NCBI GenBank assembly: GCA_918797485.1
Contig: CAKKNE010000005.1
Span: 124,001 to 188,000 of the forward strand
Direction: 5' to 3'
Origin: Pelagomonas calceolata
Taxonomy: Eukaryota; Sar; Pelagophyceae; Pelagomonadales; Pelagomonadaceae
DNA: 64,000 nucleotides
The position numbers were made by a program, and so were the translations under genes. The number at the start of each line of letters is the position of its first letter. Within the stretch, counting starts at the first letter, position 1. Below are positions 1 through 64,000 of this stretch, in pieces. Under the pieces are notes generated by a model that worked only from the letters and a program-made list of their open reading frames with translations, was not told where the DNA came from and did not search any database.

Positions 1-132
1 CTCGTAACTCTTGAACTTCGACGCTTCGTACTTGAAGTACAGCTTCTTCGAGTCGCTGCGCGCGATGTAGCCCGGGTACCAGGTGCCGTTCACCTCGTAG
101 TCGACCGAATCTCCTACGACCCATTTGACCAT
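1..132 (-). CDS. Tudor/Agenet-like protein, N-terminal fragment
   Basis: An open frame of 44 codons starts with ATG at 132 on the minus strand and runs off the window edge. The visible part reads MVKWVVGDSVDYEV, then a segment with WYPGYI and KKLYFKYE. The pattern of a VGDxVxY strand, a W/Y-G turn and a KxYxxKY strand resembles the small beta-barrels of Tudor, Agenet or MBT-type readers. This is an inference from a short piece; no catalytic motif is visible and the rest lies outside the window. It shares a 448-bp divergent promoter region with the DDX55 gene. Confidence 0.5.
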   Translation of the reverse strand, partial: MVKWVVGDSVDYEVNGTWYPGYIARSDSKKLYFKYEASKFKSYE

Positions 133-365
133 GGCTGTGCTTTCTTCAGGCGTAGCACTTGCCTCCGATGATTCGTTCGCCCCGATTTTGCAAATCGGAG
201 CAGGCTGAGAGCAGCCTCTCTGGTGCTCGATTGGTGGGCGTCGGGCAAATGTGCAGCGCGCGCAGCTAGCTGGGATACGCGTGGGCACAAATAATAGGCT
301 TTTAGCCGCCTGGACGACCGCTGGGCCAGCGATCAGAGCCAAAAAAAAGAGGCGCCGAGGTCGGA

Positions 366-388
366 ACTAGCGAATGTAACACACTAGG
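366..388. promoter_or_regulatory. CTAG-hairpin promoter motif, copy 1
   Basis: ACTAGCGAATG followed by TAACACACTAGG. It matches the recurrent pattern GCTAGCGG-N-TGTAAGACACTAGC, with CTAGC/CTAG arms. It lies 192 bp from the DDX55 start and 233 bp from the minus-strand start at 132. It is one of at least 14 copies in the window. Confidence 0.6.
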
Positions 389-580
389 AAGCTCTCCGAC
401 TCTGTGTTCAGTGGGCGATACGCGTGCGTGGACGCCTCTGGCTGCCGCAGAATCGCTTCAGGCTACACCCACGCCGTCACCGAGCGCTGCTCCGGTTTGT
501 GGCAATAACGCGAGCGTGGCTGCTTAGGCTGCACTTGCTACACCCAGCCTCAAACGCCGCCGCAGCGAAGGACGGACAAA

Positions 581-2532
581 ATGGCGCAGCAGTCCTTCGC
601 CGCCCTCCGCCCGACGCTCAGTCAAGCAACGTTAGCCTGTCTACGAGATGACTTCCACTTTTCAACAATGACGCCGGTCCAGGCCGCCTCATTACCTCTC
701 CTCTTGACGCAGAAGGACGTCGTCGCCGAAGCAGTGACCGGATCGGGCAAGACGATTGCGTTCGCCGTCGCGGCGGTCGAGGCTACTGCGCGTCTGGAGA
801 GAGGACCTATTCGTGTTGTCTGCGTTTCTCCAACAAGGGAGCTCGCGGCTCAAACCTCCCGAGTCTTCGCCACGCTGTGCAAAGCGCATTCACTCAACAG
901 CGAGTTGATCACGGGCGGTTCAACAGTGGAGGCGCCGGAACGATGCGATATACTAATAGCGACGCCCGGTAGACTTGATGACTTACTGTCAAGAGCAATC
1001 CTAGACGTTTCCGGTGTTGAATTACTCATTCTAGATGAGGCTGATGTCTTGTTAGAGCTGGGGTTTGCCTTACAGATCGATCGCATCATGAAACGCTTAC
1101 CTCGACAAAGAAGGACGTGTCTCTTCTCGGCAACGCAAACGCGAGCAGTCCGCGACTTGGCGAGGGCGGGATTGAGGAACCCCGCTTCTGTCTCGGTCAA
1201 GGTCAACTCTGGATCTGAGACGGGCAAGACGCCCACAGAATTAGTTTCGCAGCACGTCATTTGTCGCGCCGAGGACAAGCTACGATGTGCCCTGGACTTA
1301 CTCAAAACAGCGAGGAAGTCGTTAGTGTTCTTCGACTCCTGCGCCGCCGTAGACTTTTTTGGAAGGGCTCTCAAAGCCGCGAACGTGGCGGAACGGGGCC
1401 TCCCTATCATAAACGCGTTGCACGGGAAAATGGCGCCAAAAAAGAGGAGGGCCGTCTGGGCCCAGTTCCGCGAATGTACTTCCGAGAGGGTCGCGCTGCT
1501 GTGCACGGACGTCGCGGCGCGGGGCCTCGACGTGGACGACGTCGACCTCGTGATCCAAGTCGACGCGCCGCAAAAACCCGACACTTTTGTCCATCGCGCG
1601 GGGCGGACGGCGCGGGCTGGTCGTAGTGGCAGGGCGGTTTTACTACTAGAGCCCCACGAGGACGCGTACCCGGAGTTGTTGAGACTGCGGGGGGCCGCTA
1701 CTACGTCTGTAGAAGTTGAGGTGACAGGTGCTGATGAGTTGAGAACATCTCTGGAAGAAGCGTGCATCAAAGATCGAGCCATCCTCGAGAAGGGCACGAT
1801 CGCCTTCACTAGTCATGTGCGAGCGTACTTGGAGCACCGGCTGCCGTACATCTTTCGGTGGGAGAAGCTAGACGTCGGTCAGTGAGTCAGCGTCCGTTCT
1901 GAACTTTTCAGTTGCGTCGACGGCGCGCCGCGCCGCCTCGACGCCGTCTTCATGATCACGCGAGAGCCGTGGCCGTGTCGCGACGCTGTCGTTCACGCAC
2001 AGGCTCGACGGCGCGGCTCTACGCTCTGCTGAAGCTGCCGGACATGCCGGAATTGCGGAAACGAGCCAAGGCTGCTGGGAAGAGGGGCAAGGACTGGATG
2101 ACGGCCTTTGCCTTTGAGCGGCGCGACGTCAAGACCGGTACCATAAAATATGCTGATCAAAAACGGGAAGCGGCGCGCCTGAAAAGGGTGGCGGCCGAGA
2201 AAGTTGTTAGGGAGGAGAAGAAGCTCGCTGCGTCGGCGGCGCCTCCTCCGGTACGTAAGAGGAAAGACGAGCCGCGGAAAAGAAAAGGGCAGCACGACCA
2301 GATCCTCGAGGACTGGAGTGAATTTGCGGAAGATGAACGGCGGCACAAGAAAGCGCGCAAGAAGAAAATTGAGGAGGACGATCCCGATCTGTTGGCGCTG
2401 GAGGCGCTGGACAATCCGTCGAAGAAGGCGGCGGCGTCGCACCAGTCCGTCAAAAATTTACGGGGCCAGAAGAAGACTGCCAAGAAGAAATCGAAAGCGT
2501 TTGCGAAGCTTCGGGGGAAGAAGAAACGGTAA
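581..2532 (+). CDS. DDX55: ATP-dependent DEAD-box RNA helicase, DDX55/Spb4 family
   Basis: Predicted nucleolar helicase for 60S ribosomal subunit assembly. All DEAD-box motifs are visible: TPVQ (31-34), AVTGSGKT (51-58), PTREL (84-88), TPGR (128-131), DEAD (152-155), SAT (183-185), then RGLD and HRAGRTARAG in the second RecA domain. FSATQTRAVRDLARAGLRNP and the C-terminal block MPELR...KRGKDW are typical of Spb4/DDX55, and a Lys-rich tail ends in RGKKKR. The frame is closed by an intron at 1878-2002 (GTCAGT...CACAG); exons 581-1877 and 2003-2532 give 608 residues in one frame. Without the intron the gene would stop just before the C-terminal extension. The start is the first ATG before the Q-motif region. 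SDA1, another 60S factor, lies at 52 kb. Confidence 0.92.
1878..2002 (+). other. Introner-like intron in the DDX55 gene
   Basis: 125-nt intron, donor GTCAGTGAGT, acceptor TTCACGCACAG. The core contains GCGCCGCCTCGACGCCGTC and ends in CGACGCTGTCGTTCACGCACAG-like sequence, both shared with introns at 33852-33985 and 41840-41982. Splicing restores the helicase frame in phase 1. Confidence 0.75.
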
Positions 2533-2860
2533 GCCCCTGCCGCGCGCCGTCAATCGCCCCGCCACGAAGCCCGTCGCCACGCCGCCGGCGAAGACGATCC
2601 GCACTGGAGCAAGCGCCTTGGTAAGTGTGTTGTGTTATGAGCGGGTCTCCCGGGGCGGGTCGCGGGGCCGGAGTAGTCGACACGGGTTTTCCAGCCACAT
2701 TCGTAGCTTTCCCCGACGCTCCGCGTTTTTCCTCCTTAGTAAATTTGTTCTACGGGAGTCCGTGATCTAGCACGACACGGCCTGCTCCTGTGCACCGGCT
2801 TTCCACGAACTGGGAGACGAGGTTTACTGAAATCCCAAGGTGCCAGGCTCAGCCAGCGCT
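2533..2860. other. Intergenic, no clear gene
   Basis: 328 bp between DDX55 and the next membrane protein. It holds a donor-like GTAAGTGTG near 2621 and an acceptor-like TTTTCCAG near 2693, so it may be a spliced 3' UTR; nothing else is recognisable. Confidence 0.4.
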
Positions 2861-3334
2861 ATGCACGTCCTCGCGGCGGCTCTCGCGGCGGCCCTCGCAC
2901 TGCGCGGCGGCGTCTCGGCGCAGCCGGTCCGGAACTCGACGCTCAGCCCGTCGCTCAGCCCGACTGTCGCGCAGACGTTCGCGCCGACGCTGACAATGGC
3001 TCCGTCAATCACACCGACGGGCACACCAGTTTGCGAGCCGCAGTGTGAGTACGACTATCATCTCACGTCGGAGCGCATGAACAAGAAGATCCTGGCCCGA
3101 GTCTACAACTTCTGCTGGATCCTCGGTGGCATGGTGGTGTTCTCGCTGGGCCTGTCGTTCCTCGGGCACTACATCCGCCACGACCGGAGCCACAAGATGC
3201 GTGTGTACTACAAGAAAAACGGAGAGGACTTCGAGGAGGACGACGATCTCGACAAACTAATCAGCGAAGGCTTAGTCGAGGAGCTGTCGACGAAACGGCT
3301 AGGGACTTTGGCCACGACGGCCGGCTCCGCATAG
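2861..3334 (+). CDS. Small type-I membrane protein with Thr/Pro-rich ectodomain
   Basis: 157 residues, start chosen at the second ATG (MHVLAAAL) because an N-terminal signal peptide begins there; an upstream in-frame ATG at 2840 would add seven residues. Order: signal peptide (1-20, ending GGVSAQ), a Ser/Thr/Pro-rich stretch with repeated S-P-T/S-L units (about 25-52), a short segment with two Cys (CEPQC), one membrane span (WILGGMVVFSLGLSFLG), then an acidic cytosolic tail (EDFEEDDDLDKLI). No known family is recognised; the ectodomain suggests O-glycosylation. The gene converges on the unknown minus-strand gene ending at 3401, with 66 bp between stops. Confidence 0.7.
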   Translation: MHVLAAALAAALALRGGVSAQPVRNSTLSPSLSPTVAQTFAPTLTMAPSITPTGTPVCEPQCEYDYHLTSERMNKKILARVYNFCWILGGMVVFSLGLSFLGHYIRHDRSHKMRVYYKKNGEDFEEDDDLDKLISEGLVEELSTKRLGTLATTAGSA

Positions 3335-3400
3335 ATCGCGGCCACTTCGTCGTCAATCGCGTCCAAATGGTCCATCCTTAATTTCAGGCCCTCCCCCCGT

Positions 3401-4135
3401 TCAACCCGGACCAACCAGCGCTAATAGGTCCGGCGTCTCCTCGTGTAGAGCTGGTTTGAGGCGCACATGTCCAGCAACGTCGAACTCGGGCTGCGGCTCG
3501 TCCCGCTCCAAAACATGAGCTCGAGCCTCGTCGGGGCCGTAGAAGCGCGGTGTGAGGTCGAAGGACTCCTTTCGCTCTCCTAATACTTCTGCTAATCTAA
3601 CATTTCCGGCGTACAACGGCTCGTCCTCGTCGATGGGCCGGTGGTCTTCACCGGGCAACCTTACCGCTTCGCACTCGCCGTCGTGGGGCTCGTGGTTGCC
3701 CTGAAATTCTAGGTGGAATTTGTTCTCGCCCGTGGACGTCGTCTCGGGGCCGTCCGGTCTCACACCACTTCTACCTTCGTCGAAGGGCGTGAAGTAGGTC
3801 GCCGCGTCCTCGTCGTGTTCTTCGGGCCACAATCTTCTATTCTCTTCGGCCGGGCGCTGCCGTTCGGGCGCTGAAAACGCTGAACCGAACAGATAGCCGC
3901 TCAGTGATTCGGTCCTACCCAGCCGCGCCGCCCGCGCGTCGGCGTGGGACCAGGCTTCGCCGTCGATGGGCGCGTGCTTCGTCTTCGGCTTCGTCGCGTT
4001 GTGCGGCCGCCGGCCGTGGCTCCCGGACGTGGCGCTCGGCTTGTCGTGCGCGCCGTCGACGTGCTGCTTGCGCGACCAGTTGGGGGCGTGGTGGGCCTCC
4101 ATGGTGTTGACGTGCCGCGCCGCGGTCTCAGCCAT
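3401..4135 (-). CDS. Hydrophilic protein of unknown function
   Basis: 244-residue open frame without a recognised domain. It is rich in His, Glu, Asp, Arg and Pro, has no membrane span or signal peptide, and looks largely disordered; a short block (ENKFHLEFQGNHEP) and a C-terminal region (TPRFYGPDEARAHVLERD) are the least biased parts. Its upstream side faces the exonuclease gene across a region with a CTAG-hairpin promoter motif at 4410, which supports it being a real gene. Function unknown. Confidence 0.6.
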   Translation of the reverse strand: MAETAARHVNTMEAHHAPNWSRKQHVDGAHDKPSATSGSHGRRPHNATKPKTKHAPIDGEAWSHADARAARLGRTESLSGYLFGSAFSAPERQRPAEENRRLWPEEHDEDAATYFTPFDEGRSGVRPDGPETTSTGENKFHLEFQGNHEPHDGECEAVRLPGEDHRPIDEDEPLYAGNVRLAEVLGERKESFDLTPRFYGPDEARAHVLERDEPQPEFDVAGHVRLKPALHEETPDLLALVGPG

Positions 4136-4409
4136 CGTGGTTTTGGTGTGAATGCTCTCTGGTCGAGTTTTCTCGCCTCCTCGCGCCCGGCGGCCCGCGG
4201 TTTCGCGCGAGGACTAACGCCTACCTATCAGCGCTTGACGCGAGAGGCGTGAGACGTCCCTCACGCACGTCCCGAGGGCAGGCGAGGCTGCCAATCACGA
4301 GGCTGTGGATTATGCTTGGCAATGAGTCCAGCGCCATCAATCCAAAGGCCCCTCCAGATCAGTCGCACGACTCCCGAGGCCCCTTTTATCAATCTGAGCG
4401 CGAGGTTTT

Positions 4410-4434
4410 GCTAGTGTGTTTATACGCCGCTAGC
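4410..4434. promoter_or_regulatory. CTAG-hairpin promoter motif, copy 2
   Basis: Read on the minus strand it is GCTAGCGGCG-TATAAA-CACACTAGC, with perfect GCTAG/CTAGC arms. It sits 195 bp before ATG 4630 and 275 bp before the minus start at 4135. The centre here is TATAAA instead of TGTAAG. Confidence 0.65.
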
Positions 4435-4629
4435 TAACGCATACGTCGCGGTGCAAGCCAGCGTAGCGGCCGCCCGACCCAATTGAGCTGTTGCACGCCT
4501 TGTACACATCCCCTTTGATCGCACCTTTGCTGCGCGTGCCGAACTGTGGTCCCTGAAGTAGCAGGGAGGGGAGAGCCTCGCGTGACAGCCACTGGCTCTG
4601 GCTCACGTCGAGGGCCGCCCGCGCCCCTC

Positions 4630-5538
4630 ATGTTGCTCCGCGCCGCGGCCAGGCGCGCGCCCCGGAGGACGCAGCAGCGCACCTTCGTCGTCGCCGCGCG
4701 AAAGCAACCGCAGCAAGCTAGAGCGTACTCCTCGCCGAAGCCCCCGCATTTGACCAGTAAAACATTACCGAGAGGCAGGATCGGCTTCGTCAATGGCATC
4801 CGGCAGCTCCAGAAGAGCCTCTTGAACGGTTTTGACCAGAGACCGACGCTCTCCGAACTCCTGCCGCCGGACGCCTCAATCACGGACGTCGACAAAGAGC
4901 ACATAAAAAACTTGCCGCGCTTCGACGCCGCCGAGGACGCGGAGGTTCTACTTTGTGCTTCCGAGACGGGCTTCGACCTCGGCGTCAAAAGATTACGGAA
5001 AGCGTTACAAAGTGGCGACTCGTCCCTCACGCTCCACGGCAAGGAGCTCCACTGCCTCGGCTTCGACACGGAGCGGACGCCGACCTTCCGACTAGGCCAG
5101 CCCGAGCAGCCCGTGGCCTGCCTGCAGCTGGCCAGTCACGACCTCGTCGTGCTGTTTCTGCTGAAGAACATGAGGCATATACCGGCTTCTTTACAGGACC
5201 TGTTGGAGGACCCGGGCGTGCTGAAAGTAGGCGTGGCGTTATCCGAGGACACGAATGCGTTATCGAGGCACGCGCCCGGCTTGACTGTTCGTGGGCTTGT
5301 TGATCTGGCTCCTTTAGCAGAAGCGAGGTTTCCCTCGCTGACACGACGAGGCCTGCGGGGCTTAGTGGCCTCACTCGGTGGTCGACGACTATCAAAACAC
5401 CAGTCGACGGCTTCCTGGGGCCAGCGGACGTACACGCCGGCGATGATCCGGTACGCGGCGAACGACGCGCTTGCCGGGTTGTTTTGTTTCGGGCGGATCC
5501 TGGGCCACGACCGGGAAGACGAGCGGAAGGTCGCGTAA
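4630..5538 (+). CDS. DEDD-type 3'-5' exonuclease, organelle-targeted (WRN-exo/RNase D-like)
   Basis: About 302 residues from ATG 4630; an upstream in-frame ATG at 4546 exists but the sequence from 4630 (MLLRAAARRAPRRTQQRTF) is a typical Arg-rich mitochondrial or plastid transit peptide. The DnaQ-fold exonuclease motifs are present in order: Exo I FDTE, Exo II VGVALSEDTNAL, Exo III YAANDALAG (DEDDy type). The enzyme class removes nucleotides from 3' ends of DNA or RNA using two metal ions bound by these acidic residues. Size fits stand-alone WRN-exonuclease-like proteins. The substrate cannot be told from sequence. Confidence 0.82.
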   Translation: MLLRAAARRAPRRTQQRTFVVAARKQPQQARAYSSPKPPHLTSKTLPRGRIGFVNGIRQLQKSLLNGFDQRPTLSELLPPDASITDVDKEHIKNLPRFDAAEDAEVLLCASETGFDLGVKRLRKALQSGDSSLTLHGKELHCLGFDTERTPTFRLGQPEQPVACLQLASHDLVVLFLLKNMRHIPASLQDLLEDPGVLKVGVALSEDTNALSRHAPGLTVRGLVDLAPLAEARFPSLTRRGLRGLVASLGGRRLSKHQSTASWGQRTYTPAMIRYAANDALAGLFCFGRILGHDREDERKVA

Positions 5539-5715
5539 GAGTTTGTAGTTACATTGGAGCCCCTAGTGGCGCCGCGACGGCGTCCCGCGTCGATGTCGTC
5601 CAGCGGACGCCACCCCGACGCCATCGCCGCGGCATCGTGGACGCGTCTCGGGGCCTCTCGACGTGACGTGCATTCCCTCTCGAGATCGATGACCTACTTA
5701 GCAGCGGGGAGCGGC

Positions 5716-6204
5716 CTAGCAAACAACGCAGCACGCCTTCTTCGCCGGCGCGGGCTGCGGCTCCTCAGTTTTGACCTCCACCGCGGGCTCGGGCGCCGGC
5801 GCCTCGACCTTAATCTCGACGACCTCGTCCGCCGCCGGCTGAACGGGCGTCGGCGTCGGCGCGTCTTGCGACGTCGGCGAGCCGCCAAAGGAGAAGACGC
5901 TCAGGAACGACATCTTCGACGCCTCGGTCTCGCGCGGCTCCTTCGGCGTGTCGGGCGGCTCCGACACGTGGCGCGCGGCGACGGGCTTGTTGTCCGGCGA
6001 CGCGAGCGACATGTCGTCGTTGGCCGGCGTCGCCATGGACATGGCGCTGTCCCGCCGCTTCTCGGCGGGTGTTTCTTCTTTCACGGGACTGAAGAGGTTC
6101 CAGATCGACTGGCCGCCGACGGGCGTCGGCCGCTGGGGCTCGTTTACGCCGTCGTCGTCCACGTCCACGTCCTCGCCGCGCTCGGCGAAGCTCGGTAAGA
6201 CCAC
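5716..6204 (-). CDS. Acidic Pro/Glu-rich protein ending in a CVVC tail; 5' end unresolved
   Basis: 162 residues from the first ATG (MVLPSFAERGEDVDVDDD), low complexity, rich in Pro, Glu, Val and Ala, ending KKACCVVC. A final C-a-a-X-like CVVC with neighbouring Cys could be lipidated (inference). Coding character continues upstream of 6204 in the same and in another frame (a block reading PDKYHKPDAAAVKDS, then MEIK followed by GTAGGC), so the true start probably lies in an upstream exon near 6300-6420. No domain is recognised. A tail-anchored, disordered scaffold is the most that can be said. Confidence 0.5.
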   Translation of the reverse strand: MVLPSFAERGEDVDVDDDGVNEPQRPTPVGGQSIWNLFSPVKEETPAEKRRDSAMSMATPANDDMSLASPDNKPVAARHVSEPPDTPKEPRETEASKMSFLSVFSFGGSPTSQDAPTPTPVQPAADEVVEIKVEAPAPEPAVEVKTEEPQPAPAKKACCVVC

Positions 6205-7031
6205 GTTCGTCGGCGTCGGGAAGGCGTCGGGCTCGGCAGGTTCGGCGGCGGCGTCGTGGGTTCGCCTACCTTGATCTCCATCGTCGGCGGTGGCGTTTGG
6301 CTGTCCTTGACCGCGGCGGCGTCGGGTTTGTGATATTTATCCGGTAGCGAGGTAGGCGTCGATGCGCGTCGTTTCCGTCTCGGGCGGCCGCGTAGCGCCG
6401 TCTTGGATGAGTCTTCCGGGGCTCTTGCGGGCCTTATGTGTCTCGCGCCGCGGGTCTAGCGCGGCCTCGCGTCCGCGGAGGCTGGATCTCAACCTTGCTG
6501 GTTTTTTATTACCAGGGCGACCTCAGGCCGAGATCTCTTGCTGGCGGATTTGGCGCGTTCACAGAGCGGTTCGATCGCAGGCGTGTGGACCCGCGCGCGG
6601 CGACAGGAAGCCTAGGCAAAATCCAGTGAAAACCCGCTCGATGAGCTACACCCGAATTTACCCACGCACGCCTCTCACGCTGGAACCGAAGCATAGAAGC
6701 CGCTGTGTGAACCAATGGCCGGACTACGGGGGCGTGCGACCGCCGCCGGCCAACGGCGGCCGCGACGCTCCGCGAAACCCACTACGACGCCATGGCTGCT
6801 TGCTACGTCGTTAAGAATACGTACACGGGCCTTCCTCCAAGATGGCTGCGTGCATGGGTTTGTCGAAAAAAAAGCGCAGCAGGCGCTCGGAGCCTGCCGC
6901 ACATGGCCAGGCTCCTGTCGGACGCGAAATAAATAAGTATAGATCACGCGACCTATCGACACCCGCCGCCATTTATATAAATGTTCGTCCTCCGGCGCGT
7001 TCAGCCCGAGCGGTTACGCCTATCCCGAGCT
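6205..7031. other. Intergenic / probable 5' exon region of the CVVC gene
   Basis: The part to about 6430 probably carries unresolved 5' coding sequence of the minus-strand CVVC protein. The rest shows only weak frames with Arg/Pro-rich translations. Near 6970 an AT-rich stretch (CATTTATATAAATG) lies 55 bp before the next start and could act as a TATA element. Confidence 0.35.
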
Positions 7032-7298
7032 ATGAGCCATACAAAACAAAAACCGCTCCTTATGGACAAAATAGTGGGGTATTTCATTGGATTTTCATGT
7101 CTGCTGCTCGCGGTAGACGTCGCGCACAACAGCTACCCCGCTGCGCTGCTTTGTGTGTCATCTGCGATCGTCGCCGCGATGGCGGTGCCGGTCTCGCGAC
7201 GCCGCCGACCTCGACGCCGGTCAACCGTAACGTGGCCCAGACCGACGAATGAGGCGAACAACGCCGTTGAGCAACAGAATTTCTACGCCGGCGGCTGA
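7032..7298 (+). CDS. Mini membrane protein, tandem paralog A
   Basis: 88 residues from ATG 7032 (MSHTKQKPLL). Two membrane spans (about 12-28 and 32-50: IVGYFIGFSCLLLAV, AALLCVSSAIVAAMAV) are followed by an Arg cluster (SRRRRPRRRST) and a tail ending NFYAGG. The gene 319 bp downstream encodes a protein with the same plan and the ending CFAGG, so the two are read as a tandem duplicate. No known family is recognised. The positive cluster after the spans suggests the C-terminus is cytosolic. Confidence 0.6.
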   Translation: MSHTKQKPLLMDKIVGYFIGFSCLLLAVDVAHNSYPAALLCVSSAIVAAMAVPVSRRRRPRRRSTVTWPRPTNEANNAVEQQNFYAGG

Positions 7299-7364
7299 AG
7301 AAGGCGCGCTCGTCGCGCGCGGTCGCATCACCGCACGCCTCTGAGCGACCCCGCATCATCATGT

Positions 7365-7387
7365 ATTAGTATCATAAGCCTGATTAG
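7365..7387. promoter_or_regulatory. Degenerate CTAG-hairpin promoter motif
   Basis: ATTAGTATCATAAG followed by CCTGATTAGC. Same layout as GCTAGTATCTTAATGCCGCTAGC at 27187 but with decayed arms. It lies about 230 bp before ATG 7617. Confidence 0.4.
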
Positions 7388-7616
7388 CATTACGAACCGA
7401 TTGACGGGACACGTCCGCGGCGGCCTCTCACGTTGGGACGAGCTACAAAAAACACTGACATGCCTCTTTTTTGCAGTGCCGAATAACTGCTGTCCAGGAG
7501 CGCTGCTCTTGTGCAGAGCATACGAACAGTGCCCAACGAACGTACTTACGCCAGTTCCTCCAGCTTCGAGACATTCCTCGTACACACTGCACGCTGCAAC
7601 ACGCTGCACACCCATC

Positions 7617-7946
7617 ATGACGATGAATCGCCTGCGCACGGTGCCCCCGCGGCGCGTTGAAAGTGTCAGCAGCAGTGCGCCGGAGCGCGGCTGGACCCCT
7701 CGGCGCGTTATGCTTGCAGTAAGGTTTGCGCTTGCCGTGCTCGTGTGGGCAGCACCTTCGCCGACGACTGGGACACTATTCCTGCTATTCTCGCTCGGCT
7801 GTGTCATGGCCAAGGAGTTACCGGCGTCGGCGCGACGATTGAGACGGCCGCGGCGCCAGGAATCGGTGCCCCCCATCCCGACGGCGGCCGTCGACGCGTA
7901 TTTCACAATAACGGAGCGCGGGGCCCCGTGCTTCGCCGGCGGCTAG
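7617..7946 (+). CDS. Mini membrane protein, tandem paralog B
   Basis: 109 residues from ATG 7617 (MTMNRLRTVPPRR), chosen because the frame upstream lacks a promoter-proximal position and coding character. It has two short hydrophobic segments (VRFALAVLVWAA and TLFLLFSLGCVMA), an Arg-rich linker (RRLRRPRRQ) and a tail ending CFAGG. Plan and ending match the protein at 7032-7298. Function unknown. Confidence 0.55.
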   Translation: MTMNRLRTVPPRRVESVSSSAPERGWTPRRVMLAVRFALAVLVWAAPSPTTGTLFLLFSLGCVMAKELPASARRLRRPRRQESVPPIPTAAVDAYFTITERGAPCFAGG

Positions 7947-8072
7947 CCCGAAAGCCGAGTCGCGGCGACGGCGCCAGCGCGGCGACGGCGTGCGGGCGGC
8001 GACCAGGCGCCGACGCCCGTCGCCGCGGCGATGTGTACAGTGTATTGTGTCAATAACTAAACTTGAAGATTA

Positions 8073-10415
8073 CTAAACGGCCCCCGAACCTTGCACCGAG
8101 AGCTGCGCGCGCCGCCCCCGCCAGTACGCCGCCGACGCGTCGCGCATCGGATTAGACGTCTCTTGTGCTGGCATCTTCGCGGCCAGAGCCTGTCCAACCT
8201 CCGACGCGTCCACGTGACCCACGAGCCGCCCACCACCAGAGACAACAAAGACCCGGTCCTTGTGGTGCAAGTCGAACAGGAAGCACAAATGCGACAGCGT
8301 CGCCGACGGCGCGCACCGCGGCCAGGCATCATCAATAGCAGCGGTAAAGTCACCTTCCATCGCACTCGCTAGATCGGCGACGCGCATGACGCCGACGAAG
8401 ACCCCGTTCCGGACCACGGGAATCACGACGTGCGTCGCGCTGTTCAGCGTGTCCTGGACGTTTGCCGGCGGGTGGTCGTCCACGAGAGCCAAACAAGGCT
8501 CCTCGTAGGCCTTTGTGCACTCGACCACATCGCTTACTGTCTTCGAGAAGTTTGCCGCGGCATGGATCGCCGGCCAGTGGGGCAGGGCTTTGAGTCGGGC
8601 GATCATGGCGTAGATGTCAATTTCTACTAACTGACCGGCGCCCAACCCGACGACGCACGCGAACAGCACGGGTATCGAGTAGGACAACTGGCCCGTGAGC
8701 TCCGAGATGACGACGCCGATGGACAGCTTGCCCGTGACAGAAACGCTGAACGCGGCGGCGCCGACGATGGCGTAGCCGCCGGCGGGGGACAACGGACATT
8801 CTCCCGTGACGGACGTCGTTAATGTCCTCAAGGCTTCGCCCACCAATCTTCCGATCCCGGCGCCGATCGCGAACGACGGCGTCACGAGGCCGTTCGACAC
8901 GGGAAGGCCAATACACAGCGTCGAGAAGAAGAACGTGAAGACAATGAACAGACATAGAGAAGCCCCAACACCACCGTCGCGCTCGTCCCACCTCGACCGC
9001 TGGTGCAGTTTCGGGTTCGCGTCCTCGCGCAGCGGAAATTCCGAGAAGAGGTCGTCCATGACCTCGCGCGTCCCCAGCAGCGCGAAGTCGCCGATCCAGC
9101 ACGCGAAGAGGCCACTGGTCAGAGCCACCAGCGCCGAGAAGCCGAGGTTCGTGCCTAGAACTATTTTCGGGATCGCGGATAAACCCTTCATCTTCAGAGC
9201 GGCACACCGCCGCCGCAGCCCCACGAAAGCTGTAAATAATGTCACGAAGAAGAAGCTCCCAGGATGCCACACACCGCTGATAACAGTAGGAAGATCCAGA
9301 CCTCCCAGTGCTTATAGGACACCGTATCAAAGTGCGGCGAGAACGCCCCGTAGGACTTGAACGCCAACTCCCGCGGTGAACGCCCCGACCGTCGCGCATA
9401 GGAACGCGCCCCAGTAATGAGAAGTAGCGTAATAGTTCGCCGTCGCCTCGATAGAAAACAAAATGCCGCCGATGGGCGCGCCAAACGCAGCAGAGACACC
9501 AACAGCGGCCGCCGCGGACAGCATCTGGTTCCTGAACAATTCGTTGGTGTGCCTCGCGAAGAAGGGCACGCGCATCAGTAATTCGGCTAAAATAGCTGCG
9601 GTATGGATGAAAGGCCCCTCCTTGCCGATGGGTAGGCCCGCGCCCAATAAAAGCACAACGCCAAGCACTTTGGCCACTAACGTCCTCGGTTCCAAGAAGC
9701 CCGGTATCGAGAACCCGCGAGGATCGACTTGACTTCGGAATGCCACTTCCGCGGCAATTGGGGCGATTCTTTTCGTGAGCTCGACGGCGATTAACGTGAT
9801 ACATACTCGCAGGAAAATGTATAGAATAACACCGTAGTCCTTCTGGGACCCTCCTGTTCTTAACACACCATTGACCAGTCCTTTCCTCAGGTTCGCGGCC
9901 GTTTCGTCCATGACGAAAGCTGAAATGGATGTGATTACGGCGAGTACGACGAGAAACAACCAAAAATAATTGTGCGCCCACGCCGAGGCGATTCTACGTT
10001 TTATTGCAGGTAAGCGCGGCTTCCGTGTCGTCGACCAGGGCTCCGCGGACCGCGACTTTTTCAGTTTAAAACGCCTTCGGAAGCCGCCGTAGACGTCGCC
10101 CTCGTCCTGATCCACGGTCATCTCGGGGGCTGCTTGCGGAGAGGCCAGGCTCGGGCTAGTTCCGTTTTCTGGAGGCGGCGCGTCGATGGCCATAGATTGA
10201 CGATCCGTTCTCCGAGGCGACGGCTGCCGCGGCGGCGGCGGCAACGGCTGCGTCGGCGGCGCGGCGGTCGTGGTTGGCGCCGCCTCGAGGTCGACGGTCG
10301 CCATTTCCGGCTGGCTGGTGCTACTCTCTGGCATGGCCACTGGGGAGGGTGGAGGGCTGCCCTCGGTATCACTCGTGCTGCGCCGCGGCGGTGCTTGGGG
10401 TGAGTCGTCGCTCAT
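8073..10415 (-). CDS. CLC: CLC-type voltage-gated chloride channel / H+-Cl- exchanger
   Basis: Membrane anion channel or exchanger of about 780 residues. The start at 10415 (MSDDSPQAPP) follows a disordered Pro-rich N-terminus. Selectivity motifs are clear: GLPIGKEGPFIH (GKEGP at about 264-268, with the gating Glu), AAFGAPIGGILFSIE, and GLVTPSFAIGAGIGR. Two CBS-like domains follow (VVIPVVRNGVFVGVMRV and RVFVVSGGGRLVGHVD). Between about 9375 and 9250 the conserved helix (ELAFKSYGAFSPHFD to AVCGILGA) lies in a second frame, then the first frame resumes. No GT-AG pair fits these two switches, so two compensating indels are the simplest reading. The gating Glu leaves both transport modes possible. 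Confidence 0.88.
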
Positions 10416-10474
10416 CTTGATTGCTATTTCTGGCTGCACCGGCGGCTGATTCCCGCACGTGACCCTTCGCATTT

Positions 10475-10498
10475 TCTAGTGTCTTACCGGCCGCTAGC
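10475..10498. promoter_or_regulatory. CTAG-hairpin promoter motif, copy 3
   Basis: Minus-strand reading GCTAGCGGCCGGTAAGACACTAGA. It lies 60 bp upstream of the CLC start and 211 bp upstream of ATG 10710, the shortest spacing seen. Confidence 0.6.
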
Positions 10499-10709
10499 TC
10501 ATTGCGCAGCGTCCGGCTCCTAAAGAGGACCCAGCGTGGCCCTATCGTCGCTCAGCAGGAAGCTCGGATAGCTTCCTTCTCGCGCCACAATCCTTGCGAG
10601 GGACGAGCAGCTGGGTGGTAAAAAGACCAAAAAAAGGCTGCCCCTGCCCGGCACCACTGCTCGCGAATCGCACGAGTGGACGCAAGAAGCACTCCGACGA
10701 AGATAACTC

Positions 10710-11168
10710 ATGGCTACGGCTGCCGCTGCCGTCGCCACGCGGCTGGCATGTAATGGTATTGAGGACCAGATGACCAAGGACCTCGGCGACGACTGGCTCT
10801 GCAGCCCCCCGCCGCCACCGGGGCTCGCGACGCCTGACGAGAGCGCCCGCCCCCCCGAGGCTTCGACAGCGTGGTCCGACGAGGCCGAGGCCGTGCTGCG
10901 CACCGAGGTCGCGGCGCAGCGCCACAAGTTCGCGGACGTGCACTGGGGTCGCGCGGCGACGGCGGTCCGGCGCGCGACGGGCTACGTGCTGACCGCCCAG
11001 GAGGCGCGGGAGCGGTACGAGACCAGTGATAGGGAGGTGTCGCTGCTCGGCGCCGCGCGGTCGCGGCCGTTCTGGCGGCGGCGGCTTTCTCGGCGCGCCG
11101 TCGTCGCGACGCCGGTCGAAGAGGATGACAAGAGGCGTCTTTCCGGGGGTAGTAAGGGAAAAACGTAG
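10710..11168 (+). CDS. Small protein with a SANT/Myb-like helix
   Basis: 152 residues. The middle (about 55-105) has the spacing of a Myb/SANT repeat: W-SDEAEAVL, then HKFADVHW, then RAATGYVLTAQEARERY, with hydrophobic positions where the three helices would be. The N-terminus is Ala- and Pro-rich and the C-terminus is basic (FWRRRLSRRA, DKRRLSGGSKGKT). A DNA- or chromatin-binding role is a guess from the helix pattern. It is flanked by CTAG-hairpin promoter motifs on both sides. Confidence 0.55.
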   Translation: MATAAAAVATRLACNGIEDQMTKDLGDDWLCSPPPPPGLATPDESARPPEASTAWSDEAEAVLRTEVAAQRHKFADVHWGRAATAVRRATGYVLTAQEARERYETSDREVSLLGAARSRPFWRRRLSRRAVVATPVEEDDKRRLSGGSKGKT

Positions 11169-11174
11169 CACAGA

Positions 11175-11196
11175 GCTAGCATATCGACACACTAGC
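11175..11196. promoter_or_regulatory. CTAG-hairpin promoter motif, copy 4
   Basis: GCTAGCATATCGACACACTAGC, perfect arms. It stands between two genes on the plus strand, 181 bp before ATG 11378 and just after the previous stop, so it belongs to the downstream gene. Confidence 0.65.
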
Positions 11197-11377
11197 GCTC
11201 TCCTTGGAGCAAAGCTCTTCAGGCCGCTGTGCTGCCTCACACGCACACAGCCGAGTTACGAATTACGTCGATAATTCATCACTTTTTATCGTACACCACG
11301 CCATAACAACTGCGAAGTCTTGGGCCGCGTAGGAGAGCTGTGCACAACAGAGACCCGAAGGCGCACTCCACCAAAGC

Positions 11378-14300
11378 ATGGACGTCCCGGACACGCCCAC
11401 GGCCGCCGAGGTGCCGCTCAAGGACACGCCCACGGAAGTCGACGACGACGCCGCCTCGGATGCCAGTAGAGAGAGCTGGCCCGATGTGACGGCTTTGGCC
11501 GCCCTCCCGGGCACCGCGTTTAGTGGAGAGGTCCACGCGCGGCGCGATAACGCGCGCCTGGGCTGGCGCCGCTGCTCTGCGATTGTGACGCGGGGCGACG
11601 GCGCCGCGGAGGCCTGTTTGCAGCTGACGGAAAAGACGACATTGGTGAGAGAGCTCCAGCTGAGCAATCTGTCCATCTCAATCGCGGAGAAGACCGGCGC
11701 CCTGGCGACGACGCCGCTCCAGGCCGCTCCCGGCGGGCGGCCCGCGTTTCGCATCCGCGTCGAGGCGACGCCACCGCTAGATCTGGGCTTTTGCGGTCCC
11801 GCGGCGGCGGCGGCGTCTACCCGTGATAAGTGGCTCGCGGAGCTCGTGCTGGCGGGCTGTATAGCGCCTCCTCCTGTAGCGTGCGGCGCCCTCGCTATTA
11901 AACTGCGCGAGGGCGACACCGATCGAGCCGAGGCGCTGGCGGCCGTCGGCCGGGCGCTGATGACAGCGCGGCGCGTGCCCTTCCACGAGGACATGGTGAC
12001 CCTCGCGCGCGGGCGGCGGCCCGCGCTCGTCTGGCTCCGGGAGGGCGCTCAAGCCGCGGCTCGAGCCTGCGCGGCCGACGATTCAAGGGTGGCGCGCGCG
12101 GCCTTTGGAGCCGCGGCGCACGTCGTCGACTTGATAGAGGAGGAGGTCGCGGCGGACTGCGCCGTCGCGCTCTGCGGCGGCGCGCGGCGCGCGAGCCGCC
12201 GCGACGACGGCGCCGCCGCGCGCGATGCGTGCGTCGCGCTCGAGGCAATTATATCGTCTCCAACATCGGTCGGCCGCGCCGCGCTGCTGCGCCTGGCGCG
12301 CGCGCCGCGCGCTTTGTTTGCCCTCGCTGGTTTATTAAACGAGGAACGTCCCCCTACACCGGTCTGCAACATTCTGGCAGCAACGCTCCACCGGAGGCGA
12401 AGTCTCGCACAACGAGGCGACGCAGCCTTCGCGCGCCTTTGTTGGACGCGCGTCACCCGGTTGCTGGAGGCGGGCGCCGAGGGCGCCGCGGCTTTGTGTG
12501 TTGCGTTAACACGGGCGTCGCGCAAGAAGGCGCGGACGGCGCTCGTCGACGACGCGTCGTTGGCGCCGGCGCTTGCGAAGGCGCTCCAAGGACAGGGGGA
12601 TCACGTCCTGGCGGTCGTAGCACTTATCGGAGACGATGCGGCGCTGAGCGAGCCGCCGCTTTCATTAGAGACGGAAGGCGGTGGCGACGACGCGTCGTCC
12701 GACGACGACGCAGAACGAGCGGCGTGGTCGTCCGACGAGGGCGACACGCCTCCTCAAGTAGAGGGAGAGGCGTACGCTGTTGTGTTTGAAGGAGGAGGAG
12801 CGAGGGGACTGGGTCTAGAATTGGCGGCGGGGCCCTGGTCTGACGGTGGTGTGGCGCCGTCCGTGCACCGCGCCAATAGTTTTACGCGGCGCCAAGGTGT
12901 TGAGAGAGGCGATTTGCTGGTCGAGGTGAACGGTAGAAGGGTCGAGTACTCAATAGAGAAGGACGCATCTTCTCAAATAGTGAGGGAGGCCATGGTCGCG
13001 GCGTGTGCGGCCGTCAGAGATGCGCCGTGGCCGAAGCGGTTGGTGTTTCTGAGGAGACGGGCGGTCGAAGCACCTTATAAGCGAGTATCAGCATCAGCTT
13101 CCGAGGCGAGACGTACATTGACGGAGGCCGGGGTCGGTGAAGCATGTGTGCGAAGATTGGAAGAAGAACAATCTAGGTTGAGTTGCGACGCGTGCGCGGC
13201 TTTAGCGAGGGAGCTGTCTCCTGATTTACGGGAGAGAGCTGTGTCAGTGGCGGCGCAGATGGACCATTTAGCAGCTGCTAGGCTGGTCGCGGCCTGCCTT
13301 CCGCATGATGCTGACCATGATGACGACGCCGGCGTGGCTGGCGCGTTCCCGACGGACGACGAGCACTTTTTTTGGGGCGATGTTATACAGAGAAGGAACG
13401 CATCTTCCCTCAATGTTATGTTAGAAGAAGGACCGTTGGGATGCGTCGTGGAGGTGCACCGGTGCGATCAGGGGGTGAGGTGCTGCCGCGTCGCCTCGGT
13501 CAAAGAGGGGTCCCGCGCGGCACATGCGGGCGTGCTGGTGAATGATGTTGTGGAGGCCGCGAACGGCTACGCCCCGCCTTTTGAGAGTGACGAGGAGGAT
13601 GCCCTATCGACCTTCTTCGCGGGCCTGGGCTTTCCGCTCCGGCTGTCGTTGCGGCGCCGTTCCGAGAATTGCGACGAAGCTCCTCCAAAAAGGGAAGAAG
13701 AAGGCGACGCTCTGGAACTACCAGAACCCTTCCTCAAGAAATGTATAGCGGAGCTCCTCTATACCAGTGAAGGCGCCGCCGTCGCGTGTAAAATTATTGA
13801 AAGGGCAGAACCGCGAGAAATCATCTACCAGAGGTGCATGGACGTGCGCACGGCGACGGCCCACGCCGTCGCCGTCGAGCCGGGCCGCGTCCAGTCATTA
13901 GCTTCGTGGACGCCCGACGACGAGGACCCCACGGTCTCGCGGGACGAGGCGGCGTCGCGCGTCCCGCTCGCCGACGCCGAGGAATCAGAAGACATACCTC
14001 TCGTGCGGGACGCGCCGCGCGTCCTCTCCGCGTCGACCCAGCCGTCGTACGTCGACGGCGGTACTATGATAGATGAGGAGGAATCTGTGGTTGTCCCGGG
14101 GTCGGCCTTGTCTCGATTGCTCGAGCTGGCGACGGGCGACGACCTGGCGTTCGGTGCCGGCGAGGCCGCGGCGCGGCGAGACACCGAGGACCAGTTCGTG
14201 CGTATTGCTGCGCTGCGGGCGCTTGCGGCCTTGTGCCGCGGGAACGCCCGCATTGCAGAGGCCACGGTCGTCGAGGGGTCCCTGCCGCGCGTCGTCGCGT

Positions 14301-17300
14301 TGGTGGGCGGCGCGCGGGGCGGCGCCGTCGCGGCGGCGGCGTGCGGGTGCCTGGCCGCGGTCGCGGGAGCGTATCACGAGTGGAGCCCGTCGGGAGCCTG
14401 CGCGTCCTTAAAATGGCTCCTGCGGCCCGTCGCGCCGCGGACGCGGAAGCGGAGGGTTATTGAAGATGCGGCGCCGGGCGCCGTGGGCCCGCCGCCCATG
14501 TCTTCGTCTCAGTCACTCGTCGGCGCGTGGTCCGTCGACGCGCGGCGCTGCAAGGAGGCGGCCCTCGCATTACTACACGTCGTCGCGCGCCGGTCGGAAA
14601 CCGACGCGCACGACGCGCACCTCTCGGGCGCGCTGGACGCGGCCTGCGGAACATTTCTGGGCACGGAACATACTGAGAACGTGTTGTTGATGTGCGCAAG
14701 CGTCTCTACGAACTTGATCGGCCCGGAGTGCCTCGCTAGCATCGCCTCCGTTCTCGACCCGAATCTCCCGGGAGGCAGCGCCTGGGGGGACCGCGAGGTC
14801 GCGCGCCTGGGGGGCGACGTGCTCAAGCTCGTCGCGTCGGGCGGGGGGGCGGCGCGCCTCGCGGCGGCGCCCGGCGCCGTCGCGGCACTCGTGCGCCACG
14901 CATCCGTGCACCCGGCCTGGGATTCGATCCGCGCCGTCGCGGAGTTGGCGGAGGCGGAGCCGCTCGCCGTGGCGGCGACGGGCAGCCTGCTGGGGGCCGC
15001 GATCGCCGCGGCCTTTGAGCTGAACGCGGCCGACGACGCGCTGCTGGCCTTCGAGCGGTGCCGCGCCGCTTCTGGCCCTCGGGCGGCCGACGAGGTCGTG
15101 GAGGCGGCCGCGGCCGCGGCGGAAGGCGCGCCGGCGGCGCTCGCCCGGCGCTGCGCTTCTGGCGACGACGCCGCGTACATCCTGGCGAGGGCGGCGCCGG
15201 CCGGCCGGCGGCGCGACGTTCTGGACCGCCTGCGCAGAGGACCCGCGCGCGCTGGCCCCGCTCGTCATGGGTGACCGGACGTCGGCGTGCGTCGCGCGCG
15301 CGTCGCGGGCCATCGTCGCCGGCCTAGAAAAGGACGCGTTCGCCGAGGCGTGCCGCGCCTTTCCGTTCGAGGCCGTCGCCGCCGCGGCGCGGGCGCTCGC
15401 GGAGGCGGCCGGCCCCGACGCCGTCGCGGCGCTCGCGGCGCTGGACGCGCGCGGTTTGCTCACGGATCTGGGCCCCGTACTCGCGCGGTCGCGGTGCCGC
15501 GCGCTCACGTCATCAGACGAATCGACGCGGGCGGCGGGCGTCCGCGCGTGCGGCGACGACGTGATCGCGCGGGCCGCGGCCACGGCGGCGGGGGCCTGCC
15601 ACGCCGAAGCGCTGGACCGGGCCGCGGCGCACGCGCAGCGACCGAGCGTCTCCAAGGAGGCGGCGGCCCTCTGCGCGCTCGAAGCCATCTTGACCTTCGG
15701 TACAAGTGCGCGCCGGACCGTTACGACGGACGTGGACGCCGCTCTAGAAGCGCGCCTCGGCGACGAGAGTGACGCGGCGCTCGGGTGCTTTGCGCTGCTG
15801 GCGGCCGGCGACGCGGCGCGGGCGCGCGTTTATTCAAGGGCGGCGGTCGTGGACGAAGTTGTGAGGCGGTTGGAGGACGACCGGTCGCTGGCGGCGGCGC
15901 GGTGCGCGGCGGCGCTGGCGTTCTGCGCGGCGCCGGGCGACGCGCTCGGCCCCGCCGTCGCGGCGGCGCTCGTCGCCGTCACGCTGCCCGCGAGCCCGCC
16001 GCTGGTCCAGGACGACGTCTCCGTCTCCTTAGACGAGCTGCCGCCGCACCTGGCGCAGGTCATCGGCAAGAAGGTGGTCATTCCCATGCAGCAGGGTGGC
16101 GGCTACGGCGTCGTCGCGTGCATCCAGGACGGCATCTGCGAGGTGGCGGTCCAAGGGAGCGACCCGGAGGAGTTCGTCACGTCGTACATCGACGAGCTCG
16201 TCATGGCCGACGGCACGAAGTTGTACGTGCCGCCGGCCGCGGAATCCGGCGCGTCCAGCGAGTCCGAGGCCGCGGCCGAGGCCGCCGATCCGCCCGCCGC
16301 CGAAGCGCGCGAGTCGAGCGACGACGAGGCGCCGCCGCCTCCAGCCGAGGAGGCGGGCGAGCTGGACGAAGATAGCATCGGCGTCTCACGCACCCCGCGA
16401 GGGCGGCCTACCGCATGGCCGCGCGCGGCGCGCTCGTCGCGTCGCCGGAGTTGGTCCGTCGGCTCGCGCGCCTCGTGCGCCTCTACAAGGACGAGGCGCA
16501 TTGCGTCGGTGAGGGGGCCGCGGCGCGCGCGCTCGCCCAGGTCGTCGACGCCCAGACGATCAGCGACGAGGGCTTGCTGGGCACGATCCTGGACGAGGCC
16601 GTCCTGCCGCACCTGGCGCGGCCCTGCGCGGCCGTCGTGCTCGCCGCGCTCGCGCGCGCGGCCGTCGCAAGCGACAACAGGGCGGCGCTGCGCCCGGCGC
16701 TCGCGGGGCGCCTCATTCCACTGGAGGATGCCGCGCCGACGTGCGACCCCATCCGCGTCCTGCTGGAGACCGCCTCCACCATCGGCTTTCGCCCGGGCTA
16801 CTTCGACGCGCCCCCGGAGGCGCCGGCGGCGCCCCAGCGAGCGGCGCTGTTGACGTGGCTGCACGAGCACGTGTCGGACGAGGCGCGGCGGGTGTTCGTG
16901 CTGCGGGCGTGCGACGGCCTCGACGACCTGGCGGCGACACCCGACGCGGAGGACGTCCTGTCGCTGGACACGTGGCCGGCGCTGGCGGCGCTTCCTACGG
17001 GCGCTCGCGGCGCTGCGGGGCGAGGCGCCGGCGGACGAGGAGGACGAGGCGGAGCCGCCGGAAGTGGAGCTCGAAGTGGACTCGGACGCGGAGGAGGAGG
17101 CCGGCGACGCGGAGGAGGAGGAGGACGACGAGGAGGACGACGAGGAAGAGGACGAGGCCCTCGCGGCGGCGCTGGCCGCGTCGCGGCGGTCGCTCGCGGA
17201 GGAGGACCAGCGGCGCTTGCGGGCGGTCGCCGCGGCGTCGCTGGGCGCCGTCGAGGCGACGCCCGTGCCCGACGGCGTGCCCGACGGCTACGACGCGGCG

Positions 17301-19013
17301 GCGGCCGTCGAGGCGCTCTCCGTGGGACCGCTGCCCGAGCTGCCGCGGTCGTCGTCGCTCCAGCGCGTCGCCGCGTCGGACGCGCTCGACGAGGCGTCGG
17401 GTCCCGCCGCGCCGCGGTCCCGGAGGACGAGCCTACGTCCGCCGATGCCGCGCGACGCCAATTGGAGGCTGATGCTGCCGATGCACTGGCGGGTCTGGAG
17501 GCTGAGGCGAATCCCACAGAAACGCCCGCGCCCGAAGCAACGGCGCCCGAGCCACCGACGCCCGAGCCCGCGCCCGAGCCAGAGCCGGCGGCCGAGCCCG
17601 CGCCGGCGCCGGCGCCTCCCGTGGAGCTGACCGAGGCGGCCCTCGAGGCCGCGCTGCAGCGCCGCCGCGCGGCCCGCGCGGCCGCGGCGCGCGCCGCCGC
17701 CGCCCGCCGCGCCGGCGCCGGCCAGCGGCCCGGCGCCGGCGCCGCAGGCGCCGTCGCCCGCGCCGTCGAGCCGCCGGAGCACGCTCGACTCCGAGTTCGG
17801 CGAGGACCTGCAGGCGGAGCTGCGCCAGCTCGAGCTCGAGATGGCCGGCGGCGGGGCCACCGAGGCGCCGCCCGCGGCCGCGCCCGCGCCGCCCGCGCCG
17901 CCAGAGCCAGTACCTACGCCGCCGCCGGAGCCAGCACCTACGCCACCGCCGCAAGCGCCACCGCCGCCGGCCTCCGCGCCGCCGCCCGCGGAATCGACGC
18001 CGCCACTACCGGCCGCGCCGGAGCCCGAGGAGTCAGAGCCGGAGTACGCGTCCGACGCGTCGAGCGAGTTCTCCCAGGAGCCGCTGCCGGCGGCCACGGC
18101 CCCGCCCGCCTACGACGAGGCCGCGCTGCCGCCGCCGCCGGCGTACTTTACGCTGGCGCCGCCGCCGCAGTCGCCCGCGGCCGAGGCGGACGAAGCCGCG
18201 CCCAACCCCTTCGAAGGCGACTCCGACTCGAGCTCCGAGTGGTCGCAGGAGCCGCTCCCAGTCGATGAGGCGGCGACCGTGGAGGAGCCCGCGTTACCGC
18301 CGCCGCCGGCCTACTTCGCGCTGGCGGCGCCGCAGCCGGCGCCCGCGCCACCCAGCTACTCTGCGCTCGCCCCGCCGCTGGAGCCCGTCGCCGAGGCGCC
18401 CGAGGAGCCGCGGGAAGAAGAGGACGACGCCGCGTACGAGTCCGAGGCCTCGTCGGTCTGGAGCCAGGAGCCCGGCGGCCCGGACCACGCCGTCGAGGAG
18501 CCCGCGTTACCGCCGCCGCCGGCCTGGGACTCGCTCATGCGGCCCCCCGAGCATGTGCCGTCGCGACCGAACCCCGAGTCGGAGCGCGAGCGGGCGCCGC
18601 CGGCGCCACCAAACTACTCGTCGCTGCCGGTCTCGCCCGCGCCGCCCGCAACGCCAGTGCCACCCGCCGCGCCGCCCGTGCCGCCCGTGCCGCCGCTGCC
18701 ACAACTGGCGCCGAACCCGTTCGACGACGCGCCGGAGGAGGAGGACGCCGACCTGGCGCGGGCGCTGGCCGCGTCGCGCGCCGACATGAGCGCCGACATG
18801 TCGCGCGACGAGGCGCTCGCGCGCGCCCTGGCGCAGGACGACGCTCCGCCTCCGGCTGCGCCGGAGGACGCGGCCCTGGCCCAGCAGCTGGCCGACGAGG
18901 CCCTCGCGCGCCAGCTCGCGGATCAATTCGCGGCCGAGGAGGCGGCGTCGAGCCCAGCGCCGGCGTCGCCGGCGCCGCGCGCGCGGAAGAAGAATGCGAT
19001 TCGGTTGTTTTAA
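11378..19013 (+). CDS. Giant scaffold: ARM-like repeats, two PDZ-like domains, UIM and NPF motifs
   Basis: Read as one gene of about 2,540 residues whose frame alternates near 15230, 16390, 17005, 17420 and 17720, with no introns that explain the switches. Order: a PH-like N-terminus; Ala/Leu-rich ARM/HEAT-like helices; a first PDZ-like domain (VERGDLLVEVNGRRV); a second (AHAGVLVNDVVEAANGY); more ARM-like helices (IAALRALAALCRGNARIAEA); a small KOW/Tudor-like segment (QQGGGYGVVACIQDGICEV); a Glu-rich stretch with a ubiquitin-interacting motif (EEDEALAAALAASRRS); a C-terminus with three repeats of S-S-x-x-S-Q-E-P plus PPPPAYF; two NPF motifs (PNPFEGD, PNPFDDA); and more UIM-like helices (EEEDADLARALAASRA). 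UIMs bind ubiquitin and NPF binds EH domains in endocytic adaptors, so an endocytic or ubiquitin-sorting scaffold is inferred. It could be two genes. Confidence 0.65.
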
Positions 19014-19664
19014 GAAGATCTTTGTGTGCCTCTTCTTTGACTATCGTCAAGCTGTTACGGCGCGTAACCTCGCGCGAGGACGTAGCCAATATTTTTTGCA
19101 GCGCATCGCGTGGAGTTCTCCCATGTTCATCCCAGGGCAGTCTCCGGTTCACGACCACACCTTTCCAACTCGCTTCCTTGCTCGCAAGCGTGCACAAACC
19201 TGACAATATCGTCAACTCCTAGCGCGCACGGCCGAGTCCCCTCGCCTTTCCCTCGCCTCCGCGCCGCGACCGACCACTGTCCGCGCGAATCTGCGGCCGC
19301 GCGCCGCGCCCCGAGGCCCAAAATAGGTGTTGCACTATTGATCAAAGGAATGCCCGCGGCGCGGCGGCGCCTTGGGCGCCAAAGGCGGCCCCCGGAGCCC
19401 CGCGCGGCCCTGGAAGCGAAACCGGGCCTGGAATCCTTGAGATCGTCGCGCGCCGCCGCGCGCGCGGGCGCCGGGCGGCGCGGCCTGGCGGCCCGCGCGC
19501 CGGCAAGACCCCGGCCGCCAGCCGGCCCGCGCGACGGCCGCGCCCGCGCCCGCGACCCGCGCTCGGGCCCGTTCCGGCCGCGCGCCCGCGCGCACGCGCG
19601 AGACGCCGCCTCGGCCGCCGCGCGCGCCCCGGAAGTCGTCCACCCCGGATCCGCCTCGCAGGCC
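19014..19664. other. Very GC-rich intergenic region
   Basis: About 650 bp. The last 300 bp are almost pure G+C with many CGCG and GGCGCC words, like a CpG-dense promoter. Long frames on both strands here are Arg/Ala/Pro-rich and look like composition effects. No motif or RNA gene is seen. Confidence 0.4.
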
Positions 19665-20000
19665 ATGGCCGACGAAGAAGCCCCCATCCTCAACAAGCCC
19701 GCGCCGGCCAAGTCCTCGTCCGCCTGGCGCCTCGCGGTCGTCGTCGCCGCCGTTCTCGGCCTCGTCGCGGGCTACGTCGTGCGGGGCGCGGTCATGAACG
19801 AGACGACTCCCCTCGAGTTACGCTCGGGTGGCCACCCGGCTAGCGGCTCCGGCTCCGGCTCCGGCGAAGAGGTTATGTATTTCTTCGCTTCTGGTGCTGA
19901 TCCCAAGTATTCGGCTCACGGCCACGGCCATAAGGTTGACACTGAGCCGGAGGACGGAACTGAATATACTTTCGGTCATCATTTCGCTGCGGATCAGTGA
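19665..20000 (+). CDS. Small single-span membrane protein
   Basis: 111 residues from ATG 19665 (MADEEAPILNKPAP). It has a short acidic N-terminus, one membrane span (WRLAVVVAAVLGLVAGYVV, about 24-42), an (SG) repeat (GSGSGSGEE), a His/Gly patch (SAHGHGHK) and an end reading TFGHHFAADQ. The stop overlaps a GTGAGG, so a further exon cannot be excluded. The long in-frame extension upstream (from 19110) is Arg/Ala-rich and rejected as non-coding. Function unknown. Confidence 0.55.
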   Translation: MADEEAPILNKPAPAKSSSAWRLAVVVAAVLGLVAGYVVRGAVMNETTPLELRSGGHPASGSGSGSGEEVMYFFASGADPKYSAHGHGHKVDTEPEDGTEYTFGHHFAADQ

Positions 20001-20297
20001 GGTCGAGGCGGACTACAAGTACTCATCAACCGACGACGCCGCGGACGAACGGCGTCGATCCCGGGCATCGACGACGAGCTCGGCCCCCTCCTATATATCT
20101 GGCGGACGCGCGGCAGTTGCCTGGTCGCCGCGACGCCATCCCCTTCCATCCCTTGCAGCAGCGGCTGGGCGTGAACAATGACGTGCTGCAATCCCCCCGG
20201 TGAGTAACAGACCTGAACATAACGAATTATTCTCTGCTTTTGCGGCTTCAGCTTGTGATCGGCATGTAGTTAAGAGGAGGTCAGATGCACATTATTC
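20001..20297. other. Intergenic, possible extra exon of the previous gene
   Basis: About 300 bp with a fragment CGCGACGCCATCCC that resembles the introner core ACGCCATCG, and a TATATAT near 20092. No gene can be supported. Confidence 0.3.
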
Positions 20298-21431
20298 TTA
20301 CACATCCGAGGCCGTCGGAGCGTCGTCTTCCGCCGGTCGGCTCCTCCTCGCGCGCGCCGGGATCCACCGGCTCGCTCTGATCCACCGTTTCGCCTCGTAG
20401 TCGTAGAAGGCGGGCCGTAGGTCCTGGCGCCAGCGCTCGTCCCACGCGCGCGCCGCCGCCATCGTCGCGTCGAGCGTCCGGAGGCCGAAGCGCGGGCCGG
20501 GCATGCAGACGACAATTAGGTGCGCGAGGTGCGTCGTGATCCGGAACGGCAGGCACCGCTCCTCCGCGTCCGCCCATGCGCTATCGGCGACGAGCGCCGC
20601 GGCGAAGGCGTCGACGTCGAAGCGGCCCTTCGTCGGCAGCCGCAGCGCCACGGCAGACGCGCGCCGGCGGAGCCTCAAGACCACGTCGACGAGGGGAACG
20701 TCGCCGAGCGCGTCGCAGGCCGACCCTTCCGCCTCCACGTAGTCCGGACCTCCCCACGGCACGTCAAGAAAAACGATGTCCTGGCGCAGCGTGTCATAGA
20801 GCGCGTTGTAGTCACCGTGGTGGACCGTCACGTCCGCGCCGCACAGCACAACGTTCTTGCGGAGCGCCGCGCAGCGGCCCGCGTCGAGCTCCACGGCGTC
20901 GACGGCTCTGAAATGCCTCGCCAGGACCACGGCGCACGCGCCGGTGCAGGCGCACGCGTCCGTTATGGCGAGCGTTGCCAGGTCCTCCCCTGCGTAGACG
21001 ACCGCCAGGAAGGACGCCAGCAGCGCCGTGGTGTGCTCATCCATGGCGGAGTACGCGGCTGTCGAGTCGAGTTCGAAGCTTTCCCGCAGGCCGCGGTCAA
21101 GGAACGGGAAGATATTGTCGCGCCGCCCGAGCCCGCGCGACGCGCGCAGCGACACCCCCTTCACGACCGCGCCGTCCAGCGCGGCGACCGCCGCGGCCGC
21201 GCGCGCCTCGTCGCCCGCCGTGATTTTCGCCCAGCCCCGCCACCGCCCCTTGGCCGTCACCGCGAGCACGAGTTTGACCGGAGCGCCCGCGGGCAGCGCC
21301 GCCCGAATCAGAGCCTTCACCTCGCGCGTCGGGAGGTCCGAGAAGAGGAAGCGGTCCGGGGTGGGCGAGGCCGCGACGTGCACGCCGTGTTTTCCTTTTG
21401 GCCTCTTGCCCTCGGCGGCGGCGGTCGGCAT
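20298..21431 (-). CDS. TGS1-like cap guanine-N2 methyltransferase with N-terminal RRM-like domain
   Basis: 377 residues from ATG 21431 (MPTAAAEGKRPKGK). The first third has RRM-like features (FLFSDLPTREVKALI and GWAKI). The second part is a class-I SAM methyltransferase: a Gly/Ala-rich SAM loop (DACACTGACAVVLARHF), an acidic strand end (VDAVELDAGRC), HHGDYN, and the catalytic-type VFLDVPWGGPDYVEAE. The PWGGPDY signature is characteristic of trimethylguanosine synthase 1, which adds methyl groups to N2 of the m7G cap of snRNAs and snoRNAs. The first residue of the usual PPW is Val here. An RRM before the domain is unusual for TGS1, so a related RNA methyltransferase remains possible. Confidence 0.75.
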   Translation of the reverse strand: MPTAAAEGKRPKGKHGVHVAASPTPDRFLFSDLPTREVKALIRAALPAGAPVKLVLAVTAKGRWRGWAKITAGDEARAAAAVAALDGAVVKGVSLRASRGLGRRDNIFPFLDRGLRESFELDSTAAYSAMDEHTTALLASFLAVVYAGEDLATLAITDACACTGACAVVLARHFRAVDAVELDAGRCAALRKNVVLCGADVTVHHGDYNALYDTLRQDIVFLDVPWGGPDYVEAEGSACDALGDVPLVDVVLRLRRRASAVALRLPTKGRFDVDAFAAALVADSAWADAEERCLPFRITTHLAHLIVVCMPGPRFGLRTLDATMAAARAWDERWRQDLRPAFYDYEAKRWIRASRWIPARARRSRPAEDDAPTASDV

Positions 21432-21623
21432 TGTTCCGTCCGCGCTGCTTTTGTCACCAGGTGGCTGCAAGAGAGTGGAGTGCACGCTAGCCAACCGCTG
21501 CAAGAACGTGCACAGCTGGCGTGCAGTCGACCGTATTGAATTATTATGACAGTTGCAACGTTACGAGGTCTTCAACTGGTCAAACAAGGCCTTCAACTGC
21601 TCTCAAAAGAGGAGAGAGCGTGG

Positions 21624-21645
21624 GCTAGCGGTGTAAGACACTAGC
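21624..21645. promoter_or_regulatory. CTAG-hairpin promoter motif, copy 5 (consensus copy)
   Basis: GCTAGCGGTGTAAGACACTAGC, perfect arms. It is 193 bp from the TGS1-like start and 133 bp from ATG 21778. The 65 bp to its right resemble those right of the copy at 25271 (AGTCTGAGGC, CTGATTGC). Confidence 0.7.
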
Positions 21646-21777
21646 AAGTTTTTTTTTGGGAGTCTGAGGCCAAGTAGCGGGCGTGCCTGATTGCTACCAG
21701 TGCGGTCCGTCTTCCACGGCCGCGCGGCCTCGCGAGAGACAAGGTTTGAAAATTTTAGAGTGACCCAGCAATCGATT

Positions 21778-22293
21778 ATGGTGAAGACAGAGGCCACCAG
21801 CAAACGCAAAGCGGAGGACGAGGAGGCCAAGCCGACCCTCGTGAAGGTCGCCGGTTGCCCTTCGACGTCGGTGCTGGGCCTGACGGCGGCGACGGGGTGG
21901 GGAGGCGTCTGCTACGTTCCGTTTTCAACGCCCGCGCACGCGGCCGCGGCGGTCGAGCGCATCAATCGCGAGGTCGCCGGAGCGGTCGCCTCGGTCGTGG
22001 ACGAGGCGCCGCCGGGCGTCGACATGGCCGCGCCGAGCAAAAAGCCCCGCGGCGGGCCGGCCTCACTTCTCCTCAAAGGCATCCCGTCGTCCTGGGATTG
22101 GAAGTACGTGAAGGACCTCTGCCACAACAAGGACCCCACCGTCTATCTCCCCGGACGGACGCCGGCGCCGCGGCGCGGGCGCGTCACTGTAGAATTCGCC
22201 ACGATCGAGCAAGCGGAAGCCGCGGCGGCCCGGATCAATGGCGATCTTCCCTCCGTCGTCCCGACCGCCGGCATCACTGCAGAGATTGTGTAA
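21778..22293 (+). CDS. RRM-like RNA-binding protein
   Basis: 171 residues from ATG 21778 (MVKTEATSKRKAEDEE). Two RRM-like halves are visible: a first with GGVCYVPFSTPAHAAAAVERI, and a second beginning SLLLKGIPSSWDWKYVKDL and ending RVTVEFATIEQAEAAAARI, which is the RNP1-like strand followed by the second helix. A basic linker (APSKKPRGG) joins them. RRMs bind single-stranded RNA; the target is unknown. The start is the ATG after the CTAG-hairpin promoter motif; an earlier alternative start lacks homology. Confidence 0.65.
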   Translation: MVKTEATSKRKAEDEEAKPTLVKVAGCPSTSVLGLTAATGWGGVCYVPFSTPAHAAAAVERINREVAGAVASVVDEAPPGVDMAAPSKKPRGGPASLLLKGIPSSWDWKYVKDLCHNKDPTVYLPGRTPAPRRGRVTVEFATIEQAEAAAARINGDLPSVVPTAGITAEIV

Positions 22294-22439
22294 GAAGAGT
22301 AGTGACTGGTTTGCGCGCCGCGCCTTGCGGGTTTTCTTCCCGCCCTCACCAGCGCGCCCAGCCGTGGGCCGCCGCGAGACATGGATCTTCGGAACCCTCG
22401 AAAGGATCCTTTGCCTTTGCTCGAGAGTTAATTCTCATC

Positions 22440-22598
22440 ATGGCCGCCAGCGCCGGCGCTGAGCCTACGGCGCTGAGCCTATTCACGAGCGACGCGCGGG
22501 CAGATTCAGGACGCCCGACGCCCGTCCTGACGCCCGTCGACGCGTGCAACAATTTAAAGCGAGCGCTCGGGGGCTGCCCCTCACAAACCCATCGGTAG
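22440..22598 (+). other. Short in-frame open stretch upstream of the Arg-rich ankyrin-like gene
   Basis: ATG 22440 opens 52 codons (MAASAGAEPTALSLF) ending in TAG 22596-22598. The same frame continues without another stop into the gene at 22638. It may be an upstream ORF, an N-terminus joined by an unseen splice, or a stop introduced by a sequence error. The TAG sits inside a local repeat of GCTGCCCCTCACA. Confidence 0.45.
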
Positions 22599-22637
22599 CT
22601 GCCCCAGTTGCTGCCCCTCACACACGGCAACAACCCG

Positions 22638-23570
22638 ATGGAGTGGCTCCTCTGCAACTGCGGGCTCCCCGCGGGCCTGGAGCCCGGCGCCACGGATTCG
22701 GCGCCGGAGGAGTTCGACGAGGGCCTTGAAGAGGAACGGCAAGACCGGCGCGATCGGCGCAGTAGGCGCGGCGACGGCACTGACCGCGCCGAGCGCCGCG
22801 AGCGGCGCAGGCGGCGCGAGGGCGACCGGCGCGACGGCGTGAAGCGCGACGGGAGCAGGCGCGGCGGCGACCTGCGCGACGGCGACAAGCGCGACAAGCC
22901 GCGCCGGCGCCCCTCGAAGGAGCTCGAGAAGAGCGTGTCCTTCGAGGACGAGTCGCCCGTCGGCGTCGAGGCGCTGAACCTGCAGGACCGACACGCCGCA
23001 AAAATGACGGCCTCGAGTCCTCGCGCGAGGGAACGATGGATCACCGGGAGCTGGACGGCCACAGAAACAATCAAGGGGCCCTCTCCTTTATTGGTGGAGA
23101 CGCCGCAGGCGCAACCTTCGATGAAGCCGTCCGTGAGCGACGCGATGCGCAAAAAGAAGTCGGCCCTGATGCGAGGCAATCAAAACTTCGGGCCCATAGC
23201 GCCGCCGCCGCGCTACGGCGAGCCGCCGATGTGGCAGGCGACGGCCGTCGCGGCGCCGCTGACGATCGACGGCGCGCGCAACTTCCGGGAACTTTTGCGT
23301 ACGATGCGCGTCGACGATTTGCTGCGCATGGACTCGTACCGGAACTCGGCGCTGGCTTATTTCGCCTCGCGGGACTGCGTGAAAGGATGCAATCTGGTTT
23401 TGAGGTTCGCGGACGAAAAAACTCGCGTGCTGCTCGCGGCGCGGCCGAATCTATACGGGCTCACGGCGCTCGACTACGCGCGGCACCATCACCGTCGAGG
23501 TTCGTCGATCATGGCCGTCTTCCGCCACTACGGCGTCGAGCGCTGCGTCTACAAGCGCGAGGAGAACTAA
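22638..23570 (+). CDS. Arg/Asp-rich protein with C-terminal ankyrin-like unit
   Basis: 310 residues from ATG 22638 (MEWLLCNCG). A charged region of alternating Arg and Asp/Glu (about 35-95, units like GDRRDG and RRERRRRRE) resembles RD/RE-rich nuclear proteins. The C-terminal 110 residues include DDLLRMDSYRNSALAYFA and LLAARPNLYGLTALDYAR, an ankyrin-like helix pair. The same frame is open upstream to ATG 22440 except for one TAG. Function unknown; nuclear localisation is inferred from the charge pattern. Confidence 0.6.
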   Translation: MEWLLCNCGLPAGLEPGATDSAPEEFDEGLEEERQDRRDRRSRRGDGTDRAERRERRRRREGDRRDGVKRDGSRRGGDLRDGDKRDKPRRRPSKELEKSVSFEDESPVGVEALNLQDRHAAKMTASSPRARERWITGSWTATETIKGPSPLLVETPQAQPSMKPSVSDAMRKKKSALMRGNQNFGPIAPPPRYGEPPMWQATAVAAPLTIDGARNFRELLRTMRVDDLLRMDSYRNSALAYFASRDCVKGCNLVLRFADEKTRVLLAARPNLYGLTALDYARHHHRRGSSIMAVFRHYGVERCVYKREEN

Positions 23571-24007
23571 CTTTGACTGTTATCATAAAAGTCGTCGGGC
23601 ACGCCGCCCGTCACGCGGCTCACGAGCGCCGCCCAGCCCCCCAGCAGGCACAGCGCCGACACGGCCAGGCCCGGCGCCTGGGTGGCGAGGAACTCCTGGA
23701 CCCAGGCCACGGTCCCGAAGCCGAGCAAACCGACGGCCACGGCGCCGCGCAGCAAATCCTGCGTGTTGTCCCGGGGCGCGACGCTCTCCTCCGCGGCTTG
23801 GTTCACGTCGACCATCTTGCGCTGCGTTTTCCTCCGTCGTGCGACCGGTCGCGGCGCCGGCCGCGGCGCCGGCGTCGGGCCGCCGTAGGGGTTCGGGTCG
23901 GGCCGCATGACGCTGCTGGTGCCGACGACGTCGGGCGGGTGGAAGGCCGATGCGGTGGTGGCGCAGAGCGCGGCCGCGGCCGCGGCTTTCGTTGGGGATC
24001 TCACCAT
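23567..24007 (-). CDS. Plastid-targeted small membrane protein (ASAF leader)
   Basis: 146 residues from ATG 24007 (MVRSPTKAAAAAALC). The leader ends in TTASAFHPPD: a signal peptide followed by the ASAF-type cleavage site, with Phe at +1, known for complex red plastids of heterokonts. The mature part has a basic segment (ARRRKTQRK), a hydrophilic helix and two hydrophobic spans (LLRGAVAVGLLGFGTVAW and AVSALCLLGGWAAL). The 3' end overlaps the preceding plus-strand gene by four bases (tail to tail). A thylakoid or envelope membrane protein is inferred; the family is not recognised. Confidence 0.7.
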   Translation of the reverse strand: MVRSPTKAAAAAALCATTASAFHPPDVVGTSSVMRPDPNPYGGPTPAPRPAPRPVARRRKTQRKMVDVNQAAEESVAPRDNTQDLLRGAVAVGLLGFGTVAWVQEFLATQAPGLAVSALCLLGGWAALVSRVTGGVPDDFYDNSQS

Positions 24008-24305
24008 CTTTGAGGGTAGCCGAGTTTTTTGCGAGTTTTGTAGCTTGCGTGTCCTGTACTGCGGCGAGATTGCTCGCGCAGTTGGTATTTTGCGCTGTCT
24101 TGCCTTGTCTAGGCCGCGTGGCACTTTGTGTGTCGCTCAGGCCAAGATATTGCCACTACACGCTGTTTCAACGAGCGCGCGTCAATTCAGACTATGGCAC
24201 CGGTCGCTGTGAGGCTGTGGACGCTGTGCCTAAGGTCAGCGGGCCCTGGAAGCTGAGTACGGAGCGAGATAAGCCCGAGCAACGTGAAAGCTCAAGTTTG
24301 CGGAT

Positions 24306-24325
24306 TTCTAGCGGGATTATCTAGC
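24306..24325. promoter_or_regulatory. Degenerate CTAG-hairpin promoter motif
   Basis: TCTAGCGGGATTATCTAGCG: left arm and right CTAGC present, centre shortened. It lies about 300 bp upstream of the plastid protein start at 24007, in an otherwise featureless 409-bp intergenic region. Confidence 0.4.
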
Positions 24326-24416
24326 GTATCCGAGAGTAGATCGGGAGGCCTGGGCTGACGCCGTCACCCCCGACGCCATCGCCGCATGTCACATCAAAAG
24401 AAAATACACAACCTCA

Positions 24417-25106
24417 CTACGTTACCTTCGGCGCGCAGCTCCCGCGCCCGACGCCCGCCCAGTCCGCCGCCCGATACATGTTGAAGCCCGGCGGGAGCGC
24501 CTCGCTTGCAGAAGGCGCGCCCGCGAGCCACTCGTCCACAATCTCGGCATAAACGTCGTCGCGGCCGTCGTTCACGGTACCCTCGACGAAGTAGCAGCCC
24601 ACCAGATCCACTTTTGCTGGAGAGAACTTGCGGTAGTACTTTAGTTTTTTGTAGATGGGTTTAGGTAACCGTCCCAGTTTCTCCCTAAATAAAGTCTCGA
24701 CGTTGTAGCCTCGTAAAGTAGGTGTATCATCATGAGGTATCTTCCACACGTCCTCCAGCGCATAACGGACCCACACCAAGCCCCACCAGATCGCTCTTGG
24801 TATTTTTTGCTCCGTTTCGCCGGGCCACCGCGTCCCGCGCGAACCGTAGTCATAGATGCGGCACTCGGCGCCCGTCGCCAAATGAAACAATAAGTTGTGG
24901 TCCAGGTCCTGCAGGACGCCATAAAAATCGTTCGCTTCACATCTGGATGATTGGATTCTACAGATGTTCGTGGCGTGGTCCAGCACGGGCAGCGCCTCGA
25001 TGCCATTGGTGAGGTTGATGAAATTGAGGCGTCGTTTCGCCGGCGGCGCGAGGGGCGCTACGCTCGTGGCGAGCAGTGCGACTGCGATGATGCGGCGGCG
25101 GCGCAT
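24417..25106 (-). CDS. Conserved-looking plastid protein of unknown function
   Basis: 229 residues from ATG 25106 (MRRRRIIAVALLATS). The hydrophobic leader followed by VAPLAPPAKRR looks like a heterokont bipartite plastid leader. The mature part begins NFINLTNGIEALP and carries well-formed globular sequence (DFYGVLQDLDHNLLFHLATG, WWGLVWVRYALEDVW, GCYFVEGTV). It resembles uncharacterised algal and plant chloroplast proteins with the block F-x-N-L-T-N-G-I-E-A-L, but no activity is known to me. A longer in-frame extension to 25253 is rejected as it precedes the leader. Confidence 0.68.
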   Translation of the reverse strand: MRRRRIIAVALLATSVAPLAPPAKRRLNFINLTNGIEALPVLDHATNICRIQSSRCEANDFYGVLQDLDHNLLFHLATGAECRIYDYGSRGTRWPGETEQKIPRAIWWGLVWVRYALEDVWKIPHDDTPTLRGYNVETLFREKLGRLPKPIYKKLKYYRKFSPAKVDLVGCYFVEGTVNDGRDDVYAEIVDEWLAGAPSASEALPPGFNMYRAADWAGVGRGSCAPKVT

Positions 25107-25270
25107 GGCTGTGATTGAGCTGCGGAGTGCAGCACTGCTCAGTGTGCGAGGGCTGTCACTGCAGCAACCTAGCGCAGCGTGTCGCAGCAAGACAGTGGCT
25201 CTCCTGGACTGTAAAAGAGATGGCAAACGGCCGAATTTGGCGCGTTCTCGCATCGGGGCCGTAGCACCGA

Positions 25271-25294
25271 GCTAGCGGGTTGTAAGACACTAGC
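25271..25294. promoter_or_regulatory. CTAG-hairpin promoter motif, copy 6 (consensus copy)
   Basis: GCTAGCGGGT followed by TGTAAGACACTAGC, perfect arms. It is 164 bp from the plastid-protein start and 240 bp from the YnfA-family start. Its right flank is similar to that of the 21624 copy. Confidence 0.7.
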
Positions 25295-25534
25295 AGCAGC
25301 GTTTTTGCAAGTCTGAGGCTGGCTGGCTGATTGCCACCGTCACTGCAGCTTATCAAGGACTTGGATTTGATCATTGGACGTCGCGTTCTGGCCTAGACGC
25401 AAGCCTTTCGCGCGAGACAACACCATCTACCCCACGCGCTCTGCACGCTCTCCCAGCCGCACGCCTGCATGAGCCTCCTGCGCTTTCACACCTCATCCCT
25501 AAGCGACACCACTGTCGCCGCGCCCGCGAAAAAG

Positions 25535-25949
25535 ATGGATCCGGCAACAAAATACGTTTTGATCGTCGCCCTCTTCCTCGCGGCCGGCGTCCTCGAAATC
25601 GGCGCCCGCCCGCGCGGAAATCAAAATCCACGACGCCATCGACGCGACTGATGGATTTGCAGGTGGCGGTTGGATGTGGTGGCAGGCCCTGCGGGAGGGC
25701 AAGCCGTGGTGGTACGCGGTCATCGGGAGCGCGATGCTCTGCCTCTACGGCGTCGTGCCGACGTTCCAGCCGCAGACGGCCGGCACGGAGGACTTCGGAC
25801 GCGTCTACGCGGCCTACGGCTGCTGGTTCATTTTGCTGTCGCTGGCCTGGGGCTGGGCCGTCGACGGCAACCGGCCCGACGCCGGCGACGGCATCGGGGC
25901 AGGGTTAGCAGCTGTCGGCGCGGTCGTCATCACGTTCTATCCACGCTAG
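25535..25949 (+). CDS. YnfA/UPF0060-family small membrane protein
   Basis: 117 residues once the exons 25535-25601 and 25663-25949 are joined. Four membrane spans are expected. Family landmarks: [21 protein letters not shown] spread over the junction, YGVVPTF, and the highly typical GRVYAAYG followed by a W-rich span and VDG-x-RPDAGD. The family is common in bacteria (about 108 residues) and is sometimes linked to small-multidrug-resistance-like transporters; its function is not established. The intron uses GC instead of GT as donor (GCGCCCGCC...TTTGCAG) and holds an introner-like core CGACGCCATCGACGCGAC. Presence in an algal nuclear genome suggests old bacterial transfer. Confidence 0.82.
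25602..25662 (+). other. GC-AG introner-like intron in the YnfA-family gene
   Basis: 61 nt. No GT occurs in the stretch, so a GC donor is needed to join LEIG to GGWMWW. The end CTGATGGATTTGCAG resembles CTGGTTGATTTCCACAG of the introns at 33355 and 33591. Confidence 0.7.
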
Positions 25950-25983
25950 TAACTACAAGAAACCATATTATGAGCTAGCCAAA

Positions 25984-26033
25984 GCAGCAGTCGGGCCCCA
26001 CACCCTTAAGTGAGAGACCGTCACGGGAGCCGC
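25984..26033 (-). promoter_or_regulatory. Candidate SECIS element
   Basis: Begins at the last base of the stop codon of the FrnE-like gene. On the minus strand it folds as: GCGGC paired with GCTGC; internal loop; TGAC opposite CGAC (the non-canonical TGA/GA core); GG paired with CC; TCTCTCAC paired with GTGTGGGG (one mismatch, G-T pairs allowed); apical loop TTAAGG containing AA. The TGA to AA distance is 13 nt, as expected for eukaryotic SECIS. Drawn by eye, not computed. Confidence 0.5.
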
Positions 26034-27028
26034 TAGGGCCATTTTGATGAGTCCATGCCCGACGGCTCGACGACGCGGAAGTTCGTGCCCGTCGCGAGGA
26101 GCTCCGCTAAAACGGCGCCGACGACGGCGTAGGGCTGCGCGCCCTCCAGGGGAAATTTTTCGTCGAGCACGACGACGGGCGACGCAACTACCCCTCTTGT
26201 AAGACATTCGCCCAATCGTAACGCGACGTCCGACCCTCCGCGAGGGGACACGAGGAAGCGCGCCATGTCGTCGTCCCTTTCACTTTTAGCTAAACCAGCC
26301 GCGAAGGCGCAGTCGTTGAGCACGGCAAGATCAGATAACGGCTGGCCCTTGGCGTGGCAGGCCTCGAGGAGCGCTTCCAGCACGTCCAACGACTTACCTG
26401 ACTTCTCGGCGAACCAGAGTAGCCGTTGGGCGTCGAAGGGGTTGCCCACTTTCCCGTCCCGCGTCAACGTCAAGCCTTCCTCGGCGTAGACCTCCTGCAG
26501 CCGAGCCCAGACATCATCCCCTTTCGTGCCGTGCGCTCTGGAAATTTCGTCGTAGGCCGCCCTCCGGTCGTGAGCGTCCTCTCCTCGTTTGAAGTGCATA
26601 TACGCCTGCATCGGGAAGATTGATACGTCGAATCGGTCCGCGGCGCCCATGGCGGCGATGGCCTTCCGGAGGCGCTTCAAACAGGGCCAGGTCCAGAGTC
26701 AGTTCGGGTCGCACAATAATTCAATGGAGTACTTGGCCTTGAGGGGCGCGAGCTCGGGCGCGACGGCGGGCGTCGGGGCGTCGCGCACCGTCGGCAGCTC
26801 CCTCGGCGGTGCTGCCGGCTCGGTCGGGGCCCGGCGCCCTTTGCTGGCGCTTCTTGGCCTGGGGACCACCTTGCTGGCGCTGCTCGGCGCCTCGGGGAGC
26901 TTGCGGACCACCTTCGGCAACGAGGGGTGCCGCCGTTCGTTGCCGATGGTGAGCTTCGCCAGGGGGTCGTCGTCGTCGTCGTCGAAGGCGGCCCACTTGG
27001 CGTAGTCCGTGCCGCCGCGGCGGGCCAT
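26033..27028 (-). CDS. FrnE/DsbA-like thioredoxin-fold oxidoreductase, candidate selenoprotein
   Basis: 331 residues if the in-frame TGA at 26699-26701 is read as selenocysteine (residue 110). The first 95 residues are a disordered leader (acidic DDDDDDP, then Pro-rich). The domain follows: KYSIELLCDPN-U-LWTWPC, aligning without gaps to the FrnE block D-x-x-CPWC-x-x-x-K/R-R, so U takes the first active-site Cys and Thr the second (U-x-W-T). Downstream family blocks are intact: GNPFDAQRLLWFAEKSG, FAAGLAKSE, SPVVVLDEKFPLEGAQP. Such proteins are DsbA-fold disulfide oxidoreductases or isomerases. The frame is the same on both sides of the TGA, no intron could remove it, and a SECIS-like hairpin follows the stop. 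A sequencing error or a real nonsense mutation is the alternative. Confidence 0.78.
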
Positions 27029-27186
27029 TCTGTGTTACTGTCCTATTGTGCTCTTTTTTGAGCTGCCCTGGGGCGACGCGTCGATGGCGTGCCCCTGACT
27101 GTGCGTGGGCTGCCCTACGCCAGTCCTCGCGGGAATAGGGCAACCATTTGGCCCCCAACCAGGCCAACGCCGGAACAAGACGATTC

Positions 27187-27209
27187 GCTAGTATCTTAAT
27201 GCCGCTAGC
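27187..27209. promoter_or_regulatory. CTAG-hairpin promoter motif, copy 7
   Basis: Minus-strand reading GCTAGCGGCATTAAGATACTAGC, perfect arms. It is 158 bp from the FrnE-like start and 199 bp from the TLDc start. Confidence 0.65.
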
Positions 27210-27408
27210 TAACACTGCGAAAAAAGCGTAGCGGTCCGACCGCGGCAACCACGGGCCGCTGAGACGCATTGGTCGCTGCAGAGGAGCCCACTGCTCTGCT
27301 TGAGCGCACGGTGTGTCAAACCGGCAGTCCCGAGGCGCCACCGAGCTACAGAGAGCAGAGGCCCTGACAACTCATCGAAGCCGCGGGACGCCGCGCCACA
27401 AGGAAAAC

Positions 27409-28269
27409 ATGGACGCGACGACGCAGCAGCCGACGGACTCGTCGCCGCCGCCGCCCCCACCTCCGAAAAAGTCCTCGCACCCTTCATTGTCCGACCTAGC
27501 TTCATCAATAGCGTCGAAGCTGTCGCTTTCCTCCTCGAAGCCGCCGCCGCCGCCGCCGCCGCGGCCCCCACGAAGCCCGCCCATGAAGCGGCCGCCCGAA
27601 TCGCCTGTAGCTAGACTCCTGGCAAAGTCCCACATCCTCGACGACGCACTCGCGGCGGCCCTATCGAACAAGCTCCCGGACACGCTGAAAGGCTACAACC
27701 TCAAACTACTGTACAGTCTCCAGCAGCACGGCGCGGACCCCGGGACCTTCTACGCCCGATGTCAATTCGACCACCGGACACTCATAGCGATACAAACGAC
27801 GCGAGGCGAAGTGTTTGGCGGCTACATGACCATGCCCTGGCGGCCGTCGGAAGAGTATTACGGGACTGGGCAGTCATTCTTGTGGCGAAAAACGAACAAA
27901 TGCGACATCAAGAGGCCTGGATCTCTCTTGAGAGGCTTCTCGTCGTCCCCGCGCCAGAAACGTATCACGAATGTGGAAGTGTACGGCTGGACGGGCAATA
28001 ATTCCTACTTCGCGCTCTGCTCCGATAGAAGTGTCGCGATGGGCGGCGGCGGGTCGTTCGGGTTTCTGGTGGAGGAGGATTTTTCAAGAGGCACGTCGGG
28101 CACGTCGGAAACATACAACAACCCGCAACTCTCGTCAGCACCGGATTTCGAGGTCGTGAACTTCGAGTGCTGGGGGTTTACGACGTGTGCGACCGTCGAG
28201 GAGTTGTCGCGGGAGTCGCCTCTGCGCGCTCGGCCCGTCGTCAAGGCCCAGGCGCAGCTGCGGCGGTGA
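27409..28269 (+). CDS. TLDc-domain protein (OXR1/NCOA7/TBC1D24 family)
   Basis: 286 residues from ATG 27409 (MDATTQQPTD). A Pro-rich, disordered N-terminus with poly-Pro runs is followed by a full TLDc domain (about 85-280): LYSLQQHGADPGTFYARC, TRGEVFGGYMTMPW, YGTGQSFLW, YGWTGNNSYFALCSDRSVAMGGGGSFGF, and the end FEVVNFECWGF. TLDc proteins protect against oxidative stress and several bind and regulate the vacuolar H+-ATPase. The poly-Pro region could bind WW or SH3-like partners. The neighbour across the shared promoter is the redox selenoprotein candidate, which fits a common stress role (inference). Confidence 0.9.
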   Translation: MDATTQQPTDSSPPPPPPPKKSSHPSLSDLASSIASKLSLSSSKPPPPPPPRPPRSPPMKRPPESPVARLLAKSHILDDALAAALSNKLPDTLKGYNLKLLYSLQQHGADPGTFYARCQFDHRTLIAIQTTRGEVFGGYMTMPWRPSEEYYGTGQSFLWRKTNKCDIKRPGSLLRGFSSSPRQKRITNVEVYGWTGNNSYFALCSDRSVAMGGGGSFGFLVEEDFSRGTSGTSETYNNPQLSSAPDFEVVNFECWGFTTCATVEELSRESPLRARPVVKAQAQLRR

Positions 28270-28428
28270 CGGCGTCGACCTCCGCGCCGTCGACGCGACG
28301 TCTGTTGTCGCCGCGCACGACCACGGACGCGCCGCCGGTGCCGCGACACGTGCCGCGTCGATGGCGTGGGGCGCGAAATGTTAACTAGTCTTGTTGTTAC
28401 GAAAAAAACGGCGAGCGAGCGATCGTGG

Positions 28429-28986
28429 TCATGGTCTTCGGAGTTTCGGCGCGAGGCGGTTCGACGACGTGGCTTGCAGCACCAGCAATGCCACACATAA
28501 CCCTTTGGCTATCAAAACGTCGGGACCATCAACAAACAGCCCCGCGTACAACGTCAGGGGCAGCGCGTGCCAGAAAATATGGAAAAGCACCCAGTCGTCC
28601 GCTCTACATTTGTGGTTGCGATACAAGGCGAGCGCGAAGCACGACACGGAAAACCCCGCGCTCCGCCGGAAGGCCGGCAGCGCGCCGTAGAGCTTCATCG
28701 CCCACAACGACACGAGGGGCGCCAATACTAAATCCGGCCAGTAGTTGTGCCCTCGTCCCAACAGATGGACGTCGCCCATGTACGACGCGTAGGACTGCAA
28801 CGGTCCAATACACGCATGTATTAACGCCTCCGTGCTCATCTCGTCGCGTCTGTACAACAGCGAGAGTACCGTGAAGACCGCAAAGGTGCCGCAACTCAGC
28901 CGGTAGGCGTCGCTGCGGAGCGCGGCGGCGTAGGGGCCGTCGACGGCGTGTTTTACTGTCACAAGCTTCGGCGGGGCGCGGCACAT
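28429..28986 (-). CDS. Multi-span membrane protein of unknown function
   Basis: 185 residues. About five membrane spans are visible (YRLSCGTFAVFTVLSLLY, LVLAPLVSLWAMKLYG, GFSVSCFALALY, WVLFHIFWHALPLTLYAGL, VLIAKGLCVALLVLQ). Conserved-looking polar residues in and near spans (HACIGPLQSY, GRGHNYWPD, FHIFWH) suggest a metal- or lipid-handling enzyme or transporter, but I do not recognise the family. The CTAG-hairpin promoter motif at 29161 stands about 175 bp upstream. Confidence 0.65.
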   Translation of the reverse strand: MCRAPPKLVTVKHAVDGPYAAALRSDAYRLSCGTFAVFTVLSLLYRRDEMSTEALIHACIGPLQSYASYMGDVHLLGRGHNYWPDLVLAPLVSLWAMKLYGALPAFRRSAGFSVSCFALALYRNHKCRADDWVLFHIFWHALPLTLYAGLFVDGPDVLIAKGLCVALLVLQATSSNRLAPKLRRP

Positions 28987-29160
28987 CCTTGCCCTGCTTG
29001 CCCTCCTGGCTTGTGAGGCTACGGATGCAACTGCGTTTCGCCCGTCCTAGCACAGACCAAGCACGTTGTAGAGATGATAAATCCAAAGCGCTGCTCGCGA
29101 ACTTACGCTCGGGTGCTAGAAACCAGGGCGCAACGTGGTGCCGCAGCGCCCCGTAATTAT

Positions 29161-29180
29161 CTAGCGACTGACATACTAGG
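29161..29180. promoter_or_regulatory. CTAG-hairpin promoter motif, copy 8
   Basis: CTAGCGACTGACATACTAGG. It lies 175 bp before the membrane protein start at 28986 and would overlap the OGG1 tail if OGG1 were read to 29157, which supports an earlier OGG1 stop near 29224. Confidence 0.55.
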
Positions 29181-29223
29181 ATTCGCGGGACGCCGTGGCG
29201 ACGCCACCGCCCGCCGCGTGGCC

Positions 29224-30614
29224 CTATATAGAGATGTTCCCTTGCGCCACCTTCTTCCGCCGAGCTTTCGCGTTCGCGGCGGCGCGCGGCTTCGCGGCGG
29301 CCGCCGGCTTCGCGGACTCTTCGCAGCAGTCGCCTTCTTCGCCGGCTTGGCGGCCTGCTTGGCCACCGATGGCTTCCGGGCCGCCGGCTTGGCCGGCTTC
29401 GACGACGGCTTGGCTGCTGGCTTCCGCGCCGACGGCTTTTTCGCGGGCGACTTCTTCGGCCGGCAGATCAGGTCGGCGTCGTCTTCCGGATCCGCCGGCG
29501 CCGGCGGCGGCGTCGCGGCCTGCTTCGCGACCGTCGCCTTCCGGACGGGCTTCTTCGAGGCGGGTTTTGGAGGCGTCCCGCCCTTCTTCGCCGCGACGCG
29601 GGCCTTGCGCGCCTCGCGCGCCTCCTTCGCCGCCCGCTTCTCGTCGTCCCGAAACGCGTCCATTTCCTCGACAACGGCCGCGGGCAGCGCGCTTCGAAAC
29701 GCCGGCAGCTCCGCCGCGAACAGCACGGCGTGCGCCCAGCCCGCCGTCGGACCGAAGCGGTCCCGGAACAAGTCGCCGACGCGCTCATATACTGTTGGAG
29801 TGATCGACGCGACGTCCTCCAAGGTCGCATCGTAGTCTCGCCGCGCGATCCGCCAGACGTGCGTGTCGACGGGGATGCACGCTGCTTGGTCCAAGGAGAA
29901 TAGAGCTACGCAGTCCGCGACCTTCGGGCCCACGCCACTGCATTCCAGTAAAGCTTCCTTACATTCCTGCCGCGTCTTCGTCCTTAATCCTTCCAGAAAA
30001 CCAGGACCCTTTTCAGCAATAGTCTTGCACGTGTTGATGACGTAGGGCGCCCGATACCCGAACCCGAGGTCCCGCAGGACCTTATCGTCTATGTCACATA
30101 GCTTGTCAGGAGAAGGAAACGTATGTAATATGATAGATTCACCATCATCGAGCGACGGCAGCTCCACCTTCGTACCGAACGCTTCCCGTAATCGTGTTAA
30201 CATCAGCGTGATGCGCGCGATGTTATTATTCGAGCTGCAAATGAAGGAAATCAGACACTCGAAAGGATCTTGCCTCAGGATGCGCACGCCGCGGACGGCG
30301 GGCGCTACGGCGGCAAACCGCTCGTCCGACGCCGACCAGCCCGCATACAACTCCTCGAAGGACGTGGACACGCGGAAGTAGTCGTCTAACCTACGTTTCG
30401 CCTCGGCCTCGCGATCGGCGGCCGCGCGCCACTCGCAGCATTTCGTGGACGGATGCTCGCGGACCGCGACGGCCGCATCACCTAACACGCCATGGTACTC
30501 GTCTCCATTTCTCCGCCAGCCGAACGCCTGCCCCGTCGGCAGCGTGTGCGCCAGCTTTAGTTCTCCGGCGGACAGGCCGAGGGACCGCCAGGGCGTCGAG
30601 GGGGGACGGACCAT
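29224..30614 (-). CDS. OGG1: 8-oxoguanine DNA glycosylase
   Basis: Base-excision repair enzyme that removes 8-oxoguanine and nicks the strand. From ATG 30614 (MVRPPSTPWRSL): N-terminal domain with GQAFGWRR, the DNA-binding block FICSSNNNIARI, then the helix-hairpin-helix-GPD motif ECSGVGPKVADCVALFS with catalytic Lys231 and PVDTHVWRIA with catalytic Asp250. A long Lys/Ala/Pro-rich tail (KKSPAKKPSARKPAAK) resembles histone H1 tails and is unusual for OGG1. Near 29320 the Lys/Ala pattern moves to another frame (KPRAAANAKARRKKVAQ) ending at 29224; the original frame would run to 29157 with Arg/Pro sequence. A single-base indel is the likely cause. Confidence 0.92.
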
Positions 30615-31031
30615 TGTTGCTCTTGGCGTCGCTGTGCCGCGCGCGAGTCCTGGGGCCGCGGAGGCGGCTTTCTTCACACGTTGCGCGGTGCGGCGGGCAC
30701 AGTGCCACAGATCAGGTCCTGGCGTGTTTTGCTGATTGCTTCGCGCCGGGCGCGGTGGCGACCAAAGGGAGCCACAGGAGTTGAGTTCCCGGTGCTCGTC
30801 AGCCGCCTGCGGAGTGCGTACGTGTAGACTTTTGATGCAGGCGAGCTATCAGGCAGCCAAAAACTGCGAGAGGCTGGAGGTGAGAGCAGCAGCAAAATCA
30901 GACCTTGTGCGCGCCAACTAAGCAGTGGTGGGAAGAATCGCTCGTCGCACGGCTTCACTCGGATCCGAACTCGACCGCTAAGCCGTTCACGCGCTGCGCC
31001 AGCCCGCGCAAGGCGCGCCAGAGGCCATCAA
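30615..31031. other. Divergent intergenic region without recognised motif
   Basis: 417 bp between OGG1 and a plastid-type protein, both transcribed away from it. Only a weak GAGCTATCAGGC near 30842 recalls the CTAG-hairpin promoter motif. No gene seen. Confidence 0.35.
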
Positions 31032-32120
31032 ATGAGGATGCAAGCTACACTGCTGCTCGCCGCCGCGTTGCAGACGACGGCCCTCGTCGCGCCGCCGCCG
31101 CGACGACCACGCGCATGCATCCTACAATCGTCGCCCTCGGACCGCTTCGGGAGCTTACCAAAAGCCCAGCAGTACGAAGCTTTACTACTCGCCGCGCTGA
31201 GCGGCCAGCAGCGCGATATTGATATCGCGCTGCAACTCATCGAGGAGATGGCCGCGACGAACGTGGGCAAGGTGCCCGCGAAGGTCGTAGGCGCGTTGGT
31301 CGACGCCGCGGTAGCCACCAAAGACGCGCGAAGGGTCGATGCTGTCCTAACGGTAGCGAAGCGTTCGGGCGGCGCGCGGAGTTATGGGTCTGCCGCGGGT
31401 TCGCCAAAACTGCCTCCCTCTTCTCCACAAGCGTTCCAGAGCTCTCTCCAACAATGTCCGGAGCTGCCGACGGACGATCGAGCCACGGAGACGGCGGCTG
31501 CTCTAGCGGCTCTCGCTTGCGTGGGTTTCCCCGCGTTGGCCGAAGTCGCGGCGTCCATCACGGGCGGCGACGCGCCCGGGCCGGCCACCTTCACATTGGT
31601 TGCGGACGCGGCGGCCTTCGGCGCCGACGCCTATTTGTTGGGCGGCGAGATCGCGAAGAAGGCGGGTGCCGGCGTCGATCGGTTACTGGCCAGGGACGCG
31701 AGGAGGGAGGCGGAATGTGAGGCGGCCTCTTTTGACCTGGGGTATAGGTTAGGGTTGCCCTGCTTCGCGTTTTCGCCTACTGCTGTCGAAGCGGCCAACG
31801 CCGCTGTTGTGGATGGGAGCGTGGACGAGAATCGCGTTCGCGCGCTACTCGTGTGGCTCTGCGCGCCCGTCGCGTGTGAACGGAGGAAGCACCGCAAGCT
31901 CCTAGCGTCGGACCCGCGCCAGGCCGTGGCGTTTTTAACCCTCTTACGGGGCCGCGGGCAGTTCACGGACGTGAACAGCAACGAGGACAACGCGCGCTGG
32001 GCTTTGGGCGACGCGGCGCGCTTGCTCGAGTCGCGGACGCGGTCCGTCGAGGAGCTCGCGGACTTCTTCGAGTCCGGCGTGGCGACGGCGGGCGACGTCG
32101 TGGCGCGGCTCGAGCGCTGA
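31032..32120 (+). CDS. Plastid-type helical protein of unknown function
   Basis: 362 residues. The N-terminus MRMQATLLLAAALQTTALVAPPPRR is a signal peptide plus Val-Ala-Pro start, like heterokont plastid leaders. The rest is helical and Ala-rich (YEALLLAALSGQQRDIDIAL, IEEMAATNVGKVPAKVVGA), with the look of PPR/TPR-like helical pairs in the first 120 residues, though no canonical repeat is certain. A second block (RRKHRKLLASDPRQAVAFL) is basic. Stops of this gene and the next (minus strand) are 27 bp apart. Function unknown. Confidence 0.6.
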   Translation: MRMQATLLLAAALQTTALVAPPPRRPRACILQSSPSDRFGSLPKAQQYEALLLAALSGQQRDIDIALQLIEEMAATNVGKVPAKVVGALVDAAVATKDARRVDAVLTVAKRSGGARSYGSAAGSPKLPPSSPQAFQSSLQQCPELPTDDRATETAAALAALACVGFPALAEVAASITGGDAPGPATFTLVADAAAFGADAYLLGGEIAKKAGAGVDRLLARDARREAECEAASFDLGYRLGLPCFAFSPTAVEAANAAVVDGSVDENRVRALLVWLCAPVACERRKHRKLLASDPRQAVAFLTLLRGRGQFTDVNSNEDNARWALGDAARLLESRTRSVEELADFFESGVATAGDVVARLER

Positions 32121-32147
32121 TGTAGGTTCCTAAGAATCGAAATATCG

Positions 32148-32636
32148 TCATCTTAGTGCATTCGCCGCGTCCCGCAGCGCGGATGCCGCTCGGGCTAACG
32201 TGGCGCCGGCACCTTCATGAGTGTCGGCGTGGTCCTCGCGGCTCAGGAGCTCCGCGTATTGGTCGAACGCCGCCGACGCGGCGTCGAACGACTCCGCCGC
32301 CGCGTGAGGGTCGTTTGCGAGGAACGCGTCCGCGGCGTCGTGCAAGTCTGCGTCCAATTCTATTGGTTCCAATGCACATGCCGCGAACGTGATGTCCGCT
32401 ACGCAGTCGTCTCCCGCGACGAGCCGGTCGCCGGCTTGTTCGAGGCCGAGGCCCGCACTGCCGAAGACAGTGGGGTTTTCTTCGGTCAGGCCCTGTTTGG
32501 ACGAGTACCAATTCGGTAGCCTCTCGGCGACGTCGCTCGTGGCCGCGCCGGCGGCGCGGATCGCTTCGCCTGCCTCTACGAAGCGCGGCGCCATCGCCGT
32601 GCAGAGCGGGAGTGTGACTGCCAAGGCTGTCTTCAT
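32148..32636 (-). CDS. Secreted or lumenal Ala-rich protein of unknown function
   Basis: 162 residues with a signal-like N-terminus (MKTALAVTLPLCTAMAPRF). The body is acidic and helical; two Cys (DDCVADITFAAC) could pair. It contains repeated Ala-x-x-A helices (AAESFDAASAAFDQYAELL and ARAASALRDAANALR). No family recognised. It is convergent with the preceding plastid-type gene. Confidence 0.55.
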   Translation of the reverse strand: MKTALAVTLPLCTAMAPRFVEAGEAIRAAGAATSDVAERLPNWYSSKQGLTEENPTVFGSAGLGLEQAGDRLVAGDDCVADITFAACALEPIELDADLHDAADAFLANDPHAAAESFDAASAAFDQYAELLSREDHADTHEGAGATLARAASALRDAANALR

Positions 32637-33255
32637 TATTTCTATCGTTTCGGGCAGCTGTAGGCAGCAATGCCCAGCAGGCTGGCAGTGTACGGCTTCC
32701 AGGGCGAGCTAGAGCAAACGCACGCTTGCGCAGCTTGACCACGACGTTGAGGAGAAAGCCTGGTCTTCACGCTAGCAGCGCTAGCGGAGCAGGCGTGGTG
32801 TACGCCGCCGCAGAGCAGAGATTGGCAGAGCCATTTTGCCACACGCGAGTTTTCGCCATTCTCTGCCTTTGCACCCATCCACCTTTCCAAGCACGCCGTG
32901 GGGACGAATATTTCGCCTCTCTCGCTTGTTTTTCGGGCGGCGCCAGCGCCAGCTTAACCTGGAGGAGAGCCGCTGGCTGCTAAGTTTTTCGGCGCGTACG
33001 CCGCACCCCGACGTTGTCGCTGCCTTGGGGTACTTTGTACGGTCTCTGGAGGAGAGTGACCGGCCGTGGCCTGAGTTTCGCTGCGAACCGCTGGGCTGCC
33101 GCTTTGTCAAGGGCAGCCCTGGGTGCGCCGGTCTAGACAGCCACTACGTCGCTGCCCTAGTGGACCGCCGGGCGCGCCCAGCCGGAGCGTCGTAGAGGAC
33201 AGCCGCCGGGCGCAAGCCGCGACGTAGAGGGCGGCTGCAAGCGACGTAGAACACC
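32637..33255. other. Intergenic, promoter side of the C2/EF-hand gene
   Basis: About 620 bp. A plus-strand frame of 119 codons from 32836 exists but has no recognisable features. CACGCTAGCAGCGCTAGCGG near 32768 is a loose relative of the CTAG-hairpin promoter motif. The last 60 bp before ATG 33256 repeat GACGTAGA units. Confidence 0.35.
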
Positions 33256-35366
33256 ATGGGCGGACCGCCGCGCGGCCCGCCACCCCGCGGGCCGCCCCCG
33301 AGGGGTCCGCCGCCTCGCGGACCTCCTCCGAGGGGCGCGCCACCGCAAAGACCAGTGTAGAAAAAAAAAATCCCGTATCTTCGTGCTGAATCGTCGCGTC
33401 GACCTCCGGACTTCGTGATTACTGGTTGATTTCCACAGGCGAGGACCGCCTCCCCGAGGTCCAGGTGGCAAGGGCCGCGGCCCGCCGCCCGCGGGCCCTC
33501 CGCCGGAGGTCCGCCGCCCGGCGCGCCGAGAGGCGCACCGCCCGCGGGCCGCCGCCTAGGGTACCAAGAGGTCCGCCACCGCACAGCGCTGTGTAGAAAT
33601 CAGATTTTGCGGCTTCTCCACGCCATGGACGCGACACCCGACTCACTGGTTGATTTCCCCACAGGCGCGGCGCGCCACCGCGAGGTCCGCCGCCCGGAGC
33701 GCCGCGCGGAGCGCCTCCGAGGGGTGCCCCGCCTCGCGGACCTCCTCCGAGGGGTCCGCCGCCGCGAGGACCGCCTCCGCCGCCGCAATCGGGCGGCGGG
33801 GCTCCGCAGGTCCCGGGCGCGCCCGATTTGCCCAAATTTGGCCAGCTCCAGGTGCTGACTCGGCGTGAAAAATGAACTTGAACTTGACGTGGTCGCATCG
33901 ACGTCGTCGACGCAGCCGCACGAGAGTCTACGCGTCTCGTGAGGGAGCCGCGGCAGTTTCGTGACAGTGTCGTTCCCGCGCACAGGTCCACGTCGTGCGA
34001 GGCTCCTCATTAAAGGCCGGCCAGTCCATGTACGGCCGCGCGGACCCCTACGCCAAGCTCACGCTGGGCAATCAAGTGTTTGCGACGAACCCGCACGCGA
34101 ACGGCGGGAAGGACCCCGTTTGGAATGCCGACCACACGTTCGAGATCTCGACGGAAAAAGAACTCCTCTTAGAAGTCTTCGACAAGGAGCAGGTGGGCAA
34201 CGACAAGTTCATGGGCCACGCCCGCGTTTCCATAGTAGATTGGATCGCGGCCGGTACCTTTACCGGAGATGTGGACGTCACGGATATGTCCGACCGACCC
34301 GTCGGTAAGGTCAACCTCAAAGCGACGTTCTTCCGACCGGGCGAGGGCGGAGAATTGGTGGCGCAAGGCGCGACGAAAGAGTCTACAGATTTAGTTCAAA
34401 TGAGCAACGAAGCCGGAGCCGCGAAAGATGTCGGAGCGGCCCAGGCCGGACCGGCGCGCGACCCGAACGGCAAGTTCACGGACGAGGAGATCTGGGAGGC
34501 GTTTACCGCGTTCGACCTCGACAAAAACAACTTCGTCGGGGCCGCGGAAATTAGGCACGTGCTCATTAATATAGGAGAACAAGTGACAGATGAAGAAGTG
34601 GACGAGATGATTCGGATGATCGACTCGGATGGCGACGGGCAGGTCAGTTTTACGGAGTTCTTCGAGATGGTCACTGGCGGCCGCCAGCCGCCCGCCGGAC
34701 TTGGTGGCGGTGGCCGCATGGGCGCGCCCGGCGCTTCCGCATCGGCGGCACCACCAACAGGACAAAGTGTGGTGGCTGCGCGCAACGCCAAGAAGGCGGC
34801 ATTGGACGAATTCGCGCGCGACAACAACCTGAAGCCCGAGAGTATCAAAAAGGCCTACAAGCGCTTCCAGGCCACGGATAAAGATAAGAGCGGCATGATC
34901 GACTACACGGAGTTCTGCGAGGTGCTGCAGTGCGACCCGTCGCCGCAGGGCGAGCGGCTGTTCCAATTGTTCGACTACGAGAAATCGGGGCAGATCGACG
35001 TCCGCGAGTTCATGATCGCGCTGTCGAACTTCACGGGCGCGGGCAAGGACGACAAGCTCAAGTTCGCCTTCATGATCTTCGTTTGACTCCAGCGTCCTTG
35101 ATTCTTCGCGTCGACGTCGTCCGCCGTCACGCAATCGCCCCGCGCAGGACGAAGACGGAAACGGCGTCATCACGAAGGGCGAACTGACGCGCATCCTGCG
35201 GGCGAACCACATGGCGTCGTGCGACGCCGAGGTCGCGCGCAAGGCGGACACGATCATGCAGCAGGCCGATAAAGACGGCGACGGCGTCGTGACCTTCGAC
35301 GAGTTCGTCATCGTGAGCAAGAAGTTCCCGAACATCCTGTTCCCGGCCTACAGCTCGTCTAAGTAG
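33256..35366 (+). CDS. Gly/Pro/Arg-rich C2-domain protein with EF-hands
   Basis: Five exons (33256-33354, 33439-33590, 33665-33851, 33986-35080, 35148-35366) join in one open frame of 583 residues. The N-terminus is a collagen-like repeat of R-G-P-P-P and R-G-A-P-P. A C2 domain follows ([55 protein letters not shown]), then EF-hands with loops [60 protein letters not shown] and [13 protein letters not shown]2 domains bind membranes in a calcium-dependent way and EF-hands bind calcium, so a calcium-regulated membrane protein is inferred. The phases 0, 2, 0 and 0 all fit, which supports this model. Introns 1 and 2 are homologous to each other. Confidence 0.85.
33355..33438 (+). other. Introner-like intron 1 of the C2/EF-hand gene
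   Basis: 84 nt, donor GTGTAGAAAAAA, acceptor ACTGGTTGATTTCCACAG. The ends match those of intron 2 (33591), and both sit after the similar exon words CACCGCAAAGACCA and CACCGCACAGCGCT. Confidence 0.75.
33591..33664 (+). other. Introner-like intron 2 of the C2/EF-hand gene
   Basis: 74 nt, donor GTGTAGAAATC, core CCACGCCATGGACGCGAC, acceptor CTGGTTGATTTCCCCACAG. The core word recurs in the YnfA-gene intron and at 61850. Confidence 0.75.
33852..33985 (+). other. Introner-like intron 3 of the C2/EF-hand gene
   Basis: 134 nt. The first 50 nt (GTGCTGACTCGGCGTGAAAA and on) match the M1PDH intron on the opposite strand at 41840-41982 with about one difference, and the last 40 nt match closely too; the middle differs. 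Confidence 0.8.
35081..35147 (+). other. Intron 4 of the C2/EF-hand gene
   Basis: 67 nt, donor GTTTGACTCC, acceptor CGCCCCGCGCAG. Removal joins FMIF to [12 protein letters not shown] and completes an EF-hand loop. Confidence 0.75.
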
Positions 35367-35390
35367 CGGGGTTTGCTTATAGTTAGTACA

Positions 35391-36401
35391 TTAGTCCGAC
35401 GCGGAGCCCGAGTCCGAGTCCGAGTCCGAGACCACCTCCTCGCCGTCCGAGTCCAACTCCAGGCCGGCAGCCTCGAGCTTCTCCCGGAAGAACGCCATGA
35501 AGCGCCCGTGGACCTCTGGCGTCTGGTCGGCCTGGTGCAAGGCTCGTCGCTTTACGACATGGAGCAGCGGCTCGGGATAGGGCCAGGGGCAATCGTCGTC
35601 TTGGGGATAGGACCGGCCCATTCTCAGGTACCCGCGATGCGACAGGAGCACGTCGCACCCCTGCTCAATGAGGGACGTCGCGAGCTCGTAATGGGCGTCG
35701 GTGGGACCACCAAGCTGACAGGGGTGCGCCGTCAGGCACCAGCAGAGGGGCGTCGGGCCACGGCTTTCGTAGTAGGGCTGGCAACGGGCATCCATGTCGT
35801 TGCCCGCCCCGATAAGTAGTCGGGCAAGGTCGCTGGCCAGCGCGATAGGAGGGGCGTACGCCGCCAGGTAGTGGAGCGGCGTGTATCCGCCCGCGTTCTG
35901 CGCGTCGAGATCCGCGCCGTATGCGATCATCATCTTGCACCACCCCGTCGCGAAGAAGACGCCCACTTCTTCGAAATAAAAGACCGAATCCGTGTTGCCC
36001 GGCTCGCGCTCCGAGAATTCCCATCTCAAGTCTTCTTCGCGTTCCGGGAAATCGGGGTGGTCCTGGTCCTTGTCTCGGTCCGCCCAGCGCAATAAGTTCT
36101 CCCGGCAGAGCGCCCGCCCGGCGGCCGCGCGGGACGCGAGCCAACGATCGTCCGTGTACTCCCGGTACCTCGTCCGCAGGATTTGCTCCGCCTCTTTGAT
36201 GGTGACGCCGATGCCGCCGAAGCGCGATCGCTCGGCCGCGTCAGTGCCCTTGCGTAGGGCGGTCCGCGCCTCGACGTTTTGCCCGGCGGCGACGACGAGT
36301 CCCGGCGAGACGCTGGTCGAGGCGATTTTACGCAGAATCTCGGCCGGGAGCCGCAGCAGCGGAGCCGTAGCAACGCGTCGCGCGCGGCGCGTTTGCACCA
36401 T
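35391..36401 (-). CDS. Ankyrin-repeat protein, paralog 1
   Basis: 336 residues (MVQTRRARRVATAPLLRLPAEI). An F-box-like start (LLRLPAEILRKIAS) is followed by a family-specific block (LVVAAGQNVEARTALRKGTD, RSRFGGIG-TIKEAE) and two to three ankyrin repeats (YGADLDAQNAGGYTPLHYL, LIGAGNDMDARC, LIEQGCDVLLSH). The tail is Asp/Ser-rich. It is a tandem duplicate of the next gene, with the same strand, the same N-terminal block and a shared 3' end. Ankyrin repeats mediate protein binding; partners are unknown. Confidence 0.75.
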   Translation of the reverse strand: MVQTRRARRVATAPLLRLPAEILRKIASTSVSPGLVVAAGQNVEARTALRKGTDAAERSRFGGIGVTIKEAEQILRTRYREYTDDRWLASRAAAGRALCRENLLRWADRDKDQDHPDFPEREEDLRWEFSEREPGNTDSVFYFEEVGVFFATGWCKMMIAYGADLDAQNAGGYTPLHYLAAYAPPIALASDLARLLIGAGNDMDARCQPYYESRGPTPLCWCLTAHPCQLGGPTDAHYELATSLIEQGCDVLLSHRGYLRMGRSYPQDDDCPWPYPEPLLHVVKRRALHQADQTPEVHGRFMAFFREKLEAAGLELDSDGEEVVSDSDSDSGSASD

Positions 36402-36582
36402 GATTTAAGAGCACTGTGATTTACTGGTTTAGACTGGCTATGAATTTGGGCTATTAGTGATGCCCAACGCTCCCGTTTTCGACGCAGCGCTGGTCGCGTT
36501 GCGTGAAGTGAGATACGTCGCTGCTGTGCCTGGATTTATAGTGACGCAGCGCCGCGTTACAAAAGGGGCAAAGACCAGGCGA

Positions 36583-36604
36583 GCTAGCGTACAACGGCAC
36601 TAGG
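36583..36604. promoter_or_regulatory. CTAG-hairpin promoter motif, copy 9
   Basis: GCTAGCGTACAACGGCACTAGG. It is 182 bp upstream of ankyrin paralog 1 and just beyond the 3' end of paralog 2, so it serves one gene only. Confidence 0.55.
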
Positions 36605-36632
36605 GCGTAGCGGGTTGCTTATAGTTAGTACA

Positions 36633-37466
36633 TTAGTAGTCCGAGTACGCGTCAGAATCAAAGCCTGAGTGCATGCCCACAGCATCGGGGCCAAATTGAG
36701 TGGGGAGGCTCCGCGCCGCATCAGCCGCCGCTTGGCGACGCGCTGGCTCTGCGGTTTCGAGCGAAAGGCTGATAGATTCCATGAGGCGTGTCTTCGCAGG
36801 CGTTGTGGGGTGGTCATCCAAGGCCGCGAGTAGAGATTCGTGTTCGCTCTGATGGGCGAAGTCGGCGTCGGCCTGGACGATGTCGCAGCCTTGCTCGATC
36901 AAAAAGCTCGCCAACGCGTAACTTCGTTCGGTCCCGCTCCCGCAATCTATAGACCAGGTCAACGGCGACAAGCCCGCGCTATTTGGAGCTCTGCAGCGGG
37001 CGTCGAGGTCGGCCCCGGCGGCGATCAAGAATGAAGCGAGCCGCGGCGGATTCCTCGCCTCGTGGGCCGTGTGCAGGAGCGTATATCCGATCCCCGGGTG
37101 CGTTGCGTTGACGTCCGCGCCGTACGCGATTAAGGCTATGGCGAGCTCGTCGTCCGGATAGGGAATTGCCTTCAGGAGCGCCGAGCCGGCCGCCCGTCGC
37201 GTCTCGAGGTGCTTGGCCTCTACGGGCCCGTCAAGCATGTAGGGACCGCGAAGGCGGTGCTCCGCCTCTTTGATGGTGAGCCCGATGCCGCCGAACCGGG
37301 ACCGCTCGGCCGCGTCGGTGCCCTTGCGCAGCGCCGTCCGCGCCTCCAGGTTCTTGCCGGCCGCGACGACAAGACCAGGCGCGACAACGTGGGAGGCAAT
37401 TTTAAGGAGCATATCGCTCGGCAGGCGTAAAAGCATGGCCGCGTGAGCCCGCTGCGTGCGCACCAT
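36633..37466 (-). CDS. Ankyrin-repeat protein, paralog 2
   Basis: 277 residues from ATG 37466 (MVRTQRAHAAMLLRL); the longer start at 37508 lacks the paralog match. The N-terminal block (LVVAAGKNLEARTALRKGTD and SRFGGIGLTIKEAE) is nearly the same as in paralog 1. Ankyrin repeats: YGADVNATHPGIGYTLLHTA, AAGADLDARCRAP, LIEQGCDIVQAD. The sequence around the stop, GTTGCTTATAGTTAGTAC, recurs at the 3' end of paralog 1, so the duplication included the 3' region. Function unknown. Confidence 0.75.
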   Translation of the reverse strand: MVRTQRAHAAMLLRLPSDMLLKIASHVVAPGLVVAAGKNLEARTALRKGTDAAERSRFGGIGLTIKEAEHRLRGPYMLDGPVEAKHLETRRAAGSALLKAIPYPDDELAIALIAYGADVNATHPGIGYTLLHTAHEARNPPRLASFLIAAGADLDARCRAPNSAGLSPLTWSIDCGSGTERSYALASFLIEQGCDIVQADADFAHQSEHESLLAALDDHPTTPAKTRLMESISLSLETAEPARRQAAADAARSLPTQFGPDAVGMHSGFDSDAYSDY

Positions 37467-37601
37467 CCTGCGGCTCACTACGCACTCAGCGGTGCCCCTG
37501 GCGCCCAATGGCAGCGCTGCGGTGTTTTTTAGAGCACCGGTCTTGGCTTTCTACGCCCAGCGGTGCGCCTGCGCTGAGCACCTGGCTGAGAGCAGGATTT
37601 A

Positions 37602-37623
37602 GCTAGTATCGTTATACGCTAGT
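37602..37623. promoter_or_regulatory. CTAG-hairpin promoter motif, copy 10
   Basis: Minus-strand reading ACTAGCGTATAACGATACTAGC. It is 197 bp before the RFC4 start and 136 bp before the ankyrin paralog 2 start. Confidence 0.6.
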
Positions 37624-37819
37624 TCAAATCCTCAGACTAAAGCCTTTTTATCTGCCGGCAATCGACACCACATCTGGCGCCAGCTCGCGCAGTCCAAACA
37701 GCCCATATATTACCAGCGCGCGCTTTAGCTTTCGCCGCGCCCGTGCCCGCAGCGCCAAAAAGCGCGCCAGTGACCAAAAGCCGCCAATCGAGCACGCCGT
37801 CGACGCGACAGCAGCAACC

Positions 37820-38791
37820 ATGAGCGGCCGCACGCAGCTCTGGGTCGAGAAGTACCGCCCCACGCGCATCGACGACCTCGCGTCGCAAGAAGAAGTGACC
37901 AAAACCCTGAGGGGCGCCATCGCCCAGGGCCAGCTGCCTCATTTGCTGATGTACGGCCCGCCGGGCACGGGCAAGACCTCCACCATCTTAGCCGTAGCGA
38001 GAACCTTGTACCACCCCTCCGTACTGAAGGATCGCGTGCTGGAGATGAACGCCTCGGACGAGCGCGGCATAAAAATCGTGCGAGACAAAATTAAGAACTT
38101 CGCCTCCCACAGTGTGAGTTCGCAAAAGTTTGATGGGTATCCCTCACCTCCTTTCAAGATCATCATTCTCGACGAGTGCGACAGCATGACGAAGGACGCG
38201 CAAGGCGCCCTACGGCGTACCATGGAGGTCTACTCGTCGACGACGCGCTTCTGCCTGATCTGTAATTATGTGAGTCGCATCATCGAGCCCCTGGTGTCGC
38301 GTTGTGCTAAATTAAGGTTCTCACCTTTAGGAAGAGACGCGATGCAGAAGCGTCTGCTCGATATCGCTTCGGCGCAAGACGTGAATTATGATGCGACAAT
38401 CTATGATCAGATCCTAGATCGTTCAGGAGGCGACATGAGAAGAGCTGTGACGTTACTACAGTCGTGCCACACGTTCTACGGCGACAAGACGCCGAACGTC
38501 GAGGAATTAAGTGGTGGTGTCCCGGCCTCCTTAATAGAGCCGCTCTGGACCGCCGTCAAGGCGAACAACCTGACGGAGATGTCGCGGTTGATCGATTCCT
38601 TGACCCTGGAAGGCTATTCGGCCGCGACGTGCTTCTCCGAACTGCACGACATCGTCCTCAAAGACGCGGCGGTCACGGACGCGCAGAAGGCGACCTTCTT
38701 CGAGGCCGTCGCGGCCGCGGACAAGTGCCTCGCCGACGGCGCGAACGACCACCTCCAGCTGCAGACGGTCTGCGCGGTGCTCTGCCACTGA
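37820..38791 (+). CDS. RFC4: Replication factor C subunit 4
   Basis: 323 residues, a small clamp-loader subunit that helps load PCNA on DNA. AAA+ motifs: WVEKYRP (8-14), Walker A GPPGTGKT (46-53), NASDERG (78-83), Walker B ILDECDSM (DECD 118-121), sensor ICNYVSRIIEP and the arginine finger SRC (160-162). The insert SQKFDGYPSPPFK and the end DKCLADGANDHLQLQTVCA match human RFC4 (yeast Rfc2) rather than other subunits. No intron or frame problem is present. The stop is followed at once by a 19-bp hairpin. Confidence 0.95.
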   Translation: MSGRTQLWVEKYRPTRIDDLASQEEVTKTLRGAIAQGQLPHLLMYGPPGTGKTSTILAVARTLYHPSVLKDRVLEMNASDERGIKIVRDKIKNFASHSVSSQKFDGYPSPPFKIIILDECDSMTKDAQGALRRTMEVYSSTTRFCLICNYVSRIIEPLVSRCAKLRFSPLGRDAMQKRLLDIASAQDVNYDATIYDQILDRSGGDMRRAVTLLQSCHTFYGDKTPNVEELSGGVPASLIEPLWTAVKANNLTEMSRLIDSLTLEGYSAATCFSELHDIVLKDAAVTDAQKATFFEAVAAADKCLADGANDHLQLQTVCAVLCH

Positions 38792-38800
38792 GTCGCGTAG

Positions 38801-38819
38801 GTAGGGTACGCCACCCTAC
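38801..38819. terminator. Short hairpin between convergent genes
   Basis: GTAGGGT-ACGCC-ACCCTAC, a perfect 7-bp stem between the RFC4 stop and the stop of the facing ankyrin gene. A 3'-end processing role is a guess. Confidence 0.4.
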
Positions 38820-40086
38820 GCCAGCGGTTTGGTACGCAGGACCCTCCAGACAGGCCTTCTGGGCGTCTGAGGCGCCATCAGCCATTCGATATGGCGCATC
38901 GCGGCGACGGACAGGGGCCGCTGCTTGTAGCTTTGGCGCGGGGGCGGGATGATGCGGCCGGTCGGTGCCGGCTCCGGCTTTGTCTGCGCGAGGGCGTCTA
39001 GGACGCCCGCGCGCGTCGTGCAGTCGAACTTGCGTCCGGTCCACGGGGAGCATCGGGTCGGGGCCCCTGTCGCCGCGGCCGTAGGACCGCCAGCCCGAGC
39101 CGGCGTTCTGTCGCTGCTCGCGGCGGTCGACGGCAGCCGCTTTAGCCTCGACGTGGCTCTGTTACCTCCGACGAGCGATCTGAGCCGCAGGAGTTCGAGC
39201 CGCGGGGCCAGGAGGTACTGGCGCCAGGGCGTCAGGCGTGACGACGCCGACGGATACATGCTCGCTCGCACCGCCCGCGCCACCTCCAAGCATTCATTCA
39301 AGCTGTCGAGCGTCTTCGGATGAGCTTGAAACGGCATGCCCGGCCGTATGCCCGTCGGGACTTCCACAGCATAAACCTCGCCGTCGCTGTCCTCGATGAG
39401 GAACCGCTGGCCCGGTTCTACCCCAGGCGGGCAGATGTGGCTGAGGCGCGGTGCGTCCTCCGCATCCTCGCCCGCGTATTCCGATCGCATGAGCTCCATG
39501 ATCGCGTCCTCGAGGCCTCGCGCGGTGGGGTCGCCAGCGCCCTCGGCAAGATGGAAGAAGTCAATGGCCGCGCCGGCGCGCAGCAGTTCCAACATGCACG
39601 CGTACATGTCTTCCTGCACTTCGCCGGTCGTGCGATCGTCGCTATCACCATGCGCGAGTTCCAGAAGAAAATCGTTGAACAGCATCGAGCGGAGGGATGA
39701 GAAAATCGTGGACAGAGGGGTGGAGAGCGGGGAGAGGAGGAACGGCGCGTTCACGTCCGCGCCCGCCCGCACTAAGTCGCGGACCGCCCCGGTCAACGCC
39801 CGGCTGCACGCCATGTGGAGCGGCGTGGGCCCGTGCCGCGGGCGATGCCGGACGTCCGCGCCCCGGGCCACCAGGTAGCTCACCATCGCCTCCGCGCTTT
39901 CGCCGTCGTGCCCGGGCATGGGGTACTGGGCGCCGAAAACAACAAGCCGCAGCCTCGGACCCGCGGGTCATCAGCCGCCGCAGCCACGTCGTTGACGTCG
40001 TGCGCCGCGTCGGCGTCGAGCCATTTTGATACGATGTCGACGTAGCCGGCCCTCGCGGCGACCCGTATCTTGTCGGGGAGCACCAT
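38816..40086 (-). CDS. Ankyrin protein with a CPPG...RPGM domain
   Basis: About 420 residues from ATG 40086 (MVLPDKIRVAARAGY). Ankyrin repeats come first (IRVAARAGYVDIVSKWLDAD; RHGPTPLHMACSRALTGAV; LVRAGADVN). In the middle is the domain CPPGVEPGQRFLIED...VPTGIRPGMPF, also found in the two genes at 45-47 kb and, by memory, widespread in stramenopile proteins. The C-terminus is basic. A frame change occurs near 39945, where no intron fits; frame one runs to about there and the second from MPGHDGESAEAMVSYL. Function unknown; protein-binding is inferred. Confidence 0.68.
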
Positions 40087-40263
40087 TGTGCCAGTGGCAG
40101 AAGCTGGAAGCTCCAGTGGTAGCCTCAAAGCAGCGCCAGGTTTCGATGTGTCAATGGGCAGAAGGGGCAGCGGCGTCGAATGGGCAGCGGCGTCGACGTC
40201 GAAGAAGTCGAAGCGGCGTCGCGGGGCGTCGAGGCGATCACGGATTCGGCTCTCCGCCGCGGG

Positions 40264-42653
40264 CTAGTAGCTTTTACTGTGCTCGGAGATGAGTTCATCG
40301 AAGATGCCATTATTGCTTGCTTGCTCGCCCGTCGCACGGACCCGAAGGGCGTGCTAACCAGAACCCCTAGGGGAGGGCGGGTGGGTGCTCGAAAATCGGG
40401 CACGGCGGCGGTGTACTGGGTATCGATCGACAGGGCTCCGACGAACGAAAAAAAAAAACATCGAACATCAGGGTGCAGGTCGTGCGCTATCCCGCGCATC
40501 AGACCATAGTGGACGACTGTAGAGCCGCGCGCATCTCCGCTCGCGCTCTTCCGCTTCAGTCGTCTTTCTTGAAGAATCGCCACGGCCCGAGCCTTGTCCT
40601 CGGCGATGGCGTCGACGACGAGCGGCGCGAACTTCTTGCCGCCGAACTGGCGCTGCTCGCGGATGAGCTGTTTATGAGTAATTTCGAGCTCCTTGTTGCA
40701 GAAGCGCTTGCCTCGCTTCAGGAGTTCTGAGCAGGTATCTCGCACGAAGGCTTCGGCCTCGGCTGCTGACTGGATCGGTGCTTCGAGGGACGTCGTTTCC
40801 GTCTTCGCCGCTTGTGCGCGATCCCACCGCGCGGCATGGAGAAAAAACGCTGATAATGCGTCCGGTTGTCTGTTTGTGAGCCACTTGACGGTCGGTTTTA
40901 ATCGGGTTTCGTACCTATTTGCCACTCCGCCACCTAGCACTCGAGAGACTAAGTCGTCAACGGCAGAAAACCTTTCGGTCAACACCTCGTCCCCAAACGC
41001 CAGCAACGAGTTCCACACTTCCACCACGTTGTCCGCCCCCTCCCAGCGCATGATGCTCTCAATCCCGAACTGCTCGATCAGTCTCGCGATGCGCGCCGTC
41101 CGCCACGCCTCGACCTTGCGCTGCTCGGCCCTTCGCATCTTCGAGTACTTGATCAAGACATACTCCCGCCCGCCCGGATCGACCGGGTTGTACATGTAGT
41201 CCAGCGTCAGAAAGGCCACGACCGTGTGCATGCCGTTGACGAGTGAAAATTTTCTCTCTGAGAGATAATCGGCATGTCTCAAACTTTCTGGTAGGGTAGC
41301 TACTGACGGCGCGAAGGGGACGTAGCGCGGGTCGAATCCTGGTTCTAACACCACTATGGATCCTGGCCACGGTTCTGCATCAATTTCAACACCGCGGGCC
41401 GATCCTCCTACCGGTACACACCCTATCCACCATGCAGTCCACGACGCGGACTCTTGTCCTCAACTCCCTCTTCAGACGAGCCACAGACTCGTGGTCGTTC
41501 TCGGCGCAGTAGAGTACGGGCCTCGGGTCCTTTTCTGGGGAGAGGTCTCCAGAGTAGACGCGATCCGTGGCACTCTCGTAGGACGGGTCGAACTGTCGTC
41601 GTTTCCGTAGTTTCCTAGATCGCAGCTGTTCCTTTCTTGTCTCGATGGCCACATCTGTCTCCGACACTACTTCCGGTAATGCACTTAACGTAGGTCATCA
41701 CCCTTCGCATGGCCGCACCCAGCGAGCAGGAGAAGGACGTCGCTCGCGACAGGAGGGATGCTAGATCTTCCGAAGAAGCTCCAAAGACCAATGACGTGGC
41801 CGGGACCGTCTCCGGGGGTCGTTCGTGCGCTGCCAGTACCTGCGCGGGAACGACGCCGTCGCGAAACTGCCGCGGCTCCCTCATGCGGCCGCGTCGACGG
41901 CGTCGAGGCGGCGCAGCATCGCGTCGACGCCATCGATGCGACCACGTCAAGTTCAAGGTCATTTTTCACGCCGAGTCAGCACCTGAGCGCCCTTCATCTT
42001 CACCTCGCCGTTCACGCTCACGTCGATCTCTTCGGAGTTGGCAAACAACTGCTCCCATCTAGGTTTTGGTCTCTGTACTACCGCTGAAGGGACGCCCGAC
42101 GCCGCGATCGCGGGCACGACGAGTCCCAGACCCAAGCGCCCCGCGCCAAAATGAACATGAAATCTAGCCGCTTTCGCCGAGGGGATCGAGGCAGTCTCCT
42201 CCTCGCCGCGCGCGGCCTTGATCTTTCGAGGGCGCCCGGCCCGTAGGCCTTGTCCACAATTTCGTCACTGACTTCACAAACGTCGTCGGCGAGGCACGTC
42301 TCGTAGTCCGCCAAACTGAAGAGAGTCTCGCCGTCCGCGCCCGAGTTCGGCACGGCGAACAGCAGATCAGAATTGTCCTTGCCGCGTCGCGGGGGCACGA
42401 GGCCCTTTTCTATTAATTCAGCTTCGCTTTCGCAGACGCACTCCTCGATGTGCTCGCCGGCCTCGTCCAAGTAACACACTTCGAAGACTCTATCCTCAGA
42501 TATAGGATTCCAGGGGTCGACGTCGCTGCCCGTCCATTCGTTTGTCGCGCGCCGCGCCGACGGCGTGCGCAGCGCTAGTCGTCGGTGGCGGGCCAGCGGC
42601 GCGGTGTAGGCCGCGGCGCCGACGGCGCCGAGGGCGCAGCAGAGCTTGAGCAT
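40264..42653 (-). CDS. M1PDH: Mannitol-1-phosphate 5-dehydrogenase, stramenopile type
   Basis: Reduces fructose-6-phosphate to mannitol-1-phosphate with NADH. From ATG 42653 (MLKLCCALGAVGAAAYTAP, a signal-like leader): an algal N-terminal extension (DYETCLADDVCEV); the NAD-binding block FHVHFGAGRLGLGLVVPAI followed by QRPKPRWEQLF; an introner-like intron (41840-41982); SLVFGASSEDLASLLSRATS; VLYCAENDHESVARL; VDCMVDRVCTGR; AEPWPGSIVVLEPG; and the catalytic-domain block KFSLVNGMHTVVAFLTL. Frame changes without introns occur near 42230 and 41375 and in the poor 3' part after a T-homopolymer near 40455; the last frame ends SEHSKSY at 40264. The 3' end is uncertain. Mannitol would serve as compatible solute and carbon store. 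Confidence 0.85.
41840..41982 (-). other. Introner-like intron in the M1PDH gene
   Basis: 143 nt, phase 0, donor GTGCTGACTCGGCG, acceptor CGTTCCCGCGCAG. It joins VNGEVKMKGAQ to VLAAHERPPETV. It is a sister copy of intron 33852-33985 in an unrelated gene 8 kb away and on the other strand. Confidence 0.85.
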
Positions 42654-43338
42654 TGCTGCAGCAGAGGGTGCAATGGCTTATGAGGTCATTTTGTTGACTT
42701 CTAGCAAACCGAGCGATGCAAGCTCTTGAAGGCGAGGAACACTGCTCCTGAAGAACGTCTCAACGATGCCTTGGGTTCCAAAGCCGCGTGCAGCCGGAGA
42801 TATAGCGCCAGGATTCGAGATGATGGCAGGTTGGCCTGTCGGAGAGCACCCAGCCAAAGGTCGCGAGGACAACAAGCCGCGTACTGGAGGACTCCTCCGA
42901 GAGCGGCTCGAGGTTGTGTTCGATGAATAGGGCTCTAGCCCAGGCTGCTGCAAAGCGAAGCCATTGCCACTGTGCATTTGCCCAAAGCGCTGCATTTTGA
43001 CGCGCTGGTTTACGCTGGGTAGCTCTATTTGTACATAGCATCAAAGTGCAGGCGTTGCATGTTCACCCGCCGCCCTGCGCTTCGTTAAAGACTCAGCCAG
43101 CAGCACTGCAGCGCTGCAGCTGAAGCCCAACGCGTCCACGCCATCGCCGCGCGCCGCGGCGTCCAAAATTGATCACTCCGAGCCGGCTGATGAAACAACC
43201 AAAACGATGCATGTATTGACCGACGCGCGCGTTTGACGAGACACGTTTCAATCTCCTGACGGCTCACGGCTCTTCGCCGCGACGGCGACACCTGCACGCA
43301 AACGTCCGCGTAACCGCGCACGCCCCGCGCAGCGACAC
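42654..43338. other. Divergent intergenic region without gene
   Basis: 685 bp between M1PDH and the DUF501 gene. It contains palindromic words AGCACTGCAGCGCTGCAG near 43101 and an introner-core-like CACGCCATCGCCGCG near 43138. No coding region, RNA gene or CTAG-hairpin promoter motif is supported. Confidence 0.35.
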
Positions 43339-44153
43339 ATGCTCACCATCGCCATGCTCCTCGCCGCGCTGCGCCGGGGCGCGTCGCTAAACCCCGAGCG
43401 CCTCAAGCACGTGCCAAAAGGCTGGCAGGTCGCCGCGCCGTCCGCCGCCGACGCCGACGTCGTGGAACAAAGGCAGCTGGGCCACCCGGCCAACATGGTC
43501 GGCGTGCCCGCGGTGTCGCTGTGTCGGCACGGCTACCCCCAGGCCGTCCTCCAGGACCCCGGCGCCCACAAGTTCGGCGCCGGCATGCTGCGCCTGACGT
43601 GCCCTCACCTCTGCGAGGCCGTCGACGCGTGGGAGGCCGAGGGCGCAGTGCGCGCGCTGTCAGCAGAGCTGCTCGCGGAGGACGCGAACCGCGACGCTCT
43701 GCGAAAAGTGAACGAGCGCCACGCGGTGACTCGAAAGTCGATGGTGCAGGGCGAGGCGCTCGCGCGGGCCGAGGCTCGTTTAGGTGCGGACACCGTGCGC
43801 CGCCCCTCGACTCAGGCATCACGGGCCTCACTCCGTCAAAACTGGACGACGTCAAATGTTTGCATGCCCAGCTCGCCGACGAACTGCTGTCGCGGGACAA
43901 CGCCGTCGGGAAGAAGGTGCTCGAAGGATTGGAGGCGCGCGGCGTTGACCCGACTGGATCTGAAAAATGTGGAGAGCAGTGCTCCGGCTGCGTTGATGGC
44001 TGGCGGTACACGCCACGCAAGAACAAGCAGAAGCTGCGGGCGACGCGCGCGCGGCACAAGAAGCTGCGCGAGTTATCGTTGGCCGGGTACGCGACGTCGT
44101 TCGGGCCGGGCCGGCCGCTCGAGCCCGGGGTGGCGGCGTCCTTGGAGAAGTGA
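43339..44153 (+). CDS. DUF501-domain protein
   Basis: About 270 residues from ATG 43339 (MLTIAMLLAALRRGA, a hydrophobic start). DUF501 landmarks: RQLGHPANMVGVPAVSLCRHGYPQAVLQDP, MLRLTCPHLCEAVDAWE, and, after a frame change near 43795, SGITGLTPSKLDDVKCLHAQLADELLSRDNAVG, which is the family's GI-x-G...VKCLHAH-like block; a Cys pair (KCGEQCSGC) follows. No intron fits the change, so a one-base indel is likely. The family is common in actinobacteria and some algae; its function is unknown, and conserved Cys and His suggest metal binding (inference). Confidence 0.75.
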
Positions 44154-44419
44154 GCGTAATGTTTGTCGTCTGTATTTTCGAACCTGGAAACCTCCGAAGC
44201 CTTCCCGGGGCGGAGGTTGCAAAACCTGTTTTGAGCTCTCACTTCAGGCCAATTACGCCATTGCATCTCCGCCGCTTGCCGCTCGTCGGCCAGTCTGCGC
44301 TTGGAATCGACGTTAGTAGCCCTATCTACATTGCCTCTGCAAATCGGAGGACCACTAGACTCGTCGTCCCTCAGAGCAGAATTTGCTGTGAAACTCGCCA
44401 CCTCAAACTTTCTCAGACG

Positions 44420-44750
44420 CAGACCTCACGGCCTTCGGCGGCTTCAAGACCCGTACCGTGGCCGCGTCCTCGGTACATCACCTTCGACCGATTGGCGCAA
44501 CGGTAGCGCGTCAGATTCCAGTCCTGAAGGTTACGCGTTCGAATCGCGTATCGGTCACTTGATGTTCCGTCGACACGTCGATGGTACGCCCACAGGCACG
44601 GACGTCCCGCGCCTCGTCGACAAGCACCTCGCCGGCCAGCTGCCGATCGACCACTTCATCTCGCACACGTTGCAGGGCGTCGAGAAAACGAACGAGGCTA
44701 TCCACATCCTCGAGAGCGGCGAGTGCCTCCGGTGCGTCGTCATCTACTAG
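44420..44750 (+). pseudogene. C-terminal fragment of class III alcohol dehydrogenase
   Basis: Only the last two exon pieces of an S-(hydroxymethyl)glutathione dehydrogenase are present. Piece one (about 44420-44452) reads DLTAFGGFKT. Piece two (44596-44750) completes R then TDVPRLVDKHLAGQLPIDHF and ends LESGECLRCVVIY with TAG. The junction fits in phase 1 across a GT-AG intron (44453-44595) that contains a tRNA-Trp gene. The rest of the about 375-residue enzyme (zinc and NAD sites) is absent from the window. A duplicated or rearranged fragment is the best reading; an upstream exon far away cannot be excluded. Confidence 0.75.
44486..44557 (+). tRNA. tRNA-Trp (CCA), copy 1
   Basis: Acceptor stem GACCGAT pairs perfectly with ATCGGTC, followed by discriminator A. 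The D arm is TGGCGCAACGGTAGCGC. The anticodon loop TTCCAGT gives CCA; the anticodon stem TCAGA/CCTGA has one A-C mismatch at the loop end. The T arm is GCGTTCGAATCGC. It lies inside the intron of the alcohol dehydrogenase fragment. Confidence 0.93.
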
Positions 44751-44795
44751 GGCGCGGTACCGCGGCGGCGTCCTCGTACGCCTTCGCCCGCCTTC

Positions 44796-44867
44796 GACCG
44801 ATTGGCGCAACGGCAGCGCGTCAGATTCCAGTCCTGAAGGTTACGCGTTCGAATCGCGTATCGGTCA
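44796..44867 (+). tRNA. tRNA-Trp (CCA), copy 2
   Basis: Differs from copy 1 by one base (CGGCAGC for CGGTAGC in the D loop). All stems are kept. It lies in a second copy of the intron-like unit, 310 bp downstream. Confidence 0.93.
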
Positions 44868-44988
44868 CTGGTGATGTTGTAGTAGGAGCGCGTCGCCGAC
44901 GGTACACCCACAGGCACGGCTTCCACAAGCTCATGACGGAGTAGTCGCCGATCCGCGTAATGACGCTTGATAAAATTTATAGAACCCC

Positions 44989-45774
44989 CTACTCCTCGCG
45001 GGTCGTGGGCAACCGGCTCGGCGCTCTAGAAGGATCGCGCGACGCCAACGACTCGGCGACGTTTTTCGGCCCCCCCGTCCGGTAATAGGGCGACCACGAC
45101 GGCACGCCGTAGCCTTGGATCCTAATCTGGTCCTCGGACAACTTCCCGCCCCGGAAGCCGTACTGCTCGAACCAGTAGGCGTCGGGAGCCAATCCAGAAA
45201 GGGGCTGCTTGACGTAGTCTTTCGGATTGCGGAAGTAGGGCGACCACATGGGCACGCCGTTGCCATAATCTCTAGCTTTCTCTTCACTGACCGCTCCACT
45301 AAAGCCGAACTGCTCGAACCACTCCTGGTCGCCTAAGGGTGTATCGGGCGGGAAGGATCTCTGAGTTGAGGGTGCTCGATACGTCGTTCGGTGCGTGTCG
45401 ATGTCCCACTTGGCTCGGTTCGGATCCTTGCTTCCGACGCCCCGAGCCGTGGGCTGGCGCGAGCCGTACGCCGAGGGCTGGCGCGAGCCGTACCCAGAGG
45501 GCTGGCGCGAGGACCGCTCCGTCGGTGCCGCGCTCGGCATCGGCGTCGGCTGTCTCGCCCTTAGTTTCGACTGCGACGCTACTTTCGAGAAGCGGACGCC
45601 GTCCTTGCCGACGTAGCCCGTGCCCAATGCTTTGCGATGCGCGAGGAACTTCATGCCCGGCCGCACGCCCTTCGGCACTTCCGTCGTGAAGCGCTGGCCG
45701 TCGTCGTCCTTGAACAGGAGCTGCTGGCCGGGCTTGGCGCCGGGCGGGCAGATGAGCGTGAGGGGCGCGACCAT
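44989..45774 (-). CDS. DYG/WSPY-repeat protein with CPPG...RPGM domain
   Basis: 261 residues from ATG 45774 (MVAPLTLICPPGAKPGQQ). The N-terminal domain CPPGAKPGQQLLFKD...VPKGVRPGMKF is shared with the genes at 38.8 and 46.2 kb. A Ser/Arg-Gln-Pro repeat follows (SRQPSGYG, SRQPSAYG, SRQPTARG). Two modules then have the pattern W-x-E-Q-F/Y-G-F ... S-E-x-x ... Y-G-x-G-V-P-x-W-S-P-Y-F/Y-R. A longer minus frame reaching 46692 overlaps the partner gene and is rejected. The gene is divergent from its paralog at 46250. Function unknown. Confidence 0.75.
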   Translation of the reverse strand: MVAPLTLICPPGAKPGQQLLFKDDDGQRFTTEVPKGVRPGMKFLAHRKALGTGYVGKDGVRFSKVASQSKLRARQPTPMPSAAPTERSSRQPSGYGSRQPSAYGSRQPTARGVGSKDPNRAKWDIDTHRTTYRAPSTQRSFPPDTPLGDQEWFEQFGFSGAVSEEKARDYGNGVPMWSPYFRNPKDYVKQPLSGLAPDAYWFEQYGFRGGKLSEDQIRIQGYGVPSWSPYYRTGGPKNVAESLASRDPSRAPSRLPTTREE

Positions 45775-46249
45775 GGCTGCGGCGCGGCGGCGGCGTCTGG
45801 AGGCTGCCCTGTCGCTGTGTTTGGTTTCAGGCGGTCCGCTGGTACCGGTCCTCACGGGAGCCGCTGGGGCGCCAGTCGTTGGTCCCGCGCGCGCGGTGCG
45901 TCGTCGGCGGCGTTGTTTCGGCAGCCCTTTCAACAAGCTCGTCCGGGAGAGGCCGCGGCGTTGAGACCATTTTTGTCTCGGGTTCGAGACTTCGGCGGAG
46001 GCGTAGACCCGTCGCCGGCCGGCCCGCAGAGCTCTGGGCCCACCACTGAGGCGTCCATGAGCATCAGCGCGGCGCGGCGAGCCGAGTTCGTTGGCATCAG
46101 CGGCCGCGCTGTGCTCGGCGCCATCACACGCCGTCGTAGCGCAACCCAGACGGTCGCCAGCGCCTCCGCGGCCTCCGGCGAGCCCCCCACGGACGCCAGC
46201 GGCTGCCCCACACGCGCAGAAGGTTGCGGGGCAGCCCCACACGTTAAGT
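45775..46249. other. Divergent promoter region between the two WSPY-repeat genes
   Basis: 475 bp. No CTAG-hairpin promoter motif is present. GC-rich, with no TATA-like word seen. Confidence 0.35.
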
Positions 46250-47326
46250 ATGGCCCTCTCCAAGGAGCAGATGCAGGTCATCGCGCGCAACGCGACGCTG
46301 CGAGGCAAGACCCCAGATACGAGTAGAAGGAGCACGCCCAAGAACTCCAGACCGAACAGCGCCGCGTCTACGGGTAGGAGAGTCATGGAGACGACGCGAC
46401 GGCCGACGACGCAAGAATATGCTGGTTTGACAGCACGACCCAAGGACGACGAAGTAGTACTAGTCTGCCCCGAGAACACGGTGCCCGGCGAAGCGCTCTT
46501 CTTCCGCGACGGTGGATTGAAATGCAAGACCAAGGTCCCGCCAAACGTGCGACCCGGGCAAAGGTTCAAGGTCCGAAAGTCCGAATGCTCCGTCAACGGC
46601 CAGCCCGCCAAGAGACCGCCGCGACCGTCGCGGGCCCAGTCGGCGCCGTCGCGACGAGACCCGAAGCCCAAAGCCTTCCAAGCGCCCCTCAATTTCCCGG
46701 AAAAGAAGCCTCCGGCCGACCCCTACAGTGACATGGACAAGAAGGACCCGTACCGAGATCCCTTCGTGCGCGACCTGCCGAACGTGACCTGGAAGGACAA
46801 GCAGCTCATCGAAGAGTACAAGAAGCGGCGCGATGCGGGTCTGGTTACTGATGAGGCGTATTGGCAGGAGCAGGGCTTTAAAGCGGTGGGCGACCCCTCG
46901 AAGATCTCGGAAAAGAAGAAGAAGGACTACGGCTTCGGCGCGCCGAAGTGGAGTCCCTACTACCGTAGTAATCAAACGAAGGAGCAGATCGAAGCCATTG
47001 CTGCTGCGCCTGTGGAGTCGGCTCTCGGCGACCAGGAGTGGTGGGAGCAGTTTGGGTTTAAGGGGGCCGTTTCGGAGGAGAAGAAGCGGGACTACGGGAA
47101 TGGGGTGCCGGGCTGGTCTCCTTATAGTCGCGTTCGATCAGGTGGCCCGTTGGTTCGAACCGGTCTCCCGGCGGACGCGTACTGGTTCAGCCAGTTCGGC
47201 TTCAAGATGGGCCAGGTCTCGGAGGAGAAGAAGCGCGACTACGGCTTCGGCATCCCCTTCTGGTCGCCGTACAACCGTCCTAAAGGTGGACAACGCGCGG
47301 CGTCGGCGCCCCCCACGCGCTCGTAG
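46250..47326 (+). CDS. DYG/WSPY-repeat protein, larger paralog
   Basis: 358 residues from ATG 46250 (MALSKEQMQVIARNAT). After a basic, disordered start comes the CPENTVPGEALFFRD...VPPNVRPGQRF domain, an Arg/Pro/Ser-rich linker, then three modules: AYWQEQGFKAV...KKDYGFGAPKWSPYYR; EWWEQFGFKGAVSEEKKRDYG...; and AYWFSQFGFKMGQVSEEKK.... Conserved positions are W, Q, F-G-F, S-E-E-K, D-Y-G-x-G-x-P-x-W-S-P-Y. The module resembles no family I know; its regularity suggests a structural or matrix protein. It is paired head to head with the smaller paralog. Confidence 0.78.
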   Translation: MALSKEQMQVIARNATLRGKTPDTSRRSTPKNSRPNSAASTGRRVMETTRRPTTQEYAGLTARPKDDEVVLVCPENTVPGEALFFRDGGLKCKTKVPPNVRPGQRFKVRKSECSVNGQPAKRPPRPSRAQSAPSRRDPKPKAFQAPLNFPEKKPPADPYSDMDKKDPYRDPFVRDLPNVTWKDKQLIEEYKKRRDAGLVTDEAYWQEQGFKAVGDPSKISEKKKKDYGFGAPKWSPYYRSNQTKEQIEAIAAAPVESALGDQEWWEQFGFKGAVSEEKKRDYGNGVPGWSPYSRVRSGGPLVRTGLPADAYWFSQFGFKMGQVSEEKKRDYGFGIPFWSPYNRPKGGQRAASAPPTRS

Positions 47327-47457
47327 TCGTCACAAGGACGACGGCACGCGTAAGTCACAAGGACAAGAACATTAGCTAAACAAAGGGGTCGCGTCTACGG
47401 CGTGGAGCGGGGTCGCCCACGCGTGCAATCGCGTCGACGGCGCGGACCAACGTCGCC

Positions 47458-48480
47458 TCACGTGTGCAGCCTCCACTTCACAACATGTGGAAACTTCCCC
47501 ACGAGCAAACCCTCGCGCCGCAGGTAGTCCGTCACTTGACTACAACCGCTCACATCCAATGAAGTCAACTTCAGACAACCTGTCGACAGGGCATCAATCC
47601 CGGCGTCGGTCACGTTGCGGTTGCCGTGGAGCGAGAGCCACGTCAGATTGGGACAGCACTCACCGAGCGCGAGCGGCGCTTCATCGTCGACCGCGACGCA
47701 CCAGCTCAAATTCAAAATTTCCAGCTTTGCGGCTGCCGCGCGCGCTATTTTCGCAATTGCAGAACCATCGACGCCGCGGCTCCCGGTGCAGTCGAGGCGC
47801 CTTAAGTCAAACGCTCGAAGGCGACCGTACATTGATAGTCCAGCGTTGGCGTAGCACACGAGGCCCGTCAGTTTCAGGGAAGCAAGAGTCATGAGAGACG
47901 CGTCGGTGAGCTCCGGGCACCTTGTAACGTCGAGGAAATGTAATTGAGGAGCGTGCTCGACCAGAGCCTTGATGCCCGCGTCGCTAATTAACGAGCAGCC
48001 GGAGACGGAGAGCTCTTGTAAGCTACTGGGCAGAGCCGCCAACGCGTCGTCACCCAACCGGACCTGCCGGAACAGCCCCACGACCTCGAGCCGGCGGCAG
48101 TTTCCTAGTAATCTTGAGACTGTTGCCGGGTCCGCGTCCGGCACGCCATTTAAGTTTATGTGCTTTAATGTAGCGTGCTGAGTGTCGGCGACGGCGTCGA
48201 GGATCGATGCGGCGCGGCAGAACTCGAGATTTAATGAAACGAGGCGGTGTTTCTCCAGGAGTTGTGGGAAGAGTGCTGTCGCTTTTGTCGCTCCTAGCTT
48301 GGAGTAGAGCGGTCGCGCGTCGAGCTCGTCGACGACGACGCTCTCCCGGACGATTTTGCTCGTCGCTTGGGCTCTGCCCTTGCATTGTAAAGACGTGAAC
48401 GGGAGGATCAGCGGCAATGCGGCGTCGAGCGGCGTCGTAACCTCTGCGGCATCAGTGTTGTCTGCAGGGGTCGCTTCCAT
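47458..48480 (-). CDS. Leucine-rich-repeat protein (FBXL/AMN1-like)
   Basis: 340 residues. At least seven cysteine-containing LRRs are visible with the pattern C-x-x-L-x-x-L-x-x-x-x-C-x-x-I-T-D: SLQELSVSGCSLISDAGIKA, QLHFLDVTRCPELTDASL, KLEILNLSWCVAVDDEAP, NLTWLSLHGNRNVTDAGI, KLTSLDVSGCSQVTDYL. The first 60 residues may be a diverged F-box (LPLILPFTSLQCKGRA) but the match is weak. Such proteins choose substrates for SCF ubiquitin ligases or act as LRR adaptors. It faces the DUF268 gene over a CTAG-hairpin promoter motif. Confidence 0.82.
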   Translation of the reverse strand: MEATPADNTDAAEVTTPLDAALPLILPFTSLQCKGRAQATSKIVRESVVVDELDARPLYSKLGATKATALFPQLLEKHRLVSLNLEFCRAASILDAVADTQHATLKHINLNGVPDADPATVSRLLGNCRRLEVVGLFRQVRLGDDALAALPSSLQELSVSGCSLISDAGIKALVEHAPQLHFLDVTRCPELTDASLMTLASLKLTGLVCYANAGLSMYGRLRAFDLRRLDCTGSRGVDGSAIAKIARAAAAKLEILNLSWCVAVDDEAPLALGECCPNLTWLSLHGNRNVTDAGIDALSTGCLKLTSLDVSGCSQVTDYLRREGLLVGKFPHVVKWRLHT

Positions 48481-48581
48481 CGTCGACAGCCGTGCTCAAT
48501 TCGGTTCCAACGGATGTCTGGGATGTAGTACTGCTGCAAGAGCGACTGATAAAAACAAATTGCTAAGGTAAGGCAGCCGTA

Positions 48582-48605
48582 GCTAGCGGCATGTAAGGCA
48601 CTAGC
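48582..48605. promoter_or_regulatory. CTAG-hairpin promoter motif, copy 11
   Basis: GCTAGCGGCA followed by TGTAAGGCACTAGC, perfect arms. It is 102 bp from the LRR gene start and 272 bp from ATG 48877. A further GCTAGC half site lies at 48613. Confidence 0.65.
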
Positions 48606-48876
48606 CAGGTTTTGCTAGCTCCCGCCGCTGAAGCTGGAGCTGGGCTAACGCCCCAGCGTGCCGCGGCATAGGCATATTCTTAAAAAACGCAGCTCCGAGC
48701 GGCCACCAGCGTGAGAAGCGTCAGTTCGCCCCTGTTTTCGAGTTGGAAACTTTGAAGCAGCCTTGCGCTGAAGCTGAGTCATATATCGGTCTACAGACGC
48801 CACGGCATTTGTGACGGCTCACGGATAAGCTGGTCCGGTGCCGCCGCAACAGCTCCGTCGAAAGAAACGAAGAATC

Positions 48877-50202
48877 ATGGGCGGTCTCCGCAGCCTCTGG
48901 TGGCGAAGAGCGGCCGAGCACCACAACGCCCAGCAGACGCGCATGTGGGCCGAGTACCAGTCGCGGGGCTATGGGGAACAACAGACGACGGTCCGGCCGC
49001 GCCGGCGCCCGCGCACGGAGCCCCAGGACCCGGTGTTGTTCGGCGTGCTCATGGCCCTTGCGATCGGCGTCGCGTGTGTCCTGACGCTCGAGCCCACGAC
49101 CTGCCCCTACGGCGCGAAACAGCTCCTCGCGGCGCGCGAGCCCTGGCAGACGGCGAATAGTACGACGCCGCCGCGCTGGGCCGACCTCAACGCGACGATC
49201 CAGAACGGCTTCACGCGCTGCGGGAAGTACGCGAACGACACGGATTTATTTGTGGACGATTCCAATGAAGGCGCGGGCACGACTTATGGCTACGCCCGTG
49301 AAGACGTGGAGGCGTTGGTAGAGAGGGCCCAAGCCGTCGTGGAAAAGCGACAATACGGCTCGCGCCCGAACGACGCGCACTTCCTCGAGGCGCTCGTGGG
49401 CCACGTGGCCAACGGGTCGTCGGTGCTGGTCGTCGGCAGCGCTGAGCCCTGGCACGAGGCCGTGTGCCTCGCTCTGGGCGCTTCAAGAGTGACGACCGTC
49501 GACTACGGTTCAAGAAAATACGAGCACCCGCAACTGGACCAGGTCAATGCGAGCTTCTGGAATCAACTAGACGACGCGAATCTAGGATACGACGTCGTTG
49601 TCTCCGCTTCATCGCTGGATCATGATGGACTGGGCCGCTACGGCGACCCCATCGCGCCGGACGGCGACCTCCTGACGATGCGGTTATTACTAAGAGCGCT
49701 CGCGCCAGGAGCTAAAGTTATCCTGAGCGTGCCGGTGGGGCCCGACAGGATTATTTGGAACCTGATGCGCATATATGGAAAAGACCGCCTCGCGCGATTG
49801 ACAGACGGCTACGACGTCGTCGAAAGAATAGGCTACGACTCCACGAAACTAGACGAAGCGCCCGAGAACGTGCTACGGACGTACGAGCCGGTGTTTGTAT
49901 TAAGCGTGCCTGACCAGATTTGCCTGGAGGATGCGTTCTGGTGCAACTTTCAAAAAAGGACGGTCTTCGGCCAATCCGTCGTCACGGTGGTGACGGTGGT
50001 GGTGGTGGCGCTCATGGTCCTGTCCGTCGCGCGGGATTTGCGGGCGGGCAAGTACCTCGCGGCGGGGGCGACGCTCGTCATGAGCGCCATTGCTGCGGTC
50101 TATGGGCCGGTCGCGCTCTTCTGTCTGCCCGTGCATATCTACATCCACCGACCGGAGCGGCCGAAGGTCGTCGACTTCGGCCGCGCGCCGCGACTCGGGT
50201 GA
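48877..50202 (+). CDS. DUF268 membrane protein with methyltransferase-like fold
   Basis: 441 residues from ATG 48877 (MGGLRSLWWRRAAEHHN). Order: basic N-terminus, one membrane span (VLFGVLMALAIGVACVLTL), lumenal part with potential N-glycosylation sites (NSTT, NATI), then the DUF268 domain: VLVVGSAEPWHEAVCLALGA, VTTVDYGSRKYEHP, VVVSASSLDHDGLGRYGDP, GDLLTMRLLLRALAPGAKVIL, VPVGPDRIIWNLMRIYG, RLARLTDGYDVVE. Two further spans are at the C-terminus. The domain looks like a Rossmann-type methyltransferase; members occur in nematodes, algae and bacteria near glycan genes. A Golgi/ER glycan-modifying role is inferred. Confidence 0.85.
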   Translation: MGGLRSLWWRRAAEHHNAQQTRMWAEYQSRGYGEQQTTVRPRRRPRTEPQDPVLFGVLMALAIGVACVLTLEPTTCPYGAKQLLAAREPWQTANSTTPPRWADLNATIQNGFTRCGKYANDTDLFVDDSNEGAGTTYGYAREDVEALVERAQAVVEKRQYGSRPNDAHFLEALVGHVANGSSVLVVGSAEPWHEAVCLALGASRVTTVDYGSRKYEHPQLDQVNASFWNQLDDANLGYDVVVSASSLDHDGLGRYGDPIAPDGDLLTMRLLLRALAPGAKVILSVPVGPDRIIWNLMRIYGKDRLARLTDGYDVVERIGYDSTKLDEAPENVLRTYEPVFVLSVPDQICLEDAFWCNFQKRTVFGQSVVTVVTVVVVALMVLSVARDLRAGKYLAAGATLVMSAIAAVYGPVALFCLPVHIYIHRPERPKVVDFGRAPRLG

Positions 50203-50256
50203 CGCGCGCCGCGCCGCAGCGACCATCGCAAGAAGCGACGAAGGAGACGCTATGAC

Positions 50257-50291
50257 GCCCGGCGACGCCTACTGGGTAGGCGTCGCCCGGC
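50257..50291. terminator. Strong hairpin between convergent genes
   Basis: CCCGGCGACGCCTAC-TGG-GTAGGCGTCGCCCGG, a 15-bp stem with one mismatch and a 3-base loop. It lies between the stop of the DUF268 gene and the stop of the facing LRR gene. Confidence 0.5.
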
Positions 50292-50334
50292 CGAGGAAAC
50301 CCGCACTCCGCCTCCGTTGTCGTAAACACTTGTA

Positions 50335-51770
50335 CTATCTTACCGTGGTGTCCCCCGACGCGTCGTCCGCGTCTTCGTCCTCGTAGTCCTCCTCACTAGA
50401 ATAGTCCTCGGGGTGGAGGAGCCGCCCGACGCCGGACTCCGACGACTCGAGGCCGCCGCCGCGAGTCTCGAGGAGCGCGATGAGGGCTCTCAGGTTGCCT
50501 TCGTCGTCGGCCGTCACGCGGCCCCAGCCACCGCCCTCGCCGGCCAGTTCCCACGCGACCGTCCTGAGAGCCGGGCAGCCCTTCACGAGCTTGAGCACTT
50601 CCGCGGCGCCGAGCGCCGGGACGCACGACAGATTCGCGGCTCGCAAACTCGCCGCGCACCTCCCCTTCAGCACGACGTCGACGACGGCGGGGCGTGGTGG
50701 CGTCCATCGACGCGACGTTGAGCTCCGCGAGGCCGAAGCTCGCCAGGACCCGGAAGCACTCGTCGCCGTCGTTGCCGCAGTGGGGGAGGGAGATACGCTC
50801 GAGCGTCGGCCGCGTCGCGTGTAGCGCCTCGTAGAAGGGGCGACCGAGGCACATCAGCGACGGCAGGGCGAGCTCGACCAGCGCCGGACAGGCGCGTACA
50901 AGTTCGAGGATCAAGTCCGGACTGATCGCCGTCCTACCCATCCTTAGCGCCACGAGCCGCCCGGGCAGCGGCGACGCGAGGAGCCACTCGACGAGCGCCA
51001 GACTCACCACGCAAAAGTCCAAGTCGATCTGGTCCGCATTCGTACAGGTATGCAGCGCGCGCTCGATGCGGTCGAAGCGCGACGGGATGACGTGCGACCC
51101 GTGGCCGTGGCTGAAGAACTCGAGGCAGCGCAGGTTCGGGAACGCGGCCGCGTAACTCTGCGCGAAATCAACCAGTGTGGCGGGGGCGTTTGTAATTCCT
51201 CACAATCTCACAATCATTCTCGAGCACAAGCGACGTCGACGCGATGTTTTGCGCACTGGCCCGGACCTCGACCGCGCTGCCGTTGCACGGTAGCTTCACG
51301 ACCTCGAGCAGCGGGCACGCTTGCGATATCTTGGTGGACAGGTCCTCGACGTCTGCCGTCTCGATGTTCGGCACGTCGATGACGCAGACGAGCGTTTGCA
51401 GCAACGGGCACGCGCGGCACATCTCGAGGAGGCGCGCGTCCGTGACGGCGCAGCGGTAGAGGCACAATTTCTGGAGACCTCCCGCCGTTTCCGTGATGGT
51501 AGATTGCAGCGCGGGGAGGGCCGCGTCGGCCGCGCAGAAGCTGACGAGCTCTCTCGCCCCGCTGCCGAAGATTCTTCCTTCCGCCTCGATGTTGCGCGGC
51601 TCGGCCAGCGCGTCGAAGATCATCTTCGCGAAGCGGTCGTCGGTTTGTATGGAGCGATGCACTGCAGCGCTCGAGGACTTGTTGCACTGTCTTAACGCAA
51701 GCAGATCGTTGCGCGGCAAGTACTTTGCAATTAGGGGCACCAGCTCTTCAGGCAGGTCTGTGAGGGACAT
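50335..51770 (-). CDS. F-box/LRR-like protein
   Basis: About 460 residues from ATG 51770 (MSLTDLPEELVPLIAKYLP), which is a good F-box start (LPEELVPLIAKYLPRNDLLALRQCNKSS). LRR-like units follow (LQKLCLYRCAVTDARLLEM, CPLLQTLVCVIDVPN). An intron at 51158-51203 (GTGAGG...TTCGCGCAG) joins NDCEI to SYAAAFPNLRCLEFF. More LRRs follow (LVALRMGRTAISPDLIL; PALVELALPSLMCLG). Near 50690 the frame changes without an intron (to VVDVVLKGRCAASLRAANLS). The tail is acidic. Inferred as a substrate adaptor of an SCF ubiquitin ligase. Confidence 0.75.
51158..51203 (-). other. 46-nt introner-like intron
   Basis: Donor GTGAGGAATT, end CACTGGTTGATTTCGCGCAG. The end is shared with the introns at 33355 and 33591 (ACTGGTTGATTTCC). 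Confidence 0.7.
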
Positions 51771-52001
51771 GATTGCTGTTTTCGTGCGTTTTTTGGCGCG
51801 GAAGCGGTGCGGTGGACTCGATGCGTCTTCCAACGTGCTTGGAGTCAAGAACGCTTGCCTCTGGTGAGGTGCTAGGACTGAATTAGGACCCTTGCAACCG
51901 GAGACGTTTTCGGACTCGTCTTTTATGCGATTTCATGGCTAGTCTCGGGAACGTATTATACGAGTTTAATTTTTCGCAAGTTAAATGCGATCCTCTGTCT
52001 T

Positions 52002-52024
52002 GCTAGTGTCTTACACGACGCTAG
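52002..52024. promoter_or_regulatory. CTAG-hairpin promoter motif, copy 12
   Basis: Minus-strand reading CTAGCGTCG followed by TGTAAGACACTAGC. It is 231 bp from the F-box gene start and 185 bp from the SDA1 start. Confidence 0.65.
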
Positions 52025-52209
52025 ATAAATATTGCTCTGCCTTTGCAAAGCGCTTGACTTAGGCGTCCGCACGGCTTTAGCTCAGGCTCCAAGCTGCGCA
52101 GACACATCAGAAGGCTGCGGACGACCGCTCGTGCAAGCACGAAGTGCCAGGTCGACCGGTGCGCCGCGTGAGGCAAAACAGGCGATATCGACAAAAAACG
52201 CACGTACAG

Positions 52210-54353
52210 ATGAAGGTCCGCCAGCACTCCCTCCCGGTGCTCCAAAATTTATTGAAGAGGGACCCGTCCGCCTACCGCGAAGAGTTCGAGGCCATCTGGA
52301 GGCAGTACCTCGCGGCATTGAGGCGCGTTTCGATTGGGAGGCGCGTCGCAGAAGAAGACGAGAGGGGACGACGAAAGAAAATTAGGGGATCTGGCGACCT
52401 TCGTCGCCCACTGCGGCGTCCACTACAAGGAGGCGTCGAAGCGGTTCGCCACGGACCTCGTAGCACTCCTCAAGGACGCTGCGCGACGTTACAGCCGGAT
52501 TTACGATTACGTCTAGCGCAAGCTGCTGCTTTAGCTCGAAGCAAGGGTTTACTGGATCCCCTGGTCCTAGCTGATCTTTGTTTTGAATTAATAAGAAGAG
52601 TACGAGATAAAGCGCAAGGCAGTTCCTCGCGGACCACGTGGTCCGCGACTGCAAGAAAGCTTCGAGCGGCACGTTAGGTAGGAACCTGAGACGCTGCGTC
52701 TTCAAGGCGGCCGAGGATCAGTCGGAAGCTAATTCTGCCGCATCTGCAAGAGTAGCGGTAGACGTCCTAGTAAGGTTGTACGCTTGTGGATCGTGGACCG
52801 ACGCGGCCACAGTTAATTGTTTAGGAAGGTGCGCCGCGGACGAACGAGCACGAGTCGCTCTCGGGGCGGTCTACTTCTTCCTAGGTGTTGATAGAGCACC
52901 AGTGTTAGATTCCGAATCGTCTGAAAACGAGAACGAGGGCGAAAAAGGTAGAGACCTGAAAAATGCTCTCAAAGCGGTGGACGAGCACAAGCACTCGAAG
53001 AAGACGCGGGCGCGCGCGCGGCAGACGAAGCGCGCGAAGAAGGCCGCCAAAAAGAAGGCCCTCGGGAAGTCGGAACGGGCCGAACCAAAGTTTCCCGCGA
53101 TGCAGCTGCTCGACGATCCCCATCGCTTGTGCGACGCGTTGTTAGCTCGTGCAAGAAGGCAAGTGGATGCTTTTGAACAGAGAGTCGCTCGGTTAGATTT
53201 ATGTAGTCGCGTGGCCTGTACGCATCGCCTGCAGCTCGTGGCGTTTTATTCCTATATGAGGAGATACCTGAAGCCGTCGCAAGAGCAAGCGCCGCGACTC
53301 CTAGCTTTGTTCGCGCAAGCGTGCCACGAGCTGGTGCCGCCGGACGAGCTCGTACCCATTATTCGACACGTCGCCGACGCGTTCGTTTCTGATCGGAACG
53401 CTTCCGAGGCCATGGCGCTGGGTATCAATGCCTTGAGGGAGGTATGTGGACGGTGCCCCGCCGTGTTGGACGAGCCGGAGATGCTTGGACTAGTTAGAGA
53501 TTTAGCCGCTTACTCAAAACATAGGGACAAGTCGGTTGTGGTCGCTGCGAGGGGCTGGATCAATATTGTAAGAGAGCACCACCCCCAGCTCCTGCAGAAG
53601 AAGGACCGCGGTAGAGATAAAGCTCGCTCGAAGGCGACACCGTTGTCGTTCGGCGCTGACGTTGCTACGTCATCAGTGCCGGGCGAGGACCTGTTGAGGT
53701 TGTACGAGCGGGGGCAGTTGCCCGAGGAGTTCGAGGACGTCGTGGAAGCGTGCAACGACCTGGAGGGCGGCGGCGATGGCTGGGTTGATGTGAGTGATGG
53801 GGAGGAAGACGGTGCGGCGGCGGCCGACAATGATAAAGACGGCTGGGAGGACGCCGACTCCGGCTCCGATGATGAAGAGGACGAGGACGGCTGGGTCGAC
53901 GTGGACCAGGGTTCCGATAGTGACGCCGAGAGTAATGCTGGAAGCGACGACGACGGCGACGCCGACGAGGAAGAGGAGGTAGCGCCCGCCGCGCGCGTGC
54001 TGTCGGCGGAGGACTTCGCGCGCATCAAGCTGCTCAAGGCGCGGGCCGACGAGCTCAAAGGCACGGCGACAAATCGGGGCCTGCTGTCCGGCGCCGACAT
54101 CGTCCCAGAAGCCGTGAAGAGAAGGACGACCGTCGAAGAGCGGAAAGCACGCCAAGTCTTGGACCGAGAAAAGTTCCAGCTGAAGACGCACGCCGGCGGC
54201 AAGACCAATAGTGAAAAGAGACGCACGAAGAACTACTTGATGGTGCAGAAGAAGAAGTCGCGGCTGAACGGTCTGAAAAAGAGGAAGTTGGGGAGCGGCA
54301 AGGGCGGCAAGCAGCAGCTCGGGCGGGACAAGCGGAAGCGGCGGCGGCTGTAA
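52210..54353 (+). CDS. SDA1: SDA1-like 60S ribosome biogenesis factor
   Basis: About 715 residues from ATG 52210 (MKVRQHSLPVLQNLLKRDP), the typical SDA1 N-terminus LxxLQNLxKRDPxxYxEEF. Later blocks: LGDLATFVAHCGVHY; LQPDLRLRLAQAAALARSKG; RQFLADHVVRDCKKAS; AVYFFLG; HRLQLVAFYSYMRRYLKPSQ; LREVCGRCPAVLDEPEMLGL; LAAYSKHRDKSVVVAARGW. Then an acidic region with repeats of D-G-W-x-D-V/A-D and a basic tail (GGKTNSEKRRTKNYLM, KKKSRLNGLKKRK). SDA1 acts in nucleolar 60S assembly and export. Frame changes near 52322, 52490 and 52615 have no fitting introns, so three indels are likely; from 52638 on the frame is continuous. Confidence 0.88.
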
Positions 54354-54432
54354 GTATCTTGTCTCATGTGCGGGCGTCGCGGCGACGGCGTGGGGGAGTT
54401 GTACGCCACCGATGCTAGAAAGTAGACTTAGT

Positions 54433-55343
54433 CACGCGTAGCCCGCTAACAATGAGGCGAAGGAGTCGGTGGCCTTGGGCTTCGGCTTGAACGTTTCTAC
54501 CATGTCCGGACTCCCGCGGTGGTAGGTCCAGCGGTTCTGGTCTACATGTATAAACTTGTTGAACTCCAACGCGCACTCCGTGACGGCGTTGCGCACCGAC
54601 TCGTAGTGGCCGTAGTCGTCTCCTACGCCAATGGCGTCAGGGAATGCTCGTAAGGCGCCCGGATGTCCGCTTGCACGGCGCGTAGTGGTGGTCCGCGTCG
54701 ATGTAGATGATTTGGGGTTTGATGCCCTTGTCCTTTAGTACTTTGACGCCCGCCGTCGTCTCCATCTTTAGGTACCACTTGATCGCGAAAACGACCACAG
54801 ATTCGCCAAAAATGTATCCCATAGAGGATGGTTATTCAACAGATTCTCGAGCTTCCGGTCGCCCATCGTGCTGTAGTGGTCCCGTTGCTTGTCTAGGATG
54901 AAAGAATCGTCCCATAGATCGACCGCGTACACCGCGGCGTCCGGACACCTTTCACAGAGCCACTCCGTGGAGCTACCGTACCAGCTCCCCAGTTCCAGTA
55001 TTACTTTCACTTCACCGACATCTGCCAGTACCCTTTCGAAAACTCTTTCATGGGTGGGTAGGAACCAGCCGTGCCGGTATCGCGGCTCCCGCGGTCGGCC
55101 GCTCGGCCAGCCGATCCCATTATCGAGATCCCGCTCCAGCTCGATCTTGACCCGCTTCTTCTTCTTCCGTCTTGAATCGTCTTCTTCGCGTTCGCGTTTC
55201 TTTTTTGGGTCTATTATATTTTCAGTGGGCGGTGGCCCGGGCGGCATTGGTGGCAGCACATTCTCGGGGGGCGGCGGGCCCGGTGGTGGCGCTGGCATCT
55301 TTGCGGGCGACCCCGGTTTCGTGGGCGAGGTCGGTGTCGACAT
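54433..55343 (-). CDS. Class I SAM-dependent methyltransferase (Methyltransf_24-like), frame disturbed
   Basis: About 300 residues from ATG 55343 (MSTPTSPTKPGSPAK). A Pro-rich start and a Lys/Arg cluster (RRKKKKRVKIELE) precede the domain: GWFLPTHERVFERVL, VILELGSWYGSSTEWLCERC (SAM-binding), AVYAVDLWDDSF, then WDTFLANLW. Near 54790 the frame changes twice within 20 bases, giving LKMETTAGVKVLKDKGIKP and IIYIDADHHY (the family's D-A-D-H block). Two more changes follow before the end, VTECALEFNKFIHVDQNRW and TDSFASLLAGYA, stop at 54433. Either several sequence errors or a decaying gene. The substrate is unknown. Confidence 0.65.
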
Positions 55344-55518
55344 CGCTGCGATGGCGTGCGGCTGCGGCGTCACAGTGCAATCGATTTGTGAGAGCTCACA
55401 CGTCGCCTAGCGAGCGAAGCTGGTTGAACCAATGATGCCGTGCGTAGAGGTACTTTCGGCGACGCGCAGCGAGCTGTAGACCAGCGCTTGCGGCTCGACT
55501 GTCGGCAAGAGCAAGCGA

Positions 55519-55543
55519 GCTAGCGGCCTGTAAAGACACTAGC
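55519..55543. promoter_or_regulatory. CTAG-hairpin promoter motif, copy 13
   Basis: GCTAGCGGCC followed by TGTAAAGACACTAGC, perfect arms. It is 176 bp upstream of the methyltransferase start; the other side is only the 3' end of a gene, so it serves one gene. Confidence 0.65.
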
Positions 55544-55666
55544 AAGCTCTCCTATTCCCGCGGGTCGAGACTAACTAATTTACCGCATACGATTCCAATT
55601 CACGAATCGCAAGCTTATTGGGGGCATCTAAGGAGGGTGTCCTGGGGGCCGGCGGCGCCGCGCGCC

Positions 55667-57214
55667 TCAAGGCGGGCCCGGCGAGCCGCACTCGGTGCAG
55701 CCCAGGGTCTCGTCCGGGAGGCACTCGACCGGCTCGCCCTCGGCGCGGAACGAGTAGACGTAGATCGCCTTCCCTTCGAAGACGGGGATGAATATCTCGG
55801 TCACGCCGTCGGCGCCCGTGCGGTCGTAGCGCGTCTCGACGGCGCCGAGCGTCGAGATCGTCACGCCGGGCCGCACGTCCGTCTGCGTCTTGCACGTGTC
55901 TCCGAACTTGACGTTTATGTCGAAGATGACGTGGTCCTCGTACTCCAGGTCGCCGGTCACCGGACCCTCGACCGGTGTGAGGATCCAGACCTTCCCGGCT
56001 TCGTCGCCGCCGACGACGATGCAGGGGCGCGTGGAGGGGTCCGCCTCCTGCGCGCGGCTCGGGTAGAACGCCTTCGCCTTGCCGGGCGCGAGGCGGCTCG
56101 AGCGCGCGCCTGCCACGGACGGCTGCGGAAAGATCCCGTCGAAGAGAATCGTCGTCGTCCAGGCGTCCGCGAACAGGTCGCCGGCCGGCTGCGCGATCGC
56201 GTAGACCGCGCCCGCGATGGATTCGGGGAAGGCTGGGCAGTTGTCTTGCTGGTGATTGGTCGCCAGCACATCTAACTTCCCGTCGAGGTCCAGGTCGACG
56301 ATCTCGATGCCGAAAGGCCTCCCTCGACCGTCCGAGATCGTGGCGCTCCGGATGTTGTGGGCGTCCGTCGCGGCCCAGCCGCCGCCGGCGGCGCCGTAGA
56401 GCGTGATCTCGCTGCCGAAGAAGGACGTCGCCACGATCTCCTCGGTGCCGTCGCCATTTAAGTCCGCCGCCTGCAGGAAGATGTCGGGGGCGGCGGGCCA
56501 GGGGCCAATCGCAGGGGCCGAGACGAGCACGGTCTCTTCCCAGGGGAACGCATCCGTGCCCGGGTTCCGGAACCAGACGAGCTCGCCCCGGGTGTTCGCG
56601 TCCGGCGGCCCGGCGGGCCAATTCGACCGCACCGTCACGACGTCGTCGTCGCCGTCGCCGTCCATGTCCAAATACACGACGCGGTGGTAGAACCAGTCGC
56701 CGCCGCCGGAGATGTTCTGCTCCTCATGCGTGGCCATGTTGATGACGCTGATGCGGCCGGGCCGCGCGCCCGGGTTCAGGAAGCCCTGGCAGACGACGAG
56801 CGCCTCGAAGGGGAAGACTCCGGCCGGCGCCAGCTCGGCCTCGTTGGGCCACTTGGGCACCGTCGGTCCGGTCGGCTCGGTGAGCACCTCGACGGGCACG
56901 GGATCAACAGTATATGGGAACGACGCGTCGGCGTCGAGCATCGCACGCGCCACGAGGTCCGGGCTGAAGAAGTCGAACGTCGGCGGCGGCGGCGGGAACG
57001 GCGGCGGCGGTGTGAACACGACTTCCTGCAGATTGAAGAACGACGTGATCGTGAGCGCCTGGCCGTCCGCGTACTCGTCGACGTGCAGGAACGCCGGATT
57101 AAACTCGAGCTCGAGCACGCCGCGCGAGTAGAGCTCCGGACAGCCCTCCTTCCGCTCGTAGGAGCTGAAGCCGCTGGTGAGTCCTAGCGCTAAGGCCGTG
57201 AGAATGAGACGCAT
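55667..57214 (-). CDS. Secreted FG-GAP/VCBS-repeat protein
   Basis: 515 residues from ATG 57214 (MRLILTALALGLTSGFSSY), a clear signal peptide. A Pro/Phe-rich stretch (FTPPPPFPPPPPTFDFF) is followed by beta-propeller repeats with calcium-binding loops: YLDMDGDGDDDVVTVRSN, AADLNGDGTEEIVATSF, VDLDLDGKLDVLATNH, and the blade GGDEAGKVWILTP. Cys residues near both ends could form disulfides. Such proteins resemble integrin alpha propellers and are found outside the cell or at its surface in algae; ligands are unknown. The stop-proximal sequence CTECGSPGPP is Cys-rich. Confidence 0.82.
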   Translation of the reverse strand: MRLILTALALGLTSGFSSYERKEGCPELYSRGVLELEFNPAFLHVDEYADGQALTITSFFNLQEVVFTPPPPFPPPPPTFDFFSPDLVARAMLDADASFPYTVDPVPVEVLTEPTGPTVPKWPNEAELAPAGVFPFEALVVCQGFLNPGARPGRISVINMATHEEQNISGGGDWFYHRVVYLDMDGDGDDDVVTVRSNWPAGPPDANTRGELVWFRNPGTDAFPWEETVLVSAPAIGPWPAAPDIFLQAADLNGDGTEEIVATSFFGSEITLYGAAGGGWAATDAHNIRSATISDGRGRPFGIEIVDLDLDGKLDVLATNHQQDNCPAFPESIAGAVYAIAQPAGDLFADAWTTTILFDGIFPQPSVAGARSSRLAPGKAKAFYPSRAQEADPSTRPCIVVGGDEAGKVWILTPVEGPVTGDLEYEDHVIFDINVKFGDTCKTQTDVRPGVTISTLGAVETRYDRTGADGVTEIFIPVFEGKAIYVYSFRAEGEPVECLPDETLGCTECGSPGPP

Positions 57215-57508
57215 CTTTTCCTTCCGCAAGATTGCTCAACGCAAGGCGGATGCCGCGATCTTTCAGCTTACTTTGTTGGGTTTTCGACACGAATCCCGTC
57301 GTATTGAACGCTCGTCGGTATCAAGCGCACTGCGAGATACTAATTCTGGACGTTTGGGACCCTCGCGTCGCTGGCACACTGCAAAAGGACGCAGCAATCT
57401 TGCAAAGGTGTCCCGAAACCCGTCAGTTAATGTTAGCGGCGGACTAATACCAAGCACGCACGCCAGCGTAAAAAACGATTACGATACAACCAACAAAGGA
57501 TTACAACA
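57215..57508. other. Intergenic
   Basis: 294 bp between the FG-GAP gene start and the aconitase X stop. A weak GTTAGCGGCGGACTAATACC at 57432 is reminiscent of the CTAG-hairpin promoter motif. Nothing else is seen. Confidence 0.3.
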
Positions 57509-59231
57509 CTAACGCACCACCAACAAGACGCGCCGCGCCGCCGCCGCGAAACCCCGGCGCGACTGAAGCCACGCCGGCCGCCGCGCCGCGAAGCGCCCGG
57601 AAATAGCCGAGGCGACGCAACGAGACATAGAAGCCAGCCGCGGCCGGCGGCCGACCAGACCGGGCGCGTAGTGCGCGTACTTCGCGGAGTCCGTCAGCGC
57701 CAACTTTCCGGAAGAAGGCGGCACGACGGACGGTGAGCATGCACCAGCACGTGTCCTCGACGAGCTCGACGCCGAACGCGTCGAGGGCTTTCAACGCGTC
57801 GCTCGAAGCTTTTCGTCGCGTGGCGCCGCCGAGCGTCGCGACGACTCGCACGGCGTCGTGCTTCTTCTCGCCTGCGACATATGACGCCAAGGCCTCCAAC
57901 TCATCCAATGATAAATGAGGGCTCCCGAGCGCTATCAAATCGACGTCGCCTTCGCCTTTACATAAATCGGCCCAGGCCGTCGCGAGGTCGCCTTCGCTCA
58001 ATGTCATGGACGGCCGGGGCCGCTCGATCAAACCGATACGAGGCGTCCACGGCGCGTGGAAGAGCGGCGCTCCACTGGTCGTGCCGAAGGCCGCGGCAAA
58101 CGCCTTGAGGTCGTCTCGGGAGGGCGACGCCTCCAACCTTACATAAGGAATTTTGGAACCGGCCTGCAGGCCCACCACATAACCCAGGAGCGGCCAGAAG
58201 TCGTTCTCGCCCGCACTCAGGTCACACACAATATCTACCGATGCGTCCCGCTCGATGTGAGCTCCCGCTAGCGGCGCCCTTCCGGTAAGAGCCGCGCACG
58301 CGTCCAAATAATCGGCGTATTTTTGTGTTTTCGCACCAAGCACGGAGTTGGCGTAGACGACGGCGTTGCTCTCGCCCCACGCTACATGTGTGGACTGGGA
58401 GGGCGCCGACTCTAGCAAGTAGGGCGCGCACGTGAAGCTGTCAGTGCAGCCCAAGGCGACATACGCGTCGGCGACGCGCGACGCGGGCTCTCCCAGTTCC
58501 TCAGAAACGCCCAGGCGGCGCCAGTTGCGGCGGTCCACCGAACAACTGTTGGTGGTCGTCGGCACTTTGACACTACCACCGAGCTCGACGAGCTTCTCGG
58601 CGAAGGCGAGGCCGCCCGGCCCGACGTAGGTACAAGCGTCGATGTGCGCCGCGGCGACGTCGACCAGTGATGCCGCCCCTTGGATCCTCGCCGTTTCGAC
58701 GACGATCCTCATGGCCCGCTGCACCGCGGGGCCATTTGCACCGTCCAAAGCGGCTTGGTCCGCTTCTGTTAATTGAGGGAGTGGTAGTGCTGCTGTGTCT
58801 GCCGTCACTGAAACGAATTCGCCGTCCAAGCTTTCCAACGCGTCGAAATCCGTACACGCCAAGATGAGTGGCGGGATCGCACCGAAGAACTCGCGCGCCA
58901 CCAGGGCGCCGACGGCCACGACGGCGTCGCGGTCTCTCAACACGATCGCCCTCGGGGCCGTGTTGTTCAGGACGAGCTCGAGCACGATCTGCGACGCCGT
59001 GCAGCTCCCTCTTCCGGAAGGAATGGCCAGGATGCTATCGGTGATTCGTCTCCCGCACAACGGGTGCCTCTCGTCGATAACTTTGCCACTGACGGGATCG
59101 ACGCCGCCCCAGAAGCTCAGGCCCGTGCCGCTGAACGCGAGGCGGCCGGTGAGTTGTCGTGTGGCGCCGGCGACGAGGGCGGTGCCTTCTACGATGGCGG
59201 TGCTTTTGCTTGCCAGTGTTTGGGCTGCCAT
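57509..59231 (-). CDS. Aconitase X (fused small and large subunit)
   Basis: About 573 residues from ATG 59231 (MAAQTLASKSTAIVEG). The N-terminal swivel domain (small subunit) has LSFWGGVDPVSGKVIDERHP, GRRITDSILAIPSGRGSCTAS and REFFG. The large catalytic part has DGANGPAVQRAMRIVVETAR, AHIDACTYVGPGGLAF, TTTNSCSVDRRNW, LGCTDSFTCAPYLLES, WGESNAVVYANSVLGAKT and the late block TDSAKYAHYAPGLVGR. Cys residues of the Fe-S cluster are kept. The late block lies in another frame than the part before 57700; a one-base indel is likely. Known family activities are hydroxyproline dehydration and mevalonate-5-phosphate dehydration. The exact substrate cannot be assigned. Confidence 0.86.
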
Positions 59232-59405
59232 TTGGTGCGAGCGGCAGACGTCGTCGCTTTCCAGCTCAGCGCTGCGCTGTGATCAATGGTATCCGTGCGT
59301 CCTTGTCGCAGCGTCTGGAGAGCGGTGCGGCGACTCGCGCTGAGTTAGCACACCATCGGCTTTTGCTCTGCCTGCACAGCAAAAGTGCTCTGGGCTGTAG
59401 GCCAT

Positions 59406-59424
59406 CTAGCGCCTTAGACAGCAA
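59406..59424. promoter_or_regulatory. Degenerate CTAG-hairpin promoter motif
   Basis: CTAGCGCCTTAGACAGC: left arm and centre kept, right arm decayed. Its distances to both starts (175 and 197 bp) are the same as for the good copies. Confidence 0.45.
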
Positions 59425-59620
59425 ACGAGGTTGTTGACGCACCGTTCCGTACGTGCTCTTGTAATTGCGCAGCGCTGCGTTCGGCTCGTGCCGCAGCTGC
59501 GGAGCAAATCATCTCAGAGCACTGGCACTCTCGCTTGCAGAGCCGTGAAGCGACGCGCGTAGAGCCCCGCAAGCATACATCAAACACATCGCGTCGACTC
59601 GGCACGTCGCCACCGCACGG

Positions 59621-60379
59621 ATGGCGCTCCGCATCCTGGTCGCGGCCCTCGCCGCGGCGCACGCGTTCGTCTCGCCGCGCCGCACGCTGTCGACGCCGCG
59701 ACGCCCGCCGCCGCGACCAATGACCACGACGATGGCCGCGCGCATCCCGTGGCGCACGGTCTTCGTCTGCGAGTACACGGCGCCTCTCATAGTATTTCCC
59801 GTCGTGGCACGAAGCGGGCCCTTCTCGACATTAGCGTCGACGCTCTGGACCGTGCACTTCGCGAAGCGGCTCCTGGAAACGTTATTCGTGCACAAATTCA
59901 GCAAGGGCACGATGCCTCTCACGAATTTATTTAAAAATTGCGGGTACTATGGAGGCGCGGCGGCGTTGGTCGGATGGGACGTGAGCCGGCGCGGCCCCTA
60001 CAGCGCGCAGCTCGCGAAACTCTTCGCGCAGCTTTCAACAGAGACGAAAATATTTGTCGGCGCGTGGGCCCTCTGCGAGGTGCTGAACCTATATACGCAC
60101 CTCCACCTGGCTTCTCTCAGAAGCGATGGGTCAAGAGAAGCAAAAATCCCTACCGCGTGGCCCTTCCGGCGCCTCTGCTCGCCGAACTACTCGTTCGAGA
60201 TCGGGTCGTGGATTTGTTATTCCCTGGCGACACAGTCTCTGGGAGCTTGGGCGTTCACGGCTCTGGGCGCGTTGCAGATGGGGATCTGGTCAAAACAAAA
60301 ACTGAAGCGGTACAAGCGCAAGTTCAAGGACGAGGAGGCGTTCACGGCGACGCACGCGCTCGTGCCGGGGGTGTTTTGA
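59621..60379 (+). CDS. TECR: Very-long-chain enoyl-CoA reductase / steroid 5-alpha-reductase family
   Basis: 252 residues. The reductase part matches TECR/Tsc13: FVCEYTAPLIVFP, LWTVHFAKRLLETLFVHKFSKGTMP, NLFKNCGYYGG, CEVLNLYTHLHLASLR, LCSPNYSFEIGSWICYS, LGALQMGIWSKQKLKRYKRKF. The enzyme reduces trans-2-enoyl-CoA in fatty-acid elongation, normally in the ER membrane; residues of the C-terminal steroid-reductase domain that bind NADPH (K-x-K/H-R-Y) are recognisable. The N-terminus MALRILVAALAAAHAFVSPRR is a signal peptide plus an AHAF-type plastid cleavage motif. The ubiquitin-like domain of animal TECR is absent. Plastid or plastid-ER location is possible. Confidence 0.88.
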   Translation: MALRILVAALAAAHAFVSPRRTLSTPRRPPPRPMTTTMAARIPWRTVFVCEYTAPLIVFPVVARSGPFSTLASTLWTVHFAKRLLETLFVHKFSKGTMPLTNLFKNCGYYGGAAALVGWDVSRRGPYSAQLAKLFAQLSTETKIFVGAWALCEVLNLYTHLHLASLRSDGSREAKIPTAWPFRRLCSPNYSFEIGSWICYSLATQSLGAWAFTALGALQMGIWSKQKLKRYKRKFKDEEAFTATHALVPGVF

Positions 60380-60906
60380 TGGCGGCGGGCGTTGGGTAAC
60401 CGCGCACATCGCCCTGTGGCGCGAGGCGCGCGATTTCGGCTTGCCACGCAGACCTGGCTCCGCGTAAAGCTGCGCAGACAACAAGTCCGAGCTCTCCTCC
60501 TGTGCGGCCTGGGCGTCCTCATCGATCGTCAAAACACTCAAACGTCTCGCCAAAGTCAAGACGACACGCGAGAGACCGTTGGCCGGCGCGATCAAGCCCC
60601 CCGTGCGCTCAAAAGCAAAATCCCTGTTCCTAGCTCTGTTCCTAACTGGTCGCCGCGGAGCGGGTCGGCACGCCTCAAAACCACCGCCGCGGGACCGCCG
60701 AGGAGTGCCCTGCGCCGCGCCGCGCGCCGCTGGCCGCCCGGACGCGCGAGGGAAAACAGGCGGCGGCCGCGGCCGGTCGACGTCGGATCGAGTGACTCAC
60801 CCACCCACACCGCCGACGCGCGCGAGAGCCACTCCCGCGAACCGGTCGGACTGACCCCCCGCGCGCGCAGGTTCCAACAACTCAAGAGAAAAGCACAAAA
60901 AAAACC
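60380..60906. other. Intergenic, GC-rich
   Basis: 527 bp between two plus-strand genes. The second half is dominated by CGCG words. No motif, RNA gene or conserved frame can be supported; frames on both strands are Arg/Pro/Ala-rich. Confidence 0.35.
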
Positions 60907-61671
60907 ATGGCGAACCTCATCGAGACCGCGATGCACGTCCTGAGCTACTTCTGCGCGCCGGCGGCGTCCGCGGTCGACGGCGCGCGCTCACGCGGGCCCG
61001 CGCAGGCATCTTCGTCATCTACGGGTTGTATGTAATGCAGGACCGCCTGCGGCCGGGCCAGAACCCGAACAAGAACGGCAACAACGTGGGCTTCGGCATG
61101 CCGGGCTCGATCGTGGACATCATCACGATCTCGCTCGTCGTGGGCTTCTTCAACGGCCTGTCCAACTTCGTCGTGTTTATTGGAGGCGGCGAGGAGGCCC
61201 TGACGGGCAAGACGAAGCTCCAGGCGGCGATCCTTTCCGCCACGCTCAGTGAGGAAATCAACAAGTGCGTCAGGCCGGCCTGGATGTATTATTTACTATT
61301 CTGGCCGTCTCGACGCAGCGCGAGAGTGCTTGGCGTCCTCACACGAGGCGTCTTAGGCTTACTCACCCGAACGTTTGATTTCCACACAGGCCACGCTCTT
61401 CTTCTTCTCCACGGTCTACGCCTTCAACGCGATCCGCGCGCAGAACCGCTTCGGCTCGGAGTACAAGGCGACGAAGAAGCACTGGAAGGACTCGAACCCG
61501 CGCGCGAACACGGTCGCCGCCTTCTTGCTCATTGAGTTGGTGATCACGACGATCTTGGCGGTGCTCGCGGCCGGCGTCCACGTGCCCATCGTCGGCTCGT
61601 CGGACTCGGCGGCCAAGAAGGAGGACCGCAAGGAGGACGGCGCGCCGCCGGTCGCCGAGGAGCAGGCCTAG
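60907..61671 (+). CDS. Four-span membrane protein, three exons
   Basis: 196 residues from exons 60907-60952, 61006-61268 and 61390-61671. The first joint (LSYF-C-IFVIYGLYV) needs a GC donor (GCGCGCCGGCG...CCCGCGCAG); the second (EEINKC-ATLFFFSTV) uses GTCAGG...CCACACAG. Spans: LSYFCIFVIYGLYVM, IVDIITISLVVGFFNGLSNFVVFIG, LFFFSTVYAFNAI, FLLIELVITTILAVLAAGV. A conserved-looking loop (RPGQNPNKNGNNVGFGMPGS) and an acidic, Lys-rich tail complete it. I do not recognise the family. The phases 1 and 0 fit both joints. Confidence 0.7.
60953..61005 (+). other. GC-AG intron, 53 nt
   Basis: Begins GCGCGCCGGCGGCG and ends GGGCCCGCGCAG, no GT donor fits. It contains GGTCGACGGCGCGC, similar to the DDX55 intron core. 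Confidence 0.7.
61269..61389 (+). other. Introner-like intron, 121 nt
   Basis: Donor GTCAGGCCGG, end GTTTGATTTCCACACAG. The end is shared with the 33355/33591/51158 introns; splicing is phase 0. Confidence 0.7.
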
Positions 61672-61790
61672 AGCCGCGCTCTTTCGCGGGGCCTCGCCGT
61701 CGGCTCCGGCCTCGTCCTGAACCCATCCACCACTCCCATCCCCCGGCCCGTGGCGGCCCTCGTGTTAGGCGCCGTCACTGCTCTACTGCG

Positions 61791-61893
61791 TAAGAGCTCG
61801 CCATCAAGTTCCAGGCATGCTTCGGGGCGACGGCGTGCTGGTCAGCGACTACGCCATCGCCGCGACTCGTGTGCACAGTTGATTTCCCACAAA
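61791..61893. mobile_element. Orphan introner-like sequence outside a gene
   Basis: GTAAGAGCTCGCCATCAAG, then ACGCCATCGCCGCGACTC, and an end GTTGATTTCCCACA. It has the donor, core and end words of the introns yet lies between stop codons of two convergent genes, so it is either a 3' UTR intron or a non-intronic copy. Confidence 0.5.
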
Positions 61894-61899
61894 CTTACG

Positions 61900-63066
61900 T
61901 CACGATAGCCCCGGATCGAGGGACGCCGCCGGCCGCGGCTCGGGCGGCGGCGCGGGCGGCGTCAGTAAGGCAGCGAGGCCTTTTGGCGCCGGCTTCGCAG
62001 AGGCCGCGGCCATCTCTATCCTAGCTTCTGCCCTTGCCGCTTTGCGCTCCAGACGCGCGCGCAGGCGCGCGACCGCCGGTAGAAACGACCGCGCCGCGGT
62101 GTACATCCCAGAATTCCGATCGGCCACGTCCGCCACGATCGTCTCGGACAGCGCCAAGGCGGTCGCGGTCACGCCGACGAGCACGGCGCCGCCGGCTGCT
62201 CCTCTATCTAGAGCACAAACGACCGCAACAGTTGCCGCACAGAACGCTCCCAGAGTCCGCAGCACGACCCAGTGGCCCGAGGGGAAGCGCGGCCCCGCGC
62301 CCGCCGCCCGTCGTTGCGCTCGGTATTCATGCAGTCTTTCCAAGTCCGCGCGAGCGCCCAGAGGCGTCGGCGGACACCGAGCGTCAGCCAGAGCCGCGGC
62401 GCAGTCCGCCAGCGGGTCGACGAAGCGCTGCTTCTCATTTGACTTCGGACGACGCCCGCGCCGCTGCGTGTCGTCTATGGACGCCTCTAGTCGTCGACAG
62501 TGCGCGGCCGCCGCCGCCAATGCTCTTTGAAAGTAGACTTCCGTCTCCGGCGCATCTAAATCGTTGAGGCCGCCTTCCAATAGTTCGGCGGCGGCGAGTT
62601 CCGCCCCGACCGCATGTAATTGGGTTTCTTGCCGCGTCATCGCGGCTCCTAAAGTCGACCCCAGTAGAACGGAGTATAAAACACCCAACACAGCCAAGGC
62701 GGCCTGCAGCGGCTCGGAACTTACATTTAGTTCCTCCGTGAGCTTGTGGGCGTACTTCGAGATGGCGTCGGCCGTGACTAGGTATAGAGAGCCGCAAACA
62801 ACGCCCAAAATGACGCACCACGCTAAAACGTTCACGACCGCACCGGCCGCCGGTTGACCGCCATCTAACTCCTCCAATTCGTTTTCAGTGCGTAATAAGG
62901 CTTCGCTCCGATCGAAAAAGTCTCCATGTCGCGCGCTGTCGCTGTTCGACGCTCCGCCGAGCTTCCGTATGACGTTCGAGGCGCCGCGCATGGCCGTCAC
63001 GCCGCCTCTTGGTAAGTCCAGGGCTGCTGCGACGCCCATCATCCAGAGGTACATGCTGCGTCGCAT
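61900..63066 (-). CDS. DUF4239 (bestrophin-like) membrane protein
   Basis: 388 residues from ATG 63066 (MRRSMYLWMMGVAAALDLP). The N-terminus is a signal-like segment; then spans NVLAWCVILGVVCGSLYL and LQAALAVLGVLYSVLLGSTLGAAM, the DUF4239 hallmark block (TRQETQLHAVGAELAAAELLEG), a middle helical loop with Cys/His, and spans VVLRTLGAFCAATVAVVCA and GGAVLVGVTATALAL. The tail is basic (RARLERKAARAEARI). The family is bestrophin-like and suspected to form ion channels. The leader may target the plastid (inference). Confidence 0.75.
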   Translation of the reverse strand: MRRSMYLWMMGVAAALDLPRGGVTAMRGASNVIRKLGGASNSDSARHGDFFDRSEALLRTENELEELDGGQPAAGAVVNVLAWCVILGVVCGSLYLVTADAISKYAHKLTEELNVSSEPLQAALAVLGVLYSVLLGSTLGAAMTRQETQLHAVGAELAAAELLEGGLNDLDAPETEVYFQRALAAAAAHCRRLEASIDDTQRRGRRPKSNEKQRFVDPLADCAAALADARCPPTPLGARADLERLHEYRAQRRAAGAGPRFPSGHWVVLRTLGAFCAATVAVVCALDRGAAGGAVLVGVTATALALSETIVADVADRNSGMYTAARSFLPAVARLRARLERKAARAEARIEMAAASAKPAPKGLAALLTPPAPPPEPRPAASLDPGLS

Positions 63067-63364
63067 CGTCGACGACGACTGCGCGCGATGATGATGATGC
63101 AGGCCTGTGTGCTTGCTTTGCACAGCACACGTCGGCTGGCGTTTTGTACACTTTCCGCCCCGTTCAAGCACGGTCCTCAGATGCCTTTCGACTGATTAAT
63201 CGTTCGAATATCTATGGTTACGTCCACTGGAGGCAGCTTTGCATGACCATGTGCATCACACAACCTCCACCACTCGTGCGCCCGGCGTGCCGCTCAGCTC
63301 TCTTCTTGCGAGACGGATACTTGCATCCGCAGCAAGAATCTCACGCCCGTGCAAGGCCTCGCTT

Positions 63365-63386
63365 GCTAGTGTCTTAGGCCGCTAGC
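63365..63386. promoter_or_regulatory. CTAG-hairpin promoter motif, copy 14
   Basis: Minus-strand reading GCTAGCGGCCTAAGACACTAGC, perfect arms. It is 203 bp before the REV1 start and 299 bp from the DUF4239 start. Confidence 0.65.
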
Positions 63387-63588
63387 CTCAAAAACGCGCG
63401 CGCGCGAAGCGGCGGCTCGACGGTGCGTGCGGTGCTTCACGCGTGATAAAAACACTGTCTGCACAGCGCTCATACAAGTTTTGAAGCGCTGCTTGCGTTT
63501 CGCAGCTCAGACAAGAAGTGCTGTAATCAGCAGCACTGGCATCGATCCCTGCGCGGCCCGCGAACGCGCCGTCGCCGCGACATAACAA

Positions 63589-64000
63589 ATGGACCACTGG
63601 CAGAACACGGAGCAGCGCGAGGACAAGTACGGCGACCACGGCGGCGACCACCAACAATACCTGCAGCAAAAGCGCCGAAAGCTCGACGACCAGCGAAGGC
63701 GAACGGAAGGGAACTGGTTCGCCGGCTGCGTCGTCTGGATCGACGGGCTGACGGACCCGCCGGCGGACGACCTCGAGCAGCTAGTCGTGGCGGGCGGCGG
63801 CCTCGTCTGCGATTCTCGGGACCGGCGCGCGACGCACATCGTGGCGGTCAATATGACGGCGGCGCAGACGAAGAAGCTGAAGGCGCGGAAGCGGGGCTTC
63901 GCCAAGCCCGCCGTCTGTCCGCAGTGGGTCGTCGACAGCGCGGCGCGGCGCTGCCGGCAGGACCCGGGCCGTATTTATTGTGGCGGGCCTCTGGTCCTAC
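63589..64000 (+). CDS. REV1: REV1 DNA repair protein, N-terminal BRCT part (cut by window end)
   Basis: 137 codons from ATG 63589 (MDHWQNTEQREDKYGDHGG) to the window edge. A Tyr/Gln-rich helix (YLQQKRRKLDDQRR) precedes a BRCT domain with features of REV1: GCVVWIDGLTDPPADDLEQL, VAGGGLVCDSRDRRATHIVA, AQTKKLKARK, PAVCPQWVVDSAARR. REV1 is a Y-family deoxycytidyl transferase and scaffold for translesion synthesis; its BRCT binds PCNA. The polymerase domain is outside the window, so assignment rests on the BRCT and its leading helix. Confidence 0.78.
   Translation, partial: MDHWQNTEQREDKYGDHGGDHQQYLQQKRRKLDDQRRRTEGNWFAGCVVWIDGLTDPPADDLEQLVVAGGGLVCDSRDRRATHIVAVNMTAAQTKKLKARKRGFAKPAVCPQWVVDSAARRCRQDPGRIYCGGPLVL

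Follow-up and report, generated by a model that had tools for sequence, protein, structure and literature searches.

The window analysed here is a 64,000-nucleotide stretch of the Pelagomonas calceolata genome (contig 5, positions 124001-188000). Its minus strand holds a frame, 27034-26033, whose sole interruption is one TGA. With an ATG at 27028 and a TAG at 26035-26033, the coding region (26033-27028) comprises 331 residues and is identified from the open frame together with a match to the Pfam family PF01323; the continuity of the frame on either side of the TGA, noted in an initial sequence-only reading of this DNA, is thus borne out. The TGA (26699-26701, minus strand) is codon 110. It is most probably a site of selenocysteine (Sec) insertion, as judged from the Cys column of homologues, from paralogues and from a second contig, and the gene is very probably a eukaryotic selenoprotein of the FrnE fold.

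The genome searched comprises 32,445,274 bases in 8 contigs. The published genome of strain RCC100 measures 32.4 Mb, with six nuclear contigs besides the plastid and the mitochondrion, and has a 393 kb duplication shared by the ends of contigs 1 and 5 (PMC9481584). Contig 1 carries a stretch nearly identical to the window at nearly the same offset. Over 24626-28000 the two are identical, and the contig 1 copy therefore adds no evolutionary information.

Elsewhere in the window, a DUF268 gene (PF03269; 48877-50300, plus strand) ends in TGA at 50200, with no other in-frame TGA upstream; on its 3' side, near 50253, there is a SECIS-like hairpin of 14 pairs whose core reads TGAC...CCGAG. ARAGORN places a tRNA with a CTA anticodon, labelled Pyl, at 62164-62247 on the minus strand; it is absent from the Rfam results at the gathering score. 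The G+C content is 0.73-0.77 over 14001-20000, compared with 0.58-0.68 in the remaining 2-kb blocks.

Domain, fold and active site

The DSBA-like thioredoxin domain (PF01323; E 2.3e-9, 37.8 bits against a curated cut-off of 25.6) covers residues 102-301 (26126-26725, minus strand) and includes the Sec codon, the assignment resting on the profile, on matches in the PDB and on a structural model. In phmmer searches of the PDB, SCO1869 (3gl5) aligned to residues 102-326 and FrnE from Deinococcus radiodurans (5cnw/5cp1) to residues 93-306, in both cases without gaps around the TGA. In the AlphaFold model, residues 100-106 (26711-26731, minus strand) form beta-1, the first strand of the DsbA fold, and their codons precede the TGA; residues 101-110 have a mean pLDDT of 97. 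A single FrnE-type domain thus runs across the TGA, as the sequence-only reading had proposed, and among the families compared the predicted overall fold is closest to that of Deinococcus FrnE. The domain is preceded by an N-terminal extension of ~95 residues (26744-27028, minus strand), which is of low complexity, without a Pfam match and predicted to be disordered, the mean pLDDT of residues 1-90 being 33-55 by block.

From 132 retrieved proteins we selected 64 homologues for an alignment with the window protein, those omitted being mainly truncated relatives. The cis-Pro position, Pro284 (26177-26179, minus strand), is Pro in 64/64 homologues. Fifty-nine rows fall outside the close clade of the window protein, and the 54 of these with a residue at the Sec column have Cys in 52 cases and Trp in two (P0025 and P0026); at position +3 from this column all 54 have Cys, where the window protein has Thr113. 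The active site (26690-26701, minus strand) would accordingly read U-L-W-T in place of the canonical C-P-W-C. The earlier claims that the TGA falls without a gap on the first active-site Cys, and that the second is replaced by Thr, both hold in these alignments, and the U/C exchange to be looked for among FrnE-type homologues takes the form of Cys in 52 of the 54 rows. P0025 and P0026 are relatives of another DSBA gene of the genome (L001, described below); their motif is AWPWC, the Trp perhaps coming from a gene caller that reads TGA as Trp. The U-x-x-T form lies in a long-branched clade, found here only in P. calceolata and close environmental relatives. No relative was found among the viral contigs searched.

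A CXXC active site, which is a criterion for FrnE, is absent from the window protein, the site being U-L-W-T, and so is the C-terminal CXXXXC, there being no Cys beyond residue 275. Many FrnE members have a C-terminal CXXXXC and some are without it (PMC8945050). Because the defining CXXC is missing, we class the protein as a probable FrnE-fold selenoprotein of the DsbA superfamily and not as FrnE. It differs from D. radiodurans DR_0659 (5cnw) and SCO1869 (3gl5) in having Sec for the first Cys and Thr for the second, in lacking the C-terminal CXXXXC and in its disordered N-terminal extension, and is 20-24% identical to them over the aligned part.

The SECIS element and the selenocysteine genes of the genome

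A putative SECIS element occupies ~25983-26034 on the minus strand. Its stem 1, of six pairs, overlaps the TAG stop codon; the TGA of the core (TGAC...CCGAC) begins after nine bases from the stop, and a helix of ~10 pairs with one mismatch leads to an apical AA. Under the canonical apical-AA rule the two strands of the window yield 83 candidates, of which this one scores highest, with 29.5 as against 25.0 for the next, and its score was reached by 0/2000 dinucleotide shuffles, 0/1167 window blocks and 0/72 other ORF ends. A covariance model built on three other selenoprotein genes of the genome (L008, L013 and L003) matched it at 26024-25990 on the minus strand and ranked it first in the 64 kb with an E of 0.0012; the next match, with an E of 0.043, lies inside the coding region of the gene itself. 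Applied to six control SECISes on which it had not been trained, the model recovered three (L011, L002 and L010) and missed L001, L009 and L012, and is therefore incomplete. Covariance alignments of nine and then of six controls were discarded because their paired bases were out of register.

As controls we used nine further selenoprotein loci from this genome (L001-L003 and L008-L013). In each, a strong hairpin built on a TGA/GA core lies 25-223 nt past the domain match and scores 32.5-42.5, and in 8/9 the core has TGAC and a C preceding the 3' GA. The apical loop carries CC in six of the nine and neither CC nor AA in the other three, whereas that of the window gene carries AA; none of the nine follows the AA rule, and a strict apical-AA scan of them gave nothing above 18.0. 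When the AA rule is dropped, the score of the window element is 28.5, as compared with 33.0 for a hairpin lying 400 nt downstream of it and 32.5-42.5 for the controls, and from this lower score we take the helix of the window element to be weaker than those of the controls. A bare TGAC-helix-CGA rule gives it a score of 21, which is not unique: scores of 21 or more occur elsewhere in the 251,886 strand-bases scanned, the window having five further such places (21-37) and L002, L007 and the overlapping loci L015/L016 a single one each. Rfam found no SECIS in the window, but it found none in the nine control loci either, GPX and Rdx among them, so that its negative result is uninformative here. 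The SECIS-like fold that had been described after the stop therefore stands, with limits. Its weight lies in a joint result: it ranks first both under the AA rule and in an independent model, and it is on the right strand and near the stop. Looser rules do not single it out, and the 96-nt 3' flank taken together has an ordinary stability (z -0.57).

The genome contains two copies of tRNA-Sec above the gathering score, SepSecS (375.7 bits), SelD (282.8 bits) and an eEFSec that falls under the SelB cut-off, its best solved match being 5izk, 'Selenocysteine-specific elongation factor' (422 bits). In-frame TGA codons are present at 4/5 GPX loci and 2/3 Rdx loci, these counts and that of the DSBA genes being lower bounds. 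Some 800 nt past an Rdx match without an internal TGA, near 2519 on the minus strand of L007, there is a SECIS-like hairpin (TGAC...CGAC) with a score of 33.

Searching the genome with the DSBA profile gave six matches, which represent at least four distinct genes plus the contig 1 copy, two matches on contig 6 being taken as exons of one gene. All four distinct DSBA genes found have a TGA at the first active-site position. The three besides the window gene each have the PF01323 domain, the TGA in the same column and a SECIS; their sites would read U-P-W-C in the C4 paralogue (L001), U-P-F-C in the C6 paralogue (L003/L006) and U-P-N-G in the C2 paralogue (L002). The C4 and C6 paralogues thus keep the resolving Cys, whereas C2 has Gly at this position and the window gene Thr. 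In the tree, the C4 and C2 paralogues do not group with the window gene; C6, which lies in more than one exon, was left out.

Alternative readings of the TGA

If the TGA were a genuine stop, the locus would encode a short upstream peptide or none, followed by a truncated DsbA-like protein starting at Met127. The gene models of the close relatives have this form: P0001-P0007, P0009 and P0010 are modelled to start past the TGA, the frame-shifted P0008 also lies beyond it, and the one model that crosses it, P0011, does so out of frame. The segment 5' of the TGA in the window gene is covered in frame by no other relative's models. Gene callers, however, treat the Sec gene L001 in the same way, since 12/12 of its nearest relatives (P0013-P0024) match from residue 47 at the earliest while its TGA is codon 22. 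A start at Met127 would, according to the model, also deprive the protein of beta-1, of the active site and of the greater part of helix 1, and it leaves unexplained both the SECIS and the exact coincidence of the TGA with the catalytic column. We therefore consider a stop at this position very improbable.

A short intron that excises the TGA is slightly less probable again. It had been claimed that no intron can remove the codon, which is incorrect as worded: taking 300 nt to each side of the TGA, one can draw 268 in-frame GT/GC-AG combinations, of which the smallest GT-AG pair spans 90 nt. The 60 shortest, which were those inspected, would nevertheless delete the active site, removing beta-1 and/or the active-site turn with the N-terminal end of helix 1, all of which are kept in relatives. 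Introns are also infrequent in P. calceolata, with a mean of 0.45 per gene (PMC9481584), and an excised TGA would leave the SECIS without an explanation.

Evidence on the codon itself comes from P0011, a gene model on another contig. It is a +1-frame reading of gene nucleotides 315-362, with MRPELTLDLALFE against VRPELTLDLALFE in the window, and since its frame changes again further on, we regard it as an error-prone, frame-shifted model. Back-translation of its E-L-T allows only TAA, TCA, TGA or TTA (T-N-A) at the Sec codon, which rules out TGC and TGT in this second source. An assembly error or a recent mutation of TGC or TGT is thus nearly refuted, for although the sole second copy in the same genome is identical and lies in a recent duplication, P0011 excludes both Cys codons and the same TGA is present in three paralogues.

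The reading as a selenoprotein is supported by the domain, the structure, the Sec/Cys column, the SECIS, the Sec machinery, the paralogues and the second contig that excludes Cys; the frame, domain, fold, SECIS, machinery and Sec/Cys column were all computed for this gene.

Relation to known proteins and putative mechanism

Proteins of this kind with Sec have been described before. Sec-FrnE has been reported in Mamiellophyceae and Mesostigma (PMC6627142) and Sec-DsbA in Ciona, Branchiostoma and Micromonas (PMC2874816), while DsbA counts as one of the most widespread selenoproteins of algae (PMC7539508) and a Sec-containing DsbA-like protein of COG2761 is known from bacteria (PMC1088965). The suggestion that a Sec-FrnE with a U-x-W-T site may be undescribed must therefore be narrowed to the U-x-x-T site, Sec forms of FrnE or DsbA being known in green algae, chordates and bacteria. 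The chordate Sec-DsbA resembles the window gene in having Sec for the upstream Cys and a SECIS, but its motif is U(or C)XXC (PMC2874816) as against U-x-x-T. The bacterial Sec-DsbA (PF01323/COG2761; Sargasso Sea, GOS) has Sec at the same column as the window gene and depends on the bacterial SECIS system; the resolving Cys, Thr in the window gene, is kept in 60 U-P-W-C loci. These are 60 of the 70 bacterial loci retrieved with P0012 (L021-L079 and L089); they encode a FrnE-like protein and belong, by title or tree label, to Pseudomonadota, SAR324 and Acidobacteriota. Of the published cases that we found, the one closest to this loss of the second Cys is the UxxV of GOS DsbA 3 (PMC2398784). Two further sources give UxxT for GPX-like, OsmC-like and Grx-like proteins, and for DsbA-like proteins only UxxC and DxxUP (PMC13188914, PMC9312934). 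We found no report of U-x-x-T in DsbA or FrnE in the openly accessible main-text literature.

Thioredoxin-fold enzymes attack with the first Cys and use the second for resolution. As the resolving Cys is here Thr, a mono-selenol oxidoreductase is the most likely form of the enzyme; DsbA is able to act without its second Cys (PMC2874816). UGA110 would be decoded as selenocysteine by the Sec machinery of the alga, directed by the SECIS that begins at the stop codon, and in the product a disordered tail at the N terminus would precede a DsbA-superfamily domain of the FrnE fold. The catalytic residue would be the lone selenol of U-L-W-T, at the N-terminal end of helix 1 and facing the cis-Pro loop. 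We infer as possible substrates of the Sec a disulfide, a glutathionylated thiol or a peroxide, and this biochemical function would be completed by glutathione or another outside thiol, which would resolve the selenenyl intermediate. Provided that Sec is inserted, we lean towards resolution by an outside thiol as the simplest reading.

The selenoprotein might instead resolve its selenenyl intermediate internally, through a distal Cys (106, 116, 224, 240 or 275). Among these, Cys224 (26359-26357), Cys240 (26311-26309) and Cys275 (26204-26206, all on the minus strand), the last nine residues N-terminal of the cis-Pro, are invariant in the six-member clade and are candidate resolving residues. 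The columns of Cys240 and Cys275 hold Cys in only 5/64 other rows each, and these are the five clade rows. The column of Cys224, on the other hand, is Cys in 24/64 rows, 19 of them outside the clade, so that this residue is not clade-specific. On balance we think internal resolution unlikely, though deserving of consideration.

Returning to the mono-selenol enzyme, we tentatively propose a pelagophyte-specific subfamily of the FrnE fold in which the catalytic Cys was first replaced by Sec and the resolving Cys was then lost, leaving a glutathione-coupled reductase, isomerase or peroxidase; we put this forward as plausible and would not press it. If it is true, the second Cys would have been lost twice independently in this genome, once in the window gene (U-L-W-T) and once in the U-P-N-G paralogue, following full dependence on Sec.

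The alga Pelagomonas is abundant in the open ocean, and the paper on its genome has 0 occurrences of 'seleno' in its main text (PMC9481584). The gene models of the close relatives are without the in-frame Sec codon and consequently lack the catalytic residue. All DSBA genes found in the genome would be Sec-based, and the coexistence of U-x-x-C, U-x-x-G and U-x-x-T sites would therefore allow a direct test of whether a thioredoxin-fold enzyme with Sec is released from the need for a resolving Cys.
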